A program made the position numbers and the translations under genes. Shown in pieces: positions 1-64,000 of a stretch of DNA of 64,000 bases. Source of the stretch: Colwellia sp. TT2012 (lineage in GTDB: Bacteria; Pseudomonadota; Gammaproteobacteria; Enterobacterales; Alteromonadaceae); assembly GCF_001440345.1 (NCBI RefSeq), contig NZ_LJYX01000017.1, positions 62,001-126,000 of the forward strand. Reading direction: 5' to 3'. Numbering within the stretch: position 1 is the first letter of the stretch; each line of letters begins with the position of its first letter. The notes under the pieces are model-generated. The model was not told the origin of the DNA. It worked only from the letters and a program-made list of their open reading frames with translations, and did not search any database.

Positions 1-284
1 ACAAACGGGTGGGTATTTTCAAGACATACAGCGCCAGAATTAGCTTGTCTGATATGGCAAACTACCGCTTCACTCTTCATCGGGTATTTAGTAACCAGCT
101 CGGCGATAGGCGAATGTGCACTAGGCATGGGATCTTTAAAGCTTCGACACCCCTTGCCTTCATAAAAAGTGACTCCCCAACCATCACTGTGCGGCCCAGT
201 ATTACCACCACGCTGCATTAAACCACTAAAACTAAAACAGATATCTGTTGGCACATTGGCACTCATTGCTAGGAGTTCACACAT
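1..284 (-). CDS. yafJ: Class II glutamine amidotransferase, YafJ family (5' part only)
   Basis: Read leftward from the ATG at 284, the open frame begins [17 protein letters not shown] and continues through [19 protein letters not shown] and CHIRQANSG to the window edge without a stop. Cys2 after the initiator Met is the N-terminal nucleophile of class II (Ntn-type) amidotransferases, which release ammonia from glutamine. The segments match the YafJ family as I know it; the natural acceptor substrate is not settled. Only about 94 of the usual ~255 residues are inside the window. A purine-rich AAGGGA lies 5' of the start. A second stub of the same start (MCELLAMT then stop) occurs at 2760-2789. 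Confidence 0.85.
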
Positions 285-365
285 AAATAAAATATCCCTT
301 ATTAATCAAATGTATACATAGAACTTAAATCAACTATCACGCCAACAGAGGCCTTATATAAAATA

Positions 366-400
366 AAAAGCTAAACGGATCAAAAATCCGTTTAGCTTTT
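366..400. terminator. Bidirectional intrinsic terminator hairpin
   Basis: A perfect 15-bp stem (366-380 with 386-400) closes a 5-nt CAAAA loop. A-runs on one side and T-runs on the other let it work in both directions. It lies 25 bp past the leftward stop at 425-427, so it most likely served the now decayed phage-like gene. It also insulates yafJ. Confidence 0.85.
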
Positions 401-424
401 ATTAATATTAATCTGTAATTGGCT

Positions 425-730
425 TTAAGTCACTAGATAACTTAACGGCACTGGCGTTCTGGCTAGTGAAAACAGCGGTTTTTTGTGTGGGGCCCGTGAG
501 GTACTTAAGGTAAGCGCTACTTCACCGACTAAATCAATCAAATCAAGCAACACTTTCACCACATTTAAACCATCACTGCCAAGCCATACCTTTACCGCCC
601 TGCACTTTTACTAGCACTGCCGATTTCACTTGAATCTGCTTTAAGCTTTCAAGGGGCATGTTGTCTGTGCTTTTATTTTTACTACCAAGTAATAAGTAAT
701 CTAAAGCAACTATAGCGGTTTTTAACCTAT
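425..730 (-). pseudogene. Decayed phage-like gene 3' end (possible tail/baseplate protein)
   Basis: Two leftward frames carry protein-like sequence. One runs through LESLKQIQVKSAVLVKVQ and ends at GMAWQ-stop. A shift then gives LGSDGLNVVKVLLDLIDLV followed by STSRAPHKKP up to a stop at 425. The shift falls inside GMAW/LGSDG, as expected from one frameshift in one ancestral gene. A 'W-LGSDGxNV...LxDLxxL' ending resembles C-termini of phage baseplate/spike proteins, but the match is from memory and weak. The terminator at 366-400 fits a gene ending here. The decay itself is clear; the identity is a guess. Confidence 0.35.
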
Positions 731-767
731 CAATAACTTTAATGCGCCCATTAAATCAGATCAAAAA

Positions 768-1469
768 ATGAAAATTGAGCTAGGCTACACAGTTCCTGAT
801 GCAACACAGTCTTTAGGGATCAGATCAAATTTACTTTATGGCTGGAAACAACAGTTTAAAGAAAAACAAGTGGGTGATATTTAAAGTGGTGACGAACGCA
901 GTCAGTTGATAAAACTCCGTAAATAAGGCTTTGAGGTTGGCCGAGATAAAGTTATTCGTTTGAGGAATAAACTTGGTTTACACGTTAAACAGCGCATTGC
1001 TTATAAAATAACAACGATGCACAAGCATAGCCATAGTGTTGCAGACAATATAGTCGACCAGAAATTCAACCCAAAACAAGTAAATAAAATTTTGGCTGGC
1101 GAGGTGACGTATCTCAGAACGGGGCAAGGCTGGATGTACTTAGTGATTGTTATGGATTTATACTCTTGCCGTAATATCGGTTGGTCAATCCATAAGCAAA
1201 TGGCCGTTGGCTTGATATTTCACAGTGAACGAGGCTCTCAATATACTAGCCATCGATTTGGGCAGCAACTGAAGATGAATAATATTACCGCTTCTATCGG
1301 TGGTCGTGGTGCTTGTTTGGATAATGCAGTTGTTGAACGATTCTTTGATGATTTTAAAAACCAATGGCTGTTAAATATTTATCATTTAACACGCAGTGGT
1401 ATGAAAGAAGGTGTTGAAGATTATACCCAGATGCAAGTTTCCTGCATCTTGAAGTGGCTTGGGTACTGA
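768..1469 (+). pseudogene. IS3-family transposase remnant with internal deletions
   Basis: One frame carries remnants of both IS3 reading frames. At the start is an OrfA helix-turn-helix segment (GYTVPDATQSLGI, NLLYGWKQQ), then two in-frame stops (near 882 and 924). OrfB pieces follow: VGRDKVIRLRNKLGL, VTYLRTGQGWMYLVIVMDLY, FHSERGSQYTS, and ACLDNAVVERFF. The text jumps from OrfA 'KLRK' to the middle of OrfB, and again from the first DDE block to the second, so at least two deletions occurred. The second catalytic Asp is Glu (SERGSQ instead of the usual SDRGSQ). No functional transposase can be made. The clean ORF beginning at 960 is only the surviving OrfB part. Confidence 0.85.
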
Positions 1470-1950
1470 CGAATCCCCACGAAATATATCGATAAAAATA
1501 TATGCCTAGGGGATCGTCCTTCAGGACTAATTGTGATCAAAGTGACAGCATCCGTTTTTGTAGTTGGTATATGAAGACCACTACCGCCATGATTTAGGAG
1601 TTACAGTTTTACCTCCCTTTTTTGTAGTGATTTTTTGATCAATACTTTAAATTTTAGTAATATTTACACTGGATAATTCTATTATCCATTGAATCCTTAA
1701 AATTTAAAGTTAATAAAAAAAACAGTTAATAATTTACAGGTTTTATCAGAAACCTTCAATTATTAACTGTAAAAAACCAGTACATCAAACCTGGTACACT
1801 TTAAAAACAAATACAACAGGGGAAATATAACGCATTGTTACGAATTAAAACATTACAGGGCATTACGCGCTATTGAATGAAGTGGTAATATCGTGTTAAG
1901 GCTCTCTATGTTATTGCATTTATTATGCTTTTTATTTATTATCTTTTCCA
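1470..1950. other. Non-coding, AT-rich stretch after the IS3 remnant
   Basis: I find no convincing coding sequence, tRNA or strong terminator here. The segment probably holds the eroded right end of the IS3 element and flanking island DNA, but I could not pair it with a left end. Confidence 0.4.
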
Positions 1951-2230
1951 TTAAAAATGGCTGTCCACGTATTTAGGGCTGCGTTTTTCATTTATGTAGT
2001 TATATCTATCATGGTGAATCGCTGATACGTTCGATTTAGCATGCTCGTTAACATCTTCACTGTGGGGCCATATATGCCCTGCTTGGTCTCTCATCAATGC
2101 CAGTTTCATGATTATTTCTTTACCCAGCGGTGAAATTGGCTCCAGGTGTTCACCACTTTTTATAATTTTAATGCTGTCTTTTGGTTTGGTAAAAATTTGT
2201 TTCTCTACATCAAACTCGCTTAATTTACTG
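1951..2230 (-). pseudogene. Tyrosine recombinase (phage/island integrase) C-terminal remnant
   Basis: A leftward frame of about 92 codons stays open from the edge of the MITE at 2231 to a stop at 1951. It reads like the catalytic domain of P4/phage-type integrases: SGEHLEPISPLGKEII fits the strand segment that normally reads '...xHxVPLSxxAxxIL'. The end NEHAKSNVSAIHHDRYNYINEKR fits the family's 'NHAxxxVSxxHYDRYxYxxEKR' box. The catalytic Tyr of HYDRY is His here (HHDRY). The stretch containing the Arg-His-Leu-Arg box is missing, so the copy is dead. The 5' end is cut off at the MITE boundary. Confidence 0.6.
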
Positions 2231-2393
2231 TAATACCAATTTCACTAAGTTATTGCCCACTTGTGCTGGTTGAAATGCCCCCAAGACTACGTTGCTCTCA
2301 ATCCCAATAGCCAGCTATTGGTCAATCGAACTCCTTATGCTGAAATATTTTTACTGAGCACAACAAGATCATAAACTTAATGAGAATGGTATA
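2231..2393. repeat. Small MITE-like inverted-repeat element (about 160 bp)
   Basis: Left end ATACCAATTTCACTAAGTT and the reverse complement of the right end ATACCATTCTCATTAAGTT match over about 19 bp with a few differences. The interior has no ORF. The outer ATACCA is shared with the ends of the elements at 30127 and 46285, suggesting related ends recognised by a common transposase. It abuts the truncated integrase fragment. Confidence 0.6.
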
Positions 2394-2426
2394 ATACAAT
2401 TCACAAACACCTTGGCCACTAAATAC

Positions 2427-2576
2427 TTAAGCGGCTTTAACATAGAGTTGTGACATTTTGGCTAAATCGTTTGCGTGCCAAGCCTTATAAAGTTCTTCTA
2501 TCGTTAACCCACGTTCACCGGCATTTTTAGGTATATCAAAACTAATATCTAGAATGGGGGTTATTTGTTAAGCCAT
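2427..2576 (-). pseudogene. Short unidentified coding remnant with early stop
   Basis: From an ATG at 2576 the frame reads Met-Ala-stop. It then continues in frame as QITPILDISFDIPKNAG, ERGLTIEELYKAWHANDL and AKMSQLYVKAA, with a stop at 2427. The text looks like a genuine ~50-residue protein with one nonsense change at codon 3. I do not recognise the family. The position between island fragments suggests phage or island origin. Confidence 0.3.
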
Positions 2577-2759
2577 AACGATTTTATTTTTTGAATTGCT
2601 CCGGATAATTATAAAATTCGATGGAAAATTTACACATATACCCAAGCCTGTTGTTTAGCGCCACGGTTGTAAACGGGATAACATTACTAGTGCATGAATT
2701 GTTAGTGCGTTTGATTGTGGTTGGTGCCCAATTAATTAACTGATATTAATCAATAAAGG

Positions 2760-2789
2760 CTAAAGAGTCATCGCTAGCAATTCACACAT
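2760..2789 (-). pseudogene. Stub duplicate of the yafJ start
   Basis: Ten codons read MCELLAMTL-stop, with synonymous differences from yafJ ([10 protein letters not shown]) at 284. The flanking sequence on both sides of the ATG is also similar (GCTAG.. TTCACACATA). The stub bounds the decayed island on the right while the intact yafJ start bounds it on the left. This could be a target duplication from an old integration. Confidence 0.5.
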
Positions 2790-2953
2790 ATAAAACCTCT
2801 TAAAACAGCCAAACACCTAAAAGTTAAATATGCTTGGCTAAAGCAACAATTTATTCTATAAATAGAGTGTATCATTGACAAAAATTTATTTTAAATTCAA
2901 ATACTTTTTCTTATATTAAGCATCACATCAAAAAACACTAAAAGGGATTCCTT

Positions 2954-5383
2954 GTGGATATTATTATTTGGTTATTTGTCGCATTTTCGCTTACTTGGTT
3001 TATGAGCTATGCGAGAACAACATTATCTAGTTTTACCTTAGCCTTTGCCGCATTGATGGCCTTAGGGTCTTTTTTCAACATAATAGGTATTGTCTCTTGG
3101 TTACTCTTTGCTGTAATCGCACTACCACTGAATATAGATAATATCCGCCAACAGTTTATTAGTATGCCCTTGTTGGCTCTTTTCAAAAAAATAATGCCAC
3201 GAATGTCATCAACAGAACAAGAAGCCATTGATGCAGGCACCACATGGTTTGATGCTGATTTATTTCGCGGTGACCCTGATTGGGAAAAATTACATAATTA
3301 CCCTCGACCTCGACTGAGCACCCAAGAGCAAGCATTCATCGATGGACCTGTTGAGCAGGTTTGCGCCATGGTTAACGATTGGCATATTACTCATGAAATT
3401 GCCGATCTACCACCAGAGATATGGCAATTTTTGAAAGAAAATAAATTTTTTGCCATGATAATTAAAAAACAATATGGCGGCCTAGAGTTCTCCGCTTTTG
3501 CCCAATCTCGTGTCTTACAAAAACTTACTGGTGTAAGTTCCGTGCTTGCCAGTACTGTAGGAGTTCCGAACTCATTAGGGCCAGGTGAATTATTACAAGA
3601 ATATGGTACTAAAGAGCAACAAGACTATTACTTACCACGTTTAGCCTCAGGTGAAGAAATCCCTTGTTTTGCCCTGACCAGCCCAGAAGCTGGCTCTGAT
3701 GCTGGATCTATTCCAGATTACGGCATTATTTGTCATGGCCAGTTTGAAGGCAAAGATGTGTTAGGTATGAAACTCACCTGGGATAAACGCTATATCACCT
3801 TAGCGCCTATTGCGACAGTGTTAGGCTTAGCATTTAAATTACAAGACCCAGAGCAACTGCTCTCAGATAAAAAAGAATGGGGGATCACCTGTGCCCTTAT
3901 CCCAACCAATTTACCTAATATTATTATTGGCCGTAGACATTTCCCTTTAAATATTCCCTTTCAAAATGGTCCAACACAAGGTACTGATGTTTTTGTGCCA
4001 CTTGACTTTATCATTGGTGGCTCTGCCATGGCTGGACAAGGCTGGCGTATGGTGGTTGAATGCCTCTCAGTAGGTCGTGCTATAACCTTACCGTCAAATA
4101 GTGCCGGTGGTATTAAAACCGTGGCCTTGGCTACTGGAGCCTATAGCAGGATAAGGCGACAATTTAAAATGCCTATTGGTAAAATGGAGGGTATTGAAGA
4201 GCCACTTGCTCGCATAGGCGCAAATGCCTATCTCATGGATGCCGTCACAACGATGTCAACCGGAGCCATAGATCTGGGCGAAAAACCGTCTGTTATTTCA
4301 GCCATAGCCAAATATCACCTGACCGAAAAGATGCGATCGTCCATTATCGATGCCATGGATATTCATGGTGGTAAAGGTATTTGCCTGGGGCCGAACAACT
4401 ATTTAGCACGCGGCTATCAAGGTGCACCTATCGCCGTCACTGTTGAAGGAGCTAATATTTTAACCCGCAGTCTGATTATTTACGGTCAAGGCGCCATTCG
4501 TTGTCATCCCTATGTGCTGGCAGAGTTAGAAGCTGCCAATAATAGTGATAGTGAACAAGCTCTTAATGACTTTGATCATGCACTTTTTGGACATATAGGT
4601 TTTAGTATCAGTAATATTAGCCGTAGTTTATGGTGCTCAATTACCGGTTCACGCTTCTTGAATAGCCCATTTAATGACGAAACTCACCGTTACTATCAAT
4701 TACTTACTCGCTTTAGCGCCAACTTAGCGATGCTTTCGGATATTTCCATGCTTATACTGGGTGCTGAGCTAAAACGTAAAGAACGTATTTCTGCGCGGTT
4801 AGGAGATGTACTTAGTCAGCTATATTTAGCGAGTGCCACCTTAAAACGATACAATGATGAGGGCCGAAAAACTGCTGATCTGCCATTTGTTCAGCATGCC
4901 GTTGAAGATTGTCTCTATAGTATGCAACATGCCATTGACGAGCTTATTAATAATTTTCCGAACAAGGTTGTGGCAAAACTTTTACGGCTGATAATATTCC
5001 CTCTAGGTATGTGGCTGAAAAAACCAAGTGATGAAATAGCGCAAAAGGTCGCAAGAATACTACAAACACCTGGTGCAAGTCGTACTCGTTTAGGTCAAGG
5101 GCAATATTTAACCCGCGATGGCAATAATATTTTTGGTAAATTGGAACAAGTACTTGAGGATATTATCAAATGTGAGGCAATTCATGAAAAAATCTGTCGT
5201 GCTTTAAATAAAACATTACCATTTTATCAACTAGATAAAGTAGCCGAGCTTGGTCTGTCTGAAAACATTATTTCTAAAGATGAAGCAGAGGTATTAACAA
5301 CTGCAGAGACGGGCCGTCAGTGGGTTATTGCGGTAGACGACTTTGATAGCAAAGAATTATCCGCATTTAAGCCCAACATTTAG
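2954..5383 (+). CDS. fadE: Acyl-CoA dehydrogenase FadE
   Basis: FadE catalyses the first, FAD-dependent step of fatty-acid beta-oxidation (acyl-CoA to trans-2-enoyl-CoA). At 809 aa it is close to E. coli FadE (814). Two N-terminal hydrophobic segments (about 1-50) precede the acyl-CoA dehydrogenase core with [16 protein letters not shown] (FAD/substrate loop) and [23 protein letters not shown] (active-site region). The family-specific C-terminal extension ends with [11 protein letters not shown]. The start is GTG at 2954, with AAAGGGA seven bases upstream. A TTGACA at 2875-2880 may be a -35 box. A TetR regulator lies directly downstream and could control it. I saw no FadR-type operator in front of this gene, unlike the dehydrogenase at 6331. 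Confidence 0.95.
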
Positions 5384-5531
5384 AAAAATAATGCACTAAA
5401 ATCCACCTTAGTAACTGTGTTAATTTGTTGTATGGATATATAAAGTGCCTTTTAAATATTATCAGAAGCAAGAAACGATGTTAACATAAGGTAAATGTAA
5501 TGATAAAACTAATACTTTAACTGAGCTGAAC

Positions 5532-6224
5532 ATGCCCGTAAAAGAGATAATGCCCCAAGAACAGACTGAACAACAGACGAACATGCCAGTAAAACGTCGC
5601 TCAAAAGGGCAAAGAACACGCGAGAAAATTCTGATTGCTGCGATTGATGTTTTAGCGCTCAATGGTATAAAAGGCACTACCCACCGTGCGATTGCCAGCC
5701 ATGCACAACTACAACTTTCTTTAACGACTTATTATTTTAAAGATATTCAAGAACTTATTAATCAAGCTTTTAAATTGAATGCAGAACATATCACCTCGCG
5801 TGCTGATACAAACTTAGCTGGCGCTGTTATCCTTATTACTAAAATAGAGAAGAAAGAACTAAGAAAGACGGCAGTTAAGGAAGCATTGTGTCTACAATTG
5901 AGTGAAATGACATCTCAGCATTTAATTGACAACATCAAACACCAAGCTATATCACTTGCTGTCGAACAATTAATGTTAACCGAGATTCAAGTAACACCAG
6001 AGTTACGCTTGCTTGCCCAAGAACATGAATTAGCTCAGTTAGTACCTTACGAGCAGCTATGTCGATTTTTTAACAAAGTGAATCCTGAGCTCGATGCTAG
6101 AATAATGTACACGGTTTTCTCTCAACTGCAATATAGTCAGCTTGCCATGCAAGTAAATATTGATAGCGAGTTAATTGCACAGACAACACGCAGGATTATT
6201 GCTTGGATTATGTCACTAAGATAA
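5532..6224 (+). CDS. TetR/AcrR-family transcriptional regulator
   Basis: A 230-aa protein with a typical TetR N-terminal DNA-binding domain. RTREKILIAAIDVLALNGIKG is followed by THRAIASHAQLQLSLTTYYF (helix-turn-helix, about residues 28-70). The C-terminal ligand domain is helical and not family-specific. The start is uncertain: the ATG at 5532 has no clear ribosome site, and in-frame Met7 and Met18 are alternatives, Met18 lying just before the basic KRRSKGQR stretch. It lies 148 bp after fadE on the same strand and ends at a strong terminator. A role in lipid metabolism is inferred only from that position. Confidence 0.85.
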   Translation: MPVKEIMPQEQTEQQTNMPVKRRSKGQRTREKILIAAIDVLALNGIKGTTHRAIASHAQLQLSLTTYYFKDIQELINQAFKLNAEHITSRADTNLAGAVILITKIEKKELRKTAVKEALCLQLSEMTSQHLIDNIKHQAISLAVEQLMLTEIQVTPELRLLAQEHELAQLVPYEQLCRFFNKVNPELDARIMYTVFSQLQYSQLAMQVNIDSELIAQTTRRIIAWIMSLR

Positions 6225-6240
6225 TGGATAAATAGTTAAT

Positions 6241-6283
6241 AAAAAGGCCCCGTAACTATTATATATAGTTACGGGGCCTTTTT
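6241..6283. terminator. Strong bidirectional intrinsic terminator
   Basis: A 19-bp stem (6241-6259 with 6265-6283) carries a GGCCCCGTAACT core and A/T runs on both sides. It separates the convergent tetR gene and the acyl-CoA dehydrogenase gene, so it can stop transcription from both. Confidence 0.92.
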
Positions 6284-6330
6284 ATTTGTACTAAAGACTA
6301 ATACTTAGTTTAGTTTGCTTTAGTTATGAA

Positions 6331-8151
6331 TTAAAGAAACGACATCAATTCTTGATCAAGTTGCATTATGCTTTTTGGATCTGTCATCATAGTTTTAGCT
6401 AAAGACTTAGTTCTAGGTAACATTCTCTCAAAATAAAACTCAGCTGATTTGATTTTTGCTCGGTAGAAGTCACGATTTTCAACATCTCCAGCTAATTTTT
6501 CATAGGCAGATTGCGCCATTTGAGCCCAAAAATAAGCCATGACGATATAGCCAGAATACATCAAGAAGTCGACTGATGCTGAGCCAACAATATCACGATT
6601 CGATTTAGCCTTGAGTGCTAAGCGTATTGAATACTGTTGCCAGTTAGCGATAGCCTTGCCCAATGGCCAGATAAAGCGATTCATTTGACGTTTATGTGGA
6701 TTACTTGAAATTAAACTTTTGTTTTTACAAAAGCCAAGGACCTCTTTAGAGAAATCATTTAAAGACTTACCACGAGTCATTAATATTTTACGACCTAATA
6801 AATCGAGTGCCTGAATACCTGTGGTGCCTTCATAAAGCGTAGAAATTCTTACGTCACGTACTATTTGCTCCATGCCCCACTCTTTAATATAACCGTGGCC
6901 ACCAAATATTTGTAAACCATGATTGGCACTTTCAGTGCCAAGTTCAGTTAAAAAAGCTTTTAAGATAGGCGTGATAAAACCTAAACGATCATCTGCTGCT
7001 TGACGCTCTGCTTCGGTTTTTGCCATAGAAATATCATCAACAATTTTAGCGGTATAATAAATCATTGCCCTGCCGCCTTCAGAAATCACTTTTTGTGTCA
7101 TCAGCATCTTACGCACATCAGGATGAACGATAATAGGGTCAGCAACTTGATCAGGATATTTTTTTCCTGTTAAAGAACGCATAGATAAACGTTCTTTGGC
7201 ATAAATTAATGAGTTTTGAAAAGCTAGCTCTGCGGCACAAACGCCTTGTAACGCTGTACCGATACGCGCAGTATTCATAAAGGTGAACATACATTCCAAA
7301 CCTTTATTTTCTGGGCCTATTAGCGTACCAACGGCATTGTCAAAATTAATAACCGCTGTCGCAGAAGCTTTAATACCCATTTTGTCTTCTATTGAGCCAC
7401 AAGTAACATTATTTGCCTCACCTAGGGTACCATCCTGATCCGTTTTTATTTTTGGTACAATAAATAAGGAAATGCCACGAGTGCCTTTTGGCGCGTCTGG
7501 TAATCTTGCTAGGACGATATGGATAATATTATCCGTCAAGTCATGATCACCTGCAGAAATAAATATTTTAGTGCCGGTGATATTGTAAGTGCCATCACCA
7601 TTTGGCTCGGCTTTCGTGGTCACTTGCCCTAAATCAGTACCACATTGTGCCTCGGTTAAACACATGGTACCTGTCCAAGTACCCTGAATTAAACGCGTTA
7701 AATACAACTCTTTTTGCTTATCATTACCATGAGTAGTAATAGTATTCATGGCACCATGGCTAAGGCCTGGGTACATTGCCCAAGACCAGTTGGCCGTGCC
7801 TGTCAGTTCTGATTGCACCATGCCTAAAGAAGGTGGTAAACCTTGTCCACCATATTCCAAGGAATGCGATAACGAAGACCAGCCGCCATCAATGTACTGT
7901 TGATAAGCGGCTTTAAAGCCTTTAGGTGTTGTTACCTTGCCGTTATCATAGTGGCAACCTTCTTTATCACCACTTTGATACAAAGGCAGTAACTCATTTT
8001 CACAAAACTTTGCACATTCTTGCAGAATAGCATCCACTAAGTCAGGCGTAGCTTCTTCAAATTCTTCGTATTTTTTATAATGATCATAATAATTGAATAC
8101 GTCTTCAAGCAAAAATTTAATATCTGCTATGGGTGCTTTATAAGTTAGCAT
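6331..8151 (-). CDS. Acyl-CoA dehydrogenase with C-terminal extra domain (PA0506/DmdC-like)
   Basis: A 606-aa flavoprotein. A short N-terminal domain (about 1-40, LLEDVFNYYDHY) precedes the classical dehydrogenase fold, with MCLTEAQCGTDLG in the FAD/substrate loop and the active-site Glu motif STLYEGTTGIQALDLLGRK. A C-terminal extension of about 130 residues follows. This architecture is that of the ~600-aa acyl-CoA dehydrogenases such as Pseudomonas PA0506/PA0508 and DmdC (methylmercaptopropionyl-CoA dehydrogenase). I cannot tell long-chain acyl-CoA from a DMSP-type substrate by reading. A FadR-like operator at 8208-8222, 57 bp upstream of the ATG, favours fatty-acid oxidation. The ribosome site is a GGAGAAAG just before the start. 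Confidence 0.92.
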   Translation of the reverse strand: MLTYKAPIADIKFLLEDVFNYYDHYKKYEEFEEATPDLVDAILQECAKFCENELLPLYQSGDKEGCHYDNGKVTTPKGFKAAYQQYIDGGWSSLSHSLEYGGQGLPPSLGMVQSELTGTANWSWAMYPGLSHGAMNTITTHGNDKQKELYLTRLIQGTWTGTMCLTEAQCGTDLGQVTTKAEPNGDGTYNITGTKIFISAGDHDLTDNIIHIVLARLPDAPKGTRGISLFIVPKIKTDQDGTLGEANNVTCGSIEDKMGIKASATAVINFDNAVGTLIGPENKGLECMFTFMNTARIGTALQGVCAAELAFQNSLIYAKERLSMRSLTGKKYPDQVADPIIVHPDVRKMLMTQKVISEGGRAMIYYTAKIVDDISMAKTEAERQAADDRLGFITPILKAFLTELGTESANHGLQIFGGHGYIKEWGMEQIVRDVRISTLYEGTTGIQALDLLGRKILMTRGKSLNDFSKEVLGFCKNKSLISSNPHKRQMNRFIWPLGKAIANWQQYSIRLALKAKSNRDIVGSASVDFLMYSGYIVMAYFWAQMAQSAYEKLAGDVENRDFYRAKIKSAEFYFERMLPRTKSLAKTMMTDPKSIMQLDQELMSFL

Positions 8152-8207
8152 TAGCTTTCTCCGACAACTTTAGTGAACTATTTATAATTTTATAGCTAGA
8201 TTAAAGC

Positions 8208-8222
8208 ACTGGTCGTACCACT
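8208..8222. promoter_or_regulatory. FadR-like operator
   Basis: ACTGGTCGTACCACT agrees at 13 of 15 positions with the E. coli FadR consensus core (ACTGGTCNGACCAGT). It contains the palindromic TGGT-N3-ACCA core. It lies 57 bp upstream of the acyl-CoA dehydrogenase ATG at 8151, where a repressor would block the leftward promoter. FadR releases DNA when it binds long-chain acyl-CoA, so the gene would be induced by fatty acids. Binding itself is inferred. Confidence 0.65.
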
Positions 8223-8570
8223 AATTCAAGCTTTTTTTAGTTTATTTATTAATAATGACAATAGACAACAAATATTTGCCAGCAGAATAACCCGCTATAT
8301 AAAAGAATAAACCTAGGGTTAACTAGGTAAAGCGCTATAAAAATCAAATATAAAGATGAAGAAATTAAGTGCAAATTAAAATAAAAATAACAAGGTAAGC
8401 AATTGATAATCAATTATTTTTTGTAATTATTTAAAATAAAGCTGCGGCTAGTTAATGCTATAGAAGGAAAATATGGGATGTTATTCCGTTGCAGGAGATA
8501 TTCTATGTTTAATTGGGTGTTTAACTGGGTGTTTATATCAAGGGGGGATATTCTAGATGATCAACAAAAC
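8223..8570. other. Intergenic, no gene seen
   Basis: AT-rich spacer between the dehydrogenase promoter and the tRNA array. It contains a short imperfect tandem (AATTGGGTGTTTAACTGGGTGTTT around 8512-8534) and no good ORF. No clear intrinsic terminator for the leftward tRNA transcript is visible. Confidence 0.4.
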
Positions 8571-8663
8571 TGGCGGAGTGGACGGGACTAGAAGCTGAGA
8601 AGAACCCTTTGGTGTGACAGACCGCCGACCTTATAAGAAGATAACCAACTGAACTACCACTCT
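8571..8663 (-). pseudogene. Degenerate tRNA-Asp-like copy 0 (3'-most, hybrid)
   Basis: It keeps an intact 3' acceptor end with encoded CCA and the flank of a good copy. The middle carries the extra nucleotides typical of the degenerate copies (after the D-loop), the T-loop GGTTCGAGTCC is damaged, and the 5' acceptor strand has a change (AGAGTGG). It looks like a hybrid between the two copy types. It is not expected to fold into a normal tRNA. Confidence 0.75.
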
Positions 8664-8732
8664 GCGTATCTTGTTTACTTTAAATGTTTAACGAAATTCC
8701 CTTCGCATCAGCTATGATGATTACAACAAAAT

Positions 8733-8809
8733 TGGCGGAGTGGACGGGACTCGAACCCGCGACCCCCGGCGTGACAGGCCGGTATTCTAACCAACTGAAC
8801 TACCACTCC
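8733..8809 (-). tRNA. tRNA-Asp (anticodon GTC), copy 1
   Basis: A 77-nt cloverleaf: acceptor GGAGTGG pairs with CCACTCC, discriminator G, encoded CCA. The D arm is GTTC/GAAT, the anticodon arm CCGGC-CTGTCAC-GCCGG with GTC, and the T arm GCGGG-TTCGAGT-CCCGT. It differs from E. coli tRNA-Asp mainly in compensated stem pairs. Confidence 0.97.
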
Positions 8810-8838
8810 GCATATCTTGTTATCTCGAGTTTATCACC

Positions 8839-8930
8839 AGGGTAAGTGAACGGGACTCGAACCCGCGAAAGACATCCGGTGTGACAGGCCGCTTATCTTA
8901 TAAAAAGCTAACCAACTGAACTACCACTCC
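8839..8930 (-). pseudogene. Degenerate tRNA-Asp-like copy A
   Basis: It starts like the intact gene (GGAGTGGTAGTTCAGTTGG) and keeps the CCTGTCAC anticodon loop and the T arm. It carries about 8 extra nucleotides between the D and anticodon arms, a longer variable region and a broken D stem (GTTC against GCTT). The 3' acceptor strand is altered (TCACTTA instead of CCACTCC) and no CCA is encoded. Confidence 0.8.
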
Positions 8931-8999
8931 GCGTATCTTGTTTACGTTGAATGTTTAACGAAATTCCTTTCGCATCAACTATGATGATTACAACAAAAT

Positions 9000-9076
9000 T
9001 GGCGGAGTGGACGGGACTCGAACCCGCGACCCCCGGCGTGACAGGCCGGTATTCTAACCAACTGAACTACCACTCC
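9000..9076 (-). tRNA. tRNA-Asp (anticodon GTC), copy 2
   Basis: Identical in sequence to the copy at 8733-8809, with encoded CCA, at exactly 267 bp distance. Confidence 0.97.
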
Positions 9077-9105
9077 GCATATCTTGTTATCTCGAGTTTA
9101 TCACC

Positions 9106-9197
9106 AGGGTAAGTGAACGGGACTCGAACCCGCGAAAGACATCCGGTGTGACAGGCCGCTTATCTTATAAAAAGCTAACCAACTGAACTACCACTCC
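9106..9197 (-). pseudogene. Degenerate tRNA-Asp-like copy B
   Basis: Same sequence as copy A, with the same insertion, broken D stem and lost CCA. Identity between broken copies shows they were copied together with their intact neighbours rather than decaying independently. Confidence 0.8.
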
Positions 9198-9266
9198 GCG
9201 TATCTTGTTTACGTTGAATGTTTAACGAAATTCCTTTCGCATCAACTATGATGATTACAACAAAAT

Positions 9267-9343
9267 TGGCGGAGTGGACGGGACTCGAACCCGCGACCCC
9301 CGGCGTGACAGGCCGGTATTCTAACCAACTGAACTACCACTCC
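9267..9343 (-). tRNA. tRNA-Asp (anticodon GTC), copy 3
   Basis: Identical to copies 1 and 2, 77 nt, encoded CCA, GTC anticodon. Confidence 0.97.
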
Positions 9344-9372
9344 GCATATCTTGTTATCTCGAGTTTATCACC

Positions 9373-9464
9373 AGGGTAAGTGAACGGGACTCGAACCCGC
9401 GAAAGACATCCGGTGTGACAGGCCGCTTATCTTATAAAAAGCTAACCAACTGAACTACCACTCC
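9373..9464 (-). pseudogene. Degenerate tRNA-Asp-like copy C
   Basis: Same sequence as degenerate copies A and B, in the same place of the 267-bp unit. Confidence 0.8.
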
Positions 9465-9533
9465 GCGTATCTTGTTTACGTTGAATGTTTAACGAAATTC
9501 CTTTCGCATCAACTATGATGATTACAACAAAAT

Positions 9534-9610
9534 TGGCGGAGTGGACGGGACTCGAACCCGCGACCCCCGGCGTGACAGGCCGGTATTCTAACCAACTGAA
9601 CTACCACTCC
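9534..9610 (-). tRNA. tRNA-Asp (anticodon GTC), copy 4
   Basis: Identical tRNA body, 77 nt, encoded CCA, GTC anticodon. The base three positions 5' of the mature end differs from the other copies (GCGTATC rather than GCATATC on the plus strand). Confidence 0.97.
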
Positions 9611-9639
9611 GCGTATCTTGTTATCTCGAGTTTATCACC

Positions 9640-9732
9640 AGGGTAAGTGAACGGGACTCGAACCCGCGAAAGACATCCGGTGTGACAGGTCGCTTATCTT
9701 ACTAAAAAGCTAACCAACTGAACTACCACTCC
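9640..9732 (-). pseudogene. Degenerate tRNA-Asp-like copy D
   Basis: As copies A to C, but with a one-base insertion (CTTACTAAAAAGC against CTTATAAAAAGC) and a base change in the anticodon stem (CAGGTCG against CAGGCCG). It has begun to diverge, consistent with lying near the array edge. Confidence 0.78.
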
Positions 9733-9802
9733 GCGTATCTTGTTTACGTTGAATATTTAACGAAATTCCTTTCGCATCAACTATGATGATTTCAAACAAA
9801 AT

Positions 9803-9879
9803 TGGCGGAGTGGACGGGACTCGAACCCGCGACCCCCGGCGTGACAGGCCGGTATTCTAACCAACTGAACTACCACTCC
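9803..9879 (-). tRNA. tRNA-Asp (anticodon GTC), copy 5 (promoter-proximal intact copy)
   Basis: Identical 77-nt tRNA-Asp with CCA. It is the first intact copy reached by transcription from the promoter at 10093-10121. Confidence 0.97.
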
Positions 9880-9908
9880 GCATATCTTGTTTATCTTGAG
9901 TTTTTCAC

Positions 9909-10000
9909 TAGGGGAAGTGAACGGTACTCAAAACCGGTAAAAGATCACTGGTCGTAACAGGCCGTTTTCCTAATAAAAGTTAACCGACTGAGCTACTACG
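9909..10000 (-). pseudogene. Degenerate tRNA-Asp-like copy E (promoter-proximal, most decayed)
   Basis: Still recognisable as the degenerate type (TAGCTCAGTCGGTTAAC, an altered CGGCCTGTTACG anticodon region, a T-arm-like GGTTTTGAGTACC). It has many substitutions in every stem. It is the outermost copy and the most diverged. Confidence 0.65.
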
Positions 10001-10058
10001 CTGCTATCTTTTGCTATAGCTTACTCAACTGACCTTAATCAATCATTACAAGCTATAG

Positions 10059-10088
10059 CCGCACTCAACAACATGTCGTTGAATGCGG
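10059..10088 (-). promoter_or_regulatory. Inverted repeat at the transcript start of the tRNA array
   Basis: An 11-bp arm (one mismatch that becomes a G-U pair in RNA) brackets an 8-nt loop. It begins about where the transcript from the 10093-10121 promoter should start. It may be a leader hairpin protecting or marking the precursor, or a DNA-level site. Confidence 0.5.
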
Positions 10089-10092
10089 CGAG

Positions 10093-10121
10093 ATAATACG
10101 GTTATGGCGCGGTGCAGTCAA
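10093..10121 (-). promoter_or_regulatory. Stable-RNA-type promoter for the tRNA-Asp array
   Basis: Leftward -35 TTGACT (10116-10121) and -10 TATTAT (10093-10098) are separated by exactly 17 bp. The discriminator after the -10 is GC-rich (CTCGCCGC), typical of stringently controlled rRNA and tRNA promoters. No coding gene other than the array lies downstream. Confidence 0.75.
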
Positions 10122-10227
10122 CCACTTTTTTAATAAAATTGACTGCATGTGTATTTGACGAGCAATCTGCTGAAAATCAAAGCATATCCGTCACTATAGC
10201 CAGGATAAATTAAAAATCGTCTTAGCT

Positions 10228-11589
10228 TTACTTAGTTTTTGCTTTCTTTCTACGTAAAGAAAAAAATAATACCACCGCAATAAGTATAATTACCCCATTG
10301 CCAGCGACAATGAGTAATATAGTTTCTTGGTCTTGCTTATTTTGCGCTTGTTGCTGGTTTAATAAAGCCAGCTCTTTTTCTTGTGCTGTTTTAGCTAACA
10401 AATCTACTGTAATAGTATCAGCGCGTCCCGAATTGGCTTCAACACTAGCACTAGCGATCAGCTGGTTAGTAGCTTCAACATTAAAAGTGTACTCTGGCAA
10501 CACTAAGCGAAATTCTCGCCCAGTAATTGTTTTACCAAAAGCACTGACATTGATACGATAAAGACCGGGCTCGGTATTGGCCATAGTTGTACTTCTTGTC
10601 TCGCCATGACTCTCCATAATTGAAAAAGGTTCAACTTGACGGTCAGGAAAAGTAAACTCCCCCTGAAAGATAAGACTATTAGGGTCAACATAACTAGGGT
10701 CTATAGTAAGCAGTATCTGGTGAGGTTTATCAGTGACTTGTGATTTAACCACACTCACTGCTACCGGTGTTTTTTGTAATAATATAGTCGATTGTCTTAG
10801 CTCTCGCGTTACCATGGGTAATTTGACCAAGTAAACTGGTTGCCATTCTCCTGGAGCAAAATCTAGGATAAACTCACCGGTAAAGATATTGTCATTAGCA
10901 TATTCATCTAAACCATAACCGTCATCACGAAAGGAAGTCACTTTAATGGCATCTGCACCAAAGTTTTCATAAGCGGAGTTATTAGTGCTGTAAAAATTAA
11001 CATCTAATTTAACAACATTTTTAAAATGGGGGCTATCTATTGCCTCGTCACCATTAAATAAGCGCCCTACTACTTTAAGGGTCTCTCCTGAAAACGCAAT
11101 TTCGGGTAATGGCTCTACGGCAATTTTAATATCGGAAACAACCAGTATTTGACTATGAGGTAAGATATCGCCTACGGCTTGCCAAGGCCCTGGCATCGGG
11201 TTTTTTATTTTAATCATGTCAAAAGTCCGGTCATCAAACCATTGTACTTTTTTATGATCAAATTCATTAACCCTTATTTTACTGCCATCAGGTCTAATAA
11301 GAATAATAGGTTTACTGCCACTTTTACGATAAAAAATTAACGTTATTTCATCTAAGTTTGCATCTAGACGAAAACGATTATCAAAATAGGGTACCTGATT
11401 AGTTATATTATCATTTTGATAATATTCAACTTTCGTTTTATTAAGCTTACCTTCTTTTTTGTTTTTTTCTATATCACTCGTCATGAAAGCCTCAGCACTA
11501 AAGGAGGCAACCACAAAAATAAAAACAGCAGACCAGCTTGCTACTTTATTTTTTTTAGGATTAACACAATAATGCTTATTTATTTCCAA
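10228..11589 (-). CDS. TIGR03503 family protein (conserved, membrane-anchored)
   Basis: A 453-aa protein with an N-terminal signal/anchor (about residues 17-35), a beta-rich extracytoplasmic body and a C-terminal membrane helix (LLIVAGNGVIILIAVVLFF) followed by basic RRKKAKTK. The segments NRFRLDANLDEITLIFYRKSGSKP and KNPMPGPWQAVG are characteristic of the TIGR03503 family known from Alteromonadales and Vibrionales. Its function is not established. The body resembles proteins with immunoglobulin-like or von Willebrand-partner repeats, but no catalytic motif is visible. It overlaps the 3' end of dnaQ by 10 bp, so the two are co-transcribed. Confidence 0.8.
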   Translation of the reverse strand: MEINKHYCVNPKKNKVASWSAVFIFVVASFSAEAFMTSDIEKNKKEGKLNKTKVEYYQNDNITNQVPYFDNRFRLDANLDEITLIFYRKSGSKPIILIRPDGSKIRVNEFDHKKVQWFDDRTFDMIKIKNPMPGPWQAVGDILPHSQILVVSDIKIAVEPLPEIAFSGETLKVVGRLFNGDEAIDSPHFKNVVKLDVNFYSTNNSAYENFGADAIKVTSFRDDGYGLDEYANDNIFTGEFILDFAPGEWQPVYLVKLPMVTRELRQSTILLQKTPVAVSVVKSQVTDKPHQILLTIDPSYVDPNSLIFQGEFTFPDRQVEPFSIMESHGETRSTTMANTEPGLYRINVSAFGKTITGREFRLVLPEYTFNVEATNQLIASASVEANSGRADTITVDLLAKTAQEKELALLNQQQAQNKQDQETILLIVAGNGVIILIAVVLFFSLRRKKAKTK

Positions 11590-12350
11590 AGTGGCTCTCC
11601 TCCTTTTGTCGCGATTACAGCAATACGATCTGCATGTGCATCTAATTCATCGGCCGAAGCCGTTATAACCTTTAATTTATTACGTGTGGCTGATAAACGC
11701 CTGATAGCATTCGCGTCAGCATTACTGCCGTCACCTATCGACAAGTTTAAACTAGACTGCTTGCGTGTCATTTCAATATAGACAAAAGCAAGTAGTTGCG
11801 CATCAATTAATGCCCCGTGATAAGTACGGTCTATTAATTTATCAACTCGATAAAATCGTGCTAAATAATCTAAGGTTTTTGGGGAGCCTAATTCATCTTT
11901 TGATAGTTTCAAGGTATCGGTAATGGTACATAACTCTGTAGTCATCGGTACTTTATCTTGGCTCCGCGCTCTGGCATTAAACAATGAAAATTCATGGTCC
12001 ATAAAGCCAACATCAAATTTTGCATTATGTATAACCAACTCTGCACCACGGATAAAATCAATAAATTCATGAATAACTTGGGAAAAAATAGGTTTGTCAT
12101 TAAGGAATTCATTGGTTAAACCATGAATATTAATAACCTCTTGATCCATCTCAAATACCTGACCACGATGATCAAGGGGTTTTACATAGGCATGATAGGT
12201 TCGACCTGTTAATTGACGGTTCACCATTTCAACACAACCAATTTCTACAATTCTGTGCCCATCTCTGGGGTTGATACCCGTAGTTTCAGTATCCAAAATG
12301 ATTAAGCGCTGGTCTTTGTCTGAAATGTTCTGATCGGGGTTATTATTCAC
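11580..12350 (-). CDS. dnaQ: DNA polymerase III epsilon subunit (3'-5' proofreading exonuclease)
   Basis: A 256-aa DEDD exonuclease that removes misincorporated nucleotides within the replicase core. ExoI is LDTETTGINP, ExoII is VIHNAKFDVGFMDHEF, ExoIII is HGALIDAQLLA, with catalytic Asp/Glu and His present. The segment IVEIGCVEMVNRQLTG and IHGLTNEFL are typical of DnaQ rather than RNase T. The usual neighbour rnhA is absent; instead it is the third gene of a leftward cluster with DUF599, DUF2919 and TIGR03503 genes. E. coli DnaQ is 243 aa. Confidence 0.95.
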   Translation of the reverse strand: MNNNPDQNISDKDQRLIILDTETTGINPRDGHRIVEIGCVEMVNRQLTGRTYHAYVKPLDHRGQVFEMDQEVINIHGLTNEFLNDKPIFSQVIHEFIDFIRGAELVIHNAKFDVGFMDHEFSLFNARARSQDKVPMTTELCTITDTLKLSKDELGSPKTLDYLARFYRVDKLIDRTYHGALIDAQLLAFVYIEMTRKQSSLNLSIGDGSNADANAIRRLSATRNKLKVITASADELDAHADRIAVIATKGGEPLWK

Positions 12351-12384
12351 TTGCGAACCTTATATTAAATGTATAATTCGATGA

Positions 12385-12873
12385 CTATTTATCGGGTAGT
12401 GTTTGAGGAAATTCAATTAAATTAATTTGCATACGTTTACTGGTAAAGCATAGAGTAATTAAAGTAAAGACAATCAATGCTTGGCATATTAACCATGGCA
12501 TTGAGGTCAATTGCCAGTAAAAAAAACTAATCAGGTTAATGGTAAAGTCAAAAATTAACGCCACTATCAACAATGCTCGGCAATAAGGCCAAAGCATTTT
12601 TACCCACTTTGGCGCATTGGGGCGACGTAGACTAATAATCAGGACCACAAATAAACCAATGACGCCAGAGAGTAGGCTTAACAAAAATACATTGGTGTCT
12701 GGATAAACCCACTGCATGGTTGATACCCTATCTTTCATATTAGTTACCGACATAAGCCAAACGAGATAACCACGTAAAACAAACAGCAATACCAGATAAA
12801 AACGTTTAGATAACTTTAAGCAGTCAAACTTATCAAAATCTTCAATAGAATACTGTTGATATTTTTTAGGCAC
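12385..12873 (-). CDS. DUF2919 family inner-membrane protein (YfeZ-like)
   Basis: A 162-aa protein with four hydrophobic segments. The N-terminal YSIEDFDKFDCLKLSKRFYLVLLFVLRGYL and the later LRRPNAPKWVKMLWPYCRALL match the DUF2919/YfeZ pattern. Function unknown. It overlaps the upstream DUF599 gene by 8 bp, indicating translational coupling, and lies 34 bp before dnaQ. Confidence 0.8.
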   Translation of the reverse strand: MPKKYQQYSIEDFDKFDCLKLSKRFYLVLLFVLRGYLVWLMSVTNMKDRVSTMQWVYPDTNVFLLSLLSGVIGLFVVLIISLRRPNAPKWVKMLWPYCRALLIVALIFDFTINLISFFYWQLTSMPWLICQALIVFTLITLCFTSKRMQINLIEFPQTLPDK

Positions 12874-13600
12874 CTGGTGTTTGCTTATTTTTCAATTGAC
12901 GCTCTTTATGTAACAAATGTTGAGCGGTAGTAATGGCTTTAACGGCTTTAGAATTAAATTCACGGGTATATAAGGTGTAAACGACCCATAAACTCATCAA
13001 GGCAAATAAAAACGGGTGAAAAAACCAACATATTGCCGCTAAGGCAAAGTAATACGACCGCAAGCCATAGTTATAAGAATGGGCGGCTTGATCTTGTACT
13101 ATTGCCATTTGCTTTGCATAAGCCAGTAAATTCTCATTTTTACCCGACTTTTGATAGGGCGTCGCCCCTATCATCACATTCAAAAAGCCGTATTGGCGCA
13201 TAGACCAAGTAAACTGAAAAAAAGAAATAACAAATATAAAGGCTAATAAACTGAGTTTTAATTGTATTGCTAAGTGGTGAACATCAGCGGCAAAAGGTAA
13301 TGATGAAATAACCTGCTCCAAGGTATCGACTTTGGCAAATAAAGTAAAAATACCGGCCAGAATTAACAAGGTGCTAGAAGCAAAAAAAGCAATATTACGT
13401 TCCAAGTTGGCGAGTAAAGCCGCTTCTGATACTCTGATTTCACGGGAAATAACTTCATACATCCAATGAATTCGGTGTTGATGTAAAGATCTTGCGATAC
13501 AATCTGTATTTTTCGCCTTTTTTCGTGCAAATACGGTATAACCATACCAAGAGGCAATAAATACAGATAACGCTAAAATATCGATTAGGGTAAAAGGCAA
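12866..13600 (-). CDS. DUF599 family membrane protein
   Basis: A 244-aa protein with an N-terminal membrane helix (LIDILALSVFIASWYGYT), two or three further helices, and the conserved DUF599 stretches ANLERNIAFFASSTLLILAG and QFTWSMRQYGFLNVMIGATP. Function unknown. It is first of the four-gene leftward cluster. Confidence 0.82.
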   Translation of the reverse strand: MPFTLIDILALSVFIASWYGYTVFARKKAKNTDCIARSLHQHRIHWMYEVISREIRVSEAALLANLERNIAFFASSTLLILAGIFTLFAKVDTLEQVISSLPFAADVHHLAIQLKLSLLAFIFVISFFQFTWSMRQYGFLNVMIGATPYQKSGKNENLLAYAKQMAIVQDQAAHSYNYGLRSYYFALAAICWFFHPFLFALMSLWVVYTLYTREFNSKAVKAITTAQHLLHKERQLKNKQTPGA

Positions 13601-13836
13601 AAGTCCATTCCTTAATACGTAACAGGGATAATAAAAATATGATTATACGCCAACAAATTTTATTGACCAACAACTTCATTTAATAGATAAAAAGGTATTT
13701 TTGATTACTACAAGTAATTTGGCCGGCTAATAAATACCGAATAAAAGTGTTATCCTGCATAAAAATTGCGCCTTAAAAAGTAAGTTACTTATTTAGTTTT
13801 TATGACGAACTCACTAAGCAATTGAATTATATATAT

Positions 13837-13864
13837 ATTATAATAACAATACCGTTATTATAAT
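13837..13864. promoter_or_regulatory. Perfect inverted repeat upstream of the META lipoprotein gene
   Basis: Arms ATTATAATAAC and GTTATTATAAT (11 bp each, perfect) surround a 6-base spacer, 49 bp before the ATG at 13914. The gap from 13601 otherwise holds only AT-rich sequence and the divergent promoters. It could be a repressor site overlapping the promoter; no T-run follows, so a terminator is less likely. Confidence 0.5.
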
Positions 13865-13913
13865 TCACCGCGTTTTGGCCTTGAAGTACGTATAACGCAA
13901 GCAAGGAATTTCT

Positions 13914-14348
13914 ATGATAAATATTAAACGACTGGCCTTATTAGTGGCTATTACAATCACACTGTCTGCTTGTAATAACTCCCCTGCCGTGCCTATTCAA
14001 GAAAAATTACCTGGCAGCTGGCTCGTTGAGTCAATCCAAGATAAAGCTGTTCTGATTAAAAATATTGCTCGCTTAAACTTTGATCAAAAAAACCGGTTAA
14101 GCGGTTCTGCATCGTGTAATAATATATCATCACGCTATAGCTTACAGAACAACTCGCTAAACATTGGGCCTATAGCCACGACTCGGAAAATGTGTGCACC
14201 GGGGTTAATGGCACAAGAGTCTCGATTATTACAAGCACTTGCTAAAGTAAAACGCTTTCAATTACATAATGGTGAGCTATCAATGTACGACCAACAAGGC
14301 AGCTTACAAATAAAAGCAAAAAGAGCAAAGCCTGAGCCTAGCACTTAA
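13914..14348 (+). CDS. META-domain lipoprotein (HslJ-like)
   Basis: A 144-aa protein with a lipoprotein signal (TLSAC lipobox, Cys20) and a META domain: LPGSWLVESIQ, FDQKNRLSGSASCNNISSRY, IGPIATTRKMCAP. This fold occurs in HslJ, linked to novobiocin resistance and heat-shock expression in E. coli. The role here is inferred by family only. It probably sits in the outer membrane facing the periplasm. Confidence 0.85.
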   Translation: MINIKRLALLVAITITLSACNNSPAVPIQEKLPGSWLVESIQDKAVLIKNIARLNFDQKNRLSGSASCNNISSRYSLQNNSLNIGPIATTRKMCAPGLMAQESRLLQALAKVKRFQLHNGELSMYDQQGSLQIKAKRAKPEPST

Positions 14349-14480
14349 TTAATATCAAAAAACAAGCTGCCTATACTTTTTTGCTATATAGGAATATAAG
14401 TTATAACAAAATATCACTTCTTTTTTTATAACAAAAAGCTACTCTTACTCAGTTAATATAACTAATTCACAGGATCCAAT

Positions 14481-15461
14481 ATGTCTAAAATTTTCAAAGA
14501 CAACACCACCACCATAGGTAACACACCTCTGGTGAAGCTAAATCGAGTGATTAATGCTGAAAATGGCGCAAATGTTTACGCTAAAATAGAAGCTAGAAAT
14601 CCAAGCTTCAGCGTTAAGTGCCGTATCGGCGCGAGTATGGTGTGGGATGCTGAAGAAAAAGGTTTATTAGGCCCAGGAAAAGAAATTGTTGAGCCAACAA
14701 GTGGTAATACCGGTATCGCATTAGCGTTTGTTGCTGCAGCGCGTGGCTACGCTATTACCTTAACCATGCCTAGCACCATGAGCTTAGAACGTCGTAAATT
14801 ACTGACTGCGTTAGGTGCAAAAGTTGAACTTACTGACGGCGCCAAAGGTATGGGTGGCGCAATTGCTAAAGCCCAAGAGATCAAAGATTCTGATCCAGAA
14901 AAATATGTATTATTAGGTCAGTTTGACAATCCAGCGAACCCCAAGATTCATGAAGAAACCACTGGACCAGAAATATGGAAGGATACTGAGGGTAATATAG
15001 ATATCTTTGTTTCTGGTGTTGGTACTGGTGGTACCCTTACCGGTACAAGTCGCTATATTAAACTAACCAAAGGTAAAGCTATTACTACGGTTGCAGTTGA
15101 GCCGGTTGACTCCCCTGTCATCACTCAAGCACTTGCGGGTGAAGAGTTAACACCAGGCCCTCATAAAATTCAAGGTATAGGTGCCGGCTTTATTCCTGGT
15201 AACTTAGATCTTGAAATGGTTGATGCCGTTGAACTGGTTTCAAATGAGGATGCTTTTGCTATGACACACCGTTTAATGAAAGAAGAAGGTATTCTTGCCG
15301 GTATTTCATCAGGCGCCGCAGTTGTTGCTGCGAAACGTATAGCTGAACGCCCTGAAAATAAAGGGAAAAATATTGTCGTTATTTTACCAAGCTCTGCGGA
15401 ACGTTATTTATCAAGTGCGCTTTTTAGTGACAGTTTTAGCGATAAAGAACTTGTTCAATAA
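14481..15461 (+). CDS. cysK: Cysteine synthase A (O-acetylserine sulfhydrylase)
   Basis: A 326-aa PLP enzyme making cysteine from O-acetylserine and sulfide. TPLVKLNRV opens the fold, the Lys in [14 protein letters not shown] is the PLP Schiff-base residue, [16 protein letters not shown] binds substrate, and [11 protein letters not shown] binds the PLP phosphate. [14 protein letters not shown] is the CysK rather than the CysM form. The start ATG follows AGGATCC. A terminator lies at 15490-15515. Confidence 0.97.
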
Positions 15462-15489
15462 ACAATACTAAATGTACTTAATGTTGACT

Positions 15490-15515
15490 AAAGGCACTTC
15501 GGTGCCTTTTCTTTT
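15490..15515 (+). terminator. Intrinsic terminator of cysK
   Basis: Stem AAAGGCAC / GTGCCTTTT with a TTCG loop, followed by a T-rich run, about 30 bp after the cysK stop. Confidence 0.9.
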
Positions 15516-15602
15516 TAACCATTCACCTAGATATTTCACTTCACTTTAACGAAGTAATTACGTTAGTATTAAGCATGATGCTTTTACTTTGACTTACTTT
15601 TA

Positions 15603-16049
15603 ATGCACTATCTAAAACCCCTTATCTCTGCTTTGTTATTAAGCTCAATCTTTTTATTAACTGCTTGTGATAACAATGACTCAAAAAAAATCACCTCGGT
15701 TGATGACCCAGAACTTGTTGCCATTGCGTTTTTTGATGCGCTTTATAATGAAAAAAATATTGAAAAAGCGGCTTCGGTTTGTAATCCTAAGTTAGCCCGA
15801 CTTATTCTCCATTATCGCTCACCTCAAGCGGTAGCCCGTCACTTGTTTAATATGTCATACGATAAAGTTGCAATTAAGCCCGATAGCTCAGGGGTAAAAG
15901 TGAGAGAACAATTTAAAGATAGTGCTAGAATTACCGTATATTTTGATGGCTATTACCAAGAAAACCGGATTAAAGACGTTAAACGCCTCGCGATTGTCCA
16001 GCGTGACGGCAAGTGGTTTATTGATAAAATATTAAAAGACCCGTTTTAA
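15603..16049 (+). CDS. Conserved hypothetical lipoprotein
   Basis: A 148-aa protein with a lipoprotein signal (LLTAC, Cys22), then a small alpha+beta domain: AIAFFDALYNEKNIEKAASVC, RITVYFDGYY, and RLAIVQRDGKWFIDKIL. The 'x-R-D-G-x-W-x-I-D' ending is like NTF2-fold/DUF4878-type proteins, but the assignment is only a resemblance. It has its own spacing from cysK and precedes a DUF1653 gene by 36 bp. Confidence 0.7.
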   Translation: MHYLKPLISALLLSSIFLLTACDNNDSKKITSVDDPELVAIAFFDALYNEKNIEKAASVCNPKLARLILHYRSPQAVARHLFNMSYDKVAIKPDSSGVKVREQFKDSARITVYFDGYYQENRIKDVKRLAIVQRDGKWFIDKILKDPF

Positions 16050-16085
16050 CACCTCCTCTGCAATAATTACCAATAAGATAAAATA

Positions 16086-16295
16086 ATGTTAAAAATAGGT
16101 ACCTACCAACACTTTAAAGGCAACTACTACCAAGTGCTTCATATTGGGCGACATAGTGAAACCGAAGAATATATGGTGGTTTACCACCCTACTGATAATA
16201 AAGAAGATATATGGCTGCGCCCTTTAACTATGTTTGATGAAACGATCGAGCGAGGCGGTAAAATGCTAAAGCGTTTTAGCTTTATTAAGCCGTAA
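16086..16295 (+). CDS. DUF1653 domain protein
   Basis: A 69-aa protein almost entirely made of the DUF1653 domain (GTYQHFKGNYYQVLHIGRHSE, EEYMVVYHPTD, DIWLRPLTMFDETIE). Small stand-alone members are widespread in proteobacteria; the function is unknown. It probably forms an operon with the lipoprotein upstream. Confidence 0.88.
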   Translation: MLKIGTYQHFKGNYYQVLHIGRHSETEEYMVVYHPTDNKEDIWLRPLTMFDETIERGGKMLKRFSFIKP

Positions 16296-16336
16296 CATTT
16301 TTACCGTTATCAATATAATTATTCTTAATAGCGGAT

Positions 16337-16606
16337 TTATCCAATAGAAAAAAAATTATGTTCTTGCCATGGCACTTTTTTATGCTGTATCTCGGTCACT
16401 TTTGCTTGATCTGGGCCATGGGCCAACCATACTAGCATTTTGTCAATATTAACCTGTTCACCACAAAGTAGCACTTCGACATCACCATCGGCTAAATTAC
16501 GCGCATAGCCACTTAAGCTATATTCAATAGCTTGTTGCTGAGATGAGGCTCTAAAATAAACCCCTTGCACCTGACCGGAAATATGCGCAATATAACTAAC
16601 ATTCAT
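16337..16606 (-). CDS. acyP: Acylphosphatase
   Basis: An 89-aa enzyme hydrolysing carboxyl-phosphate bonds such as acetyl phosphate. GQVQGVYFRASSQ carries the phosphate-binding loop and catalytic Arg, and SGYARNLADGDVEV the catalytic Asn. The start is set at ATG 16606 (MNVSYIAHISG) because it aligns with the ~92-aa family. An in-frame ATG at 16666 would add 20 residues not found in the family. It converges with the DUF1653 gene. Confidence 0.92.
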   Translation of the reverse strand: MNVSYIAHISGQVQGVYFRASSQQQAIEYSLSGYARNLADGDVEVLLCGEQVNIDKMLVWLAHGPDQAKVTEIQHKKVPWQEHNFFSIG

Positions 16607-16754
16607 ACCTATTTCTCTTATTAAATCACTATTATTATCAGTAAAGTTTGCACCTGGGACTGTCATTGTCTAAAATCGGCACAAATATCTCTTTCACCGA
16701 ATAAAACCTAGTTTCACACTAGGTATTTTATTCATTAAAAATAAGTATAGACCT

Positions 16755-17945
16755 ATGTCAGCAAGAATTTCTTTAAATGTTGGTCGTGAAAAATCTTTAT
16801 TACGTAAACACCCGTGGATTTTTTCGAAAGCAATCAATAAAATCAAAGGTAAACCTCTGCTTGGGGATACTGTTGATGTATTCGATAGTAAAGGTAACTG
16901 GTTAGCTAAAGGTGCTTATTCACCTGAATCTCAAATTAGGATCAGAGTCTGGAGCTTTGATGAGAATGAAGAAATTGATCGTGATTTTTTCTTGAACAAA
17001 TTACAAAAGGCGCAACTTAGGCGTGATTGGTTTATCGCTCAGGGAAAATTAACTGGCTATCGCTTGATTGCTGGTGAGTCCGATGGTCTACCTGGCGTCA
17101 CTATTGATAAATATGATAACTTTATAGTTTGTCAGTTACTTAGCGCCGGCGCAGATTATCATCGCTACACCCTAGTTAGCTGTTTAACCGAGCTTTATCC
17201 TAATTGTCATATCTATGAGCGCTCTGATGTTGATGTCCGTAAGAAAGAAGGCTTAGAGCCGGTAACCGGTTGGTTAACCGAGCCACAAGAGTCAACCGAA
17301 TGTATTATTGAAGAGCACGGTATCAAAATTTACGTTGATATCGCTACTGGCCACAAAACCGGTTTTTATCTCGACCAACGAGACTCTCGACTTACTGCGG
17401 GTAAGTTTGCCAAAGGAAAAACTATTTTAAATTGTTTTTCCTATACCAGTAGTTTTGCATTACATTGCGCGGCGAACAATGCCAAAGAAGTCATTAATGT
17501 CGATGTGTCGCAAGCGGCTCTTGATATGGGTAAACGTAACCTGGCCTTAAATGGTTTGACTGACGCCAACGTTTCTTTTGTTAAAGATGATGTTTTTAAG
17601 TTATTACGAAAATACCGCGAAGAAAAACGTCGCTTTGATATGATTATCCTTGACCCGCCTAAATTTGTTGAATCAAAAGCACAGTTAACGGGCGCTTGTC
17701 GTGGTTATAAAGACATCAACATGATTGCTATGCAGTTATTAAACCCTAATGGCATATTGCTGACATTTTCGTGCTCAGGCTTACTCGATGCAAGTTTATT
17801 TCAAAAAGTAGTTGCCGATGCCGCATTAGATGCCAAAAGAAAAGTTTATTTTGTCGAGCGGTTACAACAAGCTGCAGATCACCCTATTTCATCTAATTAC
17901 CCTGAAGGGTATTATTTAAAAGGTTTAGTTTGCCAGGTTGAGTAG
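16755..17945 (+). CDS. rlmI: 23S rRNA m5C1962 methyltransferase
   Basis: A 396-aa protein with an N-terminal PUA-like domain ([21 protein letters not shown]) and a Rossmann SAM methyltransferase domain ([34 protein letters not shown]). [16 protein letters not shown] is diagnostic of RlmI/YccW. It methylates C1962 of 23S rRNA using S-adenosylmethionine. Length and ends agree with the E. coli protein (396 aa). Confidence 0.95.
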
Positions 17946-18426
17946 TTAACATATCAGCAAAAACATCTCATTTTAGTGATGGCTATGGATGGCCATCTCA
18001 ATAAAAATAAGCCATTATCCAGAGTTCAGGTTAACTATTAGAATTCAATAGCTAACGTTATATTACACAAACTTCAGCTTTAATGGCTTCTAAATTAAAA
18101 TTTTATTTTCTTCAAATAACCCACCAAAACCGCCAATTTCTGCCAACAATTATTACGACGATAATATTTATCCCTCCTTTATATTGCCGTTAATTTACAG
18201 TACGTTAACAATATAACCGCTAAGTATTAACCTTACTTCAAACGAGTATTATCCAGTCAAAGTATCCTTCGCATAAACTTTGCGCTTAAAATTTGATCAA
18301 CTTTTATATTGTATACGGTATAAAGTATATGGTAGATTTTATTTGCCTCATGGATGTGGCTTTTACATGAATAATTCATGACTTATGGAAGACAAAATAA
18401 TACTAACAATAAAAAGGAAGATAAAT
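17946..18426. other. AT-rich region upstream of the collagenase gene
   Basis: No gene is visible. The likely promoter is around 18300-18335 (TATATTGTATACGGTATAAAG), but I cannot place a convincing -35/-10 pair. An AAGGAAG ribosome site precedes the ATG at 18427. Confidence 0.4.
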
Positions 18427-21400
18427 ATGAAGCTTAACAAGCTCTTTATTGCTAGCTGTACTTTGCTAACAATAGCCTCGGCACAAGCGGCACACATACC
18501 GCAAGCCCCCCAACAAGCAAGCGTGCCAACCATCGAATTACACAGTGGTCATGCACATGAAAACACCCTAGATAGTAAAGCACCTACGCCCCAAAGGGAT
18601 AAGCAAACAACGGCAAACCCATTAACAAGTATAAATAGCCAAGCTATGCAGCCCATGTCATTACAAGTCGCTGCCGCAGCGCCTTGTAACGTTAATGCAT
18701 TTGCTACATCAAACGCATCAACCTTGATCAATGAAATTAAAGCTCAAGGTCCGAATTGTGTTAATGAATTGTTTAACGCCTCAGCTAGCATTCAAACAAG
18801 TGCCTATAGCTCAGACAACATGTACTCAGTGGCTAATCATTTAAAAAGCTTATCTCAATCGTATGCCGGTGGTGGTGACGTTGATATTGAAGCCATGTTT
18901 CTTTATCTACGCGCTGGCTATTATGTCGAGTTTTACAATAATGGCGTAACGTTTGTCTCTTGGGTAAAGCCTGCGGTTAAAGGTGCTATTGATGCTTTTG
19001 TTAACAATGCCAACTTTTACCAAGATAACGACGGCCATGGAAAAACATTAGCTGAAGTTATCATCACTATGGATAGCTCTGAGCAACAAGATATATATTT
19101 ACCTGTTGTTAAAGAATGGTTAAGCCGCTGGAATCAAAGTTACGCCAATAAATGGAATATACGTAGTGCCGTTAATGGTATCTTCACTATTTTATTTCGC
19201 GGCCAATACAATACTAATTTTAAAAACTTAGTAAATAATGACACCACGTTAATAAGTCGCTTAAATAACTTTACTCAACAAAGTTGGATGCTTAACAGTG
19301 AGTCTGAATATCTTATCTCTAATGCGGCCCGTGAATTAGGACGTATGAAGATGTATGGCACTGCCATTCAGTCTACTGTGGACTCCGGTCTAAATAGCAT
19401 TTTTGCTAACTATGTTATGTTTGGTAATGGCGATGCTGTCTGGTTAGGGGCTGCTGATACCGCCACTTACTATGGTAACTGTGCTGATTACGGTATTTGT
19501 GGTTATGAAACGCAATTAGAAGCAAAAGCGTTAGCACAAACTTATACCTGTAGTTCAACGCTTAAAATTCGCTCGCAAAACCTAACATCGGCACAGCAAT
19601 CATCCGCTTGTTCCGTGTTAGGGGCTGAAGAAACTTATTTCCACAACAAAACACAGTCTGGCAATGTGCCAATTCCTGGTGATACCAATAATCAATTGCA
19701 AATTAATATTTTCGATAGCAGCACCGACTATGGTAAATATGCCGGTCCTATCTTTGATATAAATACCAATAATGGTGGTATGTATTTAGAAGGTGACCCA
19801 TCCGTTGCCGGTAATATCCCAAACTTTGTTGCCTATGAAGCCTCTTATGCTGAAGCGCCACATTATGTTTGGAACTTAGAGCACGAGTACGTACATTACC
19901 TAGATGGGCGTTTTGATTTGTTTGGCAACTTTAACACCCCGACTGAAAAAGTTGTTTGGTGGGCTGAAGGTGTGGCCGAATACGTTGCCAATCAAAATAA
20001 TAACCAAGCAGCAATTGATACCATTCATGATGGCTCAACTTATACCCTAAGTACCATATTTGAAACCACTTATGATGGTTTTGATCAGGATAGAATTTAC
20101 CGCTGGGGTTATTTAGCGGTGCGCTTTATGTTTGAAAACCATTTCAGTGAAGTTAAAGCCATGATTGCGGAAACACGCGCCGGTAACTGGACTGCTTATA
20201 AAACACGTTTAAATACTTGGGTTAGCAATTACAGTAACGAATTTACCACCTGGACACAAACCGTGAAAAGTGATGGTGGCACAACACCAAATAACGCGGC
20301 ACCATCAGCCAACGCGAATGGACCCTATGCAGGTCAAGTGAATGAAGTGATCAACTTTGATAGTAACGGCTCAGTAGACTCAGATGGCTCTATCGTCAGT
20401 TATAGTTGGGATTTTGGTGATGGTACAACGGGCACAGGTAGCACCACTAGCCACAGTTACGCTACGGCTAATAACTATAGGGTAACCTTAACGGTAACGG
20501 ATGATAAAGGCGCTATTGGTACAGCAACTGCACCGGTGACTATTTCCTCTGGACCCAGTCTTGAAATTGCTAACGGTGGCTCAAAATCAGGCTTAAGCGC
20601 AAGTACTAATCAAACCACTGACAGTTATTATATTCATGTTCCCGTGGGCGCAACAAACTTAGTGGTAAGTATTAATGGCGGCAGTGGCGACGCTGACTTA
20701 TTCCTTAAGCAAGGCACAGCGCCATCGGCTAGTAGCTATGATTGTCGTCCTTACCTGGCGGGTAATAATGAAACATGTACAGTTGCCGCTCCTGCTGCTG
20801 GGACTTGGTATATGAATGTTAATGCGTATAGTGCCTTTGTCAATGTCACCCTGACGGCCAGCTTCGATACAGGTCAAGGAACACCAAATAGAGCGCCCGT
20901 TGTTTACATCAATGGCCCGTATGTTGCGGATGAAGGTGTCGAGGTTAGCTTTAGTAGCGCCGGCAGCTATGATTCTGATGGTGCAATTGCCTCATATAGT
21001 TGGAACTTTGGTGATGGCGCGAGCAGCTCATTAGCAAACCCAAGTCATACTTATACTTCAGCAAACAATTATCCAGTAACCTTGAGCATTACCGATAATC
21101 AAGGTTTAACGGAAACAGCGACAACAACGGCTAATATTAGTGCCTCAACAACGCCAGGTAGTAATGTTGCTGATATGTGTGCTGTGCAAGGGCCACAGTC
21201 AAGTGGTCAAGTACAAGCAGGACAAGCCATTTGTCTTGGTAATATAAGTACTAGTTGGTTATCCATTGCCGATGTTAGTGGTCATAGCAGTATTGCTATC
21301 ACTACCGGTAATGGTACTGGAGACTTAAGCATAGAGTTTAGTAATATGGGCTGGCCAAATGGTGTTAATCATCATGGTGCTTCATATAACTCAGGTAATA

Positions 21401-21513
21401 GTGAGTGTATTTACTTAACAAATCTGTCGGAATACTGGGGATATATTAAGGTATCAGGTGAGGCGAATAATGCTTCGTTAGTTATTGATTTTGATACTAG
21501 CGGTTGTCGTTAA
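18427..21513 (+). CDS. Secreted collagenase, peptidase family M9, with two PKD domains and a PPC domain
   Basis: A 1028-aa secreted metalloprotease that would cut collagen. Signal peptide about 1-22 (SCTLLTIASAQA). The N-terminal M9 activator region covers about 80-400. The catalytic domain has zinc-binding HEYVH at residue 486 and a second Glu in WWAEGVAEY at about 514. The C-terminal part holds a PKD domain (about 622-705, SYSWDFGDG), a PPC domain (about 705-810, GDADLFLKQG), a second PKD (about 822-905, SYSWNFGDG) and an unrecognised beta-rich end. The start at 18427 gives a proper signal peptide and AAGGAAG; the frame extends upstream to 18385. The build resembles Vibrio collagenases. A second M9 gene lies at 28051. 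Confidence 0.95.
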   Translation: MKLNKLFIASCTLLTIASAQAAHIPQAPQQASVPTIELHSGHAHENTLDSKAPTPQRDKQTTANPLTSINSQAMQPMSLQVAAAAPCNVNAFATSNASTLINEIKAQGPNCVNELFNASASIQTSAYSSDNMYSVANHLKSLSQSYAGGGDVDIEAMFLYLRAGYYVEFYNNGVTFVSWVKPAVKGAIDAFVNNANFYQDNDGHGKTLAEVIITMDSSEQQDIYLPVVKEWLSRWNQSYANKWNIRSAVNGIFTILFRGQYNTNFKNLVNNDTTLISRLNNFTQQSWMLNSESEYLISNAARELGRMKMYGTAIQSTVDSGLNSIFANYVMFGNGDAVWLGAADTATYYGNCADYGICGYETQLEAKALAQTYTCSSTLKIRSQNLTSAQQSSACSVLGAEETYFHNKTQSGNVPIPGDTNNQLQINIFDSSTDYGKYAGPIFDINTNNGGMYLEGDPSVAGNIPNFVAYEASYAEAPHYVWNLEHEYVHYLDGRFDLFGNFNTPTEKVVWWAEGVAEYVANQNNNQAAIDTIHDGSTYTLSTIFETTYDGFDQDRIYRWGYLAVRFMFENHFSEVKAMIAETRAGNWTAYKTRLNTWVSNYSNEFTTWTQTVKSDGGTTPNNAAPSANANGPYAGQVNEVINFDSNGSVDSDGSIVSYSWDFGDGTTGTGSTTSHSYATANNYRVTLTVTDDKGAIGTATAPVTISSGPSLEIANGGSKSGLSASTNQTTDSYYIHVPVGATNLVVSINGGSGDADLFLKQGTAPSASSYDCRPYLAGNNETCTVAAPAAGTWYMNVNAYSAFVNVTLTASFDTGQGTPNRAPVVYINGPYVADEGVEVSFSSAGSYDSDGAIASYSWNFGDGASSSLANPSHTYTSANNYPVTLSITDNQGLTETATTTANISASTTPGSNVADMCAVQGPQSSGQVQAGQAICLGNISTSWLSIADVSGHSSIAITTGNGTGDLSIEFSNMGWPNGVNHHGASYNSGNSECIYLTNLSEYWGYIKVSGEANNASLVIDFDTSGCR

Positions 21514-21566
21514 GGCCATTAATATAAATCAAACGGTGAATATAAAAAAATAACCGCAAGACTAAA

Positions 21567-21592
21567 TAAAACCAGAGTTTACTCTGGTTTTA
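21567..21592 (+). terminator. Intrinsic terminator after the collagenase gene
   Basis: Stem AAACCAGAGT / ACTCTGGTTT with a two-base loop, followed by TATTTTTAT. It could also act for the convergent PilZ gene. Confidence 0.85.
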
Positions 21593-21625
21593 TTTTTATC
21601 GAAATGGAAAAAGTAAATGAATCCG

Positions 21626-21925
21626 CTAATCAATTTCTTCGATAGTAATGCCAATGAGGTAACAATTATTACTTTCTTCTTCAATGCGCACCACACGACC
21701 ACTGACATCCAGTGCTTGAACTTGACTGCTAGCTGAATCAATTTTCACTCTAACATGGGTCGAAATAGCTAATGGATGTTCAATTTCAAACGCCATACCC
21801 GTGGCACTTAAATCCCGGCAGGTAGCAAGAAAATGACTGTTTACTTCGTCATCTATAACAGTGACATAAACTTCACTATTTAACATCATGCGGTAAAAAT
21901 CACGTTTATCATCAAAACCTTTCAT
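21626..21925 (-). CDS. PilZ-domain protein
   Basis: A 99-aa single-domain PilZ protein. The c-di-GMP motifs are recognisable: basic DDKRDFYR at the N-terminus (RxxxR form) and DLSATGM (DxSxxG). It probably binds cyclic di-GMP and influences motility or surface behaviour. The start is ATG 21925, preceded by GGGAGAG at good spacing. A TTG 12 bp earlier opens the same frame but overlaps this ribosome site. Confidence 0.88.
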   Translation of the reverse strand: MKGFDDKRDFYRMMLNSEVYVTVIDDEVNSHFLATCRDLSATGMAFEIEHPLAISTHVRVKIDSASSQVQALDVSGRVVRIEEESNNCYLIGITIEEID

Positions 21926-22022
21926 TCGCTCTCCCAAAAAAACTATTTAATACCTTATTATTTATACTGAGCAAAAGCCAAAGTGTCAACTAACCGTCAT
22001 AAAAAAGTACATTAACGGTTAA

Positions 22023-25000
22023 CTAAGAAAAGTCCTTTAAATAATTAAGAATACGTTTTACTGATACCGGCGCGGCAGTGCCAAGGTTTTGTGCAAACAA
22101 TGAAATACGCAGCTCTTCAATCAACCAACGAGTGTTAAGTAACTCACTTTCAACGGGTTTATCTTTGCGCTGTTTACCTATGATGACTTGATAGGCGTCA
22201 TTCACTTTATTCACATCAATAAGTTTTAATCTATCTTGATTAGGGTCAATGGGTAGCTTCTCTAAACGACGTAACATGCCTTGTAAATAGCGAGTAATAT
22301 CATCGAGTCTACTTAAGCCAGAGTCACTGACAAAACCTTTGAACACTAATTTCTCACATTGCTGTTTAATATCACCATGAGATTGGATAACATTTAACGG
22401 CACGCTACCCTTCATCTTTTTGGCCACTTCATAGCGTAAACTTAAGGCACGCTCCACTTTAATGGCGGCCGCTAATACACATTCAGCTATTTCAGCCCTA
22501 ACATAATCACTACATTGAGCAAACTGTAGTTCATCACGCGGAAGTTGGCCAGCATTTTTCTGTTGAGCAAACTCTTGCACCAAAGACAAACAAGCACCTT
22601 GAATACAGTCTTGTAGTAGCTCATTGATTGTGCCAAAAGGGTTAAAATATAAACCAAGCTTGGCTTTATTCGGCAGTTTTTCCTGTAAATATTTTACTGG
22701 TGTCGGGATATTCAACAAAATAAGTCGGCTGATACCTTTTAACATGGCATCTTGTGCATGTTGCTCTTGCTCAAAAAGCTCTATGGCGACACTGCTTTTA
22801 TGGTCAACTAACGCAGGAAAGGCCTTAATCGTTATATTGGCAATTTTCTTTTCATAACCTTTAGGTAATGTACCAAAGTTCCACTGAGTTAAATCGGTTT
22901 GCTCTATGCCTTTTTCTGCTACTTTTTTTATCGAGGCTTTAACTTTACCTTGTAGCTCAGCTTTAAGCTCGTTAAGGTCTCGGCCCTGCTTTAATAACTT
23001 ACCTTTATCATCTACTATTTGAAAATTCATCGTTAAATGTACTGGCAGTGAAATATCATGCCAAGCATCTTCGGGTAAACGTACCCCAGTCATGCGTAAT
23101 AGATGTTTTGCCAGTGCCTGTTGCAAATCACCTTGCTCGCTCGGCATTGCCGCTAAACAAGCTTGAGCATAGTTAGGTGCTGGAACAAAGTTACGCCTTA
23201 ATGTTTTAGGCAGTGCTTTAATCAAAGCGATAACGAGCTCATGGTGTAATGCTGGGATCAACCAATCAAAACCAACATCCTGTACTTGGTTCAATAAGGC
23301 AATAGGAATAATAAGGCTAATGCCATCATCAATATCACCTGGCGTAAAATGATAGCTTAGCGGCAAGGTAATGTTATCTTGATGCCACAGATCTGGATAG
23401 TCTGCTTCACTCAGTTCAGCTGAGGATTCATTTAATAAAAAGGCTTTACTAAAGTCTAATAAATGACCATTAACTTGCTTGGCTTTTTTCCACCAAGCAA
23501 GAAAGCTACGTTGGCAAATAACCGTTTCGGGTAACTTATCACGGTAAAAATCTACCAAGTGCTGTTCATCAATCAAGAAATCTTTCCGGCGAGCTTTTTG
23601 CTCCAAGGCTTCAATACTTTCGACTAATTGTTGGTTTTTACTTAAGAATTTCTCTTTAATAACACAATCGCCATGAACTAACGCTTCGCGAATAAATAGT
23701 TCACGACAAGTAGCAGGCTCGATAGTATTAAAGTTAATCTTACGTTTATTGACGATAGTTAACCCATAGAGTGTCACTTGCTCAAAGGCCATCACCGCAC
23801 CTTGCTTTTTCTCCCAGTGCGGCTCACTGTAATTGCGCTTAACTAGATGCTGTGCCAGCGGTTCAAGCCACAAGGGATCTATCTTGGCATTCATACGGGC
23901 AAACAATCGACTGGTTTCCACTAATTCAGCCGACATTAACCACTTAGGCGACTTTTTAGTTAATGCCGAGCCAGGGAAAATAAAAAACTTCATGCCGCGC
24001 GCGCCCTTATACTCGCGGTTTTCATCTTGTTGACCGATATGACTCAACAAGCCAGATAATAATGCTTGGTGGATAGGTGTTAACGCTGAGTCTTGCTCAC
24101 TCTCTTTGCTTTTATCGTTTGCTTGACCTTGCTCAATACTGGGTAAGGTAAAACGGTAATCAACGGATGTTAACGCTATTTTTTGCTCTTTAAGCGTCAT
24201 CTTTAATTGACTAAAGATATCTTGCCATTCACGTAAACGCACATAAGAAAGAAACTCTCGCTGACATAGCTTTCTAAACTGGCTTTGTGTTAAGTCTTTT
24301 TGTTGGGTATTAAAATACTGCCAAAGATTCAGTAAACTGATAAAATCAGATTGCTTGTTTTTAAAACGATTATGTTTTTCATCACTAAGCTGCTTTTTTT
24401 CATAAGGTCTTTCACGCGGGTCTTGAATGCTTAACGCGCTAACGATAATAAGTATTTGTTCTATACAACCAAACTCAATGGCGGTGATAACCATTTTGGC
24501 CAAACGTGGGTCTATGGGGAATTTTGCTAATAAGCGCCCTGACTTGGTCAGTTGTGTTGTCGTACTGAGCTGTTTACCTTTGGCTGATTTACCATACTTT
24601 TCTTGGTCATCCTTATCGACACTTTCAATAGCGGCGATTTCTTCCAATAAACGCACACCGTCGGTGATATTACGATTATCTGGAGCCTCAACAAACGGGA
24701 AGTTAGCAATGTCGCCTAAGTCTAGGGCATGCATTTGTAGAATAACCGTGGCTAAGTTAGTGCGTAAAATTTCTGGCTCGGTAAATTCAACCCGATTATT
24801 ATAATCGTCTTCGGCATATAAACGAATACAAATACCATCAGAGACACGACCACAGCGGCCTGCGCGTTGATTAGCACTTGCCTGTGAAATAGCTTCAATG
24901 GGTAAACGCTGAACTTTAGTGCGATAACTATAACGAGAAATACGCGCGGTACCAGGATCAATAACGTATTTAATGCCCGGTATGGTTAAGCTCGTTTCAG

Positions 25001-26153
25001 CGACGTTAGTAGCCAAAATCAAGTTGCGACCACTATGAGGTTTAAATATCTGGTTTTGCTCACTAATGGTTAAACGGGCATACAGGGGTAAAATATGGGT
25101 GTCGCGTAGATTCGCGTTATTGAGCGCGGCCGCAGTATCACGGATTTCTCGCTCACCGTTAAGAAACACGAGAATATCGCCTTGGCTACACTCACTGAGT
25201 TCATCAACCGCAGATAAAATGCCACTGATAATATCGACATCTTGGCTGGATTGCGCCTCACCGTCATTCACTGGCCTATCATTTAAAGGTCTATAGCGAA
25301 TTTCAACCGGAAAAGTTCGGCCTGATACTTCGATAATTGGCGCTAATACACCTGTTTTACTGGCAAAATGTTTGGCAAAACGTTGCGGGTCAATGGTTGC
25401 TGAGGTAATAATAACCTTAAGATCAGGTCGTTTAACCAGTATTTGTTTTAAATAACCTAAAATAAAATCGATATTTAAACTACGCTCATGGGCTTCATCA
25501 ATAATAATGGTGTCGTATTGACGCAGTAAACGGTCTTTTTGCATTTCCGCCAGCAAAATACCATCGGTCATTAATTTAATATAGCTACGGTCACTGACTT
25601 GATCATTAAAACGAACTTTATAACCTACCTCGTCGCCTAGTTTGGTACCCAGTTCTTCGGCAATTCGGTTGGCAACGGTTCTCGCAGCAATACGCCTAGG
25701 TTGAGTATGACCAATAAGGCCATCAACACCACGACCTAGCTCTAGACAAATTTTAGGGATTTGCGTGGTTTTTCCTGAGCCCGTTTCACCGGAAATAATA
25801 ACCACTTGGTTAGCTTGAATAGCTTGGGCAATTTGCTTGGCATTATCCGCTATGGGTAAACCTTCAGGATAGCTAATTTTTGGTAAATTGTTTATTTTAT
25901 ATTGTTTATCTTTAATTGATTTAACAATGTGGCATTGCAACTGCTCAACTAAGTTTATTTGCTTAGCTGATAACACCAATGTTGCTAATTCGGTCGCTGA
26001 TTTTTTTCCCGCCTCCTTAGCAATTGTTTTTTTAAGGTTGCTTAATCTTTTTTTAAAACGTGGCACATCGCAATGTTTTGCTTGTGGCAATAATTCAAAA
26101 AGATTTTGTAGATGGGAAAATGAAGTGATAGCAGACTCAATCGAAACAGACAA
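22023..26153 (-). CDS. hrpA: ATP-dependent RNA helicase HrpA
   Basis: A 1376-aa DEAH-box helicase, involved in rescue of stalled ribosomes and RNA processing in E. coli. Walker A GETGSGKTTQ, DEAH in IIDEAHERSLN, SATID, and QRAGRCGR give the helicase core (about residues 130-650). The OB/HA2 region and the long HrpA-specific C-terminal domain follow. The start is not firm: no ATG is in frame near the expected N-terminus, and TTG at 26153 is the best candidate, giving a length and N-terminal helix comparable to E. coli HrpA (1300 aa). Confidence 0.95.
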   Translation of the reverse strand: MSVSIESAITSFSHLQNLFELLPQAKHCDVPRFKKRLSNLKKTIAKEAGKKSATELATLVLSAKQINLVEQLQCHIVKSIKDKQYKINNLPKISYPEGLPIADNAKQIAQAIQANQVVIISGETGSGKTTQIPKICLELGRGVDGLIGHTQPRRIAARTVANRIAEELGTKLGDEVGYKVRFNDQVSDRSYIKLMTDGILLAEMQKDRLLRQYDTIIIDEAHERSLNIDFILGYLKQILVKRPDLKVIITSATIDPQRFAKHFASKTGVLAPIIEVSGRTFPVEIRYRPLNDRPVNDGEAQSSQDVDIISGILSAVDELSECSQGDILVFLNGEREIRDTAAALNNANLRDTHILPLYARLTISEQNQIFKPHSGRNLILATNVAETSLTIPGIKYVIDPGTARISRYSYRTKVQRLPIEAISQASANQRAGRCGRVSDGICIRLYAEDDYNNRVEFTEPEILRTNLATVILQMHALDLGDIANFPFVEAPDNRNITDGVRLLEEIAAIESVDKDDQEKYGKSAKGKQLSTTTQLTKSGRLLAKFPIDPRLAKMVITAIEFGCIEQILIIVSALSIQDPRERPYEKKQLSDEKHNRFKNKQSDFISLLNLWQYFNTQQKDLTQSQFRKLCQREFLSYVRLREWQDIFSQLKMTLKEQKIALTSVDYRFTLPSIEQGQANDKSKESEQDSALTPIHQALLSGLLSHIGQQDENREYKGARGMKFFIFPGSALTKKSPKWLMSAELVETSRLFARMNAKIDPLWLEPLAQHLVKRNYSEPHWEKKQGAVMAFEQVTLYGLTIVNKRKINFNTIEPATCRELFIREALVHGDCVIKEKFLSKNQQLVESIEALEQKARRKDFLIDEQHLVDFYRDKLPETVICQRSFLAWWKKAKQVNGHLLDFSKAFLLNESSAELSEADYPDLWHQDNITLPLSYHFTPGDIDDGISLIIPIALLNQVQDVGFDWLIPALHHELVIALIKALPKTLRRNFVPAPNYAQACLAAMPSEQGDLQQALAKHLLRMTGVRLPEDAWHDISLPVHLTMNFQIVDDKGKLLKQGRDLNELKAELQGKVKASIKKVAEKGIEQTDLTQWNFGTLPKGYEKKIANITIKAFPALVDHKSSVAIELFEQEQHAQDAMLKGISRLILLNIPTPVKYLQEKLPNKAKLGLYFNPFGTINELLQDCIQGACLSLVQEFAQQKNAGQLPRDELQFAQCSDYVRAEIAECVLAAAIKVERALSLRYEVAKKMKGSVPLNVIQSHGDIKQQCEKLVFKGFVSDSGLSRLDDITRYLQGMLRRLEKLPIDPNQDRLKLIDVNKVNDAYQVIIGKQRKDKPVESELLNTRWLIEELRISLFAQNLGTAAPVSVKRILNYLKDFS

Positions 26154-26265
26154 AACAGACTCGGATAGAAAATCAAAAGAGCATTTTAGCAGTAATACTT
26201 CGTAATTACAGCGAGTAAAGTATTAAAAAGAGTAAGGGCAGGCAGTAAATGAGCTTTGTACGCCT

Positions 26266-26314
26266 ATTTACCGGTGCTACTTGCCGCCTACAGCTGCAAG
26301 TAGCGCCGGTAAAT
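26266..26314. repeat. 18-bp inverted repeat between hrpA and the CBS gene
   Basis: Arms 26266-26283 and 26297-26314 (ATTTACCGGTGCTACTTG and its complement) differ at one position and flank 13 bases. No T-run follows, so a classic intrinsic terminator is doubtful. It could still end the leftward CBS transcript or be a repetitive extragenic palindrome. Confidence 0.55.
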
Positions 26315-26347
26315 CAGGAATATCACCTTAAGTATCGATATTTTTCA

Positions 26348-26782
26348 TCAAACAGCAGCATGCTCTTTTTCAATGGATAGCCTTGCTCGGCCATGCTGAT
26401 AACAAGCTTGTAATACTTCATTGCGAGAGATAGTACCCAGTAAATTGTCATCATCATCAATCACTGGGTACACCTTAGGTTTATTTTCTCGCATGCTTTG
26501 TCCTAGCTCAATGATACTGGCATAGGGTTTTACTGATAAAACATCTTTACGCATAATATCTTTGATCATGGCAACATGTTCATTAAAATAAAGGCTTTCT
26601 AACATAATAGCCAAAACATCACCTTCAGAAATAAAGCCTAATAATTTATAGTTTTCATCAATCACTGGCCCGCCAATTTGCTTAGTTTTTAAAAAACGTA
26701 AGGCAGCTTCTTCAACAGACATATTCTCGGTAAAAGTGACTGGGTAGTGATTCATATATTCTTGTACTTTTAATGATTCCAT
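26348..26782 (-). CDS. CBS-domain pair protein
   Basis: A 144-aa protein consisting of two CBS motifs (VQEYMNHYPVTF..GPVIDENYKLLGFISEGDVL and IKDIMRKDVLSV..YPVIDDDDNLLGTISRNEVL). Such Bateman modules bind adenine nucleotides and act as sensors. No catalytic partner domain is fused, and the partner is unknown. Confidence 0.9.
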   Translation of the reverse strand: MESLKVQEYMNHYPVTFTENMSVEEAALRFLKTKQIGGPVIDENYKLLGFISEGDVLAIMLESLYFNEHVAMIKDIMRKDVLSVKPYASIIELGQSMRENKPKVYPVIDDDDNLLGTISRNEVLQACYQHGRARLSIEKEHAAV

Positions 26783-27073
26783 TTTAACCCCTAACTAAAT
26801 AGTAATTTAGACTTTTCATTGTTATTAAATCGAGCGTTTCCTTAATACTAACTCTAGCTAAGCCTTTGCCATAAAACCACTTTTCGCTTGTTTTTATTAC
26901 ACTTTTATTAGTAGACGGGGGCATTTTATTGAACAATAACTTGCCAAGTTAATGAAAGATTTTGTCGGGTTTAAAATGTCAGCCAAGTTATTGTATTTTT
27001 TCTTATAACAATGAACAAAGCCAATTAGACTAGGCTTGTCAAACAGACAGCACGTTGCACTAAAATAGTTAGG

Positions 27074-27277
27074 TTAAGCGGTTAAATCCACAGAACGACC
27101 TTTTCGATCATCAGCAGAGCTTCGGCTTGACTCTGCAGCGCGACTTTCTTGATCTTGGCGATTAACCTCTTGTTGCTGATCTTTAATGCGCTGATCTTCT
27201 TGTTGACTTGCAATGTGTTGACGCTGTTGTTGCAACACTTGAGCTACAGAGCCATTACCTTCGATTGACGAAACCAT
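27074..27277 (-). CDS. Small glutamine-rich hypothetical protein
   Basis: A 67-aa protein starting MVSSIEGNGSVAQVLQQQRQ, then a Gln/Glu/Arg-rich, likely coiled-coil stretch. GGAGG six bases before ATG 27277 decides the start; the longer frame from 27307 has no such site. Short proteins with this kind of N-terminus occur in Alteromonadales genomes. The function is not known to me. Confidence 0.6.
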   Translation of the reverse strand: MVSSIEGNGSVAQVLQQQRQHIASQQEDQRIKDQQQEVNRQDQESRAAESSRSSADDRKGRSVDLTA

Positions 27278-27558
27278 CTCAACCTCCATAAATAGTTGAC
27301 ACACCAAAACATCATGATGCTCTCTCTGTCTATTATTATAGCAGCCTAGGTAACAAAACTAACGTCAGGGAAATTACCTATGAGCATCAAACCGCCGCCA
27401 ATAAGCAAGGGCCGTTCAAATGATCCGCGATAAAAAAGAGTAACTACGTGCACGGTTCATTATTCATCGATAAAACAGTGATTAAGCATAATAAAGTTCA
27501 TGAAAAACTAATGCTTTTATTTTACCCTAGATAAAGAGTTACTTGAGCCGGATTTAGC

Positions 27559-27750
27559 TTAGTTATAACCCAAAATATAAAAAGGATTATCATCTTTATC
27601 GAGTAATTCCTCCCAACTTTGTCCGGGGGGGTGCTCACTAAAATTATGACTATGCTTATCAACCTGAGGTGTTACCTTGGCATTTTGTTGATATAAGTCC
27701 AGCAAAGCTGCTGACATTATTATCCGTCTATGATTACTATTACTTGACAT
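27559..27750 (-). CDS. Small hypothetical protein
   Basis: A 63-aa frame (MSSNSNHRRIIMSAALLDLY..., ending NPFYILGYN) with GAGGG eight bases before the ATG. A shorter start at Met12 is possible. No family recognised. The ribosome site and the amphipathic N-terminus make it a plausible gene; evidence is limited. Confidence 0.45.
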   Translation of the reverse strand: MSSNSNHRRIIMSAALLDLYQQNAKVTPQVDKHSHNFSEHPPGQSWEELLDKDDNPFYILGYN

Positions 27751-27967
27751 ACGACTACCCTCAACTTAGTAAAATGACGCTACACGTTTTACTTATTACA
27801 TCTATGATTAATAATAAAAGATAAAGCATTAATAGTGCCAAATTTAATATTTTATTAGTTATTGATGTTGTGGAGATTTTTTCACTCGTTATCCAGCTGA
27901 CGGTTAATTTTATCTTATTGCAACCAATGAATCGCAGTTTGCAACACTGCGATTTGAACTTACCATC

Positions 27968-28014
27968 AAAAAACGCTAGCCATTGGGTATTGATAAGCCC
28001 TTTAGCTAGCGTTT
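27968..28014 (-). terminator. Intrinsic terminator of the second collagenase gene
   Basis: Leftward stem AAACGCTAGC ... GCTAGCG with a loop of about 24 bases (which can pair internally), followed by TTTTTT. It lies about 40 bp after the stop at 28051. Confidence 0.85.
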
Positions 28015-28050
28015 ATCGGTAATGGAAGTCAAGGGCCGCTTAATTGATGG

Positions 28051-30039
28051 TTAGTTGCGCTCGTTGGCAAGTTTTACCTCTGTCGCTTTTAATGCATTTT
28101 CATGCCAATATTGCCAGTGCATATGCAAGTCATCTTCGATTAAATGTGCCGGCTGTAAGTAATCTTTATAAGTATAGCGATAAAATTGACGTGGTTTGTG
28201 TGGATTATTGTCTTGTGCTTCAGCGACATAGTTTGCATTATGCTCAACAAGCCACTGATTAAATTCATCCTTAAACTTCTTTCCTGACTCAGCTAATAGT
28301 TTTTTATAGCCGGCAAAAAAATCAGTCTTTAACAAGTGTGCCATATTTCTATAATCAGCTTGATGGCGTTCATTCATAAAACGCACCGCTAAATAGCCCC
28401 AACGATACACTCGGTCGGTACCATCTTTATATTCTGTATTGAAAACATCCGCTAAACTCGGCCAATCATGCGCTTGAGTATCATTGAGCAATTTAAAAGC
28501 TTTAGGATTATTATCTTCCTTAGCTACATATTCAGCCAACCCTTCAGACCACCACACCATATGGCTAGGAAAGTGATTAAAGGTGTCGTATTTTACGAAG
28601 CGACCATCTAAGTAATGAACAAATTCATGATTTAGGTTCCACACGGCAAATTCAGGTCTAAGCCAAAAGTGCTCGAATGAATAGAAAGTAGCAATATTAT
28701 CGGGATCTTGTGTGGTGCCCTCTATGTACATACCGCCATTATCGGTATTGATATCAAAAACTAATTGACCGTATTTATTATATTCTGCGTGATTATCAAA
28801 AATAACCACACGTAATTTATCGTTGAAATCATTGGCTACCGGCTGATTATTGGTGGCTAAGATGTTATGAAAATTACTTTCTTGAGAAATCAATTGTTGG
28901 CAAGTGTCATTTAACTGCTCTATAGACATAGCTTGGCTTAGAATATAAATTCGGTCAGAGCACTCATGATTGCTAGGTAAAGCTTGTTCAATCGTGGGTG
29001 TAATACAGCGACCGGCTAATGTCCCCTCTTCACATGCTGATTTTCCTCGAAAAGTGTTGACCACATAAGGAACACTAAAAAGCGTTTTGCTTTGCTGGGG
29101 TGATACTTGTTCATTTATAGTTAAAGCAGCCCAAACACTGTTATCAAGGGCAGCCATTTTAGCTTCGACTTGCAGTGTTAACGTGTCATCATCTAAGTGT
29201 TTTTGCTCGTCACTTGTATGCTGATAATATTCATTCCAATATTCTTTATTATATAAATTATAATATTGGGCCAATGCCCAAAGTGCGTGTTTTCTAGGCC
29301 AATCATTATTGGCTAAGGTATTATTTTTAGCAGTAATAAATTGGATTAGCGCCTGTGGTAATTTATCTTCGCCTAATAGCGTTTGGGTAAATACGCTGTT
29401 ATTTTTTCTTCGCGCTTCGTAGGGTAAAATGGCACTCGCGCGAAGAATTTCCCATAAAGCATAATCAATAGCCTTATCATTTACGCGCTCCGCACCCGCT
29501 AAATCAGCACTCGCATAAAGATTTATTAACTGAGTTAACGGTTTTACCTGCTCAGCAGTAAAAGGCTGTAATGGTGCTAAAAAATACAAACGGTATAGGG
29601 CAACAGCATAATTTTCATGCAAACGCGCCGTAGTTTGGTTTACTTCAAAGAATCCCGGCATATTGTACAAATGGGTCAAGGCATTGTTAACCGATTCGGC
29701 CGTATCAGCAGCCCAGTCTTTATCGCGACCAAAACTACTGTAGATACGTAAATAGAAAGTTAGCTTTGCCAAATTATCATTGTTTAACTTACCTTTTAAG
29801 GCTTCAAGTGAAATTGCATCGGCAACCGCTTTAAGCAAGCCCGCTTGATAATGGTTAAAGTCTTGACTCCACAATTGTTCAACATCTGTCGCTAATATTT
29901 GGGCAACCATAGGATCAATCGCTGCCGAGGTTATGCTGGTGTTTACTTGCGGCGCTATCGTGTTATGAGTACTGGAGCTACAAGCAGCAATGAGCGAAGT
30001 AATCGCAACGGCGGCAAGTGTCATTGAAAATTTCTGCAT
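28051..30039 (-). CDS. M9-family collagenase-like lipoprotein
   Basis: A 662-aa metalloprotease. The N-terminus has a lipoprotein signal (SLIAAC, Cys20), so it is probably anchored in the outer membrane. The M9 N-terminal region is followed by the catalytic zinc site HEFVHYLDGRF (His at about 471) and WWSEGLAEYVA. Its catalytic core is clearly homologous to the secreted enzyme at 18427 (FDINTDNGGMYIEGT against FDINTNNGGMYLEGD). It lacks PKD and PPC domains. The two genes may divide the work: a secreted enzyme that binds fibres, and a tethered one acting at the cell surface (inference). Confidence 0.92.
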   Translation of the reverse strand: MQKFSMTLAAVAITSLIAACSSSTHNTIAPQVNTSITSAAIDPMVAQILATDVEQLWSQDFNHYQAGLLKAVADAISLEALKGKLNNDNLAKLTFYLRIYSSFGRDKDWAADTAESVNNALTHLYNMPGFFEVNQTTARLHENYAVALYRLYFLAPLQPFTAEQVKPLTQLINLYASADLAGAERVNDKAIDYALWEILRASAILPYEARRKNNSVFTQTLLGEDKLPQALIQFITAKNNTLANNDWPRKHALWALAQYYNLYNKEYWNEYYQHTSDEQKHLDDDTLTLQVEAKMAALDNSVWAALTINEQVSPQQSKTLFSVPYVVNTFRGKSACEEGTLAGRCITPTIEQALPSNHECSDRIYILSQAMSIEQLNDTCQQLISQESNFHNILATNNQPVANDFNDKLRVVIFDNHAEYNKYGQLVFDINTDNGGMYIEGTTQDPDNIATFYSFEHFWLRPEFAVWNLNHEFVHYLDGRFVKYDTFNHFPSHMVWWSEGLAEYVAKEDNNPKAFKLLNDTQAHDWPSLADVFNTEYKDGTDRVYRWGYLAVRFMNERHQADYRNMAHLLKTDFFAGYKKLLAESGKKFKDEFNQWLVEHNANYVAEAQDNNPHKPRQFYRYTYKDYLQPAHLIEDDLHMHWQYWHENALKATEVKLANERN

Positions 30040-30126
30040 CTAGATATCTTTGTTGTTTTAATGATAAATTATTATTGCATACAATATACCCTCGGTACAC
30101 TGGCTATTTAGTTCAGGCGGTTACTT

Positions 30127-30268
30127 ATACCAAGTCCATTAAGGGAATCCCTCTCAGAACTTGCCAGCGGTTTGAGAACAAATAGAATTTCTTTCATATA
30201 GTCACTCTATATGAAAGAAATTCTGTGCGGTTACCGAATAGCTGGAAAGCTCCCGAAGGGCGAGTTTA
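30127..30268. repeat. Left half of a MITE-like element (partner of 46285-46606)
   Basis: From ATACCAAGTCCATTAAG it matches the left ~140 bp of the element at 46285 with scattered changes, including the hairpin AGAATTTCTTTCATATAG-TCA-complement and the outer pair TTGCCAGC/GCTGG. The right half is missing; the sequence runs directly into the end of the ketosynthase pseudogene. Confidence 0.75.
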
Positions 30269-30282
30269 AAATCAGTGAGGTA

Positions 30283-31075
30283 TTAATATTTTTTAAAAAT
30301 CAATGAGGTATTAATACCACCAAAAGCAAAGTTGTTAGTCATAATGTAATCTGTTTTTCTTGTTAGGCCCTCACCTTGGATATAGTTTAAATCGCCACAT
30401 TGAGGGCCAACATCGGTCAAATTGGCCGTTGGTGCGAACCAGTTATCATTCATCATGTTAATACTTGCCCAAGCTTCAATACTGCCACAAGCACCCAGAG
30501 TATGACCCAAATAGCTTTTAAGAGAGCTTATCGCGGTATCTTTACCTAGCGCCTTTTCTGTCGCCTGAGTTTCAGCAATATCACCTTTTTCTGTTGCCGT
30601 GCTATGCCCATTAACATAACCAATGTCGCTTGGCTGTATAGCGGCATCTTTTAGTGCCATTCCATAGCAATTTGCATAGTTTCAACTGAAGGTTGCGTGA
30701 CATGTTGACCATCTGAGTTAGTGCCATAGCCAACGAGTTCCGCAAGGATTGTCGCGCCGCGAGCTTGAGCTGACTCATAACTATCCAGAATAAAGCTACA
30801 AGCGCCTTCCCAAATCACTAAACCATCACGCTGAGCATCATAAGGTTTAGGGTTGTTTTTCGGCTTGTCATTTTGTGTACTGGTTGCAAATAAAGTGTCA
30901 AAAACTGCCGCTATGGTGACACACAGCTATTCAGCGCCGCCGGCGATCATTGCGGTTTGTTTGCCGTATTTTATTCCTCGGGTACAGCTAAGTCACAATA
31001 ACTATAAACAACCTGGGTATTAGTTTGCTGACACTGCATACTGGCTTCAATAAGACCTTAAAAAAAAGTGTTAGA
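30283..31075 (-). pseudogene. Decayed 3-oxoacyl-ACP synthase (FabF-like), 5' part lost
   Basis: Leftward text gives a beta-ketoacyl synthase from mid-protein on. It reads AMIAGGAE, then a stop, then VTIAAVFDTLFATST, DGLVIWEGACSFILDSYESA, GYGTNSDGQHVTQPS, and finally GYVNGHSTATEKGD, KSYLGHTLGACGS and NNFAFGGINTSLIF up to the stop at 30283. His of NGHSTAT and Lys/His of KSYLGHT are the conserved catalytic residues, but the N-terminal half with the active-site Cys is missing and the frame is broken at about 30660 and 30930. The intact-looking 125-codon ORF is only the tail. Ketosynthases of this type occur in aryl polyene pigment clusters. Confidence 0.75.
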
Positions 31076-31472
31076 ACCGGTACTAATGGTAGTAGTTGCC
31101 GCGGTATTTTATGTTGCTATGCTAAATAATCCCGTGGTGGCGTTATGGACTGACAAGGAAAATTTGGTCGGTGATAAGTTTTCACCTAAGGCGGCGTCTT
31201 TAATTAGCGTAATTGTTTTGGCTAAATCACCATGCTGAGAAGCAAATATTAAGGGTAAGTTTTGCTTTAATGCTGCTGGCATATCCAAACAATGCAGAGC
31301 AATCTTACTAAAGGGGCTTAACCTTCTTAATTGCCCCCTTAGGATAATACTGAGGCTTGGCTATGATAAAGTCTTCGGCTAGCTTTAATTTGTTATTCGC
31401 CCATGAAGTCAGTGATAAGCTATTATCTTGGCCTTGGAGCCATACATTAATATTGTTTATATAAACTTTCAT
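31076..31472 (-). pseudogene. Decayed chain-length-factor-like ketosynthase (aryl polyene type)
   Basis: From ATG 31472 the frame begins MKVYINNINVWLQGQ and runs to KKVKPL-stop. A shift then continues as PLSKIALHCLDMPAALK, PLIFASQHGDLAKT and SPTKFSLSVHNATTGLFSIA. Another shift gives GLIEASMQCQQTNTQVVYSYCDLAVPEE. This order fits the beta-ketoacyl synthase N-terminal-like (chain-length factor) protein of aryl polyene clusters, where the Cys position reads VHNA. The 3' part has been deleted and joined to the neighbouring FabF-like remnant. Confidence 0.6.
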
Positions 31473-31860
31473 TATTATTTTGTAGTAACTGTAACGACGT
31501 GTCTTAGATTGTTTTTATTTTATTACCAGACACTTTACCAAAATGCTATTTAGTCTACAAATTTGTTTGCCCAGATAATGACAATAACAACAGCAAGTAA
31601 GACCAATAATATTTGATTCTCTATACGTAAATTATCTTTAAAACAGCATATTGTAGAGTAAAAGTACCAGCACTGTCACTGGCATTAACTTGATTTTAAC
31701 TTTCTAGCTATTTTATTTTCCATCGGCTAATTCATCGTCAATGATCAAAAAACCGCTGCTATTGAACTTCACCCTATTGAGCATTTCCTGCCAATAGATG
31801 GGGTTATTTCATCATTTTTATTGGCCGTCATTTAAAATGCCAACTTCCCACTGTGATAGT
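31473..31860. other. Gene-free stretch with short coding scraps
   Basis: Leftward, 31638-31550 reads KDNLRIENQILLVLL-AVVIVIIWANKFVD-stop, the end of a one-helix membrane protein. Rightward, around 31740-31830, HPIEHFLPIDG resembles the first residues of the hotdog dehydratases found with aryl polyene ketosynthases, but this is weak. The region is probably more debris of the same lost cluster. Confidence 0.35.
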
Positions 31861-32175
31861 ATACCCAAGCGACTTGAAGATGTGTGTTTCAGGATGCTTG
31901 AGCGATTCATGATCAAGGCCGCTTTCTTTTATTAATGGTTATTCAGGAGAATATGCTCCTGCATTCTCTATTAAGCTGCATCCATGCAGCGTCCTTAAAA
32001 AAGGAAGTAACGAAGAGTATGATTTGCTCAGACATCCCCGCAGGGCTGGTTTAAAAATGCTTTATGCTGCGTTATTGATTTCGACAAGGGAACAACCATT
32101 CTCTTCAATCAATGCCTTGCCAAAAGGCATTTTTAATTCCAGCTGAAACCAACATCTTCATGTGGTTTGGGTATA
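31861..32175. repeat. MITE-like element, 315 bp
   Basis: Left end TATACCCAAGCGACTTGAAG and the reverse complement of the right end TATACCCAAACCACATGAAG match over about 24 bp with few differences. There is no ORF. Inside are the module GGAGAATATGCTCCTGCATT (near 31950) and ATGCTGCGTTATTGATT (near 32057). Both modules also occur in the element at 46285-46606, the first in opposite orientation. Confidence 0.8.
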
Positions 32176-32266
32176 TACGTAAAAGGTCGATGACCCATTG
32201 CTGCCCCTTAACTGAACTTAAGCAACTTAATTTAACTTAACCTTCTTTTAGCAAGTAGAGAGCCTT

Positions 32267-32686
32267 ATGAAATTTTTACATACCATGGTACGCGTAAGAG
32301 ATTTAGACAAATCTCTTGATTTTTATATCGATAAACTGGGTTTAATTGAGACTAGGCGAACTGAAGTAGCCGCGGGTAAATTCACCTTAGTTTACTTAGC
32401 CACCGAAATTGGCGGCCCTGAAGTTGAACTGACTTACAACTGGGGCTCTACAGAAGAATACTCTGCAGGGCGCAGCTTCGGCCACCTAGCTTTTGAAGTT
32501 GATGACATTTATCAAACTTGTCAAAAATTACAAGACGCCGGCATAACTATTAATAGACCACCACGTTGTGGTCATATGGCCTTTGTTAACTCACCCGATG
32601 GTATCGCTATTGAGTTATTACAAAAAAATGGCGCTTTAGCGCCGCAAGAGCCGTGGTTAAGCATGAAAAACAGCGGCAGTTGGTAA
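32267..32686 (+). CDS. gloA: Glyoxalase I-type VOC protein (lactoylglutathione lyase)
   Basis: A 139-aa VOC-fold protein. [40 protein letters not shown] and GIAIELLQ carry the expected metal ligands (His5, the Glu of VELTYNWG, His of FGHLA, and the late Glu). It resembles bacterial GloA, which converts the methylglyoxal-glutathione hemithioacetal to lactoylglutathione. A short loop differs ([10 protein letters not shown] where GloA has a longer Gly-rich loop), so a related substrate is possible. The ribosome site AGAGAG precedes the ATG. Confidence 0.8.
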
Positions 32687-32739
32687 AGTTACCCCTAAAT
32701 CAATACCCTAACGGCCACTGATAGCGATGAATAAAGAAC

Positions 32740-32777
32740 AAAGCCCGATACCGACAAAGTTCAGTAGCGGGCTTTTA
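32740..32777. terminator. Terminator between gloA and the aminotransferase gene
   Basis: Stem AAAGCCCG / CGGGCTTTT around a ~20-base loop, between convergent genes. Confidence 0.75.
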
Positions 32778-32838
32778 GTTAGCTCAACGGTTTTAGCAGA
32801 ATGATATGCCTGGATTACTGCTTATGCGGCTTATGTTG

Positions 32839-33969
32839 CTACTGTCTCTCCGGCTTTAAAGCTTCTTTTAGCGCAGCTAAACACAAGACAACATTTTCAT
32901 TACGTGCCGCATAGCCCATTAAACCAATACGCCATGCTTTACCAGCAAAAGCACCTAAACCTGCGCCAATTTCTAAATTATATTCATTTAATAAAAAATG
33001 TCGCACTTTGGCATCATCAACACCTTGGGGAATAGTTACCGCATTAAGCTGCGGTAAGCGCTCAGATTCTGGCACAATAAAATCTAGCCCTAAATCACTT
33101 AAACCAGCACTTAATTTATCATGCATGGCTTTATGTCTAGCCCAGCTATTTTCTAAGCCTTCATTTTGTAATATCACTAATGATTCATGCAAGGCATATA
33201 AAGAATTAACCGGGGCGGTATGGTGATAACTGCGTTTACCTGCTCCCGACCAATAGCCCATTACCAGTGTTTGATCTAAAAACCAACTTTGCACAGCAGT
33301 GCTGCGATTTTGAATTACCGCGGCGGCTTTATCACTAAAACTCACCGGCGATAAACCCGGTACACAAGATAAACATTTTTGACTACCTGAATACACGGCA
33401 TCTATTTGCCATTCATCAACGCGCAGTTCAACACCGCCCAGTGATGTCACCGCATCAACTATGGTTAAACAATCATATTGCTTGGCAATAGCGCATAACG
33501 CTTTGGCATCTGATAACGCCCCCGTTGAAGTTTCCGCATGAACAAAGGCGACAAAATTGGCTTGTGGGTTGGCTTGTAAAGCCGCCTCTAAAGCAGAGGG
33601 TTGCACCGCTCTGCCCCATTCTCCCTCAACAACCACCAATTTAGCACCAATACGATTAACATTTTCAATCATGCGCAGGCCAAATAAGCCATTAACACAA
33701 ACAACCACAGTATCATTTACCGTCAGCAAGTTAACAAAACACGTTTCCATACCGGCAGAGCCTGGAGCAGATACCGCCATGGTAAACTTGTTTTTAGTTT
33801 GAAATGCATATTGCAGTAATTCTTTTATTTCATCCATCATACCGATAAAACAAGGGTCAAGGTGTCCTATGGTCGGCCTTGCCAGCGCAGATAAAACACG
33901 GGGACTCACATCTGATGGTCCTGGACCCATTAAAGTACGTTGCGGTGGAAAAAAAGATTGGATTGTCAT
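32839..33969 (-). CDS. Class V aminotransferase, alanine/serine-glyoxylate type
   Basis: A 376-aa PLP enzyme. TLMGPGPSDVSPRVLSALARPTIGHLDP is the typical alanine-glyoxylate/serine-glyoxylate/serine-pyruvate start. HAETSTGAL and VDAVTSLGGVELRVD position the cofactor, and the Lys in SGSQKCLS is the Schiff-base residue. It would transfer an amino group from alanine or serine to glyoxylate; the exact donor cannot be read from sequence. It is convergent with gloA and stands alone. Confidence 0.9.
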   Translation of the reverse strand: MTIQSFFPPQRTLMGPGPSDVSPRVLSALARPTIGHLDPCFIGMMDEIKELLQYAFQTKNKFTMAVSAPGSAGMETCFVNLLTVNDTVVVCVNGLFGLRMIENVNRIGAKLVVVEGEWGRAVQPSALEAALQANPQANFVAFVHAETSTGALSDAKALCAIAKQYDCLTIVDAVTSLGGVELRVDEWQIDAVYSGSQKCLSCVPGLSPVSFSDKAAAVIQNRSTAVQSWFLDQTLVMGYWSGAGKRSYHHTAPVNSLYALHESLVILQNEGLENSWARHKAMHDKLSAGLSDLGLDFIVPESERLPQLNAVTIPQGVDDAKVRHFLLNEYNLEIGAGLGAFAGKAWRIGLMGYAARNENVVLCLAALKEALKPERQ

Positions 33970-34214
33970 GTACGCCTCTCAAAGGTTTCATTATAAAATA
34001 ATGTGAAATTTATCACTGGCTTTATCATGCTTTAAAACCAGCCATAAGTAGAATAAACCACCCTTATCCTAATTATTCACTTGATAAATATCAATCAAAT
34101 AGTCGGTATACTACATGCTGATCAGATCAATTTTTACCAAGCCTTATACTGACTTTTGGCAAGTAAGCATCATACTGTTATGATAGCGCCATTATTTCTT
34201 ACCTCTAAGCTAAC

Positions 34215-34748
34215 ATGGCCCTTAAAGCAACTATATATAAAGCTAATATCGAACTTGCCGATATGGATCGTAATTATTACGATAGCTTGCAACTTACCCT
34301 TGCTCAACACCCCTCTGAAACACCACAGCGATTAATGGTGCGTTTAATGGCTTTTATCCTTAATGCTCACCAAGACTTACGGTTTGGTAAAGGCTTGAGT
34401 GATGAAAGTGAAGCGGCACTTTGGCAAGTTAATTACAGCGATGAAATTAATCTGTGGATTGAACTGGGACAGCTCGATGAAAAGCGCTTGAAGAAAGCCT
34501 GTAATCAAGCAAAAGCGGTTAAGCTGTATTGTTATGGCACCAGTGTAAAGACCTGGTGGTCACAAGTTGAACAAAACCTGAATAAATTTGAGCGCTTAAC
34601 CATAGAGCAATTTGAACCAAGTACCTGTGAAGCCTTAGTTAAGCTACTTAGCCGTAATATGGACTTTCAATGCAGTATTCAAGATGGTCAATTATGGTTA
34701 ACTTCAGGTGAAGAAACCCTTTTGGTTGAAACCATAAAACTCAAGTAA
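34215..34748 (+). CDS. yaeQ: YaeQ family protein
   Basis: A 177-aa protein with family hallmarks MALKATIYKANIELADMDRNYY, HPSETPQRLMVRLMAFILNA and WIELGQLDEKRLKKAC. YaeQ has a PD-(D/E)XK nuclease-like fold; in E. coli it was tied to suppression of an rfaH defect, and its true role is unclear. It precedes an M28 peptidase gene by 15 bp, so the two may be co-transcribed. Confidence 0.92.
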   Translation: MALKATIYKANIELADMDRNYYDSLQLTLAQHPSETPQRLMVRLMAFILNAHQDLRFGKGLSDESEAALWQVNYSDEINLWIELGQLDEKRLKKACNQAKAVKLYCYGTSVKTWWSQVEQNLNKFERLTIEQFEPSTCEALVKLLSRNMDFQCSIQDGQLWLTSGEETLLVETIKLK

Positions 34749-34763
34749 GAGACTCGAACAACG

Positions 34764-36230
34764 ATGAATAAACGTTTTAAGCCTGTTGCCCTAGCAACCT
34801 CTATAACCCTAATTTCATTGGCCAGCTTATCTTTAACTAGCTGTAGCAACGTGAATCTAGCACGCGATACTGATCAGACTCAAAAAAGTGTCGCCGCTAC
34901 CTTAGATAGCACCATCACCTTAGCGCAAATCAGCAAAGATGTTAGCTATTTAGCCAGTGATGCGCTCAAAGGCCGTAATAACTTTACCTTAGAAATTCGC
35001 CAAGCCGCCGATTTTATCGCAAAACGCTTTAACGAGGTAGGTCTTAGCCCAGCGCAGAGTGCACCCAATTTCAAACAGCAATATTCGCTGCAGAGAATCA
35101 TACCTGATACACTTAGCGTGGAAATTAATGGCCAAGAAATTTCTGTTGAATCGTTAGCAATGGCAACAACAAAAATTGATTTTTTATGGAACAGTAATAC
35201 CCTAAAAGGTAATCAATCAATAAAAGGTTCACCCGTCAATACTGTCATGATTGGTGAAAACGACAATTTACGTAAAGCGCTGAGTGAGCTAAACAACCAA
35301 GGCGGTCAACATTTAGTTTTATTGCACCCAAAACATGAAAAAAGTTTTAAACGCTATCAAAGTTATTTTGCTCGTGGGCTAACTAAACTTGTCGATGAAA
35401 AGTCCACTGCTGATAGCGGTGGCGTAATCGTTATCGTATTAACAGATATCAGCCAAATAAAACGTTTTACCGTTAAGGGTAAAGCCAACGTTACTGATAC
35501 CACCTTAAGTAATGTCGTTGGCATTTTACCCGGTAAAAGCAAAGCGCATGAAATTGTGCTCTATTCAGCGCATTATGATCACCTAGGTGTTAAACCCAGC
35601 GTTGATGCGACACCTAACAGTACTCCCCTAACAGGTAATGAAATTTTTAATGGTGCCGATGATGATGCATCCGGTGTTTCAGCCATTATCAATTTAGCCA
35701 ATCACTTTGCCATAATGGGCAACAATGAAAGAACCTTAATGTTCGCGGCTTTTAGTGCCGAAGAGATTGGTGGTTTTGGCTCACGTCATTTTTCTACCCA
35801 GGTAGAGCCAAAACAAATTACCGCCATGATCAACATTGAGATGATTGGCAAGCCCGCGATATTTGGTGAAGGTACTGTGTGGATGACCGGTATGGATCGC
35901 TCAAATTTAGGAGAGCAATTAAATCAGGCACTAGCATCACAAAACTTAAAAATTTATGCCGACCCTTATCCTAAACAAAATTTATTTTATCGCTCAGATA
36001 ATGCTACCTTAGCTAGATTAGGGGTACCAGCACATAGTTTTAGCAGTACACAACTAGATAAGGATCAACATTATCACCAAGTCAGCGATGATATTAATAG
36101 CTTGAACTTACCGTCAATGCTGCAAGTCATTAGAATGCTAGCGACCGCAACTACGCCACTGGTAGATGGCTCTATTACCCCTTCACGTATTGACCCAAAT
36201 AAAGTAAAACGTAACGGGCTTATTTATTAA
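34764..36230 (+). CDS. M28-family zinc aminopeptidase, lipoprotein
   Basis: A 488-aa peptidase with lipoprotein signal (LSLTSC, Cys27). Zinc and catalytic motifs are in the M28 order: YSAHYDHLG, GADDDASGVSAI, FSAEEIGGFGS, NIEMIG, and a late VPAHSFSS. It probably removes N-terminal amino acids from peptides at the outer membrane, a fitting partner of the collagenases. A PA-like insert lies between residues about 130 and 240. Confidence 0.9.
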   Translation: MNKRFKPVALATSITLISLASLSLTSCSNVNLARDTDQTQKSVAATLDSTITLAQISKDVSYLASDALKGRNNFTLEIRQAADFIAKRFNEVGLSPAQSAPNFKQQYSLQRIIPDTLSVEINGQEISVESLAMATTKIDFLWNSNTLKGNQSIKGSPVNTVMIGENDNLRKALSELNNQGGQHLVLLHPKHEKSFKRYQSYFARGLTKLVDEKSTADSGGVIVIVLTDISQIKRFTVKGKANVTDTTLSNVVGILPGKSKAHEIVLYSAHYDHLGVKPSVDATPNSTPLTGNEIFNGADDDASGVSAIINLANHFAIMGNNERTLMFAAFSAEEIGGFGSRHFSTQVEPKQITAMINIEMIGKPAIFGEGTVWMTGMDRSNLGEQLNQALASQNLKIYADPYPKQNLFYRSDNATLARLGVPAHSFSSTQLDKDQHYHQVSDDINSLNLPSMLQVIRMLATATTPLVDGSITPSRIDPNKVKRNGLIY

Positions 36231-36309
36231 GGACAGTTACTAGGCTCTTTAACCCGGTAAGTTTACCTTAGGCGTTTTATTCAATTCGTTTCCTTAGTTC
36301 GAGAGTAAG

Positions 36310-36341
36310 GATTGCTGCTTAGCTTAAACTAAGCGGCAATC
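36310..36341. repeat. Hairpin overlapping the GNAT stop codon
   Basis: GATTGCTGCTTAG / CTAAGCGGCAATC, 13-bp arms with one mismatch and a 6-base loop. It includes the GNAT stop codon and lacks a T-run, so terminator function is uncertain. Confidence 0.5.
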
Positions 36342-36796
36342 ACCTCTAATGGGCAACGTAATAGATATTCCAAGCGAGTTTTTTTCTCTACTTGAAAACC
36401 ATGCCTAAGATACAAACCTCTCGCTGGATTTTTCAATAATACATTTAGGGTGATCGGTAAGCATAATTGCAAAGCCCGCTTTTTCACTACCGTCAGCACC
36501 TTACTACCTATGCCCTTACCTTGGTATTTAGGCATAATTTGTATCTGTCGAATGTGTAAGCTTTTATGGGTATTATTAAGCGCCACCACACCCATTTTGA
36601 TCAAACCAATAGGTTTACGGTCCGCCAAAATAATGTGACTTTCATAAAAATGTTCTTTGATGCGAACTAAGTGTTGTTCGTCGGTCATACGAATACCTGC
36701 CGCGAGCAAATGCTGGGTCATGGTTTTTCTACGTAATGACAACAAAAAATCTATATCTTCGTGTTTAACTTTTCGAAAGCCAAGGGTAAATTTCAT
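36329..36796 (-). CDS. GNAT-family N-acetyltransferase
   Basis: A 155-aa protein with GNAT motif A QIMPKYQGKGIGSKVLTVV (acetyl-CoA pyrophosphate loop Q-x-x-G-x-G) and YLRHGFQVEKK at the end. The substrate is unknown. The start ATG 36796 (MKFTLGFRKV) matches the usual N-terminal strand; the frame stays open to 36862 but adds an unrelated hydrophobic stretch. Confidence 0.85.
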   Translation of the reverse strand: MKFTLGFRKVKHEDIDFLLSLRRKTMTQHLLAAGIRMTDEQHLVRIKEHFYESHIILADRKPIGLIKMGVVALNNTHKSLHIRQIQIMPKYQGKGIGSKVLTVVKKRALQLCLPITLNVLLKNPARGLYLRHGFQVEKKTRLEYLLRCPLEVIAA

Positions 36797-36975
36797 GTTT
36801 GAGTGTCCATTTACGCTTAGAAGTAAGATTATCACTAAGTTTACTTCTTTTGTGCAGAGCACAACACCTATTGGTCGTAATTATATAACAATCTATCGAG
36901 CTTTCATTGAATTAGTGCTACACCTTAGGGCACACTAGAGATAATGCAAACTATAGTAAGTGGAATGAGAATAGT

Positions 36976-38832
36976 ATGACCTTTAAAAAATCCCTTTTAG
37001 TCGTTGCTGTTGCAACGGCTTTATTGAGTGCTTGCTCAGCAGAAAAAATTGCCCAACAAGATAATAACAAGCAAGCAACTGCCGCAGCTAATGTAACCGC
37101 GCTAACAACACAAACTGCTTCAGAGCAAGCGAATGAATTATTCGATACGATTTTCCAGCAAGGCGTTGATCGTAACCCCGTTAGGCAGACTTATTTAGGT
37201 ATTAAAAAAGATTATGACAAATGGCATGATCTTTCCGAAGAAAACGCCGCCAAAGAGCTAGCCATAGCCAAAGAAAACCTCGCCTTAATCCAAGCCATTG
37301 ACGTCAACACTCTTGATGCACAAACTAAAATAAGTCGCAGTTTATACCTTCAAAACTTTGAAAATCACATTGCCGATTATAAATGGCGTTTTCATAATTA
37401 CCCAGTTAATCAAATGTACGGCACCCATTCACAAATACCTGCCTTTTTAATTAACCAACATTCAATCAGTAATGTAAAAGAAGCTCAAGATTATATTGCT
37501 CGTGTACACGGGGCGCACAAACTATTAGTACAACTTGTTGAACAACTAAAATTACGCGAAGAGAAAGGGATTATCGCCCCTAAATTTGTTTTTCCACATG
37601 TCATTAGAGATTCAAAAAACATTCTAGTCGGCGCGCCATTTGATGATGGAGAAAACAGTACGATATTTGCCGATTTCACCGGTAAAATAGCTAAACTCAG
37701 TATTAGTGATGACGAAAAAACGACTCTAATTACCGAGGTGAAAGCCGCATTAATCGACAGTTTAAAACCAGGTTATGAGCAATTAGTCACCTACTTAACC
37801 GCACTTGAGAAAAAAGCTGATACTCGTGATGGTGCATGGAAATTCCCTGACGGAGAAGCTTTTTACAACAATGCTTTAAAACGTACTACTACCACCGATT
37901 TAACCTCAGAACAAATTCATAACATTGGCTTAAGTGAAGTTGCACGTATTCATGATGAAATGCGCGTCATCATGAAGAAAGTCGCTTTTGACGGCAGTCT
38001 AAACGAGTTTTTCGATTTTATGCGTAACGACAAGCAATTTTATTACCCGGCGACCGTTGAAGGTAGACAACGCTATATCGACGAAGCAGTAGCACTTATC
38101 GATGATATGGAAGGCCGACTAGATAGCTTGTTTTTAACAAAGCCCAAAGCGGCATTAAAAGTTAAAGCGGTAGAAAGCTTTAGAGAGAAATCTGCCGGTA
38201 AAGCGTTTTATGAACGCCCTGCTCCAGATGGCTCACGTCCGGGTATTTATTACGCCAATCTTTATGACATGAAAGCTATGCCTATTTATCAAATGGCAGC
38301 TTTAGCTTACCACGAAGGTATTCCAGGCCATCACATGCAATTAGCTATCAAGCAAGAATTAACCGGCATTCCAATGTTCCGTAAATTTGGTGGTTATACT
38401 GCCCATACTGAAGGTTGGGGCTTATATTCAGAGATGATCCCAAAAGAAATTGGCTTATACCAAGACCCTTATTCTGACTTTGGTCGCTTAGCCATGGAAT
38501 TATGGCGCGCGTGTCGTTTAGTAGTTGATACCGGTATTCACTCAAAAAGATGGCCACTTAAACAAGGTATAGAGTACTACGCTACCAATACCCCTAATGC
38601 TATGTCTGATGCAGTTAAAATGGTAGAGCGTCATGTGGTAATGCCTTCTCAAGCAACCGCTTATAAAATTGGTATGAACAAAATCATTGAATTACGCGAA
38701 CATGCAAAAGTTCAGCTGGGTGACAAGTTTGATATTCGTGAATTTCATGACGTAGTATTAAAAAATGGTCCGGTACCGCTTAACGTTTTAGCCGACTTAA
38801 TTAATGACTACATAAAAACTACAAAATCCTAG
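36976..38832 (+). CDS. DUF885 family lipoprotein (putative metallohydrolase)
   Basis: A 618-aa protein with lipoprotein signal (LLSAC). The C-terminal half holds YHEGIPGHHMQLA, the conserved His/Glu motif of DUF885 (COG4805), thought to be a gluzincin-like peptidase, and YTAHTEGWGLYSE. A zinc-peptidase role is inferred from the motif only. It fits the proteolytic profile of the window. Confidence 0.9.
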   Translation: MTFKKSLLVVAVATALLSACSAEKIAQQDNNKQATAAANVTALTTQTASEQANELFDTIFQQGVDRNPVRQTYLGIKKDYDKWHDLSEENAAKELAIAKENLALIQAIDVNTLDAQTKISRSLYLQNFENHIADYKWRFHNYPVNQMYGTHSQIPAFLINQHSISNVKEAQDYIARVHGAHKLLVQLVEQLKLREEKGIIAPKFVFPHVIRDSKNILVGAPFDDGENSTIFADFTGKIAKLSISDDEKTTLITEVKAALIDSLKPGYEQLVTYLTALEKKADTRDGAWKFPDGEAFYNNALKRTTTTDLTSEQIHNIGLSEVARIHDEMRVIMKKVAFDGSLNEFFDFMRNDKQFYYPATVEGRQRYIDEAVALIDDMEGRLDSLFLTKPKAALKVKAVESFREKSAGKAFYERPAPDGSRPGIYYANLYDMKAMPIYQMAALAYHEGIPGHHMQLAIKQELTGIPMFRKFGGYTAHTEGWGLYSEMIPKEIGLYQDPYSDFGRLAMELWRACRLVVDTGIHSKRWPLKQGIEYYATNTPNAMSDAVKMVERHVVMPSQATAYKIGMNKIIELREHAKVQLGDKFDIREFHDVVLKNGPVPLNVLADLINDYIKTTKS

Positions 38833-38847
38833 TTTAATGTTTGTTAA

Positions 38848-38879
38848 CCCTAGCTAAGGTTAACTGTCCTTAGCTAGGG
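38848..38879 (+). terminator. Hairpin after the DUF885 gene
   Basis: A perfect 12-bp stem CCCTAGCTAAGG / CCTTAGCTAGGG with an 8-base loop, 16 bp after the stop. The downstream side is not T-rich, so it may be weak or act as an RNA 3' end structure. Confidence 0.6.
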
Positions 38880-39195
38880 CAACAATTAAACCCTTAATAC
38901 TTTCGATAAAATCTGCGCTGACCCCGCGGGTTTTTTATGCTCAACTTTCAAACACAAAATCATGGAGCCCTACCTGTTTACGAGACTGTGTTGTAGTTTG
39001 GTGTGGGTAAGCAATAATTCATTTTATAAAGCTTATTTTATCCACGTTTGATCTGAGTATTCCTTGTTATCTTCTAAAAAAAGATAGCAAAAAATGAAAG
39101 ATAGCTGAAAGATAGCAGACACCCACTTAAATGGAAATAATGAGTAGCATCAACTATGCTCAAATAACCATCAATTAATATCTTTGAGAGTTATT

Positions 39196-40170
39196 ATGGC
39201 CACGGCAAGAAAACAGCAAATAAGCTTAGTTGATACACCTTATTATCATTGTGTTTCTCGTTGTGTTCGCCGAGCATATCTATGTGGAGAAGATAAATTT
39301 ACCGGACAAAATTATGGACATCGACGTGCTTGGGTCGCCGATAAATTACAGGCATTAAGTGACGTGTTTTCGATTGATGTTTGTGCGTATGCGGTCATGA
39401 GTAATCACACCCATTTGGTGTTGTTTATTGATGAGCGGCAAGCGAAGTCATGGTCAATGCATGAAGTGATTAGCCGTTGGCATCAGCTATTTAAAGGAAC
39501 CTTGCTAACGCAACAATATTTACGCGGTGAGCCACTTATTGACACGCTTCAACAAGTTGTAGACGAAACAGCCAAGGTTTATCGTCAGCGATTGATGAAT
39601 ATCAGTTGGTTTATGCGTATCTTAAATGAAACTATCGCTAAACAAGCCAATCGAGAAGATGGCTGTACTGGACGATTTTGGGAAGGGCGTTTTAAATCTC
39701 AAGCCTTGCTTGATGACGCCGCGTTAATAGCCTGTATGGCTTATGTCGATTTAAATCCCATTAGAGCTAAGATAGCTAAAACCCCAGAAACATCCAAGTA
39801 CACCAGTATTCAACGACGGATAAAAGCCGCAATTAAAGGGCAACAAGCCCAGCAACTACTGCCCTTTATTGGCAATCCAAGAAAGAACATGCCTACAGGT
39901 TTACCGTTTGCATTAAATGACTATATCCAATTGCTTGATTTAACCGGCCGTTGTATTAGAGCCGATAAACGCGGTTATATAGACAAAGCCCAACCTGAAA
40001 TATTAACCCGTTTAGGTATAAGTCACGAAAACTGGTTGGTGTTAACTACACAATTCAGACAATGTTTTCATGGTGCGGTAGGTAGAGCGCAAGCACTCAC
40101 GGATTTTTGCGAGCATCAACATTTGAAAAAACGAGCAACGGTGTCAATTTGCCAAAAGTTACTTGCTTAA
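39196..40170 (+). CDS. REP-associated/IS200-like tyrosine transposase
   Basis: A 324-aa Y1 transposase (COG1943). VDTPYYHCVSRCVRRAYL opens the fold, the HUH-type pair is HTH in VMSNHTHLVLF, and the RAYT-like end is FWEGRFKSQALLDDAALIACMAYVDLNP with the candidate nucleophile Tyr. These enzymes cut single-stranded DNA at hairpins next to the gene. The start is ATG 39196 after GAGAG; an in-frame TTG at 39184 is less likely. The gene is uninterrupted, so it may be active. Confidence 0.88.
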   Translation: MATARKQQISLVDTPYYHCVSRCVRRAYLCGEDKFTGQNYGHRRAWVADKLQALSDVFSIDVCAYAVMSNHTHLVLFIDERQAKSWSMHEVISRWHQLFKGTLLTQQYLRGEPLIDTLQQVVDETAKVYRQRLMNISWFMRILNETIAKQANREDGCTGRFWEGRFKSQALLDDAALIACMAYVDLNPIRAKIAKTPETSKYTSIQRRIKAAIKGQQAQQLLPFIGNPRKNMPTGLPFALNDYIQLLDLTGRCIRADKRGYIDKAQPEILTRLGISHENWLVLTTQFRQCFHGAVGRAQALTDFCEHQHLKKRATVSICQKLLA

Positions 40171-40239
40171 TAATCCATATAACTCATCTAGATATATCAA
40201 TCACTTAAGGCTAGTTGTGCCTTAAATTGGGTGAAATCT

Positions 40240-40323
40240 CTATTTTACTAAATTAATTTGAATACCCTCTTCGTCACCATAATACTCAAAGTTAAACTCT
40301 GCCCAATGTAAATCAGTAACGAT
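40240..40323 (-). pseudogene. C-terminal coding fragment inside the RAYT element
   Basis: Leftward text IIVTDLHWAEFNFEYYG then DEEGIQINLVK and a stop at 40240 reads like the end of a real protein. An in-frame stop precedes it, with no start. The family is not recognised. It may be a gene tail captured or cut by the mobile element. Confidence 0.35.
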
Positions 40324-40558
40324 GATTTATTGATCTTATGTATTAATTATTTTGAGTGGGTGTCTGGTGTTTTTGGTGTTTTTGTTGAAAAGAATAAAAT
40401 AAGGCGCTCAAACCAACAGTCACCGTCGACTGTGACTCATTGCTTTGGACTATTAGCTACCTTTATTTTCTGCTTATTTAAGTGTAAACCGCCTATAATT
40501 GAGAGGAATATACCAATATAGAGTATGCTACTGCTCATTGAATTTTTTGTTGTTATTT

Positions 40559-40849
40559 ATGATCATTAGCGTAAAAAATATAGCTGTTGCCGAAGTCAGC
40601 TGTTCAAACTGCCAAGCATGTTGTTGTAGTTCCGAAGTCAGGATCATTTCCGAGACTGGGGTTCCTGATCAGCATATTTATGTTGATCAGTATGGCAATG
40701 AATCCATGTTGCGATTAGATGATGGCTGGTGCTCAGCTTTAGATCGAAATACTTTACTCTGTTCTATCTATGAAAGTCGACCGTGGATTTGCCGAGAATT
40801 TGAAATGGGCTCATATGAATGTATCAGTGAACGCACAGAAAAAATGTAA
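40559..40849 (+). CDS. YkgJ-type cysteine-cluster protein
   Basis: A 96-aa protein with CSNCQACCC near the N-terminus, then WCSALDRNTLLCSIYESRPWICREFEMG. This is the Cys pattern of the YkgJ (CxxCxxCC) family, believed to bind zinc or an iron-sulfur cluster. Function unknown. The start is chosen at ATG 40559; the frame is open upstream to a TTG at 40499 but that sequence is not protein-like. Confidence 0.75.
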   Translation: MIISVKNIAVAEVSCSNCQACCCSSEVRIISETGVPDQHIYVDQYGNESMLRLDDGWCSALDRNTLLCSIYESRPWICREFEMGSYECISERTEKM

Positions 40850-40983
40850 TGTGCTACGCCTTTAGCACAGTGAACTTTCCTCCCCTACACCTTGCTTAAA
40901 CGCAACATACCGTTGGCGGTGTTTCCTTGCTCAACAATTTCCAGGCCCTTATTGAGGCTCTAGACAACTCAGGATATTTAGTT

Positions 40984-41259
40984 ATGCCATCCATTTTAGC
41001 TTTTTTAATTTTATTTTATTTAGTTGCTTATGCTTATGACAAAACCATTGATAATGAAATTAAAAGCAATCAAGCATTAGCTAACAAGTTAACCGAATTT
41101 AAATATTTTCATTCACTACAATCACGACCTAAAGCACTTTCTTCCGTGTTAACGTTCAAATTTATGGGTATCTCAACGGCTTTAAATATTGTTGGTAGTA
41201 TATTTTCTTTAATGATGTATCTAGGTTTAGGTTTTGGTCTCTATTTTATCGCGCAATAA
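40984..41259 (+). CDS. Small membrane protein of unknown function
   Basis: Two hydrophobic segments (ILAFLILFYLVAYAY and MGISTALNIVGSIFSLMMYLGLGFGLYF) flank a charged cytoplasmic-type stretch. 91 aa from ATG 40984 (AGGA upstream). A TTG at 40927 would add 19 residues (LNNFQALIEALDNSGYLV) and cannot be excluded. No family recognised. Confidence 0.55.
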   Translation: MPSILAFLILFYLVAYAYDKTIDNEIKSNQALANKLTEFKYFHSLQSRPKALSSVLTFKFMGISTALNIVGSIFSLMMYLGLGFGLYFIAQ

Positions 41260-41453
41260 TTAGCGAATAAACCGCATCACTTGGTGGGACTGTTTGAAAT
41301 TTTCGTGATTTAAAATCAGCTATTTTTGTTAGCTGTCTTGGTATAGAATCCGCCTATAATTTTACTTATTAAAATGTTCTAAACGATAAAGTCCAAAACA
41401 GTAAGCTTTACTGGCAACACCTTCTTATCACTTTCTAACATGACACCAAACAA

Positions 41454-42323
41454 ATGAATGATATAACAATAGCAACCCACAACGGTAATTTTCATGCAGA
41501 TGATGTTTTCAGTATCGCTGCACTTAAGCACATTTTCCCTGCTTTTAACCTAGTACGCACCCGTGATTTAGACATTATCGCCAAGGCCGATATTGTCATT
41601 GATGTTGGTGGTGAATATGATCCAGATACCGGCCGCTTTGATCATCATCAACGAGGTGGTGCGGGTGCGCGTGACAATGGTATTCCCTATTCCTCGTTTG
41701 GTTTAATTTGGCAAAAATATGGCCTAGCAATATGCCAGGATAACCAAGAGCTAGCAGATGCTGTGGATACTGAGCTCGTATCAACCATTGATGCCATCGA
41801 TTGTGGTCATGTCGAAGGTGTTGCTACAGGTATTAGCCTTAGCCAAACTATTGCCATGTTTAACCCGACTTGGCAAGAAGATAGTCACTTTGATAGCTGT
41901 TTTGATGAAGCCGTTGATTTTGCCGCACGGGTATTAACACGATTCATTGCCGCGGCTAACGGCGGCATCAGTGCGAAGGACATTGTCGCTAAAGCTATTG
42001 AAAATGCTGAAGATGCAAGAGTGATAGTCTTAGAAAAATATACCCCGTGGAAAAGAACGGTGCATGCCTTATCTACTGAGGCTTTATATATGGTTTACCC
42101 CTCTGGCTCTGGTCAATGGCGCATTCAAACAGTACCGGTTGAACCAGGTTCATTCGAAGACAGAAAGTCGCTACCTAAAGCATGGGCTGGCTTATCCGAG
42201 CAAGCACTTCGAGATGTGACCGGACTTGATGATGCTATGTTTTGCCATAATGGCTTATTTATTGCTGGTGCAGAGTCATTTGCCAGCACAATGAAAATGG
42301 CAGCTATGGCACTGAAAGAATAA
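41454..42323 (+). CDS. MYG1 family protein (UPF0160, DHH-like exonuclease)
   Basis: A 289-aa protein. ATHNGNFHADDVFSIAAL (His/Asp metal site), VIDVGGEYDPDTGRFDHHQ and IPYSSFGLIW are typical of MYG1. Eukaryotic Myg1 is a 3'-5' RNA exonuclease; bacterial members have a DHH-type metal centre but no settled role. It stands alone with its own promoter. Confidence 0.9.
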   Translation: MNDITIATHNGNFHADDVFSIAALKHIFPAFNLVRTRDLDIIAKADIVIDVGGEYDPDTGRFDHHQRGGAGARDNGIPYSSFGLIWQKYGLAICQDNQELADAVDTELVSTIDAIDCGHVEGVATGISLSQTIAMFNPTWQEDSHFDSCFDEAVDFAARVLTRFIAAANGGISAKDIVAKAIENAEDARVIVLEKYTPWKRTVHALSTEALYMVYPSGSGQWRIQTVPVEPGSFEDRKSLPKAWAGLSEQALRDVTGLDDAMFCHNGLFIAGAESFASTMKMAAMALKE

Positions 42324-42414
42324 CAACATAACAATTAAAATTAGCATCTAGCACCTTCTATCATTAACTTATGGCTACTATAGAAGGTGATAAATGACTG
42401 CCGGTTAGGTCGAC

Positions 42415-43200
42415 TTACAAGGTAAATAAGACATCACTGCGGATAATGTATTTAACCCCTTTCGTGATGGCAACTGAGCTATGTATACAGTGCAATGGAT
42501 GCATACCATGAGGAAAGCATAATACGCTACCTGCTGGTGTGCGAACATCAATATTGACCACATCATCACCCGCTTGTGCCGGCTTAGTTGGCTCGTTTGC
42601 ATTCACTAAGAAACGTGTTGCACCGCCTTGAAAGTCGTCACTGAGGAAAATTAACAAGGTCATTTGACTATATCGGTCGGGAAAAGCATTCGCTACCAGC
42701 TCATTATCTATGATGCGGCTACCTGGCCAAGAGCCATCAGAATGAGGCTTAAAAAAGTCATCTTGGTTATATCGATAAAATCGAAAACGAGCGTTAATGC
42801 CTATCGCTTTATCACCGTTAAAAATCCCTTGTCTATCATCCATTAAGTGAGCCATACGCTGCCAAATAGTGCCATCCGTTTTTTCATCAACAATCCACGT
42901 TAAACTGTCGTTATGACGGACACTTCGAGGTAAAGACACCGGTGCATCAGGCAAGTAACCAAGTTGCTCACTAATCGCTATTAAATTTTCACATTCGGCT
43001 TTAGACAAGACGTTTAATAGCTGAAATGCACCGGGTACTTGCGCTAACTCGTGGCGCTCAACTTGACCATTATCGTGATCATGACGCAATTTTACCGGAT
43101 TTGACTCGGTATTACCCCAGGCTGGTAATGATGGATTTTCAGCGCCCGGCTCTAACGCTACCACAAAAAATTTAGCCTTGGTGTCTCTATCTAACTGCAT
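42415..43200 (-). CDS. 2-oxoglutarate/Fe(II)-dependent dioxygenase (prolyl 4-hydroxylase-like)
   Basis: A 261-aa protein. The iron-binding HxD is in FFKPHSDGSWPG and the distal His in CIHSS, followed by the Lys/Arg that holds 2-oxoglutarate (KGVKYIIRSDVLF). FRFYRYNQDDFF precedes the HxD as in P4Hc-type hydroxylases. The substrate is unknown; protein or amino-acid hydroxylation is possible. It lies 75 bp from an aldehyde dehydrogenase gene on the same strand. Confidence 0.85.
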   Translation of the reverse strand: MQLDRDTKAKFFVVALEPGAENPSLPAWGNTESNPVKLRHDHDNGQVERHELAQVPGAFQLLNVLSKAECENLIAISEQLGYLPDAPVSLPRSVRHNDSLTWIVDEKTDGTIWQRMAHLMDDRQGIFNGDKAIGINARFRFYRYNQDDFFKPHSDGSWPGSRIIDNELVANAFPDRYSQMTLLIFLSDDFQGGATRFLVNANEPTKPAQAGDDVVNIDVRTPAGSVLCFPHGMHPLHCIHSSVAITKGVKYIIRSDVLFTL

Positions 43201-43274
43201 AGTTATCTCTTATCGTTATTTCTTTTTGCTCAAGTGTCTTAATCGAGACAGCTCCCTGTCATTGCTTATCCGCC

Positions 43275-44606
43275 TTATTTACTGATAATGCGCAGCTGAG
43301 TAAACTGTCGATGACCGGCGGCTGTGCCATGAAAACCAAAGCCACTTTGCTTAGCACCTACCCATGGCCCTGCCCCACCCGGACCTTGATTCACTCCCAC
43401 CATGCCAGCTTCCATTTGTTCGGCAACGTCAGCAGCACCCGCGCCACCAAATACCGTGGCACCTAAGCCATAAGGGCTAGCATTAGCGCGGGTAATCGCC
43501 TCTGAAATATGATTAAAACGGCTAATAGCTACGATAGGACCAAAGGTTTCATCATGCTCTAAACACATATCAGCCGTGATATCTGCCACTACGGTAGGTT
43601 GAATAAAAGGCAGCTCATAGTCTGCTGTACCTAACAGGAATCTTGCGCCTTTTTCCTCGGCATCTTTAAGCTGGGAAATAACACTTTTATGTTGTTTCTG
43701 ATTAACAATAGGCCCGATATTGACGTTTTTTTGGTCCCAAGGGCCTACTTGGTAACGGCTAGCAAGTGCCACGACCTTTTGTTCAAATTCATCGGCAATA
43801 CGAGCATCAACATAGACACGCTCAGTTGACGTACACATCTGTCCGGCATTTTCAAAGGAACTGGCGACAGCAAATTGCACCGCTTTATCAATATCAGCGC
43901 TGGCCATAACAATCATGGCATCATTACCTCCTAGCTCCATCACTAAGCGTTTAAGCGATGATGCGGCACTGGCCATGATGTGTTTACCCGCCGCGAGCGA
44001 ACCGGTAAACGCCACCATATTGATATCAGCATTGACCAAGGCTTTTCCCGTTTCGGCGTCGCCATGGGCAAGTTGTAACACCCCTTCAGGCAATACTTCA
44101 TTAAGGGTATTGACAAAAAGCTCGGCCACTAACGGTGTTTCTTCTGACGGTTTTAACACCACAGTGTTACCCGCCATTAATGCTGGCAACAGTAAATTAT
44201 TTGCCATGGCCAGTGGATAATTCCAAGGGGAAATAACAGCGACTACACCTAGGGGCCGATATTGCAGTTCAACGCCATGTCCCTGCGACTCGGGTGCAAG
44301 AGCACTGGCAATTTCTTGGCAAAAGTAATCGGCATTTTGCACAGTACCAGCCACTTCATAACTCGCCCGTTGATAGTCTTTGCCCATCTCTTTACTGATC
44401 AACAGTGTCAGCGGCTCTTGCACTTTAACGAGCTGCTCATAGGCAAGTATTACTTGCTGGTGCCGTTCACTTAATGACAACGCAGCCCAAGCTTTTTGTG
44501 CGTGCTTGGCTCGTTTAACAACACCGGACATTTTTTCAGCGGTCGTTATTGGCACTTCACCCAGTGCGAGTTGAGTGATGGGATCGTAAGAGACGAGCAT
44601 GGACAT
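43275..44606 (-). CDS. NAD(P)-dependent aldehyde dehydrogenase
   Basis: A 443-aa dehydrogenase of the ALDH superfamily. VISPWNYPLAMANNLLLPALMAGN is the NAD site, ELGGNDAMIV contains the catalytic Glu, and FENAGQMCTSTERVYV the catalytic Cys. Length and motifs are nearest the succinate-semialdehyde/short ALDHs; the substrate cannot be fixed. An HxlR regulator is transcribed divergently and probably controls it. Confidence 0.92.
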   Translation of the reverse strand: MSMLVSYDPITQLALGEVPITTAEKMSGVVKRAKHAQKAWAALSLSERHQQVILAYEQLVKVQEPLTLLISKEMGKDYQRASYEVAGTVQNADYFCQEIASALAPESQGHGVELQYRPLGVVAVISPWNYPLAMANNLLLPALMAGNTVVLKPSEETPLVAELFVNTLNEVLPEGVLQLAHGDAETGKALVNADINMVAFTGSLAAGKHIMASAASSLKRLVMELGGNDAMIVMASADIDKAVQFAVASSFENAGQMCTSTERVYVDARIADEFEQKVVALASRYQVGPWDQKNVNIGPIVNQKQHKSVISQLKDAEEKGARFLLGTADYELPFIQPTVVADITADMCLEHDETFGPIVAISRFNHISEAITRANASPYGLGATVFGGAGAADVAEQMEAGMVGVNQGPGGAGPWVGAKQSGFGFHGTAAGHRQFTQLRIISK

Positions 44607-44741
44607 CGATTTGTTCCTTAAAGCTGCATTTGCTTTCGTTATAACAAGTTATCATTGGTTCTTGTGCTACATTATGATAGCGTGGAGAATTAAAGCAACC
44701 AGTATACTTTTAGTAACCAGGCTAATTTGATTGAAATTAAG

Positions 44742-45098
44742 ATGAAAAGTACTTTAAAAACAAAGAATAAAAATATAAAAATAAATAGTGATAGCTGTGC
44801 AGAACCCTGTTCAATTGAGCGGGGTATGCGAATATTAGGAGGCAAGTGGAAGGCTTCAATTCTATGGCATGTCAAAGATGGGCCAGTGCGCTTTAATGAC
44901 CTCTCTCGCATGCTTAGTGGTGCGAGTAAAAAAATGGTCGACCAACGCCTGAAAGAACTAGAAAGCCAAGGGCTCGTTAACCGAGAAGTAATTTGTACTC
45001 GCCCTATTGCGGTTACTTATGAGATCACCGATTTTGGTCGTAGTGCACTCGATATATTAGAGAAACTTAAAGATTGGACCGAAGAAAACAACCTCTAA
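44742..45098 (+). CDS. HxlR-family transcriptional regulator
   Basis: A 118-aa winged-helix protein. CSIERGMRILGGKWKASILWHV and RFNDLSRMLSGASKKMVDQRLKELE are the HxlR hallmarks. HxlR members often sense electrophiles or aldehydes. Divergent from the aldehyde dehydrogenase gene (135 bp apart), which is its likely target. Start at ATG 44742; a TTG at 44727 is the alternative. Confidence 0.88.
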   Translation: MKSTLKTKNKNIKINSDSCAEPCSIERGMRILGGKWKASILWHVKDGPVRFNDLSRMLSGASKKMVDQRLKELESQGLVNREVICTRPIAVTYEITDFGRSALDILEKLKDWTEENNL

Positions 45099-45216
45099 AA
45101 CAAGACAAACTAGCTAACGAGTTGGCACTGAGACTGGCTTTTTGCTTATTCTTCGTTATGATAGCCAGCTTAATTTTGCCTATATGCGGGCGTTTGTTAT
45201 ATTGGAGTATGTCAAA

Positions 45217-45666
45217 ATGAATAGCATTGATCTATTTGTAAAAAACTGGGGCAGTAAAAACGTCATGGTACCAATAGCCAGTGATGATATTGCCGAGCTT
45301 GAAGAAAAATTAAATGCTTTTTTACCTGACTCATATAAATATTTAATTTCAAGCTATGGCTTGGTGCACTCGCCAAATGTGTTAACTAAAATATGTGATT
45401 TAGGCGTCAATATTTCTGAAGTGCAAGACTTCTTAAGCCTAGACGATGTGTTTTCACTATCAAAACTCTATGAAATGGGTGGTATGCCAAAGGGGCATAT
45501 TTTGTTTGCCTCTGATTGTAAGGGCAACATGTTTTGTTTCAAACTGAGCGATTGTGCAAGTGCACAAACAGATGTCGCCGTATGGTTCTATAACTATGGT
45601 TTATGCACAGTGACAAAAGTATCTGACTCTTTCAGCGAGTGGCTAGAACAGTTTAATGACCTTTAA
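45217..45666 (+). CDS. SMI1/KNR4 (SUKH) family protein
   Basis: A 149-aa protein with the SUKH pattern: IAELEEKLNAFLPDSYKYLISSYGLV, MPKGHILFASDCKGNMFCF, and VWFYNYGLCTVTKVSDSFSEWLEQF. SUKH proteins are often immunity proteins of contact-dependent toxins, but stand-alone members exist. No toxin gene is near. The start follows GGAG at good spacing; the frame opens earlier at 45142. Confidence 0.8.
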   Translation: MNSIDLFVKNWGSKNVMVPIASDDIAELEEKLNAFLPDSYKYLISSYGLVHSPNVLTKICDLGVNISEVQDFLSLDDVFSLSKLYEMGGMPKGHILFASDCKGNMFCFKLSDCASAQTDVAVWFYNYGLCTVTKVSDSFSEWLEQFNDL

Positions 45667-45863
45667 AAAGCTTAACAGCGTGTCATAAGACCTAACAATT
45701 AGAAAGCGGTCAGCCACGCTTAACTTAACGCTCCTGCCAACAGCCCTCTTTGTCTACCGGTAATCAGCAACTACCGGCAGAGCCAGTGGTTTACCGAAAT
45801 TAAATTAACCATGCCTTTATTGAAGAAGCTAACAGTTAACTCAAATATTATTTTAAAAGTTCA

Positions 45864-46217
45864 CTAAGGTCGAAATAAATCTAAACTTAATACAACTTCA
45901 TTTCCTAACCAATATGCATACTCAGTATGATCTTGAAGATTGTCACCCGTTAACGCATGCACTAATACACTTAATCCTTGACGGTTATCTTCAAGCCACG
46001 GAATAAATTGCTCAAAGTCATTTGATGAAAAAGTTATTTGACAGCTCCACTTAGGGTGAGGACCAATAGGTTTTTGATGCACCCTACCAATTTTTAACGT
46101 AAATAAATCACCTGCCTTTTGACATAAATCTTTAGCAAACTCGATCGTTCCTTGCTCAAAATAAACATGGGCATGGTAATAGTCATGAATATTAACTGGC
46201 GATTTCAGTTTGTTCAT
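45864..46217 (-). CDS. DOPA 4,5-dioxygenase family protein
   Basis: A 117-aa protein with YHAHVYF, GPHPKWSCQITF and SVLVHALTGDNLQDHTEYAYWLG, the conserved His residues of the DOPA 4,5-dioxygenase-like family. The plant and fungal relatives open catechol rings extradiol-wise; bacterial members are mostly uncharacterised. It is followed upstream (right) by a MITE. Confidence 0.88.
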   Translation of the reverse strand: MNKLKSPVNIHDYYHAHVYFEQGTIEFAKDLCQKAGDLFTLKIGRVHQKPIGPHPKWSCQITFSSNDFEQFIPWLEDNRQGLSVLVHALTGDNLQDHTEYAYWLGNEVVLSLDLFRP

Positions 46218-46284
46218 CTATTTATTTCCTTCTTTCTTATTCTCAGTGGTGTATGAAGTATTAATTTCTACTTAGCGCCGTGTT

Positions 46285-46606
46285 ATACCAAGTCCATTAA
46301 GTGAGTCTCACTCAGAACTTGCCAGCGCTTTGACAATAAATAGAATTTTTTTGCATATAGTCACTCTATATGAAAGAAATTCTGTGCGGTTACCGAATCG
46401 CTGGCAAGATCCCGAAGGGCGATTACCTAATAAAAAGTAAAGGCTTATATGCTGCGTTATTGATTTTGATAAGGACGCTGCATGGATGCGGCTTAGTAGA
46501 GAATGCAGGAGCATATTCTCCTGAGTAACCATTATCTACAATCAATGCCTTGCCTCTAAGACTTTTAATTCTCGCTGAGTCGGAAGAAATTTATTGGAAT
46601 TGGTAT
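46285..46606. repeat. MITE-like element, 322 bp
   Basis: Left end ATACCAAGTCCATTAA and the reverse complement of the right end ATACCAATTCCAATAA give a 16-bp terminal inverted repeat with few differences. Nested hairpins lie in the left half (shared with 30127-30268). The right half shares modules with 31861-32175, one of them inverted. No ORF. Confidence 0.8.
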
Positions 46607-46644
46607 TAAGCGAACTAAAAGTATTCATACCATTGTACTTTAGT

Positions 46645-47244
46645 TTAAATACGTGCAATAAGTTTATGTGCGTGAGCTAAAGTTTTCGATTGATCTCGAC
46701 CAAGCCCACTGCTGTCAATAAATGTGACATCGGTAATGCCAATAAAACTCAACACATGTCGTAAATAATTTGAAATAAAATCAAGTTCAGTGCCTAATTT
46801 AGTGCCACCAGAAGCAATAATAATATAGGCCTTTTTATTATTTAATAAACCAATCGGCCCATTATCCCCGTATCGAAAAGTTAATTTAGATCTAACAACT
46901 TGGTCAATCCACGCCTTAAAAGCTGCCGGCACACCAAAATTATAAATAGGAAGACCAATAACAATTAAGTCAGCATTATTGAGTTCATCAACTAATATAT
47001 CAGACGTTGCCAAGTATTTATTTTGCTTTGCACTTCGTTCTTCAACCGCAGTGAAATTAGCATTAATCCAGTTTTCATCAATTAAAGGAATACCTTCAGC
47101 CAAATCTCTAATGGTTACTTTGCTATTTTTTTCACTGCTATGTTGTTTACCAGTAAGTTGCTTAATTAACTTATCTGATAAATCTCGGCTAAAAGAGCCT
47201 GTTTTTCTCATGCTTGCGTCAAGTCTTAAAATACGTTTAACCAT
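46645..47244 (-). CDS. azoR: FMN-dependent NADH-azoreductase
   Basis: A 199-aa flavodoxin-fold quinone/azo reductase. LRLDASMRKTGSFSRDLSDKL is the FMN phosphate loop, IGLPIYNFGVPAAFKAWIDQVVR contacts FMN, and IASGGTKLGTELDF follows as in AzoR. It reduces quinones and azo dyes with NADH. The gene next to it on the same strand is an SDR oxidoreductase (94 bp gap). Confidence 0.93.
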   Translation of the reverse strand: MVKRILRLDASMRKTGSFSRDLSDKLIKQLTGKQHSSEKNSKVTIRDLAEGIPLIDENWINANFTAVEERSAKQNKYLATSDILVDELNNADLIVIGLPIYNFGVPAAFKAWIDQVVRSKLTFRYGDNGPIGLLNNKKAYIIIASGGTKLGTELDFISNYLRHVLSFIGITDVTFIDSSGLGRDQSKTLAHAHKLIARI

Positions 47245-47338
47245 GTCATCCTCTATTGCAATATTGATAGCTTGTTAAATAACATAAACACCTACCGTTT
47301 AATTTAAATATGTGAAGTAGGTGTTTATGTAGATTAAT

Positions 47339-48094
47339 TTAAGACACAATGGGGTTTACATTAATACCGCCATCTATATTGTATTCTCCACCAGTAATGA
47401 ATGAAGCATCGTCTGAAGCTAAGAAGGTAACGAGTTTCGCAATATCTTCTGGTTGCCCAAAGCGTTTTAATGGAATTCTATTTTGCATAGCCTCTGAAAA
47501 TTCATTTAATTGTACTTCTGGCATACCTGTTTTACCAAAAATAGGGGTGTATGTTGGGCCTGGGTTTACTGAATTCACCCGTATTTTTCTTGGTGCAAGT
47601 TCAGTGGCTGCTGTTCTTGTATATGAATTTAACGCTGCTTTAGAGGCAGCATAAATAGCCGTATTTGGCATACCTGTATAAGCATTTATAGACGAAAGGT
47701 TAATAATAGAACCGCCATCATTAATAATAGGTAAAAACTTTTCAGTGGTGAATACTGCGCCTTTAAAGTTAATGCCCATCTGCATGTCAAACATCTCTTC
47801 TGTATTTTGACCAACAGCTGCGAGGCTAAAAACACCAGCATTAACAAACAATACGTCTATATTGCCAAACTCATTTTTTACTTGCTCAACAAGTGCATCA
47901 ATAGCCGATAAATCCGTAACATCAGCAACTATGCCGATAACACCTAATTCATTAGCAGCAGTAGCCACCCTATCAACTGATCTACCCGTAATGATCACAC
48001 TGGCGCCAGCCTCTTTAAAATATTTTGCCGTTGCATAACCAATACCACTATTACCACCCGTTACTACTGCTACTTTCCCTGTTAAATCATTCAT
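47339..48094 (-). CDS. SDR-family NAD(P)-dependent oxidoreductase
   Basis: A 251-aa short-chain dehydrogenase. TGGNSGIGYATAKYF is the nucleotide motif, NAG in LFVNAGVFS, catalytic Ser-Tyr-Lys in SSINAYTGMPNTAIYAASKAAL, and FITGGEYNIDGG near the end. Substrate unknown. Divergent from a TetR regulator at 48218, which likely represses it; the pattern is that of quinone- or xenobiotic-induced SDR genes. Confidence 0.93.
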   Translation of the reverse strand: MNDLTGKVAVVTGGNSGIGYATAKYFKEAGASVIITGRSVDRVATAANELGVIGIVADVTDLSAIDALVEQVKNEFGNIDVLFVNAGVFSLAAVGQNTEEMFDMQMGINFKGAVFTTEKFLPIINDGGSIINLSSINAYTGMPNTAIYAASKAALNSYTRTAATELAPRKIRVNSVNPGPTYTPIFGKTGMPEVQLNEFSEAMQNRIPLKRFGQPEDIAKLVTFLASDDASFITGGEYNIDGGINVNPIVS

Positions 48095-48153
48095 TTGTAT
48101 ATTTCCTTTAAGATTAATAATATCGACACGAATCAGTACCGATCAGTCCAGAA

Positions 48154-48182
48154 TTGACAATCTAAACCGAACGGTTCATAAT
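48154..48182 (+). promoter_or_regulatory. Promoter of the TetR gene with an operator in its spacer
   Basis: TTGACA (48154-48159) and CATAAT (48177-48182) are separated by exactly 17 bp. The spacer contains the palindrome AACCG-AA-CGGTT (48165-48176). A repressor there would block this promoter and possibly the divergent SDR promoter. Autoregulation by the adjacent TetR is inferred. Confidence 0.65.
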
Positions 48183-48217
48183 TACAAGGGTAAATTTTAT
48201 TAAATGAGAAAATTATT

Positions 48218-48814
48218 ATGAAAGCAGGCCGTCATCGCAGCTTTGATAAAGACATTACACTGGAAAAAGCTATGCGGGTATTTTGGCAAAATGGCTATCC
48301 GGGCACATCGCTAACGGACCTAACGAATGCAATGGGGATTAATAAGTCTAGCCTTTATGCTGCCTTTGGTAATAAAGAAGAATTATTTAATCAATCGATT
48401 GAATTTTATTTAAATAAACATGGAGTAGTACATTCAGCTGAGCTTTTTAAAACAGAATTAAGTCTAAAGGACCGAGTTCGAAACTTCTTACTCTCGATAA
48501 CTAAGATGTTAACAAACCCAGATTTACCTAAAGGCTGCTTCATTTGTCAATCTACTGCAGAAATAGCGAGTTATTGCTTACCGGAGAAGTCGGCAACCAA
48601 TATCAATAGCATAAATAAACAAACGATATTGACGTTAACGGATTTTTTTGAAAAAGAGCAAAAATCAGGTAATTTTGTTGAGGGGTATTCGCCAAATACA
48701 ATAGCGAATTACCTGTTAACACTACAATTCGGCTTAGCTATTGCTGCGAGAAATGGCAGTAATATGGAAGAACTTAAAGAGGTGGTAAACTTCTCTATCG
48801 GTCAGTTTAATTAA
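48218..48814 (+). CDS. TetR/AcrR-family regulator
   Basis: A 198-aa repressor. FDKDITLEKAMRVFWQNGYPGTSLTDLTNAMGINKSSLYAAFGNKEELF is the helix-turn-helix domain. The C-terminal part (KGCFICQSTAEIA, NYLLTLQFGLAIAARNG) is of the type found with oxidoreductase-linked repressors such as NemR/AcuR relatives. It probably controls the divergent SDR gene and itself. Confidence 0.9.
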   Translation: MKAGRHRSFDKDITLEKAMRVFWQNGYPGTSLTDLTNAMGINKSSLYAAFGNKEELFNQSIEFYLNKHGVVHSAELFKTELSLKDRVRNFLLSITKMLTNPDLPKGCFICQSTAEIASYCLPEKSATNINSINKQTILTLTDFFEKEQKSGNFVEGYSPNTIANYLLTLQFGLAIAARNGSNMEELKEVVNFSIGQFN

Positions 48815-49300
48815 TCATAATAAAACATGCCCATGTACTTGGCTCAGGACGATTTTACAGGCGCATGAACTATTGCCAATTTTAACAACCGGTTAGGGAT
48901 CTATTTTTCGATAAATAGACGGTTGAACCTATAACAAAACTCATCTAGGTATTCTTGTAGGTATTTTCCCGATACCCCATGAAATGTACCCACCAAAATA
49001 TTTTTAAATTACCGATGGCTATATGAACCCATGGCAACCATTCATCAACCAAACAAAGATAACAGAAAGATAACAGACACCCACTCAAAATAATCAATAA
49101 AGAATATCGCAAAAAACCAGTGTTATTAATTAACATTGAACAAAATCATACTTTGATTGTAGTCACGAATATTTGAGTGGGTGTCGGCTATATTTGTGCT
49201 TTGAGTATCAACAAAAACCAGCGTCGATAGTTATTAACAGTTTACTGCTAATCAGGTAATATTCAACAAATTCACCTCTAAAGAAAGTGACACCTAAAGT
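48815..49300. other. Intergenic with the miniature RAYT repeat
   Basis: Apart from the repeat at 49076-49185 I see no gene. The short leftward ORFs in it lack ribosome sites and family resemblance. Confidence 0.4.
49076..49185. repeat. 110-bp miniature of the RAYT-type element
   Basis: GACACCCACTCAAA at 49076-49089 and its exact reverse complement at 49172-49185 frame 82 bp of non-coding DNA. The left flank (GAAAGATAACA) matches the flank of the transposase element at 39118 (GAAAGATAGCA). It looks like a non-autonomous copy mobilised by that transposase family. Confidence 0.75.
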
Positions 49301-49735
49301 ATGAATATAGTTTGTGCCAACTGTTTTACTACCAATCGCATTCCCGATGATAAAGACCATAACAAGGGTAAATGTGGTAAATGCCAACAAGGGCTTTATT
49401 CATCGACACCTATTGAACTAACCAACAACACTTTTTATCCCTTTATTGAGCGTAACGATTTACCGGTAGTTGTTGATTTTTGGGCAAGCTGGTGTGGCCC
49501 ATGCCAAAACATGGCACCAGTATTTAGCAAGGTGTCACAAGACTCCCCGACATTACTTTTTGCCAAAGTAAACACTGAGCAAATACAGCAGATAGCGGCT
49601 AAGGCTAATATTCGCAGCTTACCTACTTTAGTCTTTTTTCATAAGGGCAAAGAAATCGATCGTATTTCCGGAGGCCTTAATGAAATGCAAATGAAGCAGT
49701 GGCTAGGGCAAAGTTTGCAAAAAATGGCTTACTAG
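49301..49735 (+). CDS. trxC: Thioredoxin 2
   Basis: A 144-aa thioredoxin with an N-terminal zinc-binding segment (CANC and CGKC) and the active site WCGPC in [17 protein letters not shown]; cis-Pro in [10 protein letters not shown]. The Zn domain and length distinguish TrxC from TrxA. It reduces protein disulfides, especially under oxidative stress. Confidence 0.95.
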
Positions 49736-49768
49736 CTTTGGCGCACCCGCATAAATAACCGATAAAAA

Positions 49769-49786
49769 AAGCCGCAAGTGCGGCTT
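49769..49786. terminator. Short hairpin terminator after trxC
   Basis: AAGCCGCAAGTGCGGCTT, 7-8 bp stem, preceded by an A-run and followed by TATATATTC. It lies between convergent trxC and pseudoazurin genes and is stronger for the leftward direction (T-run from the A-run). Confidence 0.7.
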
Positions 49787-49858
49787 ATATATATTCATTT
49801 TTTAAGATAAAAACACCTTAATAAAATTACTGTACGGGTATTAAATCTATGAAGATTG

Positions 49859-50296
49859 TTATTTTTTTATTTTAGCTATAGTAGCGGTTACCCGCTCTTT
49901 ATTCATCACTACACCCGCCTGTAATGTTTGCCACTGAGCTTTAACATCAGCTAGGTTTACCGCATTACCTACCTGGATAACGCCAACCATACCAAGGGCG
50001 AAATGCGGTAGACATTTATAGAGAAAAACGCCCTCTTGCTCGAATTCGACTACTGCAGCCTTACCCATAGGCGTATTAAACGTAATACCACCTTTGGGGC
50101 TGACCAAAGATTGCGCATTATGGGAGGCATCAGACGGAATAAAACGCACGGTATCACCGGGTGAAATTTTCAAAAAATCAGGCTCCATGATCATAGTTTG
50201 GCCACTGGCATTGGCGGTTAATAACTTAACTTGGTGCTCTTTTGCCACAAGTAAAGTCGGTAGTAATAATACCAAGGTAATAATTAGTCGTTTCAT
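49859..50296 (-). CDS. Pseudoazurin (blue copper protein)
   Basis: A 145-aa periplasmic cupredoxin with signal peptide (about 1-18, LLLPTLLVA). Copper ligands: His in DASHNAQS, then Cys, His and Met in YKCLPHFALGMVGV. It would shuttle electrons in the periplasm, typically to nitrite or nitrous-oxide reductase; no such partner is in this window. Confidence 0.92.
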   Translation of the reverse strand: MKRLIITLVLLLPTLLVAKEHQVKLLTANASGQTMIMEPDFLKISPGDTVRFIPSDASHNAQSLVSPKGGITFNTPMGKAAVVEFEQEGVFLYKCLPHFALGMVGVIQVGNAVNLADVKAQWQTLQAGVVMNKERVTATIAKIKK

Positions 50297-50439
50297 CTTT
50301 TACTTCTGTAGGTTATTTATAAAAAATAGATGTTAACAATTCTTATTTAGATTTTCAATGGCAATGTAGTTGCAACACAGTCAGATATATTTCTATCGCT
50401 AGAAATTAAAGCAAAATGCCTTGAGAACTGTAGAGCTTG

Positions 50440-51050
50440 AGCTTTATTCCCGTCGCGGTGGCGACAACACCCAAAGGGACACTGCCTCCGGCGTCCCCTT
50501 GGAACCCCACGGAGTCCCTACTCAGCAACATATTCAATAACAAACTAGCGCAAACCACGATTCCTGCCGATTTATCATCCCTGAACAACGGCAGCTCTAG
50601 ACCTCGTGTCTCGAGTCGAGGCTTGCCATTACTAGTATGTCATTTCATTGCTGAGATGGGATTGGAGTGTTTGGCACGGATAGCTCACATAACAACTGTC
50701 ATCTTCGTGGTGGTTTAATCGTGGATTCAGACCTTAGTGAACTGGATTCCAGATCAGAGACTTCGGGAATGACGACTAAAAGTAAATAAGAAGTACAAAC
50801 CTAATCCCCTAGCCTATCAACACGCACTAAGTCTGCTTTAATCAAGTGCCGAAATGAAAGGAAATATTCACGTATTACCATCAGGGATGATGGCAAAAGT
50901 AATGCGGCACATGGATGTGCCATCATTACTGTTACGTCGAATATATTGCCTTGAATGGAGGATTACACTTGATTAGCAGCGCCGGGGGATTCCAAAGGGG
51001 GCTGGGCGTCTAGCCCCCTTTGGGTGTAGTCGCCACCGCGACAATAAGCT
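50440..51050. mobile_element. Non-coding element with long terminal inverted repeats (about 0.6 kb)
   Basis: GTCGCGGTGGCGAC at 50452-50465, followed by -ACACCCAAAGGG, is mirrored by the complement ending at 51042. Similarity extends outward (AGCTTTATT / AGCTTATT). Just inside each end is a hairpin (right: AAAGGGGGCT/AGCCCCCTTT; left: AAGGGAC/GTCCCCTT). The interior has GC above its surroundings, small hairpins and the phrase TTCGGGAATGACGAC, often seen in bacterial repeats. Short ORFs on both strands start inside the repeat and match nothing I know. No transposase gene. It abuts the 3' end of the gene at 51060. Confidence 0.65.
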
Positions 51051-51059
51051 TAAATATTC

Positions 51060-51803
51060 TTATATTTTTATTCTCGAAATTTCTGATAAGAATTTATTTG
51101 ATTTCATTTTAAACTCTTCTGTTAATTCGAGTAAATTTATAATGCTCTCGCTTTGAGACTTATTAGGTTCCGATAGATGTTTAGCATATTCTCGATAAAT
51201 TTTTTGTGCATCTAATTTTAACTATTTAAGTGGCTCACTCAGATCAAAAAAATAATTATTAACATATAAATCAAGTTCAACCGTTCTTTTTTCAACATCA
51301 TATTTGTCATGCAGATCTTTAAGCTTTTGAATATTATCAGCAGGCACATTTGATGTGATATTAAAAGTGAACTGTGTCGACAATGAAAAATGATAATTTA
51401 CATAATCTTTTACTGAGTGAAACAAAAGATCCCTTTTCTCTTTTAATAACACCTCGTTTGCGAGTCTTCTTTCATGCTGAAATAATGCTTCCTGCTTTTT
51501 AAACTCGCTATCAATCTCTGTTATATGTTTCTTTGAATCGTGCTCAAATTGCTTATTTTGTCTTTTACTTTGCCAATAATTATTTATCCAAGATACGACT
51601 ATAGTTGTTGCGATTGCACCACCTATCATTAAAGTTACATGCGGAGGTAATTGGTAACTGCCATCATGGATACTTGGCTTTGTTTGTTGATCTAATGTAG
51701 AAGTTACAGCCTTAGTGTCTGCTTGTACTGTATTATCATTTTTAACAGTAGTGTTTCCTTCTTTTTGAAAATCACCTTTTACGCCTGAATTCTTTTCATC
51801 CAT
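51060..51803 (-). pseudogene. Membrane/coiled-coil protein gene interrupted by one in-frame amber codon
   Basis: From ATG 51803 (GAGG upstream) the frame encodes a low-complexity N-terminus, one membrane helix (VTLMIGGAIATTIVVSWI, about 60-77) and a long charged coiled coil, up to TAG at 51222-51224. The same frame then continues 53 more sense codons (LKLDAQKIYREYAKHLSEP, LLELTEEFKMKSNKFL, EISRIKI) to TAA at 51060. The extension keeps the same amino-acid style, so one nonsense mutation probably truncated a 246-aa protein to 193. Family not recognised. Upstream lies the suc operon terminator. Confidence 0.6.
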
Positions 51804-51863
51804 TACTACCTCTTTCATAATTAGAATCCGATTAAAATTAGACAAAGGGCTATTCTTAAAACA

Positions 51864-51900
51864 AAAAACCCGCACTCTCTTTTAGAAAATGCGGGTTTTT
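51864..51900 (-). terminator. Intrinsic terminator of the sdh-suc operon
   Basis: Leftward stem AAAAACCCGCA / TGCGGGTTTTT (11 bp) with T-run, 30 bp after sucD. Its A-rich side also allows termination in the opposite direction. Confidence 0.92.
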
Positions 51901-51929
51901 ATTAAGAATTACAAGCTGTAAGCGTTAGC

Positions 51930-52802
51930 TTACCATCCTGTTTTCTCTTTAAGTGCTTTACCAATATCAGCTAAAGAACGAACAGTTTTAACACCCGCCG
52001 CTTCTAATGCTTTGAATTTCTCTTCAGCAGTACCTTTACCGCCGGCGATAATTGCGCCAGCATGACCCATGCGCTTACCTTCTGGTGCAGTAACACCAGC
52101 AATGTAAGCAACAACAGGCTTAGTCACGTGTGCTTTAATGTACTCAGCTGCTTCTTCTTCAGCGGTACCACCGATTTCACCAATCATTACGATTGCTTCA
52201 GTCTGTGGATCGTTTTGGAACATTTCCAAAATATCGATGAAGTTAGAACCTGGGATTGGATCACCACCGATGCCAACACATGTAGATTGGCCGAAACCAA
52301 AATCAGTTGTTTGCTTCACTGCTTCATAAGTAAGAGTACCTGAACGCGATACGATTCCTACTTTACCAGGCAAGTGGATATGACCAGGCATGATACCAAT
52401 CTTAGTTTCGCCAGGAGTGATAACACCCGGACAGTTAGGACCGATCATACGCACGCCAGTTTGCTCAAGCTTAACTTTAACGTCAACCATGTCTAAAGTT
52501 GGGATACCTTCAGTGATGGTGATTATTAGCTCGATGCCAGCATCGATAGCTTCTAAGATAGCATCTTTACAAAATGGTGCTGGTACGTAGATAACTGTTG
52601 CCGTTGCGCCAGTAGCTGATACAGCTTCACGAACGGTGTTAAATACAGGTAGACCAAGGTGCGTTTGACCACCCTTGCCTGGGCTTACGCCGCCAACCAT
52701 TTGTGTACCGTAATCAATCGCTTGCTCTGAGTGGAATGTACCTTGTCCACCGGTGAAACCTTGACAGATTACTTTAGTATCTTTGTTAATTAAGATAGAC
52801 AT
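51930..52802 (-). CDS. sucD: Succinyl-CoA synthetase alpha subunit
   Basis: A 290-aa subunit binding CoA and carrying the phosphohistidine (His in [15 protein letters not shown]). [20 protein letters not shown] is the CoA-binding N-terminus. With SucC it makes succinate, CoA and ATP/GTP from succinyl-CoA. Its ATG overlaps the sucC stop (TAATG), so translation is coupled. Last gene of the operon. Confidence 0.97.
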
Positions 52803-53971
52803 TATGCATTGCCCTCCGCAGCTTTAACAACTTGAATAGCAGCATCTGTTAATGATGTTGCTGCAATAATGTCTAGACCAGATTTTTTCAATACTTCACG
52901 ACCTAGTTCAGCATTAGTACCTTCAAGACGTACAATTACAGGCACTTTAACGCCTACTTCTTTAACCGCGCCGATGATACCTTCAGCAATCATGTCACAA
53001 CGAACGATGCCGCCGAAAATGTTTACTAGTACCGCTTTCACGTTCTCGTCAGACAAGATAATCTTGAAAGCTTCAGTAACACGTTCTTTGTTTGCGCCGC
53101 CGCCAACATCTAGGAAGTTAGCTGGTCGGCCACCGTGTAGGTTAACGATATCCATAGTACCCATTGCTAGGCCCGCACCGTTCACCATACAACCAACAGT
53201 ACCGTCAAGAGCTACGTAGTTTAGCTCCCACTGTGCTGCATGAGCTTCGCGCTCGTCTTCTTGTGATGGATCGTGCATTTCACGGATTTTTGGCTGACGG
53301 TATAACGCGTTGCCATCGATAGTGATTTTGCCGTCTAGACAGTGAAGGTTACCTTCGTCTGTAATAACAAGCGGGTTGATTTCTAGTAAGGCGAAATCAA
53401 AATCGGTAAACATTTTTGCTAGACCTAAGAAAATCTTAACAAATTGCTTCATTTGTGTTGGGTTTAGACCCAATTTGAAACCAAGTTCACGACCCTGGAA
53501 AGCTTGTGCGCCTACTAGTGGATCGATAGTTACTTTGTGGATCAATTCTGGTGTATTTTCCGCAACAGTTTCAATATCTACGCCGCCTTCAGTTGACGCC
53601 ATGAATACCACTTTACGGGTACCACGATCGACAACAGCGCCAAGATATAGCTCTCTAGCGATATCGGTGCAGCTTTCAACTAAAATCTTAGTTACTGGCT
53701 GACCCTTAGCATCTGTTTGGTAAGTGACAAGGTTTTTACCTAACCACTTTTGTGCAAACGATTTGATTTCTTCTTTAGTTTTAACTAGCTTAACACCGCC
53801 AGCTTTACCACGGCCGCCTGCGTGTACTTGGGTTTTAACAACCCACATATCGCCGCCAATTTTATCAGCAGCTTCGGCAGCTTCTTGAGGGGTATCGCAA
53901 GCGAAACCCTCAGAAACTGGTAAACCATATTCAGCGAATAATTGTTTCGCTTGATACTCATGCAAATTCAT
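52802..53971 (-). CDS. sucC: Succinyl-CoA synthetase beta subunit
   Basis: A 389-aa ATP-grasp subunit. [36 protein letters not shown] (nucleotide) and [16 protein letters not shown] are typical. Partner of SucD; the active site is at their interface. Separated from sucB by about 205 bp without a terminator, so an internal promoter is possible. Confidence 0.97.
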
Positions 53972-54177
53972 GGTGTTTTATCCATTTATCTGTAAATGAA
54001 AGCTACCGTTTTATTCTTTTAATAAAAATGTAACGGTAGCCAATGAAAAGTCGGCAAATTATAGTACAAAGGCTCTAATAACGGTAGTCAAAAGAGCTAA
54101 ATGTAGGTGAGAATTTATTCCCGCTTAGCGCGAACAAGTTCCCGCCTACAATCTATCTGAAACTATATATCTGAAAA

Positions 54178-55659
54178 CTATATATCTAAAAGAAGACGTG
54201 TAGGATCTTCTAACAAGTCTTTAATGGTTACTAAGAAACCAACAGACTCTTTGCCGTCAACTAAACGATGGTCATAAGACAAGGCTAAATACATCATAGG
54301 TAAAATTTCAACTTTACCATCAACCGCCATAGGTCGGTCTTGTATCTTATGCATACCTAAAATTGCCGCTTGCGGTAGGTTTAAGATAGGCGTTGAAAGC
54401 AATGAACCAAAAACACCACCGTTAGTGATAGTGAAGGTACCACCCGTCATTTCAGCAAGTGAAAGTTTACCATCACGACCTTTAAGTGCTAAGGCACGAA
54501 TACCATTTTCAATACCCGCCATGCTTAATTGATCGGTATCACGAAGTACTGGTGTAACTAAACCACGCGGCGTAGAAACAGCAATAGAGATATCGAAGAA
54601 GTTATGATAAACAATATCATCGCCATCAATCGAAGCATTAATTGCTGGGTAACGCTTTAAAGCTTCGGTGACCGCTTTCACGTAAAAAGACATGAAACCT
54701 AGGCGCGTATCATGGGTTTTCTCGAACAAGTCTTTATATTTTTTGCGAAGATCCATAATTGGCTTCATGTTAACTTCATTAAAGGTAGTTAACATGGCCG
54801 TTTCATTTTTCGCTGCCAATAAACGTGTGGCAATAGTTTTACGTAAACGTGTCATAGGGACACGTTTTTGCGTACGTTCACCTAACTCTTCAACAGCTGG
54901 AGTTGCTGCCGCTGCTTTTGCTGCCGGAGCTGCTGGTTTTCCTTTTGGAGCGTTGGCTGCCGCTTCTACGTCTTCTTTAGAAATACGTCCACCTTTGCCA
55001 GTACCAACAACATTTGCTGCGGTTAAACCTTTTTCTGTCATTAAACGACGAACAGATGGGCTAGCAAGTTCATCGCTGCTTACTGCTTCTTCAGACGTTG
55101 CTGTAGCCGTAGTATTCGCGGTAGCACCGGCATTTAGCTCACCAATTTTTTGCGCGCCTAAAACGGTATCGCCTTCAACATGAAGTATTTTACCAATGAC
55201 GCCATTCTCTTGAGCAACAACTTCTAAGACCACTTTGTCGGTTTCAATATCAACTAAATTTTGATCAACTGATACCGTATCGCCTGTAGCAACATGCCAT
55301 GCGGCTACAGTAGCATCAGCTACTGATTCAGGTAATACCGGTACCACGATATCAATAACGTTAACAGCACTTGTTACTGCCGCGGCTACCGGCGCCGCTG
55401 TAGGTGCAGCAACAGCAACTGAGCCTTCAGAGTAGGTACCAATTACTTGGTCGCCTAATACAGTAGCGCCATCGCCTTGACTAATATCAGTCATCACACC
55501 ATCACAAGTCGCTGGTACTTCTAATACCACTTTATCGGTTTCAATATCGACAAGTACTTGGTCACGAGTAAATTTTTCACCAACTTGTACATGCCAAGTT
55601 GCTACTGTTGCATCTGCAACTGATTCTGGTAATACCGGAACTTTGATTTCGGTTGTCAT
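54178..55659 (-). CDS. sucB: 2-oxoglutarate dehydrogenase E2 (dihydrolipoyl succinyltransferase), two lipoyl domains
   Basis: A 493-aa protein. Two consecutive lipoyl domains carry [12 protein letters not shown] with lipoylated Lys at about 43 and 142, joined by an Ala/Pro linker. The peripheral E1/E3-binding domain follows ([32 protein letters not shown], about 200-240), then the catalytic core with [16 protein letters not shown]. coli SucB has one lipoyl domain and 405 aa, so this is the longer form. It moves the succinyl group onto CoA within the complex. Confidence 0.95.
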
Positions 55660-55741
55660 TTTTATAATTCCTTACAAACTTGTAGCACTTTCTTCTCATG
55701 ACCTTAATAGAAAGTATGATGAGAAGAAGTGCACTCAATAG

Positions 55742-58552
55742 TTAATCTAACGTTAACGCTTGAGTGACAAGCGCTTGTTGTTCTTTCACATGAACTGACA
55801 TATAACCCACAGCAGGAGCTGCAGAGGCTTTACGGCCAGCATAAGTCAAATACGTACCTTCAGGGATTGCCGCTCTAAAATGATGCTGAGAACAATACCA
55901 AGCACCTTGATTTTGCGGCTCTTCCTGACACCAAACAAATTGCTTCACATGTTGATACTGTTTAATAGCATCTTGAAACTCTTTCTCTGGGAAAGGGTAT
56001 AACTGCTCAATACGAATAATGGCCACGTTATTAAGTTCATTTTTACGACGTTGCTCAACTAATTCGTAGTAAACTTTACCACTACAAAATACTACCCGCT
56101 CAACCGCGCTATGATCTAAGTCATCCGTTTCGCCAATGACATTATGAAAGATACCAGTGGCCATTTCTTCTAATGAAGAAACCGCTAACGGGTGACGTAA
56201 TAATGATTTAGGTGACATAACAATTAATGGCCGACGCATTGGTCGAATTACTTGACGACGTAACATGTTGAATACTTGCGCTGGTGTTGATGGTACACAC
56301 ACTTGCATATTATGATCGGCACAAAGTTGCAAAAAGCGCTCTAACCGAGCAGATGAATGCTCTGGCCCTTGCCCTTCATAACCATGTGGCAATAACATAG
56401 TTAGGCCACATAAACGACCCCATTTTTGCTCGCCTGAGCTAATGAACTGATCAAATACTACTTGAGCACAGTTAGCAAAATCACCAAATTGTGCTTCCCA
56501 CAGAGTTAAACCTGCAGGCTCAGCTGTGGTATAACCGTATTCAAATGCCACAACAGACACTTCAGATAATACTGAATCATGAACATCAAAAGGACCTTGT
56601 CCTTCACGTATATTTTTTAAAGGGGTATAAGTACTACCATCATCTTGGTTATGTAAAACCGCATGACGATGGAAGAAGGTGCCACGAGCTGAATCTTGCC
56701 CGGTCAGACGAACACGTTTGCCTATGTCAACAATAGTCGCATAAGCTAAGTTTTCCGCCATGCCCCAATCCAAGAGTTTTTCACCTTTGGCCATTCTCAT
56801 GCGATCATCATAGATCTTCTTAACACGAGAATGTACAGGATGATTTTCTGGAATAGTAGCGATTTTAGTCGCTAACTCTTTAAGTTTATCAAACGAAATT
56901 TCTTTGTCGTAATCATCATCCCAGTCATGACCAAGATAAGGGGTCCAGTCAACTGAATGCTCAGTCATTGGACGCCATTGCTCAACAGTACACTGACCTT
57001 CATCAAGCAACTTACGGTAATAAGCGGTTAACTCGTCGGTTGTTGCTTTAGTTAAACTACCTTCAGCGACTAATTTATCTGCGTATAATTGACGTGGTGT
57101 TGGATGTGTTTTAACAATTTTGTACATTAACGGCTGCGTAGCACTTGGCTCATCAGCTTCATTATGGCCATGGCGACGGTAACAAACTAAGTCGATAACC
57201 ACATCACGTTTAAATTCGTTACGGTAATCAATAGCGATTTGCGTGACTAAAATCACCGCTTCAGGATCATCACCATTAACATGAAAGATTGGCGCCTGCA
57301 CCATTTTAGCAATTTCAGTACAATATTCACCTGAGCGCATATCTTCTGGAATAGAGGTAGTAAAACCAACTTGATTATTAACCACTATGCGTACTGTACC
57401 ACCTACTTTAAACGCACGGGCTTGTGACATGTTAAAGGTTTCTTGTACTACACCTTGACCAGCAATTGCTGAATCACCATGAATGGTAATAGGTAATACT
57501 AAATCACCTTGGTCACCTTCAGCACCACCGCGTCTATCTTGTCTCGCTCTTACCGAGCCAATAACAACAGGGTTAACGATTTCAAGATGCGAAGGGTTAA
57601 ACGCCAGCGCTAAATGAACATTCCCGCCAGGAGTAACAAAATCTGAAGAGTATCCTTGATGGTATTTCACATCACCCGAACTTAAAATTTCATCATGTTT
57701 ACCGGCAAATTCATCAAATAATTTTGATGGGTTTTTACCCATAACATTAACCAGCACATTTAAACGACCACGGTGAGCCATGCCCATAACCACTTCTTTA
57801 ATGCCAGCAGCACCGGCACGAGTGATTAATTCTTTGAGCATAGGAACTAAAGCATCACCACCTTCTAATGAAAAGCGTTTTGCACCCGGGAATTTCGCGC
57901 CTAGATATTTTTCTAGACCATCCGCAGCAATTAAGCCTTTAAAAATCTCGGTCTTTTCTTCAACGCTAAGATTAGCTTTTGACTGAACTGACTCAAGACG
58001 TTGTTGTATCCAACGTTTCTCATCAGTTGAGGTCATGTGCATATATTCAGCGCCAATGGAACCACAATAGGTAGCTTTTAAGGTTTTATATAATTCACCT
58101 AACTTCATGGTCTCTTTGCCAACAGCAAATGAGCCTAAGTTAAATTCTTTATCAAAGTCATTTTCTGATAAGTCATGATGTGACAATTGTAAATCACGCA
58201 CTTTATCACGCTGCCATAAACCCAAGGGGTCTAGATTAGCATTTTGATGACCACGAAACCTAAAAGCATTTATAAGTTGTAAGACTTTAACCTGTTTAGC
58301 ATCACCGCCCGAAACAACAACTTGTTTTTGGGTTTGTTTTGCTAACGTTTTAAATTCATCACGGATGACACTGTGGCGGTATTCCACCTCACTGCCTTCG
58401 ACTTTAGGGAGTTGACCGAAGATTTCTTGCCATTCTGTAGTTACAGAGGCGGAGTTATCTAAGTATGATTCGTACAATTCTTCGATATAAACGATGTTAC
58501 CACCGTTAAAATGGGAAGACTCGAGCCAAGCCTTCATTACACCTTCTGGCAT
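55742..58552 (-). CDS. sucA: 2-oxoglutarate dehydrogenase E1
   Basis: A 936-aa thiamine-diphosphate decarboxylase. The N-terminus KAWLESSHFNGGNIVYIEELYESYL is the E2-binding segment, GMAHRGRLNVLVNVMGK and VNGDDPEAVI belong to the ThDP site, and YEGQGPEHSSARLERFLQLC is in the C-terminal transketolase-like part. Start ATG 58552 (MPEGVMKAW) after AAGGA fits E. coli SucA (933 aa); the frame opens 30 bp earlier. It lies 82 bp before sucB. Confidence 0.96.
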   Translation of the reverse strand: MPEGVMKAWLESSHFNGGNIVYIEELYESYLDNSASVTTEWQEIFGQLPKVEGSEVEYRHSVIRDEFKTLAKQTQKQVVVSGGDAKQVKVLQLINAFRFRGHQNANLDPLGLWQRDKVRDLQLSHHDLSENDFDKEFNLGSFAVGKETMKLGELYKTLKATYCGSIGAEYMHMTSTDEKRWIQQRLESVQSKANLSVEEKTEIFKGLIAADGLEKYLGAKFPGAKRFSLEGGDALVPMLKELITRAGAAGIKEVVMGMAHRGRLNVLVNVMGKNPSKLFDEFAGKHDEILSSGDVKYHQGYSSDFVTPGGNVHLALAFNPSHLEIVNPVVIGSVRARQDRRGGAEGDQGDLVLPITIHGDSAIAGQGVVQETFNMSQARAFKVGGTVRIVVNNQVGFTTSIPEDMRSGEYCTEIAKMVQAPIFHVNGDDPEAVILVTQIAIDYRNEFKRDVVIDLVCYRRHGHNEADEPSATQPLMYKIVKTHPTPRQLYADKLVAEGSLTKATTDELTAYYRKLLDEGQCTVEQWRPMTEHSVDWTPYLGHDWDDDYDKEISFDKLKELATKIATIPENHPVHSRVKKIYDDRMRMAKGEKLLDWGMAENLAYATIVDIGKRVRLTGQDSARGTFFHRHAVLHNQDDGSTYTPLKNIREGQGPFDVHDSVLSEVSVVAFEYGYTTAEPAGLTLWEAQFGDFANCAQVVFDQFISSGEQKWGRLCGLTMLLPHGYEGQGPEHSSARLERFLQLCADHNMQVCVPSTPAQVFNMLRRQVIRPMRRPLIVMSPKSLLRHPLAVSSLEEMATGIFHNVIGETDDLDHSAVERVVFCSGKVYYELVEQRRKNELNNVAIIRIEQLYPFPEKEFQDAIKQYQHVKQFVWCQEEPQNQGAWYCSQHHFRAAIPEGTYLTYAGRKASAAPAVGYMSVHVKEQQALVTQALTLD

Positions 58553-58788
58553 TGCCTTGTTCCTTTGCTGGGGGTAAAGCAATTAAAATTTATAACCATT
58601 GTAAGTATATATACCCAAACGATTACGCTAATAAACATTTTAAATTTAACAGAGTATTACATTAAAAAGCTAAACGGGAAGTTTAACTAAAAAGTATAAT
58701 ACCCTGTTTATTCTTGCATATAAATCAATAACGTAAACTTAGACCAAAGCAGTACCTATGGTAACGTTAGCTAAGCTTACTTTTAACC

Positions 58789-59496
58789 TTAAACCGCGCG
58801 GTTTAATAACATTGATTTAATATGGCCGATGGCTTTGGTTGGGTTTAATCCTTTTGGACAAACATCAACACAGTTCATGATGCCATGACAACGAAATACG
58901 CTGTAAGCATCTTGTAAATCATCTAAACGCTCTTCTGTGGCGGTATCACGACTATCAATTAAGAAGCGATAAGCATGCAACAAACCAGCTGGTCCGATAA
59001 ATTTATCAGGATTCCACCAAAATGAAGGACAAGAAGTAGAACAACAAGCACATAAAATACACTCATAAAGGCCGTCTAACTTTTCACGTTCTTCAATTGA
59101 TTGTATGTTTTCACGAGCCGCGGGTTGTGCATCGTTGATCAAGTATGGCTTAATTTTTTCATATTGTTGATAAAATTGGGTCATATCAATAATCAAGTCT
59201 CGCACTACCGGTAAACCAGGTAATGGGCGTAAGACAATCGTTTTCGCTTTCAACTGGGATAATGGTGTGATACAAGCCAAACCATTTTTACCATTCATGT
59301 TTAAACCGTCAGAGCCACATACACCCTCACGACATGAACGACGGAATGATAACGTAGCGTCTTCTTCTTTCAAAAGAATAAGCGCATCAAGAACCATCAT
59401 ATCAGAGCCTTCTGGCACGTCTAATTGATAGTCTTTCATGTAAGGTTTAGCGTCTACATCAGGATTGTAGCGGTAGATCGAAAAATTTTGTTTCAT
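58789..59496 (-). CDS. sdhB: Succinate dehydrogenase iron-sulfur subunit
   Basis: A 235-aa subunit carrying three Fe-S clusters: CREGVCGSDGLNMNGKNGLAC ([2Fe-2S]), CILCACCSTSCP ([4Fe-4S]) and CHGIMNCVDVCPKGLNP ([3Fe-4S]). It passes electrons from SdhA to ubiquinone. About 236 bp separate it from sucA, including AT-rich DNA that could hold a second promoter. Confidence 0.97.
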   Translation of the reverse strand: MKQNFSIYRYNPDVDAKPYMKDYQLDVPEGSDMMVLDALILLKEEDATLSFRRSCREGVCGSDGLNMNGKNGLACITPLSQLKAKTIVLRPLPGLPVVRDLIIDMTQFYQQYEKIKPYLINDAQPAARENIQSIEEREKLDGLYECILCACCSTSCPSFWWNPDKFIGPAGLLHAYRFLIDSRDTATEERLDDLQDAYSVFRCHGIMNCVDVCPKGLNPTKAIGHIKSMLLNRAV

Positions 59497-59520
59497 CGTA
59501 TATTTCCTACAATTAAGTCC

Positions 59521-61290
59521 TTAGTAAACACGTGCTTTCGGTGGGAAAGCTTCGCGGTGAATTGGTTTCATATTCACTGGACGTTTAGACATTGCTTCCG
59601 TCTCAGGTGTGTAGATTGAGTGGCATAACCAGTTGACATCATCACGTTCGGTAAAATCTTGACGGGCATGAGCACCACGAGATTCCGTGCGGAAGTTTGC
59701 TGCCTTGGCACTACAGTAAGCCGTTTCCATCAAGTTATCTAATTCTAAACATTCAATACGCTGTGTATTGAATTCAGAAGACTTGTCATCTAAACGGGCA
59801 ACTTTAAGACGTTCACGAATTTCAGTTAATTCTTTCATGCCTTTAGCCATGGCTTCGCCTTCGCGGAAAACCCCAAAGTTCATTTGCATACACTGTTGTA
59901 AGTCTTTACGAATTTGTACTGGGTCCTCACCTTTAGTCGATGATTCCCAGCGATTAGTACGGGCAAGAGAGACTTCTAAGTCTGATTCAGACGCATCAAC
60001 ACCCGATTGAGTTTCGTTTAAGTAGGTGCCTAAGAAGTTACCTGTGGCGCGGCCAAACACCACTAAATCAAGTAGTGAATTACCACCAAGGCGGTTAGCA
60101 CCATGCACAGATACACACGCAATTTCACCTACGGCGAATAAACCTTCAACGATAGTTGCTTTACCTTCTGGACTGATATTAAGGGCTTGACCATTAACAT
60201 TTGTCGGTACTCCACCCATTTGATAATGACAGGTAGGAATAACTGGAATAGGCTCTACTGCAGGATCAACATGGGCAAAAGTCTTAGATAACTCACAAAC
60301 ACCGGGCAGACGTTTTTCTAAGGTTTCACGACCTAAATGATCCAATTTAAGTTTTATATGTGGTCCGTATTGAGGATGGTCATAACCACGACCTTCACGA
60401 ATCTCTGTCATCATTGAACGAGCAACAACATCACGGCCGGCTAAATCTTTAGCATTTGGCGCGTAACGCTCCATGAAGCGTTCACCATTTTTATTCAGCA
60501 GATAACCACCTTCACCACGACAACCTTCAGTCACAAGAACACCTGCACCAGCAATGCCGGTTGGGTGGAACTGCCACATTTCCATGTCTTGCATTTGAAT
60601 GCCGGCACGAAGTGACATACCAACACCATCACCGGTATTGATATGAGCATTAGTAGTTGAGGCAAAGATACGACCTGCGCCACCGGTAGCTAATACCGTT
60701 GCACGGGCTTTAAAGTAAACGATTTCACCGGTTTCGATACAAATAGCAGTGGTACCAACAACGGCACCGTCACTATTTTTAACTAAATCTAAGGCATACC
60801 ACTCTGAAAAAACGTTGGTTTTGTTTTTAACGTTTTGCTGGTACAAACAATGTAATAAAGCATGACCAGTACGGTCAGCGGCAGCGGCAGTACGTGCGGC
60901 TTGTTCACCACCAAAATTTCTCGACTGACCACCAAAAGGACGTTGGTAAATTTTACCGTCTTCGGTACGAGAAAAAGGTAAACCCATTTTCTCTAATTCA
61001 ATCACGGCTTCAGGACCTACTTTACACATATATTCGATAGCGTCTTGGTCACCGATATAATCAGAGCCTTTCACCGTATCATACATATGCTCTTCCCAAT
61101 GATCTTCATGGGCATTGCCTAACGCTACGGTGATACCACCTTGCGCAGATACAGTATGAGAACGAGTTGGAAAAACTTTAGAAATCAAGGCACATGATTT
61201 GCCTGATTCGGTAATTGCTAATGCAGCACGCATACCTGCGCCGCCTGCGCCTATAACAATTGCGTCAAATTCACGAATTGGAACGTTCAC
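59521..61290 (-). CDS. sdhA: Succinate dehydrogenase flavoprotein subunit
   Basis: A 589-aa FAD subunit. [15 protein letters not shown]-type FAD motif at the start, His for covalent FAD in [15 protein letters not shown], and [19 protein letters not shown] and the active-site Arg region at the end. It oxidises succinate to fumarate. 24 bp upstream of sdhB and one base after the sdhD stop. Confidence 0.98.
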
Positions 61291-61638
61291 TTATACACCC
61301 CACACGGTTAAGAAGCCAAACACTAGGTAGGCTAATAAGATAACTGAAAATACAAATTGCAAAGCACCGCGTAAAAACGCAGGTTTTACGTAATCAGACA
61401 GTACTTGCCAGACGCCAATTTTTGCGTGAGTAAGCAAAGCCAACAATGCTAACACTGTTGCTACTTTAACGCTGGTACAGGCAAAAAAACCTTGCCATTG
61501 CTCAAAGGTAACGGTCGGCGTTACCACAAAAAAACCAGCAAGAAGTAAGGTGTAAAGAGCAAGAATGATGGCACTCGCTCTTAATAGAATAAAATCATGT
61601 ACGCCATTTCGGCCTACTGATGCGACGACATTTACCAT
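61291..61638 (-). CDS. sdhD: Succinate dehydrogenase membrane anchor subunit D
   Basis: A 115-aa anchor with three membrane helices. ASVGRNGVHDFILLRASAIIL is the family signature, and HAKIGVWQVLSDYV holds heme/quinone residues. The start ATG 61638 gives exactly the E. coli length (115 aa) and overlaps the sdhC stop by 7 bp; an in-frame ATG at 61674 lies inside sdhC. Confidence 0.93.
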   Translation of the reverse strand: MVNVVASVGRNGVHDFILLRASAIILALYTLLLAGFFVVTPTVTFEQWQGFFACTSVKVATVLALLALLTHAKIGVWQVLSDYVKPAFLRGALQFVFSVILLAYLVFGFLTVWGV

Positions 61639-62015
61639 AACCAGACTCCTATTACCACTGATACGACTAACCAAATAACCATGACTATTTTGGCACTGGT
61701 ATTACCTGAAGCTAATTCTTCAAAATGACCCATATCCATACACAAGTGACGAATACCTGCTAATAAATGATAAGTCAATGCTGAAAGACAGCCAAAAATA
61801 ATGAAGCTAAAGAACAAGCCATCAAGATAACCTTGAATTTGACTAAATCCTTGTGCAGAGGAAAGAGAGATGGAAAGGGTCCACAATAAAATGCCAATAG
61901 CAAATACCATAATTACACCAGAAACACGATGTAAAAGGGAGGCATATGCTGCCGGATGCATTTTAATAGTGGCTAGATCTTTAAGACCTAGGTTTACAGG
62001 ACGTTGTTTTTTCAC
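61632..62015 (-). CDS. sdhC: Succinate dehydrogenase cytochrome b556 subunit C
   Basis: A 127-aa anchor with three helices. KKQRPVNLGL, SLLHRVSGVIMVFAIGILLW and YHLLAGIRHLCMDMGHFEE are typical; the His of AGIRH region is near heme b. First gene of the sdhCDAB-sucABCD operon. Confidence 0.96.
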   Translation of the reverse strand: MKKQRPVNLGLKDLATIKMHPAAYASLLHRVSGVIMVFAIGILLWTLSISLSSAQGFSQIQGYLDGLFFSFIIFGCLSALTYHLLAGIRHLCMDMGHFEELASGNTSAKIVMVIWLVVSVVIGVWLW

Positions 62016-62081
62016 GATTGTTGCCTAAAGAGCTCGAAAGCCTTCAACTTTTATTATTGTTACTCATGAACTACCTTTACC

Positions 62082-62113
62082 TACTGACTTAAAGTTTAAA
62101 CTTTAAGTCAGTA
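62082..62113. promoter_or_regulatory. Perfect 32-bp palindrome upstream of sdhC
   Basis: TACTGACTTAAAGTTT followed at once by its exact reverse complement (16-bp arms, no spacer), 67-98 bp upstream of the sdhC ATG. As DNA it can be a dimeric repressor site or cruciform. As RNA it forms a strong hairpin in the leader. No T-run follows in the sdh direction (AGTAGGTAAAGG), while AAAAAAG lies on the other side, so it may also act as an attenuator for rightward transcripts. Confidence 0.7.
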
Positions 62114-62382
62114 TAAAAAAGTAATTCCCGAAAGTGAACGGTAACTTTTACATGCTCTTATTTGTAAGTGTACCTATTCGCACACAAGTCTAACCAACTT
62201 CATAACACGATTCTAGTTAGATTTTGTATTATGATTCAAAAATTATAGCGTAGTTGAATCTATAAACAGTAAGTAATAAGCTACAGGACGAAGTGATTAT
62301 ATAATCGATAACATTGAATTACAATTTTAGCGAACGCCAAGATCGAAGCAAATTAACGAAGGCTGCTTTTTTAAGCAATATA

Positions 62383-62409
62383 TTGAGCTGTGTTGAACTT
62401 TAGTATAAT
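62383..62409 (+). promoter_or_regulatory. Putative gltA promoter
   Basis: TATAAT at 62404-62409 with a weak -35 (TTGAGC at 62383-62388; spacing 15, a shifted TATTGA gives 17). About 170 bp of leader would precede the ATG at 62578. The rest of the 562-bp divergent region holds AT-rich DNA and no ORF. Confidence 0.45.
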
Positions 62410-62577
62410 TACTCTTACATTTTAAATTCATTTCAGGGTAGAATGTCGGCAGTTTGATAAACCCAAGAAAAGTAACAAAAACTGACTATTTATTCACTAA
62501 GCTTAGTATGGGAATTGAGCAATTTAGTAGAATGTTGGTAAATGTAAATAAATTATAATTGATAGGGGAAAAATATT

Positions 62578-63864
62578 ATGGCTGAATCAAAAGCCTCTCT
62601 GAGTATTGATGGCATAGAAATTGGGCAGTTTCCAATTTTAAAAGGTACTGCAGGTACTGACGTAATTGATATTAGAACTTTAGGAAGCTATGGCTATTTT
62701 ACCTATGACCCCGGCTTTTTAGCTACGGCATCTTGTGAATCATCTATTACTTTCATTGATGGCGATAAAGGCATATTGCAACATCGTGGTTACGCTATAG
62801 ATGACTTAGCAAAAAAAGCTGATTACTTAGAAGTTTGTTATATCTTATTAAATGGTGATGCTCCGACGCAATCTGAATATGATGAATTTAAAGCCATCAT
62901 CACTAACCATACAATGGTGCATGAGAAGTTAGCCCACTTCTTCCAAGGATTTTTACCTGACGCACATCCTATGGCTATGGTTTGTGGTGTTGTTGGCGCT
63001 ATGTCCTCTTTCTATCACAGTGACTTAGATATCACTGACCCGGCACAGCGTAAACGTAGTGCTCATCGATTAATTGCTAAAATGCCAACTATTTCGGCTA
63101 TGGCTTATAAATACAGTGTTGGTCAACCTTTTGTTTACCCCCGTAATGACCTAAGTTACGCAGAAAACTTCCTGCACATGATGTTCTCAGTACCCGCAGA
63201 AGAATATAAAGTAAATCCTATCATAGCGAGTGCGATGGATAGAATCTTTACCTTACATGCTGACCATGAACAAAATGCTTCTACCTCTACGGTACGTTTA
63301 GCAGGCTCATCTGGCGCTAACCCTTATGCTTGTATTGCCGCAGGTGTTGCCTCTTTGTGGGGACCTGCACATGGTGGTGCTAATGAAGCCTGTTTAACTA
63401 TGCTTGAAGAGATAGGCAGTTTAGACAGAGTTGATGAATTTGTTGCTAAAGCTAAAGATAAAAGTGACCCATTCCGTTTAATGGGCTTTGGTCACCGTGT
63501 CTATAAAAACTTCGACCCACGTGCAACGGTAATGCGCGAAACATGTCACAAAGTATTAAAAGAGTTAGGTATCAACGACCCATTGCTTGATGTTGCTATG
63601 GCATTAGAGAAAGTGGCTCTTGAAGACCCATACTTTATTGAAAAGAAACTTTACCCTAATGTAGACTTCTATTCAGGCATCATCCTTAAAGCTATTGGTA
63701 TCCCAACAAGCATGTTCACCGTAATTTTTGCTATGTCGAGAACCGTTGGTTGGATTTCTCATTGGGATGAAATGTTATCTCAACCGGGTCAAAAAATTGG
63801 TCGTCCTCGCCAAAAATATACCGGTAAAATTGACCGTGAATTTGTGCCATTAAATAAAAGATAA
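62578..63864 (+). CDS. gltA: Citrate synthase (type II)
   Basis: A 428-aa enzyme joining acetyl-CoA and oxaloacetate. [14 protein letters not shown] carries a catalytic His, [12 protein letters not shown] the second His, and [15 protein letters not shown] the oxaloacetate/CoA loop. Length equals the hexameric, NADH-regulated E. coli enzyme (427). AGGGGAAA precedes the ATG. Divergent from sdhC, as usual in gammaproteobacteria. Confidence 0.98.
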
Positions 63865-63889
63865 TGACATAGTTAAAAATATTAACTTG

Positions 63890-63914
63890 AAAAGGCAGCT
63901 TTAGCTGCCTTTTT
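63890..63914 (+). terminator. Intrinsic terminator of gltA
   Basis: AAAAGGCAGC-TTTA-GCTGCCTTTTTT, 10-bp stem with T-run, 25 bp after the stop. Confidence 0.92.
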
Positions 63915-64000
63915 TATGTTTATTTACCGATAAAAACCCATCAATATTTTTGATAATCGTTATTCAGCTAAAAAATATACTTACCTTTTTTAAAAGCCGA

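Follow-up and report, generated by a model that had tools for sequence, protein, structure and literature searches.

Why should intact and broken copies of one tRNA gene take turns along a bacterial chromosome, and what might keep the broken copies in place? The question is raised by a locus in Colwellia sp. TT2012, which has a 4.42-Mb draft genome in 223 contigs. The window (the whole stretch of DNA analysed) is 64,000 nucleotides long, and a neighbouring protein identifies Colwellia marinimaniae (92% identity), C. piezophila (71%) and other Colwellia as the closest relatives found. Exactly five tRNA-Asp(GTC) genes, all identical, were found on the minus strand of the window by ARAGORN and Rfam, and six degenerate tRNA-Asp copies flank and separate them. 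This alternation of five identical genes with six broken copies is what the original prediction described, and ARAGORN, Rfam and alignment confirm it. The features are given below in window coordinates and in the order of the transcript.

10093..10121, minus strand: predicted promoter TTGACT-17-TATTAT, then a G+C-rich discriminator; near-identical core in relatives
10059..10088, minus strand: inverted repeat CCGCATTCAAC ... GTTGAGTGCGG, predicted 5' end of the transcript (sequence; relatives)
9912..10001 (start and end approximate), minus strand: leader broken copy, with altered D side, anticodon arm and T loop and without CCA
9803..9879, minus strand: tRNA-Asp(GTC), good copy 1 (ARAGORN, Rfam)
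9733..9802, minus strand: S1 spacer, two hairpins, of which hairpin 2 covaries genus-wide
9646..9732, minus strand: broken copy 2 (fourth internal); together with its S2, two substitutions and one inserted base relative to the central copies
9611..9645, minus strand: S2 spacer
9534..9610, minus strand: tRNA-Asp(GTC), good copy 2 (ARAGORN, Rfam)
9465..9533, minus strand: S1 spacer
9379..9464, minus strand: broken copy 3 (central; same as copies 4 and 5), from alignment to the good gene
9344..9378, minus strand: S2 spacer
9267..9343, minus strand: tRNA-Asp(GTC), good copy 3 (ARAGORN, Rfam)
9198..9266, minus strand: S1 spacer
9112..9197, minus strand: broken copy 4 (central)
9077..9111, minus strand: S2 spacer
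9000..9076, minus strand: tRNA-Asp(GTC), good copy 4 (ARAGORN, Rfam)
8931..8999, minus strand: S1 spacer
8845..8930, minus strand: broken copy 5 (central)
8810..8844, minus strand: S2 spacer
8733..8809, minus strand: tRNA-Asp(GTC), good copy 5 (ARAGORN, Rfam)
8663..8732, minus strand: S1 spacer, diverged
8571..8662, minus strand: trailing broken copy, with 3' acceptor strand and CCA retained and T arm damaged

The 267-bp units at 8810-9076, 9077-9343 and 9344-9610 are letter-for-letter identical. Within them the three central broken copies, as had been claimed, are the same as each other, and with their S2 spacers they are identical across 121 nt. As this is an 801-bp perfect repeat in a draft assembly, reliable counting of the units takes long reads. 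Comparison of tRNA-Asp with the masked array gave five sense-strand pieces (E 9e-5 to 1e-10), no antisense matches and none in 10 block-shuffled versions; the same scan overlooked the leader copy.

The central broken copies follow the good gene over positions 1-23, after which an insert that can form a short hairpin (GCUU...AAGC) replaces the 3' strand of the D stem. A weakened anticodon stem, from which pairs have been lost, surrounds the retained CUGUCAC loop and is followed by a longer variable region, an intact T arm and an altered 3' acceptor strand without CCA. In most dead Asp copies the good gene's sequence is unchanged in the 5' half and T arm, and the insert loop varies. The anatomy first proposed (5' part, anticodon loop and T arm kept, extra bases, no CCA) thus describes the central copies, but not the two ends of the array: CCA is absent from five of the six broken copies and present in the trailing one, which also has a damaged T arm and is more decayed, and in the leader copy both the T and D arms are altered.

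Covariance scoring, proposed with the original prediction, gave 70.4 bits for each good gene and no match to the broken copies at the gathering score. No tRNA-family row appeared for the latter up to E 10, in an output from which the tool omits 10 lower-scoring same-clan matches, so that a weaker tRNA match on the broken copies is possible. They align, with inserts, to the good gene and in this sense of tRNA derivation are tRNA pseudogenes. Since inserts break the arms, and since the dead fMet and Leu copies described below have another sequence in place of the anticodon loop, ordinary tRNA function is not expected of the dead copies, which would be unable to decode.

No Rfam family other than tRNA was found at gathering scores in the whole window and ten other loci. 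The four internal T arms give a weak tmRNA match (18 nt, 11.3 bits). The best match to YrlA/bacterial Y RNA (RF02553), 24.6 bits against a cut-off of 69, covers the 3' half of a dead copy and the 5' half of a good one and was judged to be chance; rtT RNA has no Rfam row in window positions 8500-10130 up to E 10. Six dead copies, folded one at a time, have energies that are for the most part ordinary (z -0.4 to -2.3). In the minimum-energy fold of the central copy (z -0.66, also ordinary) the 5' acceptor strand pairs with the anticodon loop, rather than in a cloverleaf. An RNase E motif in the inserts was noted by eye only and is not universal.

From its sequence, transcription of the Asp array is expected to start at TTGACT-17-TATTAT with its G+C-rich discriminator (10121-10093), a promoter of the stable-RNA type. 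A simple promoter scan found 6 promoter-like sites compared with 5.1 in shuffles, which is no excess, and conservation across species is therefore the stronger argument: a near-identical core lies upstream of the Asp array in the relatives examined. The inverted repeat at 10059-10088 is long, lies immediately after the promoter and occurs in relatives too, partly shortened. The S1 spacer is constrained, and its hairpin 2 is maintained by compensatory changes across the genus. Among 21 distinct trimmed spacers, which we selected from 35, the S1 hairpins contain 24 doubly changed cells versus 6.3 in shuffles (0/500), all of them in hairpin 2.

Two further observations concern S2 and the wider window. 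The ACTCGA of S2 (for example, at 9344-9378) is complementary to the dead copy T loop TTCGAGT; leader copies have TTTGAGT with ACTCAA instead, one apparent compensated change seen by eye. An ORF at window positions 960-1469 resembles, again by eye, a piece of a DDE transposase and is perhaps an insertion-sequence remnant.

Comparison of the units in relatives, as had been suggested, revealed two such two-part units in C. marinimaniae and one in C. piezophila, at a pitch of 263-267. The C. marinimaniae Asp array has three good genes, and its dead copies comprise one leader, two internal ones and at least two trailing ones; that of C. piezophila has one internal dead copy. Many relatives lack dead copies in the array and repeat tRNA-Asp plus S1 at a pitch near 144, and in others Asp lies among Val genes, where G015 and G025 also have a dead Asp copy. 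A single dead Asp copy lies immediately after the promoter in G038, G011 has dead Asp only as a 3' remnant, and in the single-contig genome G010 a masked-spacer scan of the array yielded no piece of dead Asp.

Ordinary tandem amplification accounts for the alternation, its strictness following from tandem duplication of a two-part unit. Judging from the identical units, tRNA-Asp, dead copy and spacers were probably duplicated together by unequal recombination, which would multiply the dose of tRNA-Asp and carry the dead part along. The earlier proposal that the amplified unit was a good plus a broken copy, with the broken part carried or homogenised, agrees with the identical 267-bp units and with the smaller number of units in the two relatives.

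Although real, the finding as first described was too narrow, as dead copies are also found in several further tRNA operons and beyond the genus, elsewhere in the family. A uniform scan searched the masked spacers at each array with the good tRNAs found there (E 1e-3, 10 shuffles each). In the TT2012 genome it gave 15 dead pieces in 6 of 11 chosen arrays (Asp, Arg, Ser, Gly, fMet, Leu and Lys). Dead pieces were present in 7 of 10 arrays of G008, 3 of 9 of G010 and 6 of 9 of G006 (5 of 9 if one leaves out an array whose sole piece is a good gene truncated at the end of a contig; truncated genes of this kind also make up all or part of two more G006 pieces). Outside the genus, G045 had them in 4 of 11 arrays, its Asn array having been queried with one degenerate copy that ARAGORN accepts, and G040, of a third genus, in 0 of 9. 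There were no antisense matches and no matches in shuffled spacers in TT2012 or in any of these five genomes. The scan is conservative, having missed the Asp leader copy and trailing Asn and Lys pieces in G010 that are visible by eye.

The dead types seen overall are Asp, Gly, Leu, fMet, Arg, Ser, Asn and Lys, with Thr and Val 3' pieces also in G045. The Leu locus was scanned in 30 genomes, and 21 of them have one or more copies of the dead Leu type, in which the anticodon loop is replaced. Dead fMet copies have inserts in the D loop and the anticodon loop, those of Colwellia also in the T loop. Some dead Gly, fMet and Arg copies retain the acceptor end with CCA. Behind Asn operons (L094 after 1470, L103 after 1216) repeated units consist of an interrupted dead Asn copy with its own terminator-like hairpin. 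Some copies are called by ARAGORN as other tRNAs: dead Arg copies in TT2012 as tRNA-Ser(aga) (L082 997-1094 and 1181-1278), a dead Asp copy in G025 as tRNA-Leu (L054 1632-1723) and another in G137 as tRNA-Val(aac) (L255 1499-1589).

Beyond Colwellia, but within the family, dead copies of fMet were found in three genera, of Asp in five and of Gly in one. Full-length dead fMet occurs in six Colwellia genomes (G004, G006, G008, G009, G010 and G013) and in G045 and G068 of two other genera; a relative of it in G039, of a third, has kept a normal D loop. In an order-wide fMet search 8 of 295 genomes passed E 1e-8, with such a copy only in G004, G068 and G039; the match in G000 is a trailing piece and the remaining rows are good fMet genes at 73%. 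Dead Asp with the D-side insert at the same place is present in all five other genera, and six of 147 family genomes, TT2012 included, passed E 1e-12 in the dead Asp search. Dead Gly is found in 10 of 39 genomes of the genus and, among the 147 family genomes, in two of genus g9, one of them by BLAST only. These family-wide counts are lower bounds because strict DNA thresholds miss diverged copies and arrays broken by contig ends.

Had the broken copies been free to drift, they would vary freely in relatives, the outcome named in advance as speaking against the original prediction. This was not seen: between genomes, dead copies average 85-94% identity compared with 51-62% for ordinary spacers of the same operons. 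Mean identities of dead copies and spacers were 0.846 and 0.552 for fMet (28 dead pairs, 21 with spacers), 0.936 and 0.509 for Gly (21 pairs, all with spacers) and 0.869 and 0.620 for Leu (28 pairs, all with spacers), the best match being used for dead copies and spacers alike. For Asp they were 0.870 and 0.564 (10 of 15 pairs with spacers), the spacer being the 62 bases after each good gene, so that some follow the last gene. Mean spacer identity exceeded that of the dead copies in 3 of the 70 fMet, Gly and Leu pairs (Leu G006-G008, Leu G006-G025 and fMet G068-G045), and the single best spacer did so in 12 of the 70.

The tRNA-homologous part of a dead copy could be rewritten by the good tRNA; the inserts could not. 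In dead Gly, 18 non-tRNA insert columns differ less than 76 tRNA-homologous columns (0.085 versus 0.165 over 15 distinct copies; 0.117 versus 0.152 with one copy from each of nine genomes), with gaps counted as differences and with a copy lacking the T insert and the g9 copy dropped beforehand. The fMet D-loop insert has very few variable places over nine copies from six genomes, and is nearly the same in the six Colwellia genomes and the two other genera. Dead Gly is 100% identical in G000 and G025; the ordinary spacers of the Gly operon have an identity of 0.42 between the two genomes. The perfect match may reflect exchange via identical tRNA genes, not constraint. The conservation seen in these alignments argues against freely drifting pseudogenes, but gene conversion or interspecies exchange could also yield it.

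Covariation was not detected in the insert hairpins of Asp (15 inserts, p 0.22), fMet (18 inserts, p 0.87) or Leu (own-arm 4.8, cross-arm 4.6, means that include 7 false promoter-region matches among 34 rows). The RNAalifold covariation term was -0.1 in both the fMet and Asp sets. Two G045 copies keep the T-stem pairs at fMet columns 71-90 and 72-89 via double changes.

The best explanation, to which we give a probability of about one half, is that the locus is an amplified array carrying translation-dead tRNA copies of a family-wide kind, which would be kept as structured, non-translating parts of the tRNA precursor. Transcribed within that precursor, they might aid its spacing, folding or nuclease processing; alternatively, they might be released from it as stable tRNA-like RNAs. 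A precursor role stands at even odds, with passive retention plus conversion as a close rival.

According to this close rival, which is a serious possibility though less than an even chance, the broken copies are passive pseudogenes. They would ride on dosage amplification and owe their similarity to recombination with neighbouring identical tRNA genes and to exchange of segments between species. The mutual identity of the central copies would follow, as would good-gene sequence in the Asp 5' half and T arm beside a variable insert loop. The patchy presence of dead copies (dead Gly in a minority of the genus, the G010 array without dead Asp, none in G040), inserts without covariation and the more decayed trailing copy of the window also favour passive descent. 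Precedent comes from a survey (PMC9858662), which describes bacterial tRNA pseudogenes as longer than functional tRNA genes and suggests that genomes rich in tRNA genes might accumulate more of them. The Colwellia copies are like those described in that survey in being degenerate, longer and not expected to decode. They are unlike them in sitting in the operon of the parent tRNA, in recurring in several species and genera with conserved inserts, and in being on average more alike than spacers. Passive descent accounts poorly for the conservation of parts that have no counterpart in the good gene (the fMet D insert in three genera, the Gly inserts). Recombination between the flanking identical tRNA genes should, moreover, make the copies easy to lose, yet they recur across the family.

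That the dead copies are instead processed into stable tRNA-like RNAs with a regulatory or decoy function, for instance by sponging small RNAs or by baiting nucleases or tRNA-binding enzymes, is improbable. Many of them do lie within tRNA operons, between working genes, and some Gly, fMet and Arg copies keep an acceptor end with CCA. In E. coli (PMC5222698), 3' fragments of tRNA precursors sponge small RNAs, and RNase E generates the 5' end of the leuZ spacer RNA. The likeness offered by the 3' external transcribed spacer of leuZ is that a part of the precursor other than the tRNA can have a function as an RNA; that sponge is a spacer, whereas the Colwellia element is a dead tRNA copy. Against a regulatory or decoy function, no insert motif common to the tRNA families survives a reverse-complement control, and some trailing copies lie, by eye, behind terminator-like sequences.

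A mobile hairpin element that inserts into tRNA loops and spreads is very unlikely. Twelve hand-cut inserts from different tRNA families gave a summed score of 713 versus 601 (sd 19) in letter shuffles (0/500), but the likeness is gone against reverse-complement controls (745), and a common insert motif, with boundaries chosen by hand, was rejected. In the TT2012 genome the exact Gly insert is confined to the two dead Gly copies. A search of 50,697 phage records (E limit 1e-10) found no dead Gly, fMet or Asp, and no dead fMet or Asp, the two searched, in 72,556 plasmid records. An assembly artefact of repeats, suggested by a draft genome with three identical units and by array matches in several relatives that end at contig ends, can practically be dismissed, as the outer units differ, the arrangement recurs in other assemblies and dead copies of some tRNA are found in the single-contig genomes G010, G045, G068 and G089.

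The tyrT repeats and rtT RNA of E. coli are another comparison: there a tRNA 3' end is repeated in tandem within a tRNA operon and after it. Those repeats resemble the Lys, Arg, Asn and fMet trailing pieces found here. Unlike the tyrT repeats, the full-length interrupted copies of Colwellia alternate with working genes, and Rfam at gathering scores reports tRNA only in the window and ten other loci. tRNA array units are a mixture of many isotypes, whereas here one tRNA has been amplified together with a dead copy. Such array units (PMC5966550, PMC12803027) are a related known system. Of the papers listed by literature searches, judged by title and the opening of the abstract, none mentioned dead tRNA copies in Colwellia operons.

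What is unusual about this locus is not its alternation, but that its broken copies belong to a class of dead tRNA copies, spread over the family, whose inserts are conserved. A broader proposal is tentative and somewhat doubtful: tRNA operons of the family may encode structured RNAs that derive from tRNAs and cannot decode, with a separate kind for each parent (fMet, Gly, Leu, Asp, Arg, Asn and Lys). These would be maintained by selection across genera and co-produced with the parent tRNA as processing modules or tRNA-mimicking regulators.

Even if the copies are passive, they matter for annotation. They are a likely source of wrong isotypes, and ARAGORN miscalls would inflate and misname tRNA repertoires. 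If selection keeps them, they would be a new component of bacterial tRNA precursors and, as tRNA duplicates exapted across the family, would mark a route from tRNA gene to non-coding RNA.
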